Both the position numbers and the translations under genes were made by a program. From Leptolinea sp. (lineage in GTDB: Bacteria > Chloroflexota > Anaerolineae > Anaerolineales > Anaerolineaceae), in assembly GCA_012515195.1 (NCBI GenBank), contig JAAYYW010000280.1, positions 1-32,408 of the forward strand: DNA of 32,408 bases, read 5' to 3'. Below the pieces are notes generated by a model. The model made no database searches. It was not told the DNA's origin and saw only the letters and a list, made by a program, of their open reading frames with translations. This document shows positions 1-32,408 of the stretch, one piece after another. How positions within the stretch are numbered: position 1 is the stretch's first letter; every line of letters starts with the position of its first letter.

Positions 1-2758
1 CATTAGCCGCCAGATCGGCACGATAACCTATCCGCTCCAACATACGCGTGGCAACTTTCTGATTCACAACATTATCATCTGCCAGCAAAATGCGCAGCGG
101 GTGTTCGACTCCCATGTTTTTATCAAGGTCACTGGCAAACTGCGGGTTTTCTCGCACCAAAACAGGACGGTTGGCGAAGAGACTTAATAAGGTTTCCAGT
201 AGTATAGACGGCCGGACCGGTTTTGGAAGCTGCGCTGAAAAAAGCTTCGAATCACCCTTCACGTCCTGATGACCAAGTGATGACAGTAGCACGAGGGGCA
301 GCTTTTTATAACCTGGCATTCCTTTTATGGATCTGGACAGCATCATCCCGTCCATTTCGGGCATTTGCATATCGACAATTGCCGCATCAATATTGGTTAT
401 GCGCTTGAGGATCTCCAACGCCTGGAATCCAGAACCGGCAGGAATGCAGTTCATTTTCCAGGACTGCAATTGTTTTTCAAGGATCAGCCGGTTTCGTTCG
501 TTATCATCCACCACCAGTACATTTTTCCCCTGAGAAATGGAAAAGCAATCCGCAATAACTTTCTTTTGAATGGCATCGGTTACTTCTGCCTTAATGGTGA
601 AGTGGAATGTGGAGCCTTTTCCTTCTTCACTGTCGTACCACATGGTACCGCCCATACTTTCTGCCAGTCGTTTACTAATAGATAATCCCAAACCGGTCCC
701 ACCAAATTTACGGGTAGTAGACGTATCAGCTTGACTGAATGATTGGAAGATGCGGCTGCGAGCCTGTTCTGAAATGCCTATACCGGTATCTGTCACGGAA
801 AAGTGCAGCTCGTAATTTTTGGCGTCCAAAGGAGCCGCATCGACCGACAGGAATATCTCACCCCGTTCAGTAAACTTGACCGCATTCCCGAGCAAATTAA
901 CGAGGATCTGACGCAAACGGGTAGGGTCACCAATGACTGCAACCGGGGCATTCTGGTCGATCAGGTAAAGCATCTCAAGCCCCTTATCACTTGCACGCGG
1001 GGCTAATAATTGTGTGGCAGATTCAACACAATCAGCCAGATCAAATGGTGTTGATTCAATATCGAGTTTTCCAGCTTCGATCTTTGAAAAATCCAGTATG
1101 TCGTTGATAATCGTCAGGAGATCTTCCCCGCTGGTACGGATCGTTTCAACAAATTCATATTGGGTATGCTCCAGGTTGGTGTCCATAAGCAGATTGGTCA
1201 TACCAATCACCGCGTTGAGCGGCGTCCGGATTTCATGGCTCATATTGGCGAGAAAATCTGCTTTTGCCCGAGCGGATGCTTCTGCGTTTTGTTTCGCTTC
1301 GATCAATGCGGTTATGTCATGGTAGATTCCAAAGTCACCCACCTGTTTGCCATTTACAATAATAGGCACGGCACTTATCTCAACATCTAAAAAACGACCA
1401 TCTTTGCGTTTGCGTTTCGTAATGATCCTGATCGCTTCTCCGTCTTTCACCTTTTGGGTTAATTGAATCCCTTGCTCCAATGTCTCAGGCGAATTTATCA
1501 ATTCATCCAGTTGTTTGCTTTTCAAGTCTTTGTCCGAATAACCAAATAACTCAAAAAAAGCCGGATTGACTATCTGTACATTTTCGTTGTTGTCCCAAAT
1601 CGCGATGGCATCCGGGCTGCTTTCAACAAGTAGTTCAAAATAACGCCGCTCTCTGGTAGCATCTGCCAGCGCTTTTTCACGTTCTTCATCCTTGATCCGC
1701 AGCCTGTTTATTGTTTCATCGAAAATTCGGGCCAGGAATCCCAATTCCCCGCCAATATCTGGTAATTCGGTTTGCGCGGTAAGATCACCTGCCGCCAGTT
1801 TTTTTGATGTCTCTACCAACCGATTCACAATACGCACAATCCGCGATCCGGCAAAACTTGAAGCAAAGGCAATGGCAATTGCTATTACGATGATATTAAT
1901 GACAATATTCTGGTTCAAGAGAATATTGACGGATTCAAGAGCTTTCTCTTTTGGAATACCAACAAAAACAGAAACTCCTCCATAAAGAGGGTCAAGCTTC
2001 GCGAAGCCGTAGAATCGTTCCACACCATCCAACCCTGTTGTTGATAAAGAGCCCTTTAGCTCGGAATCCGCCATAACGTCAAGAAATTCAGGTGCGGCTC
2101 TCGCGTTCAAATAATCTTCTTTATACGGGTCTCTATAAAGGAAAGTTCCATCCTGACTGACAATGGATATGGTGGAATTCTCTGGCAGGGAAATCCAATC
2201 ACGAACCGAGTTGATCCAACTCTGGTCAAGCAGCGCGACGATGACGCCATCTGTTAATCCGATGGGGTTAAAATGTGCGGTTGCAGCTGTCGAATAGATT
2301 CCAGTCTCCTGCCAAATTTCATTGATTGGTGTGATCGATAATGCCTGTCCGTATAGTATCTGTTGGAACCAGGTTGTATTGCCAAGATCCTTTGGAATGA
2401 TTACCGGTTTACTGGCACAAAGAATCTCTCCATCTCGCGAAAGGACGATAAAGTTCTGGATAGTCGGTTCGCGACGGGGGACTACATCCGCGTAAGACTG
2501 ACAATAGTCCAGGTCGTCAACCAGATCTTTATCTGCGGCAGCCGAATAGAGAAGATGCCTGGCGTTCTGTAAGATGACCTCGAAATCTCGCGCGGTGATA
2601 TACGCCTGTTCCTGGGCCGTAACTTCCGCATTCCTGCTTTCCATCCGGGTCATCTGTTGGATGTTGTAAATTGAAAGCAAAAAAAATGGCAATATAGCAC
2701 CCATAATAATGAGCACAAATTGCATCTTCAGGCCGGAGAAGATATTCTTAGATACCAT
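1..2758 (-). CDS. Hybrid sensor histidine kinase/response regulator (extracellular sensor, HAMP, PAS, HisKA, HATPase, at least two REC domains); C-terminus truncated by window start
   Basis: Manual minus-strand translation from ATG at 2758: MVSKNIFSGLKMQFVLIIMGAILPFFLLSIYN..., H-box FLANMSHEIRTPLNAVIGM, FGGTGLGLSISKRL, REC VLVVDDNERNRLIL...VDMQMPEMDG, second REC start RILLADDNVVNQKVATRML. Absent from the ORF track because no stop falls in the window. Confidence 0.93.
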   Translation of the reverse strand, partial: MVSKNIFSGLKMQFVLIIMGAILPFFLLSIYNIQQMTRMESRNAEVTAQEQAYITARDFEVILQNARHLLYSAAADKDLVDDLDYCQSYADVVPRREPTIQNFIVLSRDGEILCASKPVIIPKDLGNTTWFQQILYGQALSITPINEIWQETGIYSTAATAHFNPIGLTDGVIVALLDQSWINSVRDWISLPENSTISIVSQDGTFLYRDPYKEDYLNARAAPEFLDVMADSELKGSLSTTGLDGVERFYGFAKLDPLYGGVSVFVGIPKEKALESVNILLNQNIVINIIVIAIAIAFASSFAGSRIVRIVNRLVETSKKLAAGDLTAQTELPDIGGELGFLARIFDETINRLRIKDEEREKALADATRERRYFELLVESSPDAIAIWDNNENVQIVNPAFFELFGYSDKDLKSKQLDELINSPETLEQGIQLTQKVKDGEAIRIITKRKRKDGRFLDVEISAVPIIVNGKQVGDFGIYHDITALIEAKQNAEASARAKADFLANMSHEIRTPLNAVIGMTNLLMDTNLEHTQYEFVETIRTSGEDLLTIINDILDFSKIEAGKLDIESTPFDLADCVESATQLLAPRASDKGLEMLYLIDQNAPVAVIGDPTRLRQILVNLLGNAVKFTERGEIFLSVDAAPLDAKNYELHFSVTDTGIGISEQARSRIFQSFSQADTSTTRKFGGTGLGLSISKRLAESMGGTMWYDSEEGKGSTFHFTIKAEVTDAIQKKVIADCFSISQGKNVLVVDDNERNRLILEKQLQSWKMNCIPAGSGFQALEILKRITNIDAAIVDMQMPEMDGMMLSRSIKGMPGYKKLPLVLLSSLGHQDVKGDSKLFSAQLPKPVRPSILLETLLSLFANRPVLVRENPQFASDLDKNMGVEHPLRILLADDNVVNQKVATRMLERIGYRADLAAN

Positions 2759-3686
2759 CCTTACCCGAATCAGGCTCTTGCAAATCCTTTGTGAAAATAC
2801 AATCTTTTCCCCCTTTTTTTGCTGAATATAAGGCTTCATCAGCCGCCTGGATAAGCCCATCGATCCCATCAGGTACTTTCGTTGTAGAAATCACGCCAAT
2901 ACTGATATGTAGATGAAGGGGATCTTTATCCGGAACCGTCAACTCCAATTTATGTATCCTGGAATGTATGCGATTGCTAACTGCATCCGCCTGCTCAAGA
3001 TTCGTGTTTGGAAGTACCACAAGGAACTCGTCTCCACCCCAACGGGCCGCCCAATCATACGGTCTCACACTTTGCGAAATCTGCTCGGCAACCAGACAAA
3101 GAGCCTGATCACCCACCATATGGCCATAAGAATCATTGAGCGCTTTAAAATGATCGAGATCCAGCATCATGATACTCAACGATCCACCCTCTCGGTAGAA
3201 CCGGTCAATCTCGCCTTGCAAGTGGGAATAGATCGCTCTGCGGCTCAACATGCCTGTCAGATAATCAAACATAGCCATGCGTTCCATCTGCTCTTTTGCT
3301 CTGTTCAGATCATCTTCCAACTCCAGGATTCGCAAACCGATATTCACCCGCGCCCTGAGCTCTGAAATATCAAATGGTTTAGTCAGGTAATCATCGGCTC
3401 CGGCACTTAATCCAGTCACAACATCTGTTTTATCTTCCTTGCCTGTCAGGATGATGGAGTAGGTGTATCCGTGGAAATGGGCTGATCGAAGATTCCGGAT
3501 AAGGTCTAAACCATCCAAATTCGGCATGAGCCAGTCGGTGATAACAAAACGGGGAGGATTCGCGAGGAAGTAATCCCACGCAGTCGAGCCATCGTGAAAT
3601 TCAATCACTTCCAATCCCAACCGGGCTAAGCTGGACCGAAGAATTTGACGGGCAATAGGATCATCATCGATGATAGCAATTTGCAT
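2748..3686 (-). CDS. Response regulator with REC and GGDEF (diguanylate cyclase) domains
   Basis: REC: IAIIDDDPIARQILRSS...VITDWLMPNLDGLDLI, KPFD; GGDEF: RWGGDEFLVVLPNT with upstream RPYD (RxxD I-site spacing). Confidence 0.93.
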   Translation of the reverse strand: MQIAIIDDDPIARQILRSSLARLGLEVIEFHDGSTAWDYFLANPPRFVITDWLMPNLDGLDLIRNLRSAHFHGYTYSIILTGKEDKTDVVTGLSAGADDYLTKPFDISELRARVNIGLRILELEDDLNRAKEQMERMAMFDYLTGMLSRRAIYSHLQGEIDRFYREGGSLSIMMLDLDHFKALNDSYGHMVGDQALCLVAEQISQSVRPYDWAARWGGDEFLVVLPNTNLEQADAVSNRIHSRIHKLELTVPDKDPLHLHISIGVISTTKVPDGIDGLIQAADEALYSAKKGGKDCIFTKDLQEPDSGKDGI

Positions 3687-3965
3687 GGGAACTCCTTTAA
3701 ACAGACTATGTCATATTAATACTTCAACCCCCTTTTATTTATATTGTTTATTCCAGAAATACCTGTAAATAATGGGTAAATTACCAATAAAAAAGACTTA
3801 TAGACTGAATATCACTGGTAGATCGATTTTTTCCGGCCTTCTACTTGATGGAAGGCTGTTGGGAGTGTCTAATCCTTTTCCTTCGTCGTCCAGGCTTGCC
3901 TTTTGGCTATGGTTTAAGATATGGTAAGATTAATTTAAGTTAAAAATCATGAAAAAAATTCTAAT

Positions 3966-4919
3966 TTGACGTTAATCTCAGAAAAAGTTGTTTCTGGCGG
4001 AGTCTATAGCTTGAAACGTTTTGTCTCTCTCGTTTTATTATTCATCTTTCTCTTTGGATTTCCCGGCACTGTCCAGGGACAAAACGAGACTGAATTTTCA
4101 AAAGTTATCATAAATATCTGGCCGGAATACGACCGGCCTGGAGTTCTCGTTTTCTACCAGATTACTCTGGCCCCTCAGACGAGCCTACCCGCCACAATGA
4201 CGATCCGCATACCAAGGGCTGTAAAAGAACCATATAACGTAGCCATGAAGGATATTGACGGCCGTCTTGATAATTTACGGTACACTACGACGCTCGACGG
4301 GGAGTGGGTAAAAATTGCTTTTACAACACCTGTTCCTGAAGTTCAGTTTGAATATTACGATCCGGTCATTTTGGTTAATGGCGATTCACACAGGTACCGC
4401 TTTCTTTGGCCAGGAGACTACTCGATAAAATCACTGGTATTGAACATTCAACAACCGCTGGAATCGCAGAATTTTTCCATCGAACCGGCCATGGGGACAG
4501 GGCAGATCAACCAGGATGGTTTGACTTATTACGAATCTGTCGTGGGGGAAGTCAAATCAGGGGTGGAGTTCCATATAACCCTTGAATATGACAAAACGGG
4601 GACAAGTCTCAGCGCGCCGTCGCAGTCAGTTGCGGCTGTGGAGACCATAACTACGAGCACAGCGGGGTGGCAAACCCTTTACGAGGTCCTTCCCTATGTT
4701 TTAAGCGGACTTGGCCTCTTCTTGATCCTTGCCGGAGGATACTGGTACTGGCGTTCAGGGAAAGCAATTACCACGGCATTCCGAAAACGCTATTCCATGA
4801 TGCGATCCAGGGAAGCTGACGCAGAACCATCCGAGGTCTTTTGCCATAGCTGTGGGCGAAAGGCTGTCAGCGGAGATGTGTACTGCCGTTCGTGCGGCAC
4901 GAAATTGCGTTCCGAATAA
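3966..4919 (+). CDS. Membrane-anchored exported protein with C-terminal zinc ribbon
   Basis: N-terminal signal-like hydrophobic segment (FVSLVLLFIFLFGFPGTVQG), TM near 240-262 (VLPYVLSGLGLFLILAGGYWYW), C-terminal FCHSCGRKAVSGDVYCRSCGTKL. Start codon uncertain (TTG at 3966 is the annotated start). Confidence 0.7.
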   Translation: MTLISEKVVSGGVYSLKRFVSLVLLFIFLFGFPGTVQGQNETEFSKVIINIWPEYDRPGVLVFYQITLAPQTSLPATMTIRIPRAVKEPYNVAMKDIDGRLDNLRYTTTLDGEWVKIAFTTPVPEVQFEYYDPVILVNGDSHRYRFLWPGDYSIKSLVLNIQQPLESQNFSIEPAMGTGQINQDGLTYYESVVGEVKSGVEFHITLEYDKTGTSLSAPSQSVAAVETITTSTAGWQTLYEVLPYVLSGLGLFLILAGGYWYWRSGKAITTAFRKRYSMMRSREADAEPSEVFCHSCGRKAVSGDVYCRSCGTKLRSE

Positions 4920-4941
4920 CGACAGTAATTCAACCGGCCAA

Positions 4942-6102
4942 TTATGAATTCATTTCCCGCATGCCAGTCCGGGCATGTCCATTTTGTCCGTTTATCACCG
5001 CTAATTTATCTGTGATGGGATCAATAAACATCCAGAACGGAACCAGAGTCAACCAGAAATGTGAGGCCTGCAGGTTCGAAGAGTCAATAAAGAAATCGCC
5101 AATCCTGCGGCCCAACTTTGTTCCGATCATTTTCGATACATTCGTTACCGTGTAATCACGGGCTTTCAGCGCGGCATCGGACACGCGCATCTGGTAACTG
5201 ACCGCGAGACAGTCAACCAGGAAATGCGGGGCAAATGGTTGACCTCGCGAAAAATCAAAGTCCAGCGCTATTTCCGGATCGGAAGCAAGAATACCAGATA
5301 CTGCCAGTACCGGCACAATGTAAGAATCGACTTTTTGTTCCCCTGAAAACAGGTCGCGGTTCGACATGGCCGGGGCCGGAATGCGCCAACTCACCTCACC
5401 CTGTATTTCAAACTGCCAGACGGGGAAAAAAGCGGGCCGTACATTCTGCACATCATCCTTTTCCAATTCACCGGAGAGAGCTGCCCGCGCAGCTTCAAAA
5501 GCCTGCGGGAAGCCCACTTCGACCGGGACGATGCGAGCAGGGGGAGTCATTTTCCGAATTGTATTGAAATTCACGACAGTGGCTGACAGGCAAAACGGGC
5601 AGCTTGTTGAGATCATACGGTCAGACTGCAAAAATTCGGCACCGCACCCGCCGCATGTCAGGATCTGCTGGTCAATAGTCTGATCATGGCTGATGGCCGT
5701 TTCCATCCCAGCGATGAAATCTTCCCCATCAGTAGTATTTCGGGATAACGGACCGGTTTGACGGCTAGAGATTTGTTCTCCTTGTGCCGTTGGTATCCCA
5801 TCCGGGGATTGTTCGTATTTTTTTAGATCGACAATATCCGTCTGAGAGAGTTTGCCTTCAATAACCAAAAGACGGCGGCGGGCCCGCGGTTCCAATGGCG
5901 CTTCTGTCAATATCATCTCCAGAACTTCCCGTTCCTGTTCCGGATCCGTAACGAGGGTACTCAACCAGTACAGGGCTTCAATCCTTTGTTCACCATGTGG
6001 ATTAAGATGGACAACCCTTTCCAGGTAAAAACGCGCCTCGCTGATAGACCTAGCTTTGGCAGCCGCGATCCCCCGTGACAGTAAATCTTGTGTATCTTCC
6101 AT
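4942..6102 (-). CDS. TPR-like N-terminus plus zinc-ribbon protein, hypothetical
   Basis: Helical repeat-like N-terminus (LLSRGIAAAKARSISEARFYLERVVHLNP) and CGGCGAEFLQSDRMISTSCPFC four-cysteine motif. Confidence 0.7.
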   Translation of the reverse strand: MEDTQDLLSRGIAAAKARSISEARFYLERVVHLNPHGEQRIEALYWLSTLVTDPEQEREVLEMILTEAPLEPRARRRLLVIEGKLSQTDIVDLKKYEQSPDGIPTAQGEQISSRQTGPLSRNTTDGEDFIAGMETAISHDQTIDQQILTCGGCGAEFLQSDRMISTSCPFCLSATVVNFNTIRKMTPPARIVPVEVGFPQAFEAARAALSGELEKDDVQNVRPAFFPVWQFEIQGEVSWRIPAPAMSNRDLFSGEQKVDSYIVPVLAVSGILASDPEIALDFDFSRGQPFAPHFLVDCLAVSYQMRVSDAALKARDYTVTNVSKMIGTKLGRRIGDFFIDSSNLQASHFWLTLVPFWMFIDPITDKLAVINGQNGHARTGMREMNS

Positions 6103-6300
6103 GAATTGACCTGATAACTATATTGATCGGTACAGTATAGCAAGAAATTTTCTTACCGGAATAGAAGTGGATATATGTCATTTTCTGACACGAGATTCCA
6201 TACAATATTTTTAATCACCATAAAGGCGATCTCCTGCCCTTCTGGTGAGACGAAAAACCAGGGGACACCCTGAAGACAGAAAGACTATTGCCGGAAGGAT

Positions 6301-6927
6301 ATGAACACAATGAATAGAAACCCTCAGGACCTTATGAAAACATTCTATCCATCGTCTGCCAAGGAACCCCGGATCATCACAATCCCACCCCTGAATTTCC
6401 TGATGATCGATGGTCATGGTGACCCGAACACTAACCCTTCTTATCCAACAGCAGTTTCAGCATTATATACCCTGTCTTATACCCTGAAATTTGACCTGAA
6501 AAAAGAAGGGTACCCTGAATTCAAGGTGTTCCCCCTGGAAGGCTTGTGGTGGGCAGAGGATTTGAACACATTTCAAACAGGTGAAAAATCTGCCTGGGAT
6601 TGGACCATGATGATCGCCCAACCAGATTGGATCACCCGCGAACAAGTTGATCAGGCCATTGCCAAAACCGCATCCAACGGCAAGGTACGAGAAGACGTTC
6701 TGGGAAAAGTACGCTTTGAATTGTATGACGAAGGTTTATCGGTTCAGGTGATGCATATTGGCCCCTATAGTACAGAAGGTCCCAATATTGCCCGTATGCA
6801 TGCCTTCGTCATGGACAAGGGATATGAGTTACGCGGTAAACACCACGAGATTTACCTGGGCGACCCCAACCGTACAGCGCCTGAAAAGTTGAAAACGATC
6901 ATCCGGCAACCAATCCAGAAGCCGTAA
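6301..6927 (+). CDS. GyrI-like small-molecule-binding domain protein
   Basis: PPLNFLMIDGHGDPNTNPSYPTAVSALYTLSYTLKF and C-terminal HHEIYLGDPNRTAPEKLKTIIRQP are typical of the GyrI-like/SAV2568 family. Confidence 0.8.
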   Translation: MNTMNRNPQDLMKTFYPSSAKEPRIITIPPLNFLMIDGHGDPNTNPSYPTAVSALYTLSYTLKFDLKKEGYPEFKVFPLEGLWWAEDLNTFQTGEKSAWDWTMMIAQPDWITREQVDQAIAKTASNGKVREDVLGKVRFELYDEGLSVQVMHIGPYSTEGPNIARMHAFVMDKGYELRGKHHEIYLGDPNRTAPEKLKTIIRQPIQKP

Positions 6928-6928
6928 T

Positions 6929-7351
6929 TTAAGTCACTTTCAAGCAGCGCACCAGCACCTTGCGGTTCATGGGTGCTGACCGGTGCTCAAAGAAATAGAT
7001 ACCCTGCCAGGTACCCAGACTGAGCTTTCGCTGGTCAACCGGGATGGTCAGGCTGTTGTGGCTGATCACCGCGCGCATATGTGAGGGGGAATCATCCGCG
7101 CCTTCCAGGGTGTGTTTGTACCAGGCCTGGTTTTCGGGTGCCACGCGTTCAAAGAACTGTTCCACATCAGCGCGGGCATCCGGATCGTAACACTCACTCA
7201 ATGCCAATGAGGCGCTGGTATGCGGTACAAACAGTGTGATCTGTCCTTCCTGTACCTTCCACTCATCCAACAGTTGCTGCACATCCTGCGTGATCAGGTA
7301 CATCCCCTTGCCACGGGTCTGGTACGCCAGTGTGTCTTTGAGCCAATCCAT
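6929..7351 (-). CDS. YjbQ family protein (UPF0047, secondary thiamine-phosphate synthase-like)
   Basis: VPHTSASLALSE, ADDSPSHMRAVISHNSLTIPV, LGTWQGIYFFEHR motifs. Confidence 0.9.
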   Translation of the reverse strand: MDWLKDTLAYQTRGKGMYLITQDVQQLLDEWKVQEGQITLFVPHTSASLALSECYDPDARADVEQFFERVAPENQAWYKHTLEGADDSPSHMRAVISHNSLTIPVDQRKLSLGTWQGIYFFEHRSAPMNRKVLVRCLKVT

Positions 7352-7432
7352 CGATCTAATCTTCCTTAATATTGAATGGGGTAAATTATACCGTCACCGA
7401 TTCTGTATAATTACAGACAGGATACCTGTTCA

Positions 7433-8260
7433 ATGAAACTTTTATCTTCCTTGCGCCTTGCCTGGTTGAGAATAAAAAACCCGCTGGACTACTCTCTTCG
7501 GCAGCATTTGCATCCCGGTGTGCGGCCGGTGGACCACCCAAGAATATCCATGCCTGATCTTGCCGGACGTTACAAAGCCGGCAGACGGGAACAGGCCGGT
7601 CAGGAGATACAGCGCCTGACGGAACTGTATCATTTTGACTATTTTTCCACAGCCCGGACGCTTGATGAGGCTAGAGAGAACTTCTTCTATCTGGCCATGG
7701 TCGACAGGGCTCTGGACGAATCCTTTATTGCACTGCCGGACAGCCTGTCTGTGGCGGATATCGGCCCTTCGTCATGGTTTTATGTTCACGCATTGTTCGC
7801 CGCGCTCACCTGGTACAACACCTGGTATCCACGTTCTGTCCATCTGACCGGCTTCGAAGTTGACCCGTACCGTCTGTATTCCGATCTGCATACCCGGCAG
7901 GACCACGCGCTGGGAAATATGCGCGGGCTTCCCAATGTGGAGTACATTGGCCGCGGGATCATGCCCCAGGGTGAACCCTTTGACATTATTACCCTGTTCT
8001 TCCCATTCGTATTTATCAAAGACCATCTGGAATGGGGTCTTCCGCCGAAATTATTTGATCCGGAATCCATGCTTAAGTTGGTATATGAAACCCTGAAACC
8101 GGGTGGACTGATATTGATCGTCAACCAGGGAGGTTATGAACACAAAGAACAATTAAAAATCCTGGAAAAATGTGGTTTTAAACCAACCGCCGCCTTCCGG
8201 ATGGAATCAATGCTATACACCTATAAATTGGACCGGTTTGTCATCACCGTAAAGAAATGA
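7433..8260 (+). CDS. SAM-dependent methyltransferase-like protein
   Basis: VADIGPSSWFYVHALFAAL, EVDPYRLY, LVYETLKPGGLILIVNQGGYEHKEQLKILEKCGF resembles class I methyltransferase organisation. Confidence 0.6.
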   Translation: MKLLSSLRLAWLRIKNPLDYSLRQHLHPGVRPVDHPRISMPDLAGRYKAGRREQAGQEIQRLTELYHFDYFSTARTLDEARENFFYLAMVDRALDESFIALPDSLSVADIGPSSWFYVHALFAALTWYNTWYPRSVHLTGFEVDPYRLYSDLHTRQDHALGNMRGLPNVEYIGRGIMPQGEPFDIITLFFPFVFIKDHLEWGLPPKLFDPESMLKLVYETLKPGGLILIVNQGGYEHKEQLKILEKCGFKPTAAFRMESMLYTYKLDRFVITVKK

Positions 8261-9447
8261 TCATCGATCCTAAAACCATCCAATCGAAAGCCATGGAAAC
8301 CCTCGCCTACCTGGTCAGTGTGATCGGGCCACGGCCAGCCGGGTCGCCACAGGAAAAGGAGGCGCTGGACTGGCTGGAAAAGAAATTCCAGTCCGCCCGT
8401 CTGAAAACACTGCGACTTCCCGTCCGTTTTCAGCCGGAGCCGGATTTTGTTCCCTATTTTTCCATCGCAGCCGCCGGTTTCGCCGTTGTTGCCCTGACCC
8501 TGGCCGATCACGGCTGGGTGACACTGCTGCTTCCGCTGCTGATCCTGTTGCTGCCGGAGGGAACACAATGGCTGCAGGGCAAGGTCATTCCTTATAAAGA
8601 TGGCTCTTCCAATCTGATGGTGCTGCCCGAAAAAACCTCCCTGAATGAACTGGATTTGATCTTTTGCGCGCATATCGACAGCGCCCGCGCCATTCCAGCC
8701 GGACCGCGTATCTGGAAAAAATGGCGCGACCGTTCCATGTACGCCATGATGCGTGTGGCAAATATTCTCATTATCCCTGGCCTATTCCAGTTGATGGGGT
8801 TGGACATCCGCGGGCTTATCCTCAACCTCGGACAATCGCTGGCCTGGGCGATGGCCGCGCTGCTGCTCGCGCAGGATATCTATGAAATACTGTCCTCACG
8901 CAACCGTTTCTCACCCGGCGCCAATGACAATGGTTCCGGTGTTTCCCTGTTGACAGCGACGGCAATCACACAGGCTGACGGACCACCCGCCAGTTTGAAA
9001 ATTGGTTTTTTGTTTACCGGCGCCGAGGAATGCGGGTTGCATGGCGCGAAGCAATTTGCCGCATATATGGATGAGAATAACCTTCATATCCCGGTGGTCA
9101 ACGTGGATATGGTCGGCGCGGGCAGCGGATTACGGATCATCACCCGCTGCGGCACCATCAGACCCACCCTTAGCGACCCCGGATTGAACGAGACTATCAA
9201 ACGCGCTGATCCAATAGCCGTATACCACGCCGCTCCGCGCCGCTGGGGCGATTTCGCCCCCTTCGCGAAAGCCGGGATACCTTCCGCCCATATTGAGAAC
9301 GTGGGCACTCCACACTCGTGGGGAACATACCATACCCCTGATGACACCCTGGAAGTGATCGACCCGGAGCAGATGGAACATGTGGCAAACGTGATCCTTC
9401 AATTAATCTGGATTCTTGAAAAGAACAAATCGAATCCGGAAAAATAA
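8257..9447 (+). CDS. M28 family metallopeptidase with internal hydrophobic segments
   Basis: Candidate zinc ligands: FCAHIDS, GANDNGSG, FTGAEECGLHG, NVDMVG, TYHTPDDT. ATGA overlap with the upstream gene. Confidence 0.85.
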   Translation: MIIDPKTIQSKAMETLAYLVSVIGPRPAGSPQEKEALDWLEKKFQSARLKTLRLPVRFQPEPDFVPYFSIAAAGFAVVALTLADHGWVTLLLPLLILLLPEGTQWLQGKVIPYKDGSSNLMVLPEKTSLNELDLIFCAHIDSARAIPAGPRIWKKWRDRSMYAMMRVANILIIPGLFQLMGLDIRGLILNLGQSLAWAMAALLLAQDIYEILSSRNRFSPGANDNGSGVSLLTATAITQADGPPASLKIGFLFTGAEECGLHGAKQFAAYMDENNLHIPVVNVDMVGAGSGLRIITRCGTIRPTLSDPGLNETIKRADPIAVYHAAPRRWGDFAPFAKAGIPSAHIENVGTPHSWGTYHTPDDTLEVIDPEQMEHVANVILQLIWILEKNKSNPEK

Positions 9448-9448
9448 C

Positions 9449-9751
9449 ATGATGGATACTAATGTGTCTTCTTATATCGAAAAGATCATTGAGATTAAGC
9501 CTGTGCTTATGTCCAAATTTCATGTGTCACATCTATCCATTTTTGGTTCCTATGCTCGTGGAAATGAAAAAAAATCAAGTGACCTGGATATCCTTATAAG
9601 TTTCTCGAAAATTCCCAGTCTTTTTCAATTTATTGGATTAAAAGATTACCTAACGGATTCTCTGGGAATTGAGGTCGACCTGGTAATTCGGGAGGATTTG
9701 AAACCAATGCTCTCAGGCAGTATTCTCAAAGAAAAAGTCGACGTCGTATGA
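9449..9751 (+). CDS. MNT-type nucleotidyltransferase domain protein (MntA-like antitoxin family)
   Basis: MMDTNVSSYIEKIIEIKP...FGSYARGNEKKSSDLDILISF (GSxARG-x-DxD). Start chosen at 9449 rather than 9416, one base after the M28 stop. Confidence 0.8.
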   Translation: MMDTNVSSYIEKIIEIKPVLMSKFHVSHLSIFGSYARGNEKKSSDLDILISFSKIPSLFQFIGLKDYLTDSLGIEVDLVIREDLKPMLSGSILKEKVDVV

Positions 9752-9773
9752 CAGAGACAATAAAAATAAATCC

Positions 9774-9807
9774 AACAGCCGGATCGCTCTTACACGACCC
9801 GGCTGTT
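9774..9807. terminator. Inverted repeat, probable bidirectional terminator between convergent genes
   Basis: AACAGCCGGATCG-CTCTTACA-CGACCCGGCTGTT, 12 of 13 pairs, followed by TTC and preceded by an A-rich stretch. Confidence 0.6.
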
Positions 9808-9830
9808 TTCAAAGGGATGCAGAATTCTCC

Positions 9831-11204
9831 TCAGGTTGCGAGCTTGACTTTGGGCAGATGATTCGGGATGTCCGCGATCTTTTCATCCGGGTAAGCCGCG
9901 TCCACCAGTTTGCCCTGATGGTATGACTCGTACGCGGCCAGATCAAAGTGCCCGTGACCGGAAAGGTTGAAGACAATCACTTTCTTCTCGCCCTTTTCCT
10001 TCGCTTCCAGGGCTTCCTTCACCGCCGCGCAGATGGCATGCGCCGATTCCGGCGCGGGCAGGATACCCTCGGTCTGCGCGAAGACGGAAGCCGCGGCAAA
10101 CACCGACTTCTGGTCGACCGCCATCGCGTCGATGTAACCGGCATCCACCAGCGCGGAGAGCACCGGCGCCATTCCGTGGTAGCGCAGGCCGCCCGCGTGG
10201 ATGGCGGGGGGCATGAAATCGTGACCAAGGGTGTGCATCTTGACAACCGGCGCCATTTTAGCCGTATCGCCGTAATCAAAGGCGAAAATACCTTTTGTCA
10301 ATGACGGGGTGGCCGTTGGTTCAACAGCCAGCAGACGGGTGCGCTGGCCGTTCTTCAGATTCTCACGCAGGAACGGGTAGGCGATGCCCGAGAAGTTGGA
10401 ACCGCCGCCCACACAACCGATGACCACATCGGGGTACTCCCCGGCCATGTCCATCTGTTTGAGGGTTTCTTCTCCAACAATGGACTGGTGGATGCACACA
10501 TGGTGCAGCACGGAACCCAGGCTGTATTTCTTCTTTCCACCGGATTTGGCCGCCACTTCCACAGCTTCCGAGATGGCCAAACCGAGCGATCCGTTGCAGT
10601 TGGGATCTTCCGCCAGCGCGGCGCGACCGGCATCGGTGCGGTCGCTGGGACTGGCATATACTTCGCCGCCGTAGGTTTCCATCAGGTAGCGGCGGTAAGG
10701 CTTTTGATCGTAAGACACCCGGACCATATAGACTTCAACCGGGATGTCAAAGAACTTGCCGGCCATGGAAAGGGCGGAACCCCACTGCCCGGCTCCGGTC
10801 TCAGTGGTGAGGGCTTTTGTGCCGCTGATCTTGTTATAGAACGCCTGCGGCACAGCCGTGTTGGACTTGTGGCTGCCGGAGGGCGATACACCTTCGTACT
10901 TGTAGTAGATGTGGGCCGGGGTGCCGAGGGCTTTTTCCAACCGCGCAGCGCGCATCAACGGGGTGGGTCTCCACAGTTTGTAGATCTCCCGGACTTCATC
11001 GGGGATCTCGATATACCGTTCGGTGCTGATCTCCTGCATGATCACTTCCATGGGGAAGAGGACAGAGAGGAAATCCGGCGTCACCGGCTCGAGAGTAACG
11101 GGGTTAAGCACCGGGTTCGGCGCGACCGGACTATCGGCGTTGATGTTGTAGTAGAACTTCGGCAGGTCGCTCTGGGAAAGGTCGAAACGGATCTGGTCTG
11201 ACAT
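9831..11204 (-). CDS. trpB: TrpB-like pyridoxal-phosphate-dependent enzyme (tryptophan synthase beta, TrpB2-type)
   Basis: RPTPLMRAARLEKALGTPAHIYYKYEGVSPSGSHKSNTAVPQAFYNK, TETGAGQWGSAL, CVGGGSNFSG, LSGHGHFDLAAYE; long N-terminal extension typical of TrpB2. Confidence 0.9.
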   Translation of the reverse strand: MSDQIRFDLSQSDLPKFYYNINADSPVAPNPVLNPVTLEPVTPDFLSVLFPMEVIMQEISTERYIEIPDEVREIYKLWRPTPLMRAARLEKALGTPAHIYYKYEGVSPSGSHKSNTAVPQAFYNKISGTKALTTETGAGQWGSALSMAGKFFDIPVEVYMVRVSYDQKPYRRYLMETYGGEVYASPSDRTDAGRAALAEDPNCNGSLGLAISEAVEVAAKSGGKKKYSLGSVLHHVCIHQSIVGEETLKQMDMAGEYPDVVIGCVGGGSNFSGIAYPFLRENLKNGQRTRLLAVEPTATPSLTKGIFAFDYGDTAKMAPVVKMHTLGHDFMPPAIHAGGLRYHGMAPVLSALVDAGYIDAMAVDQKSVFAAASVFAQTEGILPAPESAHAICAAVKEALEAKEKGEKKVIVFNLSGHGHFDLAAYESYHQGKLVDAAYPDEKIADIPNHLPKVKLAT

Positions 11205-11300
11205 GGGTTATCTCCTCTGGGTACTGAATGAAAAAGAATGTATTTCGGATTTTTGGGATTGGAACGGGTAAAACTGTGTGATGCGGCACCTCCTGGAAAA

Positions 11301-11635
11301 CAAAAAACGCATTCATCCCTTGGAAGGGACGAATGCGTTTGCATCCGCGGTGCCACCCTGGTTAGGCTGCTGTTTTAACAAAAATTTCCCCGGTGATAGC
11401 ACTCGGGGATCATAAGCCAGCCTCACTCTGTCAGGTACGGCGGGAAATCCGCGATACCTTTTACCCTGATAACGGTGGCAATTCCGGCACGGGCTACTGG
11501 ACCAAAGGTCGTTCTCCCTGCAACTCAGAGGTCCATTCGGCGTCGCTGTACGGGCAGGCTCTCACCACTTCTCCATGCTCTCTGTACCGCCTCGACGGCG
11601 CTTACTCGTCCTCGTCAAGGTCTTTTGACGTATTA
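11301..11635 (-). ncRNA. T-box leader, tryptophan-specific, upstream of trpB-like gene
   Basis: Minus strand carries canonical AGGGTGGCACCGCGG (11345-11359), candidate specifier TGG in GAATGGACCTCTGAG (11533-11535), and a terminator hairpin AACGCATTCGTCCCTTCCAAGGGATGAATGCGTT followed by T-run. Confidence 0.93.
11306..11339 (-). terminator. Intrinsic terminator of the T-box leader
   Basis: Minus strand AACGCATTCGTCCCTT-CC-AAGGGATGAATGCGTT then TTTTTTG. Confidence 0.9.
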
Positions 11636-11641
11636 GAAACA

Positions 11642-11669
11642 ATTTTAGCGGGTAAAAATGTTTTGTCAA
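11642..11669 (-). promoter_or_regulatory. Sigma70-type promoter for the T-box/trpB transcript
   Basis: Minus strand TTGACA (11664-11669), 16-nt spacer, TAAAAT (11642-11647), just upstream of T-box stem I. Confidence 0.8.
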
Positions 11670-11742
11670 GTAGTTTTTAAATATTCTCATTTTCACTTAA
11701 TTGCTACAATATCAACATCAGCAAATACAGGAGGAGGTTTTT

Positions 11743-12621
11743 ATGAACATTCGCAAGATCATCCGTGTATCCAAAAGCCAGCCGACGCTTGAGGGCGCCG
11801 GTGTTCACCTGCGCCGGGTATTCGGCTTCGGCGCCACCGAATTGTTTGACCCCTTCCTGCTGCTGGACGATTTCCGCGGCGACAAACCCGAAGACTACAT
11901 CAAGGGCTTCCCCTGGCACCCGCACCGCGGCATCGAGACCATCACCTACCTGACGGCCGGCAGCGTGGAACACGCGGACAGCCTGGGCAATCGCGGGGTG
12001 ATCAACCCCGGCGACGTGCAGTGGATGACCGCCGGCAGCGGTATCATCCACCAGGAGATGCCGGTCGCCCCGCCGGACGGGCGCATGTACGGCTTCCAGC
12101 TCTGGGCCAACCTGCCGCGCGCCCAGAAGATGATGGAACCGCGCTACCGTGACATCAAAGCCGCGGAAATCCCGGTGGTCACGCTGGAGAACGGCGTGGT
12201 CATCAAGGTGATCAGCGAATCGGTGAAAGACATCGTCATCGAGCCCGAATACCTCGATGTGACCATCCCCGCGGGAGAAACCTTCGTTAATCCGGTGGCT
12301 TCAGGGCACACCTGTTTCGCGTATGTCTTCGAGGGCAGTGTCCGCTTTTGCCGCGAACAGGACGCCTTCGATTACGACGCGGTTGGTGAGAATTATTTTG
12401 ACCTTGACCGCGACCCGTTCCATGGCAATCACAGCCTGGTGGTCTTTAGCGACGGCGAAGCCGTCCAGGCGACCGCCGGGAAGGATGGCGCGCGCTTCCT
12501 GCTCATCTCCGGCAAGCCGCTGCGCGAACCTGTCGCCTGGTATGGCCCGATCGTGATGAACACCGAAGAAGAATTGCGTACGGCTTTCAGGGAGTATCAG
12601 GAAGGGACGTTCATCAAGTAA
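11743..12621 (+). CDS. Pirin family protein
   Basis: VFGFGATELFDPFLLLDDFRGDKPEDYIKGFPWHPHRGIETITYLTAGSVEHADSLGNRGVINPGDVQWMTAGSGIIHQEMP; SD GGAGGAGG before ATG 11743. Confidence 0.95.
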   Translation: MNIRKIIRVSKSQPTLEGAGVHLRRVFGFGATELFDPFLLLDDFRGDKPEDYIKGFPWHPHRGIETITYLTAGSVEHADSLGNRGVINPGDVQWMTAGSGIIHQEMPVAPPDGRMYGFQLWANLPRAQKMMEPRYRDIKAAEIPVVTLENGVVIKVISESVKDIVIEPEYLDVTIPAGETFVNPVASGHTCFAYVFEGSVRFCREQDAFDYDAVGENYFDLDRDPFHGNHSLVVFSDGEAVQATAGKDGARFLLISGKPLREPVAWYGPIVMNTEEELRTAFREYQEGTFIK

Positions 12622-12746
12622 CAGGCTGGAACTTCCCGTATTCTTGAAAACCCGGCGAATTAAGGCAGGATTTTCCACTCCTTCCCCGGTACAATTCATT
12701 TCGCAAGCAACCGTACCGTATGGAATAAAGGGGTATTAAAGGCTGA

Positions 12747-13274
12747 ATGGACCACTCCAAAGTCGACTCGGATATCGCGGCAGGCAATCTCGGCAAAGCC
12801 CGTGACAGGCTCCACGGCCTAATCTCAACGCACCCGGATGACCTCGCATTGCGCCGGGAGCTGGGGGATGTCTACTGGAAATTGCAATTTCCAGAAATGG
12901 CCGGCCGGTACTGGTACCTGGAAGAAACGAAAACGGAAGACATGCTGTCTGCCTGCAGGCTGTTCGAAAAATGCCACGGCAGCGACCCCATGCAAATCCT
13001 GCTCGCGTTGAAATTCAGAGGGGATATCGCCCGTGTACGGGGAAGCTATGCCGGCCGGGTCCTGCTGGAACTGCAAGACCGGGCGCGGGAAAAGTACCCC
13101 AACTTTCTGGATTTTCAGGCAAAGGGATTGAAGCGGTTCGCGGCACCGTCCGTAAGCGGCATAGAGCAATCATGGATCGACCGTTTACTGGCGATCGGCT
13201 GTCTGGCCGCGATTGCGTTATCGTTTATATTGATGATCATCGGTCTGGTGGCAATGATGAAGTTTATCTTCTAG
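12747..13274 (+). CDS. Hypothetical protein with TPR-like N-terminus and C-terminal TM segment
   Basis: GNLGKARDRLHGLISTHPDDLALRRELGDVYWKL repeat-like; terminal LLAIGCLAAIALSFILMIIGLVAMMKFIF. Confidence 0.6.
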   Translation: MDHSKVDSDIAAGNLGKARDRLHGLISTHPDDLALRRELGDVYWKLQFPEMAGRYWYLEETKTEDMLSACRLFEKCHGSDPMQILLALKFRGDIARVRGSYAGRVLLELQDRAREKYPNFLDFQAKGLKRFAAPSVSGIEQSWIDRLLAIGCLAAIALSFILMIIGLVAMMKFIF

Positions 13275-13426
13275 ACTATTTGTTCGCCATTTTTAGCTCC
13301 CCCCAAAACAGGAACACCTCTACGCCAAGAAAACGCCGTGATTGTCATCCGGAAATGGTTTTTGGGTATCCATCCTCCAGGCGTACGCGTGTATCCAATT
13401 GTGGGGAACCCTTATCAATAAAAGGT

Positions 13427-13456
13427 TTCCGGTGTGGTCTTTCGACCACACCGGAA
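13427..13456. terminator. Strong hairpin, likely terminator between convergent genes
   Basis: TTCCGGTGTGGTC-TTTC-GACCACACCGGAA, 13-bp perfect stem followed by TTTT. Confidence 0.85.
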
Positions 13457-13524
13457 TTTTAAAGCAGAAGGTTTGTTCAAGTGTCGAAATTTGAAAAACA
13501 ACCGTGATCAGACTTATCGACAGC

Positions 13525-13932
13525 TTATTTTCCCTGACTTGCCAGCCACTTGAAAGCTTCATCAGGATCGGTGAAGTATTTGGCAACGACGCCAGCCTCA
13601 CCATATTGTTTGACGATCTTGTCCGTATTCATTTTTGCGATAGCCGCCGTGGGCTGAACGATCGCCCAGTATTTCCACCCGGCCTGAAGGGTTTGAGGGA
13701 ACCAATTCGTTTCACCCCATTTCATATCTTCCGTGGTAAGAACGGAATTTTTCCGGTCATCAGAAAGCCATTTGGATGCCCCGTTCTTTTTCATCGTTTC
13801 CGTGCCCTTCAACAAAAAATTGTGAAAGACATCCCCTGACATGAACTTTTTATATTCGTGATGGATAATTTTTTCTTCAGGGTGGTACCACATTGTGGCA
13901 AATTCATTTTCTTCAACAACAGTTTTAGACAT
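13525..13932 (-). CDS. Hypothetical protein, possibly SpoIIAA/STAS-like
   Basis: Intact 135-codon ORF with no internal stop, MSKTVVEENEFATMWYHPEEKIIHHEYKKFMSG...; convergent with the upstream gene and followed by a terminator. Family assignment is weak. Confidence 0.55.
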   Translation of the reverse strand: MSKTVVEENEFATMWYHPEEKIIHHEYKKFMSGDVFHNFLLKGTETMKKNGASKWLSDDRKNSVLTTEDMKWGETNWFPQTLQAGWKYWAIVQPTAAIAKMNTDKIVKQYGEAGVVAKYFTDPDEAFKWLASQGK

Positions 13933-14230
13933 AATTTTCTCCCTTTATTTGAAAACATTCAGGTGAATAGTACAACCAATGATCCATTTCTGTAATAAAT
14001 TCCGGATAAATTCTATGATAAATATGGCATAAAACTCGTTTATTCCTCCGGGAACGTAGAGAAACCCGCACCCAAACCGGCATTACAATCAACCGCGCGA
14101 TCCCATCCTCAGCCTTCCATATCCGTCAGACTCTATCCACGCATCCGTGGGCTGATGTACCCTCGCCAACTTCTTCATTGACGCATACAATTCATAGTAT
14201 CCATCATTCGTACATAACAGGAGTCCACCC

Positions 14231-14893
14231 ATGGAATCGTCACCGAACCAACCCGGCGCGCAGCAGATACTGCTGGCCAAAAAGTTGATGATGCTGGACA
14301 ACCGAGTTAAAAGCGGCACCGGTGCCTTCTTCTGGATCGCCGGTCTGTCGATCATCAACACCATCAGTTTCATGGCCGGAAGCGATTCCACTTTCGTTAT
14401 TGGTCTGGGGCTCACCCAGTTCATTGACGGCATTGCGCGGGGGTTGGCTGAAGGCGCCGGTTCACCATCAGGGCCGGTTATTACAGCTTTCGCCATCTTC
14501 CTGGATATTGCCATTGCCGGTATATTCGTACTGCTGGGCATTTTCGGGCGGAAACGCCACGCCAAGGTGGTCCTGATGGGTATGGTTCTCTATTTCATGG
14601 ACGCGCTCATCTTCGTGTGGGTGCAGGATTGGTATGCCATCCTGTTCCACGGCCTCATGCTTTTAAGTCTGTGGAATGGATATCGGGCCATCGGTCAATT
14701 GCGGGAACTGGAAGAGGGAATTTCCACCCGGGGGCTGGCCGCCATGGGAAATATGATCCCACAGGCAACCCCGCAACCGTCCGTGGACGGGAAAACCAGG
14801 GTCAGGAACCTTGGACTGGTCGCGCTGATCCTCTTAGTTCCGCTGGGTATTTTCGTCATCATGGTATTTCTATCCATTTTGCCCCTGCAATAA
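14231..14893 (+). CDS. Multi-pass membrane protein, hypothetical
   Basis: Several hydrophobic helices (AFFWIAGLSIINTISFMAG, AFAIFLDIAIAGIFVLLGIFG, LVALILLVPLGIFVIMVFLSI). Confidence 0.7.
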   Translation: MESSPNQPGAQQILLAKKLMMLDNRVKSGTGAFFWIAGLSIINTISFMAGSDSTFVIGLGLTQFIDGIARGLAEGAGSPSGPVITAFAIFLDIAIAGIFVLLGIFGRKRHAKVVLMGMVLYFMDALIFVWVQDWYAILFHGLMLLSLWNGYRAIGQLRELEEGISTRGLAAMGNMIPQATPQPSVDGKTRVRNLGLVALILLVPLGIFVIMVFLSILPLQ

Positions 14894-14896
14894 CCT

Positions 14897-15895
14897 ATGA
14901 AAACTACCGAAACGAACGATAACCCAAACACGAATTTCCCGCCGGTGGCTGGCTTCTGGCACCGCTTCGCGGCCTGGCTGATCGACTCTCTGCTGATCAT
15001 ACTGGCCGGGCAGGCAGTCTGTCTGGTCTTCAAACCGCTGCTCTTCCAGCTTGGCCCCTATGGAAGACCGATCGGCCTGCTGTTCATCCTCCCCTATTTT
15101 GGCCTGATGAACTCTGTCGTATTTGATGGACAAACATTCGGGAAGCGTTTGATGAAGATCGCCGTTCGCGGGGCGGATAACCGTCCCATCAGCGTTCTCC
15201 GCTCGCTGGGACGCGTCAGCATACTGGCCCTTCCGTTCCTGTTGGGCGGTTGGCCCCTGCCTGTGCTGGAAAATCCGGTGGCGGCAGTAACGGCCGGATT
15301 GATCGTTTTTGGCCTGGGCGGGTCCATTTTGTACACCATGGTGTTCAACCGCAAAGCCGGTCAGGGCATCCACGATCTGATTTGCCGGACGTATGTCGTC
15401 CAACCCGACGGATACCCCGCGGATGCCTTCCCGATTACGCCTGGCATCCACCGCGTCATCTCAGCCGTCTGGATGGGCCTGACTGCATTTATGCTGGCCT
15501 TTCTGATGTTCGACAATCCGTCATATACCCCCAAACCTGTCACCGTGCAGGTTCGGCAGCTGCGCCAAACGCTGTCTGTTGATCCCCGCTTCTTTACCGC
15601 GGACGTGCGCGACCAGACGGTCACACCTGAAAATAATCCGGCCTACCGAGGATTGGTCGTAGATGTGTGGACTGTCGGGGAGTTGGCGGAAGATGAACGC
15701 TGGGAGACGGCCGTCCACATAACCGGGATCGTCCTGCGGGACATGAAGGATATCGATGAATTCGACCAGATACAGGTGAAGCTCAGCGACGGCTATGATA
15801 TCGGGATTGCCAGCTACCGATCCGGCTTCTGGTATTCCAACCCGGTGGACGAGTGGCAGAAAATACTGTCAGAAAATCCAGAAGCGTTGGAATAG
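14897..15895 (+). CDS. RDD family membrane protein
   Basis: AGFWHRFAAWLIDSLLIILAGQ and FGKRLMKIAVRGADNRPIS, QGIHDLICRTYVV typical of RDD domains; extra C-terminal domain. Confidence 0.88.
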   Translation: MKTTETNDNPNTNFPPVAGFWHRFAAWLIDSLLIILAGQAVCLVFKPLLFQLGPYGRPIGLLFILPYFGLMNSVVFDGQTFGKRLMKIAVRGADNRPISVLRSLGRVSILALPFLLGGWPLPVLENPVAAVTAGLIVFGLGGSILYTMVFNRKAGQGIHDLICRTYVVQPDGYPADAFPITPGIHRVISAVWMGLTAFMLAFLMFDNPSYTPKPVTVQVRQLRQTLSVDPRFFTADVRDQTVTPENNPAYRGLVVDVWTVGELAEDERWETAVHITGIVLRDMKDIDEFDQIQVKLSDGYDIGIASYRSGFWYSNPVDEWQKILSENPEALE

Positions 15896-15940
15896 AATTT
15901 GCCTTTGGTTCCACGGGTGTATTCCTGTTAAAATTCATCC

Positions 15941-16771
15941 ATGCCCAACCGTGTCTACTTTGGTGATAACCTGCCCATCCTGCAATCCCTGCCGTCGGCG
16001 TCCATAGACCTGATTTATATCGACCCGCCATTCAACACCGGCAAAACCCAGGCGCGAACGCAGATCCGCACCGAGCGCAGCGAGAACGGCGACCGTACCG
16101 GTTTTGGCGGACGGCGCTATGAGACAGTCAAGATCGGCTCAAAGGGGTATGCCGACATCTACGACGATTACCTGGCTTTCCTCGAACCGCGGCTGGATGA
16201 AGCCCACCGCCTGCTGAAACAAGACGGCAGCCTGTATTTTCACATTGACTACCGCGAGGTGCACTACTGCAAAGTTCTGTTGGATGCCATCTTCGGCCGG
16301 GAAAGCTTCCTGAACGAGATCATCTGGGCGTATGACTACGGCGGCCGGTCGAAGGACCGCTGGCCTGCCAAACACGACAACATACTGTTGTATGTGAAAG
16401 ACCCCGCCCGCTATACCTTCAACCGTGACGCTGTTGACCGCATCCCGTATATGGCCCCCGGACTGGTGGGCAAAGATAAAGCCGCCCGCGGCAAGCTGCC
16501 CACCGATACCTGGTGGCATACCATCGTCCCAACCAACGGGAAAGAGAAGACCGGCTACCCCACCCAGAAACCGCTGGGCATTTTACGGCGCATCATCAAC
16601 GCGTCTTCGAATCCCGAAGGTGTGGTGCTGGATTTCTTTGCCGGCAGCGGCACCACCGGCGCCGCCTGCCTGGAACTCGGGCGCGAATTCATCCTGATCG
16701 ACAACAATCCCCAGTCTCTGGACGTGATGCATAAACGTTTTGCCAATGAGACGGATATCCTTTGGTTTTAA
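15941..16771 (+). CDS. Site-specific DNA methyltransferase (N4/N6, beta-type motif order)
   Basis: VYFGDNLPILQSLPSASIDLIYIDPPFNTG (motif IV DPPF) precedes VVLDFFAGSGTTGAACLELGREFILIDNN (motif I). Confidence 0.92.
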   Translation: MPNRVYFGDNLPILQSLPSASIDLIYIDPPFNTGKTQARTQIRTERSENGDRTGFGGRRYETVKIGSKGYADIYDDYLAFLEPRLDEAHRLLKQDGSLYFHIDYREVHYCKVLLDAIFGRESFLNEIIWAYDYGGRSKDRWPAKHDNILLYVKDPARYTFNRDAVDRIPYMAPGLVGKDKAARGKLPTDTWWHTIVPTNGKEKTGYPTQKPLGILRRIINASSNPEGVVLDFFAGSGTTGAACLELGREFILIDNNPQSLDVMHKRFANETDILWF

Positions 16772-16954
16772 TTACTTTTCCGACTGCCGCACATCTTTTT
16801 TAACTACGGGATACAACCACTTGACTCTACAGGCATAAAAAGCCTACCATAGACTCAACACCTGTATGGGAAAGCCGCCCAGGATTGACATCTGTGTCAA
16901 TTCGCAGGAAATCCACCCCAGAGCTGAATAGGAACCCCGTGTTTCTGTCACACC

Positions 16955-17010
16955 TGTGATACCTCGACTCACCCTCCCCTGTGGAATACGGCTCAACTTA
17001 AGGTATCACA
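16955..17010. repeat. Perfect 10-bp inverted repeat upstream of SRPBCC genes
   Basis: TGTGATACCT (16955-16964) and AGGTATCACA (17001-17010). Confidence 0.75.
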
Positions 17011-17080
17011 ACCAGACTGTTCCGAGCCGGAAAAATCTTTACGCGAACGCGAAACCGGATCCGGAGAATCAGGAGGTTGA

Positions 17081-17617
17081 ATGGCGAACACACTAAGGGC
17101 TGATCAAGACACCGTACCGATGGCTGGCCAGGAACTGACAATTGTCAGGGTATTTGACGCGCCCCGCGACATCCTCTGGCAGTGCTGGACGGAACCGGAA
17201 CGCCTGATGCAATGGTGGGGTCCCAGAGACCATATCATGACCATTGCCGCGCTGGAACTGCGTCCCGGCGGTGTGTTCCATTATTGCCTGCGGTCTCCCA
17301 TGGGGCAGGAAACCTGGGGACTATTCACATACATGTCTATCAGCGAACCGGAAAAACTGGTCTTTTTAAATTCCTACGCCAATATCACAGGAGCCGTCGC
17401 ACGTCACCCTGCCATTGATACCTGGCCATTGGAAGTATTTACAATATTCCATTTTACGGAAGCCGGTTCAAAAACCATTTTTTCCATGAAAAGCAGGCCG
17501 CATAACGCGACTGCGGCCGAGCATCTGACCTATCTGGACAACCGGCAGAACATCAAAACAGGCACCGCCGTCACCTTCGAACAACTTGACCGGTATCTCG
17601 CAACCGTATACAAGTAG
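17081..17617 (+). CDS. SRPBCC/AHSA1 (activator of Hsp90 ATPase homolog-like) domain protein
   Basis: IVRVFDAPRDILWQCWTEPERLMQWWGPRDHIMTIAALELRPGGVFHYCLRSPMG. Confidence 0.92.
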   Translation: MANTLRADQDTVPMAGQELTIVRVFDAPRDILWQCWTEPERLMQWWGPRDHIMTIAALELRPGGVFHYCLRSPMGQETWGLFTYMSISEPEKLVFLNSYANITGAVARHPAIDTWPLEVFTIFHFTEAGSKTIFSMKSRPHNATAAEHLTYLDNRQNIKTGTAVTFEQLDRYLATVYK

Positions 17618-17628
17618 AGAGGGACGTA

Positions 17629-18116
17629 TGGCCATCCAATTCTCGATGAAAGCTGAACCGCACTCGCACGAGATCGTTACTACCTGTGTGATTGACGCGC
17701 CGCGCGACCTGGTATTCAACGCCTTTGTTGATGCCGGACTTGTCGAACGCTGGTGGGGTCCAAAAGACCTGAGAACCGTTGTCGACACACTCGACCCCTG
17801 GCCGGGTGGAAAATGGCGCTTTCTCCTCAATGACAGCAAAGGAAACGAATATGCTTTTTCCGGCGTGTACCACTCAATCCAGGAACCGGAACGAATCGTG
17901 CAAACATTTGAAAATGAAGGGAAACCAGGGCGCGTGATCCTGGACACAATTTGTTTTGAAGAGATGACTGACAGGACGTTAATCACCGACCGGACCATTT
18001 TCCAGAGCATTGCCGACCGGGATGCGGTACTGGAAGGGAACCGGGAGGCGGGCACATCCGAATCAATGGAAGCCCTGTCCGAGATGATAGCCACGATGCG
18101 CAAAGTGACGTTCTAG
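17629..18116 (+). CDS. SRPBCC/AHSA1 domain protein (paralogue of preceding gene)
   Basis: TTCVIDAPRDLVFNAFVDAGLVERWWGPKDLRTVVDTLDPWPGGKWRFLL; ATG 17629 chosen over 17586. Confidence 0.92.
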
Positions 18117-18256
18117 TTTTCAGGACACACACCTTTTATGTTTTATGCGGTTCACCGGGTATTGCCGGTTATCGGAATTATTAGAGCAAAATGAGAAAAT
18201 CCCCCCTGCGCCAATCATTTCGCAGGATTTTGGTATTATTCCTCTCCTGGCTGTTT

Positions 18257-18274
18257 ACTGCCTGATCAGGCAGT
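18257..18274. promoter_or_regulatory. Perfect 18-bp palindrome, candidate operator upstream of DUF368 gene
   Basis: ACTGCCTGATCAGGCAGT, centred about 50 nt before ATG 18315. Confidence 0.5.
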
Positions 18275-18314
18275 TGATCGGCTATGATTTTTTTGCCATT
18301 TTCAGGAGATAGGA

Positions 18315-19274
18315 ATGACACTAACAAACGATGAATCCCGACCCAATCGGACGTTGAAGGATTACCTGTCCATTAGCGTGCGTGGATTCTGCATGGGTGC
18401 GGCTGATGTTGTACCAGGTGTGTCCGGGGGAACCATGGCCTTCATACTGGGGATATATGACGAACTATTACAGGCTATCAGTGCTGTAAATTTGGATTTC
18501 ATTCGCAAAATTTTGACGCTGAAATGGCGGGACGCATTTGCCAGTTTTCCCTGGAAATTCCTTCTCGCGCTCGGAGTTGGAATTCTGGGAGCCATCTTTA
18601 CCCTGGCCAAAGGATTGAGCTACGCCCTTCACTACCACCCGGAGTACGTATGGGCTTTCTTCTTCGGGTTGGTGCTGGCATCCATCAGCCTGGTCAGGAA
18701 AAGGGTAAAAAAGTGGTCGCCGATGCTGGTCATCATAGCCGCCCTGGTGGCGCTGGCCCTGTATTGGCTAATTGGAATTTCTCCAGTGGAAACACCCAAC
18801 AATCCGGTGTTTCTGTTTTTCAGCGGTTTCATAGCCATTTGCGCCATGATCCTTCCTGGTATTTCGGGCGCATTCATTCTGGTGCTTCTGGGGAAATATG
18901 CGTTCATTCTGAATGCCATTATCAGTCTGGATATTTTGAATCTCACAATTTTCGCCGCCGGTTGTGTGGCAGGCCTGTTGAGCTTCGTCCGGATATTACG
19001 CCGCTTGCTTTCCACCCATCATGATATGACCATCACGGTTTTAATGGGTATGATGATCGGTTCGCTGCGAAAGGTCTGGCCCTGGAAGGACACTCTTTCC
19101 GCCGACGCAACAGGATATGTTCAGGAAGCCCTCGCGCTGCCTTCTGCCCTGACAACAGAGGTCCTCATCGCCATTGGACTGATGCTATTGGGTATACTGG
19201 TGATCGCCGGTTTGAACATACAGTCAAACCGGACAGAAAACAAAGAAAACCAACTGCTCAATGCCCTTGATTAG
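18315..19274 (+). CDS. DUF368 membrane protein (PopT-type polyprenyl-phosphate transporter family)
   Basis: GFCMGAADVVPGVSGGTMAFILGIYDELLQAI and MILPGISGAFILVLLGKYAFIL duplicated motifs characteristic of DUF368. Confidence 0.93.
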   Translation: MTLTNDESRPNRTLKDYLSISVRGFCMGAADVVPGVSGGTMAFILGIYDELLQAISAVNLDFIRKILTLKWRDAFASFPWKFLLALGVGILGAIFTLAKGLSYALHYHPEYVWAFFFGLVLASISLVRKRVKKWSPMLVIIAALVALALYWLIGISPVETPNNPVFLFFSGFIAICAMILPGISGAFILVLLGKYAFILNAIISLDILNLTIFAAGCVAGLLSFVRILRRLLSTHHDMTITVLMGMMIGSLRKVWPWKDTLSADATGYVQEALALPSALTTEVLIAIGLMLLGILVIAGLNIQSNRTENKENQLLNALD

Positions 19275-19310
19275 ACTCTGATGGGTTAATTAGAATTTCT
19301 CCTATAAATA

Positions 19311-19342
19311 AAAAAATGGATCCTTTCAGGGACCCATTTTTT
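19311..19342. terminator. Bidirectional terminator between DUF368 gene and VWA gene
   Basis: AAAAAATGGATCC-TTTCA-GGGACCCATTTTTTTT hairpin with A-run and T-run. Confidence 0.85.
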
Positions 19343-19374
19343 TTGAGTCAAAACAGGTCTTAAAGTTGATGTGC

Positions 19375-20358
19375 TTAAGACTTCATTCCGATTCCGCCCA
19401 TAGACATCGCCCCCGCGCCAACTGTGGCCATTTCGTTCTTCACGGTCTGGTAAAGGCTTTCAGCTTTAAGGTCGGTGATGGTGTAACACTGGGCTTTCAA
19501 ATGGTCAGCAAGAACCTTTGCCAGTCCCTGGTCAAAGGCGGCATGTTCCATATTTATGACCACACTATGGATCTTCTCTTCTGCCAGCATGTCTGCCAGC
19601 ATATTGGTCTCTTCCTGGGGCGACATGTGACCCATCGAGACATTTCCTGCACCATCGGTTAGAACAATAAGCAGGGGCTGAATTTCGGGATGTAATGTGG
19701 CTTCCCGATGCAAAACCTCAAGCGCCATTTGCAGCCCCGCTGGAAGCGGTGTTTTCCCGCCAACCGGAATTTCGGAGAGAGCCCGCTGGGCTAGCTGTAC
19801 CGAGTTGGTGGGCGGCAGAATAAGGGTGGCGCGGTCTTTTTGGAAGACGATCAACCCTACACGGTCGCGCCGTTGATACGCGTCAGTTAGCAGTGATAAA
19901 ATGGCGCCTTTGGTGGCAGCCATCCGTTCAGCAACAGCCATAGACCAGGAGGCGTCCACAAGAAATAAAACCAGGTTGGCTGATCGGCGCACACGCACTT
20001 TGCGCATGTAATCATCTGGCTTGACGGCAAACGCGACTCGTTTCCGTTGTTCGCTCCGGCTGCGTTGATGCGGCGCGGCAGCGCGGATGGTGGCATCAAA
20101 AGCCAGGTCAAAGGGTTTTCCGGGAGTTGGGCGGGCCTGGACGTACCGTCCACGTGCCTGCTCCGTTTTCGTCCGGGATCGGCGTCCACCCTGTTTGCGG
20201 ATGATCTGGTCAAGCGGTGTATCCAGTTTACGCGGGTTGAATGATTCACCGATCTTGGTCTTTTCGCCTCCATCCCACCAGTGGGCGGTGGCGTCCTGAA
20301 AGACCGGTTTCTGACCGTCATCCGGCGGTTTTAGCTCCGGCCTTTCTTCAACCTGCAC
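19375..20358 (-). CDS. VWA-domain protein, ChlD/CobT-like C-terminal part of metal chelatase subunit (GTG annotated start; probably also translated as a frameshift extension of the upstream ORF)
   Basis: NLVLFLVDASWSMAVAERMAATKGAILSLLTDAYQRRDRVGLIVFQ (MIDAS), VGGKTPLPAGLQMAL, LIVLTDGAGN. Confidence 0.92.
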   Translation of the reverse strand: MQVEERPELKPPDDGQKPVFQDATAHWWDGGEKTKIGESFNPRKLDTPLDQIIRKQGGRRSRTKTEQARGRYVQARPTPGKPFDLAFDATIRAAAPHQRSRSEQRKRVAFAVKPDDYMRKVRVRRSANLVLFLVDASWSMAVAERMAATKGAILSLLTDAYQRRDRVGLIVFQKDRATLILPPTNSVQLAQRALSEIPVGGKTPLPAGLQMALEVLHREATLHPEIQPLLIVLTDGAGNVSMGHMSPQEETNMLADMLAEEKIHSVVINMEHAAFDQGLAKVLADHLKAQCYTITDLKAESLYQTVKNEMATVGAGAMSMGGIGMKS

Positions 20359-20366
20359 ATTCTCAC

Positions 20367-21467
20367 TTACTTTTTTTTTTCGTCCTTTGACGCGTTTTCG
20401 TCAGGTTCCTGTTCCTGTTCAGACTGGCTTTTGTTTGACGCACCCTGTAATGATTCGATCCGTTCCTGCAGATCTTCCATGGTCATTTCTGTCTGCATAA
20501 AAGGGCCGCGTTTCAAACGGTGCGGCAGAGCCAATTCAGCCGCCATGGCAATATCACGGTCAGTAATGGATGTGCGTCCTTCAATAGCTGCCTGCGCGCG
20601 CGCGGCTTTTAAAATAACCAGGTCCGCCCGGTGGCCGTCAACATTCAGGGATGCGGTCAATGACGCGATGGAAATCAGGTCGCGTTTGGTATAACCCACC
20701 CGGTCAACCAGCTTGCGGGCTTCGCCGATCTGTTGTGAGATTTCAGCTTCACTGGACTCCCACTTCCGTCGGAATTCCTCCGCAGAGGCTTCAAATTCGA
20801 GGTTGCGTTCCATGATCGTCACACGCTCGCGGGAATCCCGTATTCCGTGGATATCAACAGAAAGCGCGAAGCGATCCAGAAGCTGGGGGCGAAGATCGCC
20901 CTCTTCAGGATTCATGGTTCCCACAAGGATGAAGCGGGCCGGGTGCGAAAATGAAATACCTTCACGCTCCACAATATTCATGCCCATGGCGGCGGAATCG
21001 AGAAGCACATCCACCACGTGATCATCCAGCAGGTTCACTTCATCGATGTAGAGCAAACCCCGGTTGGCAGCAGCAAGCACGCCCGGTTCAAAATGGCGTT
21101 CACCTTTCTGGATGGCTTTCTCAATATCCAGCGTTCCAACAACCCGATCTTCTGTGGCTGAAACCGGCAAATTGACAAAAGGTGTTGGCCTAGTCGTCAC
21201 TGGCAATTCCTCTCCACGGGCAACCCGTTCACGGCATTCCGTGCACAGGGTGGCCTGGTTATCCGGGTCACAGCCAAAACGACAATCAGCTACTACTTTT
21301 ACATTAGGCAAAAGTTCAGCCAGCGCGCGGGCGGCCGTCGATTTTGCTGTTCCGCGTTCACCACGAATAAGCACACCGCCAATACGGGGGTCGACAGCAT
21401 TTAGAACCAACGCTCTGCGCATTCGTTCCTGCCCTACGATCGCTGTAAATGGAAAAATGGTTGGCAT
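20367..21467 (-). CDS. AAA+ ChlI/BchI-like metal chelatase subunit
   Basis: FTAIVGQERMRRALVLNAVDPRIGGVLIRGERGTAKSTAARALAELLP, LLYIDEVNLLDDHVVDVLLDSAAMG, FILVGTMNPEEGDLRPQLLDRF; acidic C-terminal linker ending DEKKK. Confidence 0.95.
   Translation of the reverse strand: MPTIFPFTAIVGQERMRRALVLNAVDPRIGGVLIRGERGTAKSTAARALAELLPNVKVVADCRFGCDPDNQATLCTECRERVARGEELPVTTRPTPFVNLPVSATEDRVVGTLDIEKAIQKGERHFEPGVLAAANRGLLYIDEVNLLDDHVVDVLLDSAAMGMNIVEREGISFSHPARFILVGTMNPEEGDLRPQLLDRFALSVDIHGIRDSRERVTIMERNLEFEASAEEFRRKWESSEAEISQQIGEARKLVDRVGYTKRDLISIASLTASLNVDGHRADLVILKAARAQAAIEGRTSITDRDIAMAAELALPHRLKRGPFMQTEMTMEDLQERIESLQGASNKSQSEQEQEPDENASKDEKKK
20370..20380 (-). other. Candidate -1 ribosomal frameshift/transcriptional slippage site (A10G followed by TAA)
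   Basis: Minus strand GAC GAA AAA AAA AAG TAA GTG AGA; -1 frame is AAA AAA GTA AGT GAG AAT GTG CAG GTT GAA, continuous with the VWA ORF. Confidence 0.75.
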
Positions 21468-21636
21468 ACAGTAATTTTCCTCGAATGATTATCTAACTTG
21501 TTGAAAGTGTACCACCAAAAAACCAGCTTGAAACCGGCACGTACAGGCTGTAATTATATAGTCATCTTTAGGTTTTTTATGAATTAAACCAGTCTGAACC
21601 CCCCCAAGGGGGTATAATTTGAATGCTGGAGTCAAA

Positions 21637-22041
21637 ATGAATAAGATCCGTGTACTGGTAGCAAAACCCGGTTTGGACGGACACGATCGCGGGGCGAAAA
21701 TTGTTGCCCGCGCGTTGCGTGATGCCGGGATGGAAGTTATCTATACCGGCCTTAGACAAACACCCGAGATGATCGTCGAGGCCGCACTTCAGGAAGATGT
21801 CAACGCGATTGGACTATCCATTCTCTCCGGCGCGCATATGACACTGGTTCCGCGCATCATTGAACTACTCAAAATTAACCGTTTGGGAGATATTCCCGTT
21901 TTTGTTGGCGGCATCATTCCCGATGAAGACGTTATTCAATTGAGAGAAATGGGGGTTGCCGGTCTTTTTGGACCGGGAACCTCAACTGAAGATATCATTA
22001 CTTCCGTGCGCCTCGCAATATCCGGCGCGGCGGAAGGGTAA
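21637..22041 (+). CDS. Cobalamin-binding domain protein, methylmalonyl-CoA mutase small (C-terminal) subunit
   Basis: [64 protein letters not shown] (DxHxxG and SxL motifs). ATG 21637 used. Confidence 0.95.
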
Positions 22042-22058
22042 GGATCAACCGAAGCGCC

Positions 22059-24461
22059 ATGAATCAGGTTGACGCCCTTTTGCAAGGTGACCGGCTTGCG
22101 CTGGCGCGCACCCTTACCCAGATAGAAAATAACACCCCGGAAAGCCGGCGCATTCTGGATATCCTGTTCCAACATGGCGGACGGGCCCATATTATTGGTG
22201 TCACCGGCCCTACCGGTTCCGGCAAATCCACTCTGGTCAACCAGCTCACACGCGAATTCCGCCATCCATCAGATGGAAGCGAACCGTCGAAGGTTGCCAT
22301 TCTGGCCATTGATCCCACCAGCCCGTTTACCGGTGGAGCCGTATTGGGCGACCGCGTTCGCATGCGCGATCTATCCGGGGATGAAGGTGTATATATCCGA
22401 TCTGTTGCCACGCGCGGCACACTCGGCGGGCTTTCACATGCCGCTTCTGAAATGGTTACTGCCATGGACGCGGCCGGATTTGATGTTATCTTGATTGAAA
22501 CGGTTGGTGTAGGCCAATCTGAAATTGAGATCGCCCGCCTTGCCCATACCGTCCTGCTCGTCGAGAATCCTGGTACTGGAGATGACATCCAGGCAATTAA
22601 AGCCGGAATACTTGAAATCGCCAGCGTAATCGCCATCAATAAAGCGGATCATCCGGGTGTGGAACAGACCGAGCAAACCCTGCGTGCCATGTTGGAAATG
22701 AACCCTTCCGGACATTCGGCTTCCATCGATTTCCATCATTTCATGGAAGGTGATTGGCCGGCCGCTCTTCCACCGAAAGAGCGGGAAACCGTGTGGGATA
22801 TACCCCTTCTCCGCACTGTTGCCACCCAGGGTGAAGGCACTCAGCCTATCGTTGCAGCCCTGCGGGAGCACCGGAGTTACCTGGAATCCAGTAGTCTCTG
22901 GCAGACCGGACAGAAGAAAAGGCTTCGCCGTGACCTTGAAAACCTGATCCGGGAGGTTCTCTTTCAGACCTGGCTTTCGCGTATGAATCCTTTAGAATAT
23001 GACCGGGCTTTGGACCGCCTCTTTACCCGCGCGATTTCACCCTTTCGGCTCGCTGAGGAGCTGATCGTATCTGATTACAACAAGAAAACAAAATCAAGTA
23101 ATTTAAAATTACAATTGACTACACTCTGGAGGAATAATCTTATGGAACGAACCCTAATCGGCGACCTGCGCAGCAAAATTGAACAGACTGTGACCGTTCA
23201 GGGCTGGCTGCAAGTTTTGCGTGACCAGAAGAAGATGCAATTCCTGGTTCTACGTGACCAGACCGGAGCCGTTCAGATCGTGGTTGAGAAAGCTGCCAGT
23301 CCCGATCAGGCTGCCATGATCTCAGAGTGCGGAGTTGAATCCGCCCTGACCATTACAGGTAAAGTGATTGATAACCCGATTGTCAAACTGGGTGGCATCG
23401 AAATGCAACTCGAATCAATCGAGGTAAACGCGAACGCGGTGACTCCACTCGCTTTTGAACCGTTTGGCGATACCCTTCCCGCGTTGGATTACCGCCTTGA
23501 TTGGCGTTACATGGACCTACGCCGCCCCGAGAATTTACTCATATTCAAAATTCAAACCAACGCAGAAATGGCTATGCGCGAATTTTGGCTGAAGAATAAT
23601 TTTATTGAAATTCACTCTCCAAAACTGGTAGGCACACCCAGCGAAGGCGGCGCTGAGCTGTTTGAGTTGGAGTATTTTGAACGCAAAGCTTATCTGGCTC
23701 AATCTCCCCAGTTTTATAAACAGATGGCCATGGCCGCCGGTTTCGAACGTGTCTTTGAGATTGGACCGGCTTTCCGCGCCGATCCTTCATTCACATCCCG
23801 CCACATGACCGAATTTACCAGCATCGACACGGAGATCTCCTGGATCGAAAGCCACGAAGATGTAATGACCTTTCAGGAACAGCTCATCCAGTACACATAC
23901 CAGAAGGTTAAAGAAGTTCACGGCGAAGAGATCAAAGAGCGTTTAGGGTTTGACCTGGTCATCCCGACTGTTCCTTTCCCACGTCTGACCATGGCAGAAG
24001 CCCAGAAGGTACTCAAAGACCGCAACTACGCAGTCCCAACTGAAACCAAAGGCGACATGGATCCTGGTGGTGAACGTGAAATTGGCGCTTACATAAAAGA
24101 AACCTTTGACCATGACTTTGTCTTCTTGAAGGATTGGCCGATCGAGGTCCGTCCGTTCTATCACATGCGGCATTCGGATAATCCCAAAATAACCAAGAGC
24201 TATGATCTGATCGCCAGCGGACTTGAGATCACAACCGGTGCCCAACGTGAACACCGCCGTGATGTACTGGAAAAACAAGCGTTAGAAAAGGGTCTGAATC
24301 TCGAACTGATTGGAACCTATCTGGATTACTTCAAGTTCGGCTGCCCGCCGCATGGTGGTTTTGGCCTTGGACTTTCCCGCCTGATGATGATCATGCTTCA
24401 TTTGGACAACGTTCGCGAAGCTGTCTTTGTGTTCCGTGGACCCACCCGGCTGGATCCATAA
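22059..24461 (+). CDS. Single 800-codon frame: N-terminal MeaB/ArgK-type GTPase (about 22059-23080) continuous with aspartyl-tRNA synthetase (from ATG 23142)
   Basis: MeaB: IIGVTGPTGSGKSTLVNQL, VAILAIDPTSPFTGGAVLGDRVRM, VILIETVGVGQSEIEIA. AspRS begins MERTLIGDLRSKIEQTVTVQGWLQVLRDQKKMQFLVLRD. Confidence 0.85.
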   Translation: MNQVDALLQGDRLALARTLTQIENNTPESRRILDILFQHGGRAHIIGVTGPTGSGKSTLVNQLTREFRHPSDGSEPSKVAILAIDPTSPFTGGAVLGDRVRMRDLSGDEGVYIRSVATRGTLGGLSHAASEMVTAMDAAGFDVILIETVGVGQSEIEIARLAHTVLLVENPGTGDDIQAIKAGILEIASVIAINKADHPGVEQTEQTLRAMLEMNPSGHSASIDFHHFMEGDWPAALPPKERETVWDIPLLRTVATQGEGTQPIVAALREHRSYLESSSLWQTGQKKRLRRDLENLIREVLFQTWLSRMNPLEYDRALDRLFTRAISPFRLAEELIVSDYNKKTKSSNLKLQLTTLWRNNLMERTLIGDLRSKIEQTVTVQGWLQVLRDQKKMQFLVLRDQTGAVQIVVEKAASPDQAAMISECGVESALTITGKVIDNPIVKLGGIEMQLESIEVNANAVTPLAFEPFGDTLPALDYRLDWRYMDLRRPENLLIFKIQTNAEMAMREFWLKNNFIEIHSPKLVGTPSEGGAELFELEYFERKAYLAQSPQFYKQMAMAAGFERVFEIGPAFRADPSFTSRHMTEFTSIDTEISWIESHEDVMTFQEQLIQYTYQKVKEVHGEEIKERLGFDLVIPTVPFPRLTMAEAQKVLKDRNYAVPTETKGDMDPGGEREIGAYIKETFDHDFVFLKDWPIEVRPFYHMRHSDNPKITKSYDLIASGLEITTGAQREHRRDVLEKQALEKGLNLELIGTYLDYFKFGCPPHGGFGLGLSRLMMIMLHLDNVREAVFVFRGPTRLDP
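23142..24461 (+). CDS. aspS: Archaeal-type (probably non-discriminating) aspartate--tRNA ligase
   Basis: Class II motifs YMDLRRPENLLIF, FEIGPAFRADPSFTSRHMTEFTSIDTE, HGGFGLGLSRLMMIML; no bacterial GAD insert; SD TGGAGGAATAATCTT-ATG at 23142. Confidence 0.9.
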   Translation: MERTLIGDLRSKIEQTVTVQGWLQVLRDQKKMQFLVLRDQTGAVQIVVEKAASPDQAAMISECGVESALTITGKVIDNPIVKLGGIEMQLESIEVNANAVTPLAFEPFGDTLPALDYRLDWRYMDLRRPENLLIFKIQTNAEMAMREFWLKNNFIEIHSPKLVGTPSEGGAELFELEYFERKAYLAQSPQFYKQMAMAAGFERVFEIGPAFRADPSFTSRHMTEFTSIDTEISWIESHEDVMTFQEQLIQYTYQKVKEVHGEEIKERLGFDLVIPTVPFPRLTMAEAQKVLKDRNYAVPTETKGDMDPGGEREIGAYIKETFDHDFVFLKDWPIEVRPFYHMRHSDNPKITKSYDLIASGLEITTGAQREHRRDVLEKQALEKGLNLELIGTYLDYFKFGCPPHGGFGLGLSRLMMIMLHLDNVREAVFVFRGPTRLDP

Positions 24462-24486
24462 ACCACCAGAATGCCTGGAAAAACGT

Positions 24487-25029
24487 ATGCTTACAGGAAA
24501 AAGAATTCGATTACGCGCCCTGGAACCCACCGATCTGGTTCACCTGACTCGTTGGAAAAACGATCCGGATGTGATAGAAAACCTGTTAATCAATACTCCT
24601 AGCTCAATCAATGATGAACAACGGAGGTATGAAGAGCTGATGAAACGGCCGGATGAGGAACATCCGTTTGCCATTGAGTTAAATGAACAAAATCAATGGG
24701 TACTAATAGGCACAACCAGATTTCATACCATTGACTGGAAGAATCGGAGCGTTGAATTCGGGGTTTGCATCGGTGAAAAAGAGCACTGGAATAAGGGTTA
24801 CGCACGTGATGCCGTACGGCTTTTATTACGCCATGCCTTTAACAACCTGAATCTCAACCGGGTTTTTCTGTATGTTTTTGAAACCAACGAACGAGCCAGA
24901 AAAATGTATACCGCTACTGGTTTTGTTGAAGAAGGACGTCTGCGGCAGGATATTTATAAGAACGGCCGGTATCTCGATGTTCTTGTCATGAGTGTTCTGC
25001 GCAACGAATGGCAGGATGCCGAGGTATAA
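24487..25029 (+). CDS. GNAT family N-acetyltransferase (RimJ/RimL-like)
   Basis: MLTGKRIRLRALEPTDLVHLTRWKNDPDV...GVCIGEKEHWNKGYARDAVRLLLRHAFNNLNLNRVFLYVFETNERARKMYTATGFVEEGRLR. Confidence 0.93.
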   Translation: MLTGKRIRLRALEPTDLVHLTRWKNDPDVIENLLINTPSSINDEQRRYEELMKRPDEEHPFAIELNEQNQWVLIGTTRFHTIDWKNRSVEFGVCIGEKEHWNKGYARDAVRLLLRHAFNNLNLNRVFLYVFETNERARKMYTATGFVEEGRLRQDIYKNGRYLDVLVMSVLRNEWQDAEV

Positions 25030-25049
25030 AGCAAGGTCAGGAGGAAGAA

Positions 25050-26045
25050 ATGCCCAATGCAGTACATATCCGGCACGACCGGATCCAATATGGTGATGTC
25101 AGACTCTATGCAGGTACAGGATGCCCCGAACTGGCTTCCAATATTGCGGGGTACCTGCGTATGCCATTGTGTGAAAGAGATGTGATCGTTTTTCCCAACG
25201 ACAACCTGTTCGTACAGCTTCATACCAGCGTCCGCGGACAGGATTGCTATGTCATTCAGACAACATCTACCCCTGTTCATCGCAACCTGATGGAATTATT
25301 GATCATGCTGCAGACCTTGCGGTTGGATTCAGCAGCCCGCATCACCGCTGTCATTCCCTATTTGTGTTATGCCCGCTCGGATAAAAAAGACCAGCCGCGT
25401 GTGCCCATCACAGCACGTCTGGTCTGCGACATGATCGAGGTGGCTGGCGCTGACAGGTACATCACCATGGACCTGCATGCCGGCCAGATTCAGGGATTTT
25501 TCTCCATCCCCGGTGATGTAATGACCGCCTTTTACATACTCACCGATTATTTAAAGAAGAAACTTCCCACCATGAATTCCCCCGTTGTGGTCACAGCAGA
25601 CCTTGGCTTTGCCAAGAAAGCGCGTAACTTCGCCCAGAAATTGGATACCCCGTTGGCTTTCATCGAAAAACGTCGTGTTTCCAACGATTCAAAAGCGGAA
25701 GCCCTTACTTTCATAGGTGATGTTCAGGGACGTGACGCGATCATCGTGGATGATGAGATCAACACCGGAGGATCTATGGTGCAAGCTGTCAATCTGGTGA
25801 AAAGCTGCGGCGCGCGTAACGTTTACATGGTATTTGTCCATCCGGTTTTGTCAGACCCTGCACCTCAGGTTTTATCCGCCCTGCCGGTTACCGAATTTAT
25901 TACAACAGACACAATCCCGATCCCCGCGGAAAAGGCAACATATTTTGGCGACCGTCTCAAAATCCTTTCTGTCTCACGACTATTGGGTGAAGTAATCATG
26001 CGTGCCAATGAGGGACGTTCAGTGGGAGCATTATTCAACGAATAG
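25050..26045 (+). CDS. prs: Ribose-phosphate pyrophosphokinase
   Basis: DNLFVQLHTSVRGQDCYVIQTTSTPVHRNLMELLIMLQTLRLDSAARITAVIPYLCYARSDKKDQPRVPITARLV, AIIVDDEINTGGSMV; SD AGGAGGAAGAA-ATG 25050. Confidence 0.95.
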   Translation: MPNAVHIRHDRIQYGDVRLYAGTGCPELASNIAGYLRMPLCERDVIVFPNDNLFVQLHTSVRGQDCYVIQTTSTPVHRNLMELLIMLQTLRLDSAARITAVIPYLCYARSDKKDQPRVPITARLVCDMIEVAGADRYITMDLHAGQIQGFFSIPGDVMTAFYILTDYLKKKLPTMNSPVVVTADLGFAKKARNFAQKLDTPLAFIEKRRVSNDSKAEALTFIGDVQGRDAIIVDDEINTGGSMVQAVNLVKSCGARNVYMVFVHPVLSDPAPQVLSALPVTEFITTDTIPIPAEKATYFGDRLKILSVSRLLGEVIMRANEGRSVGALFNE

Positions 26046-26053
26046 GTGATAGT

Positions 26054-26881
26054 ATGCCAGAGCTGCCTGAAGTAGAGACAATTGTTCGCGCCCTTCGCTC
26101 AGGTGGCAGGGGTGGCTTGCCCATTCTCAATAGAACAGTAGAGTCGACAGAAGTCCTCTGGTCAAAAACACTTGCTTCCCCCACACTCGACGAACTTCAC
26201 ATACAGGTTCGCGGCCAGATCGTCAAGGATGTGTTGCGGCGCGGGAAATATATCATCATTCAGTTAGATCGGGGTTATCTGCTCATACATCTGCGTATGA
26301 GTGGAGATCTGCGTGTAACGTCTGCGATTAAGGATACACCTCTTCCCCATGACCGGTTTGTGCTTCGTTTCGCGGATGGTATCCGCCTGATATTTAACGA
26401 TGCCCGAAAATTCGGACGTGTCTGGTTTACCAGAGATCCAGAACAGATTCTGGGAAAATTGGGGGTGGACCCATTTGATCCATCTCTCACTGCCCCTTTT
26501 TTGTTTTCCAATTTGCAAAGTAAGAAAAAACATATAAAATCTCTTTTATTAGACCAATCTTTTCTTGCTGGTTTAGGAAATATCTATACGGATGAGAGCC
26601 TGCACAGAGCGGGAATCCATCCCTTGAGATTGAGTAACAGCCTCACGAAACCAGAAGCGGGAAGATTGCTGCAAGCTATCCGTGACACGCTGGAAGAAGG
26701 CATCAATCGCAACGGCGCAAGTATTGATTGGGTTTACCGCGGTGGTGACTTTCAAAATTGTTTTCGGGTTTACCAACTTACCGGGAAACCCTGCCCGGTT
26801 TGTGGGACAATCATAGAACGAATTATCGCAGGTCAACGCGGGACACATTTTTGCCCGAGGTGTCAGCCGAAAGGGGTATGA
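26054..26881 (+). CDS. mutM: Formamidopyrimidine-DNA glycosylase
   Basis: N-terminal MPELPEVETIVRAL, LIHLRMSGDLR, FLAGLGNIYTDESLHRAGIHP, C-terminal zinc finger CPVCGTIIERIIAGQRGTHFCPRCQ. Confidence 0.97.
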   Translation: MPELPEVETIVRALRSGGRGGLPILNRTVESTEVLWSKTLASPTLDELHIQVRGQIVKDVLRRGKYIIIQLDRGYLLIHLRMSGDLRVTSAIKDTPLPHDRFVLRFADGIRLIFNDARKFGRVWFTRDPEQILGKLGVDPFDPSLTAPFLFSNLQSKKKHIKSLLLDQSFLAGLGNIYTDESLHRAGIHPLRLSNSLTKPEAGRLLQAIRDTLEEGINRNGASIDWVYRGGDFQNCFRVYQLTGKPCPVCGTIIERIIAGQRGTHFCPRCQPKGV

Positions 26882-27723
26882 GCATGAGTCCAGAAATTCC
26901 GGTCAGTTTCACAGTTGTCATGGTTTTTGTTTTTTTGGTCGTTGGTTTTTTTGTAGGGCGGGCTGTCACCTTTTTTACTATGCGTAAAAAGAACGCAGAC
27001 GCTACTCCACAGCCTGTTTCACCCGTTGAACAACCAGCTCCACTTGCAGACCCTGAGAAATATACAGAGCTCGTACGATTGTGGAGGGAAAAGAAAGGTT
27101 CAGGGCTTTTTGTTGAAACCAGTGGACATCTATTGGCATCTTCTGCCCCTCTAAATCCGGCACAGAAGAAACGGTTTATTGAGCTAATCAAAGAACTGGC
27201 AAATTGGTTGTCTATTGATATTGAAGACCTCGTCCCCAAAAGGCCGGAAATCGTGACCAACCCAGAAGACAAAAGCACCGTTAAAGTTGAACCGGTAGCA
27301 ACACAGGTCAAGGCAGCAACACCGGTAAACACTGATCCGATCCCAACAGCGCCACCGGTCGTTGCCGTACCTCCACCAACGGCTGCGGCTATACCGGTAC
27401 AACCTAAAGTACCACCGGCAGTCATCACTCCTGTTTCCCCTATTCAACCGCCATCAGCACCAGCAGCTGATAAACCAAAGAAACAGGCAACCTCCATGGT
27501 TGAGCAGGTCGATGAAATACTCCAGGAGTTGATCCTGCAATCAGACCAACCCAATCGACATATAAAGCTTATGGAAGAAATGAACGAGGGAGTGATCGTC
27601 TGGGTGGGACAGGAACGATTCTCGGGAATCGACACCGTTACGGATGAATCAGCCATTTCTTTGATCCGCTCGGCAGCCAAAGAATGGGAGCGTCGAACAG
27701 AGATTCGCCCTACCGGGGCATAA
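26878..27723 (+). CDS. Hypothetical membrane-anchored protein with Pro/Ala-rich linker
   Basis: ATGA overlap with mutM; N-terminal TM FTVVMVFVFLVVGFFVGRAVTFF, central Pro/Val-rich segment, conserved-looking C-terminal domain. Confidence 0.6.
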   Translation: MSMSPEIPVSFTVVMVFVFLVVGFFVGRAVTFFTMRKKNADATPQPVSPVEQPAPLADPEKYTELVRLWREKKGSGLFVETSGHLLASSAPLNPAQKKRFIELIKELANWLSIDIEDLVPKRPEIVTNPEDKSTVKVEPVATQVKAATPVNTDPIPTAPPVVAVPPPTAAAIPVQPKVPPAVITPVSPIQPPSAPAADKPKKQATSMVEQVDEILQELILQSDQPNRHIKLMEEMNEGVIVWVGQERFSGIDTVTDESAISLIRSAAKEWERRTEIRPTGA

Positions 27724-27724
27724 T

Positions 27725-28363
27725 TTACTGTTGGATCGGCTCTTCCCCGGTCTTTCCCTGTTCGGACATTTTCACAAGCAGATTTTCAAAGTCATCAACG
27801 CGTTGTATCAATGTTGTGATGATATCTTTAAAGGCAGCTTCATCCGTAAGTGACATACGGGCGTTGTGCATATAGGTATATACCAGTTTTTCACCTATCA
27901 GTTCCACACACCAGAATCCGATCTTGGATTTTGCGTTAATTTGCATGAGAGATGTGGAAATATAATGCGGGACTTTCTCCATGGAATCAAATGCAGCGAA
28001 ACTGGGAACGGAGAATTCAAGATCGTCATCGTAACAAAAAATGAATAAAGTCTGCGATCGCAATTGGTCAACTGTGAACTCGATAACGGCATGTTCATTA
28101 TCAAATTCACGAGTCTTCCAATTGAATGCGGCGCACATGCGATTGATGAATTTGGCAAATTCACCGGAAGGATCGGTTGTGTGTTCTTTCGTAACCGTAT
28201 CCCCTGATACCATATTTTCTTTATCTTGACCCAGATCTTGCTCCGGATTCTTCTTTAGGTTCTCTGGAGTGTCGTCCACTGGATACCCTTCCATGTGTCT
28301 GTGATTATCAGTAATTCTAGCATTAACCTGCCCTGGAAGGATGGCGTTAGACGAATCTTTCAT
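27725..28363 (-). CDS. Hypothetical protein, possibly YbjN/type III chaperone-like fold
   Basis: Intact ORF; FIFCYDDDLEFSVPSFAAFDSMEKVPHYISTSLMQINAKSKIGFWCVELIGEKLVYTYMHNARM resembles YbjN-like proteins. Fold is inferred. Confidence 0.55.
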   Translation of the reverse strand: MKDSSNAILPGQVNARITDNHRHMEGYPVDDTPENLKKNPEQDLGQDKENMVSGDTVTKEHTTDPSGEFAKFINRMCAAFNWKTREFDNEHAVIEFTVDQLRSQTLFIFCYDDDLEFSVPSFAAFDSMEKVPHYISTSLMQINAKSKIGFWCVELIGEKLVYTYMHNARMSLTDEAAFKDIITTLIQRVDDFENLLVKMSEQGKTGEEPIQQ

Positions 28364-28530
28364 AATTTTGGAATGATAAAGAACCGGATCGATTCTTGAG
28401 ATTAAAGGATTAAGTTACACAGGAGCATCCATGATGAAGAATACCCACATGACCTCTCTGTTACTGCTTATCTTCGATCAGAGATTCGTAACCGGTTGAA
28501 AAATCCGGAAATCAGGTTGAGTTGTTGAAT

Positions 28531-28779
28531 TTATTTAGCTTCTTCTACTGTGACATTCGGAAAGAATTGATGGATAGTACCTTCAACCCAGCCGTGTAAA
28601 GTGACTGGAGAGAGCGGGCAGCCCAGACACGCGCCGCCAAGTCGGACTTTCAGGATTGAACCATCAAAATCAACCAGTTCGACTGAACCACCGTGATAAT
28701 GATTAATATAGCCATCCAGCTGTTCAACCAAAGCCTGTATTCGGACCTGATCAGAAAAATCGGGAGGGGTTTTGATCAT
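28531..28779 (-). CDS. NifU-like C-terminal (Nfu) Fe-S scaffold domain protein
   Basis: IQALVEQLDGYINHYHGGSVELVDFDGSILKVRLGGACLGCPLSPVTLHGWVEGTI; CxxC scaffold motif. Confidence 0.88.
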   Translation of the reverse strand: MIKTPPDFSDQVRIQALVEQLDGYINHYHGGSVELVDFDGSILKVRLGGACLGCPLSPVTLHGWVEGTIHQFFPNVTVEEAK

Positions 28780-28789
28780 CTACAATTCA

Positions 28790-29260
28790 CTATTCTGGAA
28801 GAAGTTCCATTCCATGAAATAATAATGCTAGAACCTCATCATACGTACTTTTCAGTCGATAAGCAATCCCCTGTGCAAACTTTTCCATGATTAATTTCCC
28901 CAACTGGGGGTTTTTCTGACAGAATTTCCGTAATTCAGTAACATCAATGCGGACCATCTCGCATGGATTTTCGGTGTAGGCCGACGATGTGTACTTAGAC
29001 CTTCCCAGTGCTGCCGACCAGCCTATAACATCCTCAGGACAAACCCTCGCGATGGTAATCGCCTCGCCATCATACGGTTTGTGTTTAACTACAACTTCGC
29101 CCGAGACCAGAATAAAGAAATGTTTGGCATCCTGATTCTGTTCATAGATCGTTGTTCGGCCGGGGTAAGAGCATGCTTCAAGCAGCGGTATGACGAGGTC
29201 AATACTGGTCGGGCTCAGACCGGAGAAGATTTCCAGTTTGTGAAAATTCTTGGGCAGCAT
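28790..29260 (-). CDS. Cyclic nucleotide-binding-like domain protein, no HTH
   Basis: FHKLEIFSGLSPTSIDLVIPLLEACSYPGRTTIYEQNQDAKHFFILVSGEVVVKHKPYDGEAITIARVCPEDVIGWSAALGRSKYTSSAYTENPCEMVRI; ends soon after. ATG 29260 chosen over 29347. Confidence 0.85.
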   Translation of the reverse strand: MLPKNFHKLEIFSGLSPTSIDLVIPLLEACSYPGRTTIYEQNQDAKHFFILVSGEVVVKHKPYDGEAITIARVCPEDVIGWSAALGRSKYTSSAYTENPCEMVRIDVTELRKFCQKNPQLGKLIMEKFAQGIAYRLKSTYDEVLALLFHGMELLPE

Positions 29261-29440
29261 AAGACTGATGTTACTAAATACGTTGTATATCAGGAAGTGG
29301 TAAAGTACACTCTTGCTTTTGTAAATCCTCATGAGATTGGTATGCACTTTGACCAGAAACTATGTGCCGGCAAGTGACGAATTTCGGTATTTTTATCCTC
29401 TTCCCCGCAGATCTATGCAAATCTTTTATACCTTTCGACA

Positions 29441-29476
29441 AAAAAAGGATCTGATATTTCTATCAGATCCTTTTTT
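29441..29476. terminator. Perfect bidirectional intrinsic terminator
   Basis: AAAAAAGGATCTGATA-TTTC-TATCAGATCCTTTTTT, 16-bp perfect stem. Confidence 0.95.
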
Positions 29477-29490
29477 AGAACGTAATTTTC

Positions 29491-30468
29491 TTAGTCGTTT
29501 CCGCGTCCACGCATGCGTGGATCAAGAATATCGCGCAAGGCATCGCCCACAAGGTTCCAGGCCAGCACAAAAAGAATGATAGCCATACCCGGATATACAA
29601 CGATGTGCCAGTATGTCCCCAGTGAGGGAATCCAACTGCGGGCAAAGCTGATCATTTGACCCCAGTCCGCATAACCTCGCTGCGCGCCCAGCCCCAAAAA
29701 ACTCAGGGCGGCAAAAGTCAGCACATACGAGCCGATGTCCATGGAAGCAAGAACAAGCACCGGGAATACGGCATTTGGCAGTAAATGACGGAAAAGAATA
29801 CGGATATCGCTGGCACCAATCAGCTTGGCAGCCACCGCATATTCCTGTTCCTTTACGGCCAGAATATTCCCGCGGATCACACGGGCGTATGTCATCCAGC
29901 CAAAGACAATAATCGCCAGCATTCCGGTTAAGATCTGGATCTGGATTGGATCCAGGTCTGTCATCGGACTCTGGAAGAATGTGAGCATGGCCAGACCTTT
30001 GGCCAGATATACCAGGAAATTCGCCTCACCGCGCCCATATACCGTCTGTAAAACTGATGTCAGCGTAATGGCCGCCAACAGGAAGGGGAACACCAGAAAA
30101 ACTTCGGTGATCCTCATCAACACTTCATCAACCCAACCGCCATAGAAACCGGCCAGTGACCCTACAATCAAACCAATAAAAGTCGTGATCAAAGTAATGA
30201 CGATACCCACGCGAAAAGCTGTGCGCGTTCCCCAGACCACACCGTACAGAATGTCATATTGGCCTTCAGTTGTGCCCAGGGGATGGGCCTCACTGGGAGG
30301 CCTTGGCTGGTTGCTAAAACCGTCACGTGGAATGATATAGATATTCCGGGCATTTTCTTCCGGCGGCGCAATGAACGGCGCTGCAATTGCCACAATAACA
30401 AAACCCAGCAAAAGAACAATGCCAAGCAGAGATGTGGGATTTTTTACTAATCTTCTTACAACATCCAT
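29491..30468 (-). CDS. ABC transporter permease, DppC/OppC type
   Basis: HPLGTTEGQYDILYGVVWGTRTAFRVGIVITLI, EQEYAVAAKLIGASDIRILFRHLLPNAVFPVLVLASMDIGSYVLTFAALSFLGLG (EAA motif). Confidence 0.95.
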   Translation of the reverse strand: MDVVRRLVKNPTSLLGIVLLLGFVIVAIAAPFIAPPEENARNIYIIPRDGFSNQPRPPSEAHPLGTTEGQYDILYGVVWGTRTAFRVGIVITLITTFIGLIVGSLAGFYGGWVDEVLMRITEVFLVFPFLLAAITLTSVLQTVYGRGEANFLVYLAKGLAMLTFFQSPMTDLDPIQIQILTGMLAIIVFGWMTYARVIRGNILAVKEQEYAVAAKLIGASDIRILFRHLLPNAVFPVLVLASMDIGSYVLTFAALSFLGLGAQRGYADWGQMISFARSWIPSLGTYWHIVVYPGMAIILFVLAWNLVGDALRDILDPRMRGRGND

Positions 30469-30492
30469 GAGATCCTCATCCTTTGCCGAGTT

Positions 30493-31557
30493 TTACTGTA
30501 AGCGAATGCGCGGGTCGATAATGCCGTATAAAATATCGACGATTAGATTGCCGAGCAGTAGTATCAGGCAGTTGAACATGGTCACACCCAGCACAGACAC
30601 TACGTCCAATGACAGGGCGGCGTCAGCCAGGAATGAACCCATTCCTGGGATACTAAAAATTGTTTCTGTAATAACCACACCATTTAGAAGCGCTATGAGC
30701 ATCAACGCGCCCACAGTTACCACCGGGATCAACGCGTTGGGAACCGCGTGCCGGCTGATCACCTTGCGCTCGCTCAATCCTTTGGCGCGGGCAGTTGTCA
30801 TGTAATCCTGGTTCAGCGTATCCAGCATGGAAGAGCGAGTGACACGCAACAGATAAGCCCAATCGAGATAGGCAAGCGTGAGCACCGGAAGAACCAGGTG
30901 AAGTAGAGCATCACGGAAGACATCCATTCGCCCGTTAAGCAGGGCATCAAAGGTATTCATGTTGGTGTATCGGATAAAATCAGCCGATTGAACCACTTGC
31001 ATCGCCCAGTCGGATAACCGCCCGGGCGGGAACCATCCAAGCTTGGCATAAAAGAAAAGAAGAACAAGAAGTCCGAAAACAAAAACGGGGATTGACCAGC
31101 CAACAATACTGAATACCCGCAGTACCTGGTCAATGAATTTATTATGGTTTACAGCGGATACCACACCCAGCCAAATACCAATACCGACCATTGGAATGGC
31201 GGTCCAGAGGGCCAGTTCTGCCGTGGCTGGCAGGCGGCGGCCAATTACTTCCCAAACAGTCCCCTTGCCGGTCTTTGACCAACCCAGGTTGCCAAATATT
31301 ACTCCCCCTTCCCTCTCACCGGTCTGCGGGTCTTTCGTGCCGGTCATCCAGCGCCAGTATTGTACCGGTACTGGATCATCGAGACCATATTTTTTTATGA
31401 TCGCTTCCATAGCTCCCTGGCGTTTGGGGATATCCTGTACATATAGAGACGCACGCTCATAGGGAGTTAACATCGATAACATGGAAAAGATCAAAATGGT
31501 CACAGCCAGCAACAGAAGCGGCAGAATCATCAGCCGGCGAATGATAAAGGAAAGCAT
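30493..31557 (-). CDS. ABC transporter permease, DppB/OppB type
   Basis: MLSFIIRRLMILPLLLLAVTILIFSM, MLDTLNQDYMTTARAKGLSERKVISRHAVPNALIPVVTVGALM, ETIFSIPGMGSFLADA; SD GGAGGTG before ATG 31557. Confidence 0.95.
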   Translation of the reverse strand: MLSFIIRRLMILPLLLLAVTILIFSMLSMLTPYERASLYVQDIPKRQGAMEAIIKKYGLDDPVPVQYWRWMTGTKDPQTGEREGGVIFGNLGWSKTGKGTVWEVIGRRLPATAELALWTAIPMVGIGIWLGVVSAVNHNKFIDQVLRVFSIVGWSIPVFVFGLLVLLFFYAKLGWFPPGRLSDWAMQVVQSADFIRYTNMNTFDALLNGRMDVFRDALLHLVLPVLTLAYLDWAYLLRVTRSSMLDTLNQDYMTTARAKGLSERKVISRHAVPNALIPVVTVGALMLIALLNGVVITETIFSIPGMGSFLADAALSLDVVSVLGVTMFNCLILLLGNLIVDILYGIIDPRIRLQ

Positions 31558-31683
31558 TGACAAATGGCACCTCCAGGTCCCACCCAGCAGAGGGAATACG
31601 GGCGGGGGATTTCTTGCACTTTTCCGGGAGCCGTAATTTCTCACGGCTCCCGGTTCAGTTCAGTTCAAATTATCTTTTACAGA

Positions 31684-32408
31684 TTACGGGGCTACTTTGG
31701 ATAACGAGTAAACCCAACCGTATTCCGGATTTCCATAAGCAGGATTGAAGTAGAAACCCTTGACCCAGGACTGGAATGGATAACCTTCCATGGCCTGATA
31801 CATCCAGATATTCACAGCATCTTCCTGTGACATGGTCTGGATCTTTTCGTAGATCGGGGTACGGGCTTCAACGCCATTTGCCTCAGCACCTTCAATAATG
31901 ATCGTGTCATACTTTGTTTTGTAATCATCGGTCATATTGATAATACGGCCATAGGCACCCTGTGAATACAGGAATGGGTTGACCCAGTTGTGCGGGTCGT
32001 GGTAGTCTTCCACCCAGCCACCCACGTAGATGGGGAGCTTGCCCTGGCGGCGGCTTTCAAGAAGCACAGGCCACGGCATGGCAAGCACGGCGATAGAGAA
32101 TTTTGGATTGACAGATTCAATACCGGCTTTCAGGATCTCGGCAGCCAGGCGGCGGGTGTCGTTACCGCTGTTGTAGGCGATCTGCATGTAGAAGCCCTTG
32201 GACCAGATATCGTCCTCATCCTCACCGGCAGGAATACCATCGCCATCAAGATCGGCAGCTTTGAATTCGGCTTCGCAGACAGCGGGGTCGAATTTGTTCA
32301 ACGGAGCCTGATCGGCCAGATAACCCATCATACCCTGCGGGATAGGACCCTGTGCCTGAACACCTTCACCGGCCAGGGCGTCTTTAACCATCGCATCGTA
32401 ATCGAAGC
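31684..32408 (-). CDS. Peptide/dipeptide-type ABC transporter substrate-binding protein, C-terminal part (N-terminus beyond window)
   Basis: IPQGMMGYLADQAPLNKFDPAV...IAYNSGNDTRRLAAEILKAGIESVNPKFSIAVLAMPWPVLLESRRQGKLPIYVGGWVEDYHDPHNWVNPFLYSQGAYG; SBP family 5 signature; first in operon with the two permeases. Confidence 0.9.
   Translation of the reverse strand, partial: FDYDAMVKDALAGEGVQAQGPIPQGMMGYLADQAPLNKFDPAVCEAEFKAADLDGDGIPAGEDEDDIWSKGFYMQIAYNSGNDTRRLAAEILKAGIESVNPKFSIAVLAMPWPVLLESRRQGKLPIYVGGWVEDYHDPHNWVNPFLYSQGAYGRIINMTDDYKTKYDTIIIEGAEANGVEARTPIYEKIQTMSQEDAVNIWMYQAMEGYPFQSWVKGFYFNPAYGNPEYGWVYSLSKVAP

Follow-up and report, generated by a model that had tools for sequence, protein, structure and literature searches.

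A single chlD-type gene from a relative of Leptolinea would give two proteins through slippage at a run of ten adenines, a reading strongly supported by comparison with related loci. The gene was found in a stretch of 32,408 nt (Leptolinea sp., assembly GCA_012515195.1, contig JAAYYW010000280.1, forward strand, positions 1-32,408), hereafter the window, taken from a draft genome of 438 contigs whose nearest named relatives are Leptolinea. It occupies positions 19375..21467 of the minus strand, and it is a slippage gene in which an AAA+ ORF and a VWA ORF stand in a -1 relation. Genes of this kind are already published under the name fs-chlD, their founding paper reportedly being Antonov 2020, and the window contributes a new instance. 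Such arrangements have been described in the Anaerolineaceae, with Anaerolinea, Ornatilinea, Longilinea, Levilinea and Brevefilum among the genera listed (Kuznetsov 2022, PMC9227772). As in these, one chlD gene with a slippery site would yield a short ChlI/CobS-like and a long ChlD/CobT-like product, and we infer that both proteins are made in the cell. A previous sequence-only reading had proposed one gene with two products made by slippage at the run, and had mentioned chlD frameshifting in other prokaryotes; the precedent exists (PMC9227772, PMC3711429), and run and phase are kept at every one of the 131 frameshifted loci compared.

The AAA+ ORF (ChlI/CobS-like, 20367..21467, minus strand) encodes the zero-frame short product of 366 aa and ends as GAC GAA AAA AAA AAG TAA. 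Its A10 run (20371..20380, minus strand) offers both A_AAA_AAA and A_AAA_AAG in phase; the TAA that ends the short product (20367..20369) lies 1 nt past the run, and a TGA (20363..20365) closes the third (+1) frame directly past it. The VWA ORF (ChlD/CobT C-terminal, 19375..20400, minus strand) is in the -1 frame, with an annotated GTG at 20358. Positions 20420-20361 of the minus strand read ...TCAAAGGACG AAAAAAAAAA GTAAGTGAGA..., and the shift is confined to about 34 nt containing the run, because the -1 frame is open from about 20400 to 19375. A second reading of the minus strand bore out all the letters quoted earlier, together with the end of the AAA+ ORF and the frame of the VWA ORF. The joining of both ORFs, with the predicted junction peptide KKKVSENVQVEER, stands as first described, and the length of the joined protein, given as about 695 aa, is 697 aa on recounting. 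This A10 is the sole A/T run of at least 9 in the 32.4-kb window, and 34 of the 39 such runs found near orthologues (630 kb, 40 relatives) fall inside the fs-chlD gene.

The joined 697-aa protein has the features of a complete family member. It reaches 788.8 bits against TIGR02442, a “putative cobaltochelatase” subunit of the AAA+-VWA type, along its full length (positions 1-640/641) and above the curated cut-off of 779.45, and the single halves stay under this value (509.9 and 271.3 bits). Pfam and NCBIfam assign the halves to the ChlI and VWA families: the AAA+ half carries Mg_chelatase and AAA_lid_2, covers TIGR02442 positions 1-354 and has solved ChlI relatives, and the VWA half carries VWA_2 and covers positions 384-640. 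Solved relatives also exist for ChlD, and the sequence of the VWA half shows DASWSM, a DxSxS-type metal-site motif. The joined protein does not pass the cut-offs of the BchD and BchI equivalogs.

Our comparison started from 54 orthologues, all of them with the -1 relation and a run of A7-A10, and was enlarged through a scan of named genomes and a sample of the phylum to 131 distinct frameshifted loci. In every one of these, the AAA+ and VWA ORFs lie in different frames with the same -1 relation, and a run of A7-A10 places A_AAA_AAA in phase, within linkers that are otherwise variable among relatives. The A7 runs (17 of 17) all occupy the sole phase that yields this heptamer. A_AAA_AAG, previously regarded as the key heptamer, is present in only 47 of the 131 loci, and it is A_AAA_AAA that has been conserved instead. 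A zero-frame stop follows within three codons of the run in 81% of the relatives, against 7% in the control. Three congeners, among them a completed genome and a strain in culture (Leptolinea sp. HRD-7, L. tardivitalis), show T-A9 where the window shows A10; this is a substitution (GTA to GAA) at constant length, so the frame in the window is unchanged. Four Anaerolineales loci keep the run and depart from the -1 rule: L146 (A9) and L237 (A10) are fused, and L182 and L214 (A10) need the other shift; either homopolymer errors or genuine flips could explain these four. Three remoter paralogues, L058, L059 and L060, share about 50% identity in AAA+; with a fusion or a +1 relation and no A-run, they look like ordinary fused or overlapping genes.

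The site had been read as a probable programmed -1 frameshift at a classical slippery heptamer. In place of a classical ribosomal site with SD and hairpin, the window holds an A10 run without a hairpin, TAA and TGA codons that close the other frames and, elsewhere in the genome, a gene for tRNA-Lys(CUU), and this combination leads us to lean towards RNA polymerase as the main origin of the slip in this genome. Unslipped messages would be translated into the 366-aa AAA+ protein (ChlI/CobS-like) ending at the TAA, and a -1 shift of message or ribosome, or an equivalent change of run length, would give the 697-aa AAA+-linker-VWA protein (ChlD/CobT-like). Transcripts with one extra A, or with two fewer, would read through to the long product, and those of the remaining run lengths would meet a stop immediately, both other frames being closed. 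Slipping of ribosomes on the A10 run would probably contribute too. A close parallel is the dnaX gene of Thermus thermophilus (PMC5009743, PMC1088944), where an A9-type run, tRNA-Lys(CUU) and stops outside the long frame go along with the making of two products from a single gene. Among the features named for that polymerase slippage are two tRNA-Lys and stop codons in both non-zero frames (PMC5009743), and the window likewise has a homopolymer of about nine or more residues (A10) with stops near by in both frames except the long one. The gene is a different one, and the templated frame gives the long product in Thermus and the short product in the window.

A mainly ribosomal origin, through tandem -1 slippage of tRNA-Lys on A_AAA_AAA or A_AAA_AAG within A10 and with little structural help, is a serious possibility that we consider less probable. 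Such an origin would agree with the phase of A_AAA_AAA, common to all 131 distinct loci and present in the window alongside A_AAA_AAG, as well as with the suitably placed hairpins of the relatives with A7 or A8. In E. coli dnaX, ribosomes shift to -1 at A_AAA_AAG with the aid of an SD and a hairpin. The window shares the heptamer with this gene, but has no hairpin and no conserved SD, and its genome does encode tRNA-Lys(CUU), which also speaks against the ribosome. The RNA past the stop shows no unusual structure (z -0.54 for 96 nt past the stop; z +1.22 for the 50 nt past the run). The SD-like AAAGGA noticed upstream of the run is indeed there, although it is missing in the three congeners, for which we rejected an SD stimulator for the window; SD-like sequences at this place show a slight excess across relatives (mean -2.9 vs -2.2 kcal/mol, p 0.02), a weak signal in favour of the ribosomal origin. 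The authors of PMC9227772 treat fs-chlD as ribosomal, with downstream structure, whereas the window and most of its relatives have unstructured A9 or A10 runs with both other frames closed. In the magnesium chelatase cluster of frameshifted genes (PMC3711429), similar to the window in its -1 relation and poly-A run, the efficiency grows with run length: E. coli reporters of this gene type, with genes from other organisms, gave frameshifting of 10% (A7), 40% (A9) and 63% (A11), values that do not tell the ribosomal from the transcriptional level. Runs of A9-A11 can slip on ribosomes as well, which counts against the transcriptional reading. A ribosomal origin, on the other hand, leaves the closing of the third frame and the changes in slip direction unexplained.

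Run length separates the relatives into two groups. The mean MFE of the 50 nt downstream is -18.6 for A7 runs, against -9.5 for A9 and -12.1 for A10, and the hairpin directly past the run is stronger in A7/A8 than in A9/A10 loci, with a GC-corrected p of 9e-8 that ignores relatedness; at control offsets, the difference is not significant (+120, +200 and +300 nt) or reaches p 0.03 (+60 nt). Downstream structure was rejected as a general signal, since its mean z at +2 (-0.38) is near that of the controls and the A7/A8 loci alone are conspicuous. Of 112 A9/A10 loci, 103 close the third frame within 10 codons, versus 3 of 19 A7/A8 loci (Fisher p 1e-11, relatedness ignored). Past the run, this closing affects 94% of A9 and 88% of A10 loci against 44-68% in linker controls at +15 and +21 nt; the 63% of third-frame stops within 10 codons at +15 nt nevertheless weighs against the transcriptional reading. 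The tree shows eight changes of the A7/A8 state. Compared with its nearest A9/A10 relative, each of the eight A7/A8 lineages has on average the stronger hairpin, and seven have a third frame that remains open for longer, one of the seven by the average of three members, the eighth being mixed. Well-supported branches alone leave three independent pairs, almost never contrary, too few for a test.

A7-A8 runs with a strong hairpin and an open third frame are thus as expected of ribosomal frameshifting, and A9-A10 runs, mostly without a hairpin and with both other frames closed, would carry the Thermus dnaX signature of polymerase slippage. Two observations count against the latter. The +1 stop comes 1 codon past the run in the window, L003 and L004, but 15 codons past it in the congener L002, which has A9 and yet an open third frame; and the hairpins of those Anaerolineales A9/A10 loci whose third frame is open are not stronger. 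In one Chloroflexota family (f29), four loci with an open +1 frame (L152, L273, L275 and L288) do show stronger structure past the run (p 0.005; three come from one genus).

That family also inverts the polarity of the gene. Most of its members are fused, with the long product in frame, and all 25 fused genes keep an A9 or A10 run with little structure behind it. A -1 stop follows 0-4 codons past the run in 25 of 25 (linker controls: 34%); in 21 of 25, a +1 stop occurs no more than 5 codons away (control: 9%). Genera differ in whether the -1 stop is TGA, TAA or TAG, while its position is mostly conserved, suggesting that selection acts on the stop itself. The expectation that a single fused ORF never appears is therefore contradicted by most of this family and by L146 and L237, all of them with the run kept; fused genes sampled from other Chloroflexota families have no run, save those two Anaerolineales loci. 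Fused Chloroflexus genes had been regarded as plain fusions (PMC3711429), whereas the family described here maintains both the run and the -1 stop, and shares with Thermus dnaX the templating of the long product. An unconserved slip direction has been taken as a sign of transcriptional slippage (PMC3711429), and the different directions found among our relatives favour it in the same way.

Taken together for one phylum and the same chlD, we give about even chances to a scheme where A7/A8 runs with a hairpin would act on the ribosome and A9/A10 runs with closed frames through polymerase slippage, and where the templated product would differ: the short one in the Anaerolineales, the window included, and the long one in the family with large subunits, whose genes, annotated as ordinary fusions, would hide the slippage. 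Since the template frame ceases to matter under polymerase slippage, some lineages could template the short and others the long product. If true, chlD would join dnaX as a second gene family where transcriptional slippage and ribosomal frameshifting are swapped among close relatives with the same end products, and it would offer enough lineages for studying how the swap arises. The “intact” fused chelatase genes of the Chloroflexota family would then secretly yield a short subunit.

Two ordinary overlapping genes, with the VWA protein made from its own start at GTG 20358 or through translational coupling, are very improbable: the GTG exists and coupled genes typically overlap close to the stop, but the SD of the GTG is weak (-3.3 kcal/mol), as had been suspected, 36 of 54 loci lack any start codon between the run and the conserved VWA region, for which we rejected a separate start, and a run that slippage alone needs is kept in all relatives. 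That a homopolymer error in sequencing or assembly, or a broken gene, splits a normal fused chlD is hardly credible and was likewise rejected, since the same frame relation occurs in the three congeners and the A10 arose by substitution, not by a change of length, even if the window is itself one contig from a draft assembly and four related loci, off by one or two A's, could be such errors.

The two products had been called chelatase subunits, a role that our searches do not support for the pair in the window. The large subunit CobN/ChlH (PF02514) was found in 0 of 61 genomes, that of the window included, with positive controls; the pair is therefore probably not part of the known three-part Mg or Co chelatases (ChlIDH/CobNST). 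The corrin-ring marker CbiC (PF02570) was found neither in the window's genome nor in the three congeners, and in 3 of the 21 genomes searched. In the Chloroflexota family with inverted polarity, CobN/ChlH-type large subunits are encoded in 31 of 31 genomes searched. Some fs-chlD genomes have been reported to lack the chlorophyll and B12 pathways or the large subunit, the function there being called unknown (PMC9227772). A strongly conserved, order-wide AAA+/VWA pair without a large chelatase subunit points to a novel task for these proteins. Other AAA+/VWA pairs provide an analogy, from which our guess is that the two proteins might act together as an ATP-driven remodelling complex.

Several observations concern the genes around fs-chlD. 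In the window, the gene and that of a B12-binding mutase subunit are arranged head-to-head (20367-22041), with MeaB coming after the latter; this mutase-subunit neighbour recurs at 14 of 41 loci (window included), usually with MeaB next, a link too loose to fix the function, and we discarded the neighbourhood as a functional clue. One ORF of 800 aa in the window (22059-24461, plus strand) combines MeaB with a class II (D/K/N-type) tRNA synthetase, which are separate genes in the three congeners. Compared with L072, the TAA stop of MeaB reads TTA, and the ATG and GGAGG of the synthetase are still there, so that the fusion reflects either a lost stop or a sequencing error. A further ChlI-like AAA+ gene without VWA, with about 40% identity, is carried by many relatives (L061, 3218-5426; L062-L067); the window's genus did not show it. 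The L061 copy and a URO-D family gene overlap at the start of the latter, inspection by eye suggests a similar arrangement in others, and a connection with corrinoid methyltransferases is possible. Downstream of fs-chlD, many relatives (L075, L079, L087 and others) have M42 aminopeptidase genes and one for a solute-binding lipoprotein in the same orientation, neither of which was seen in the window.
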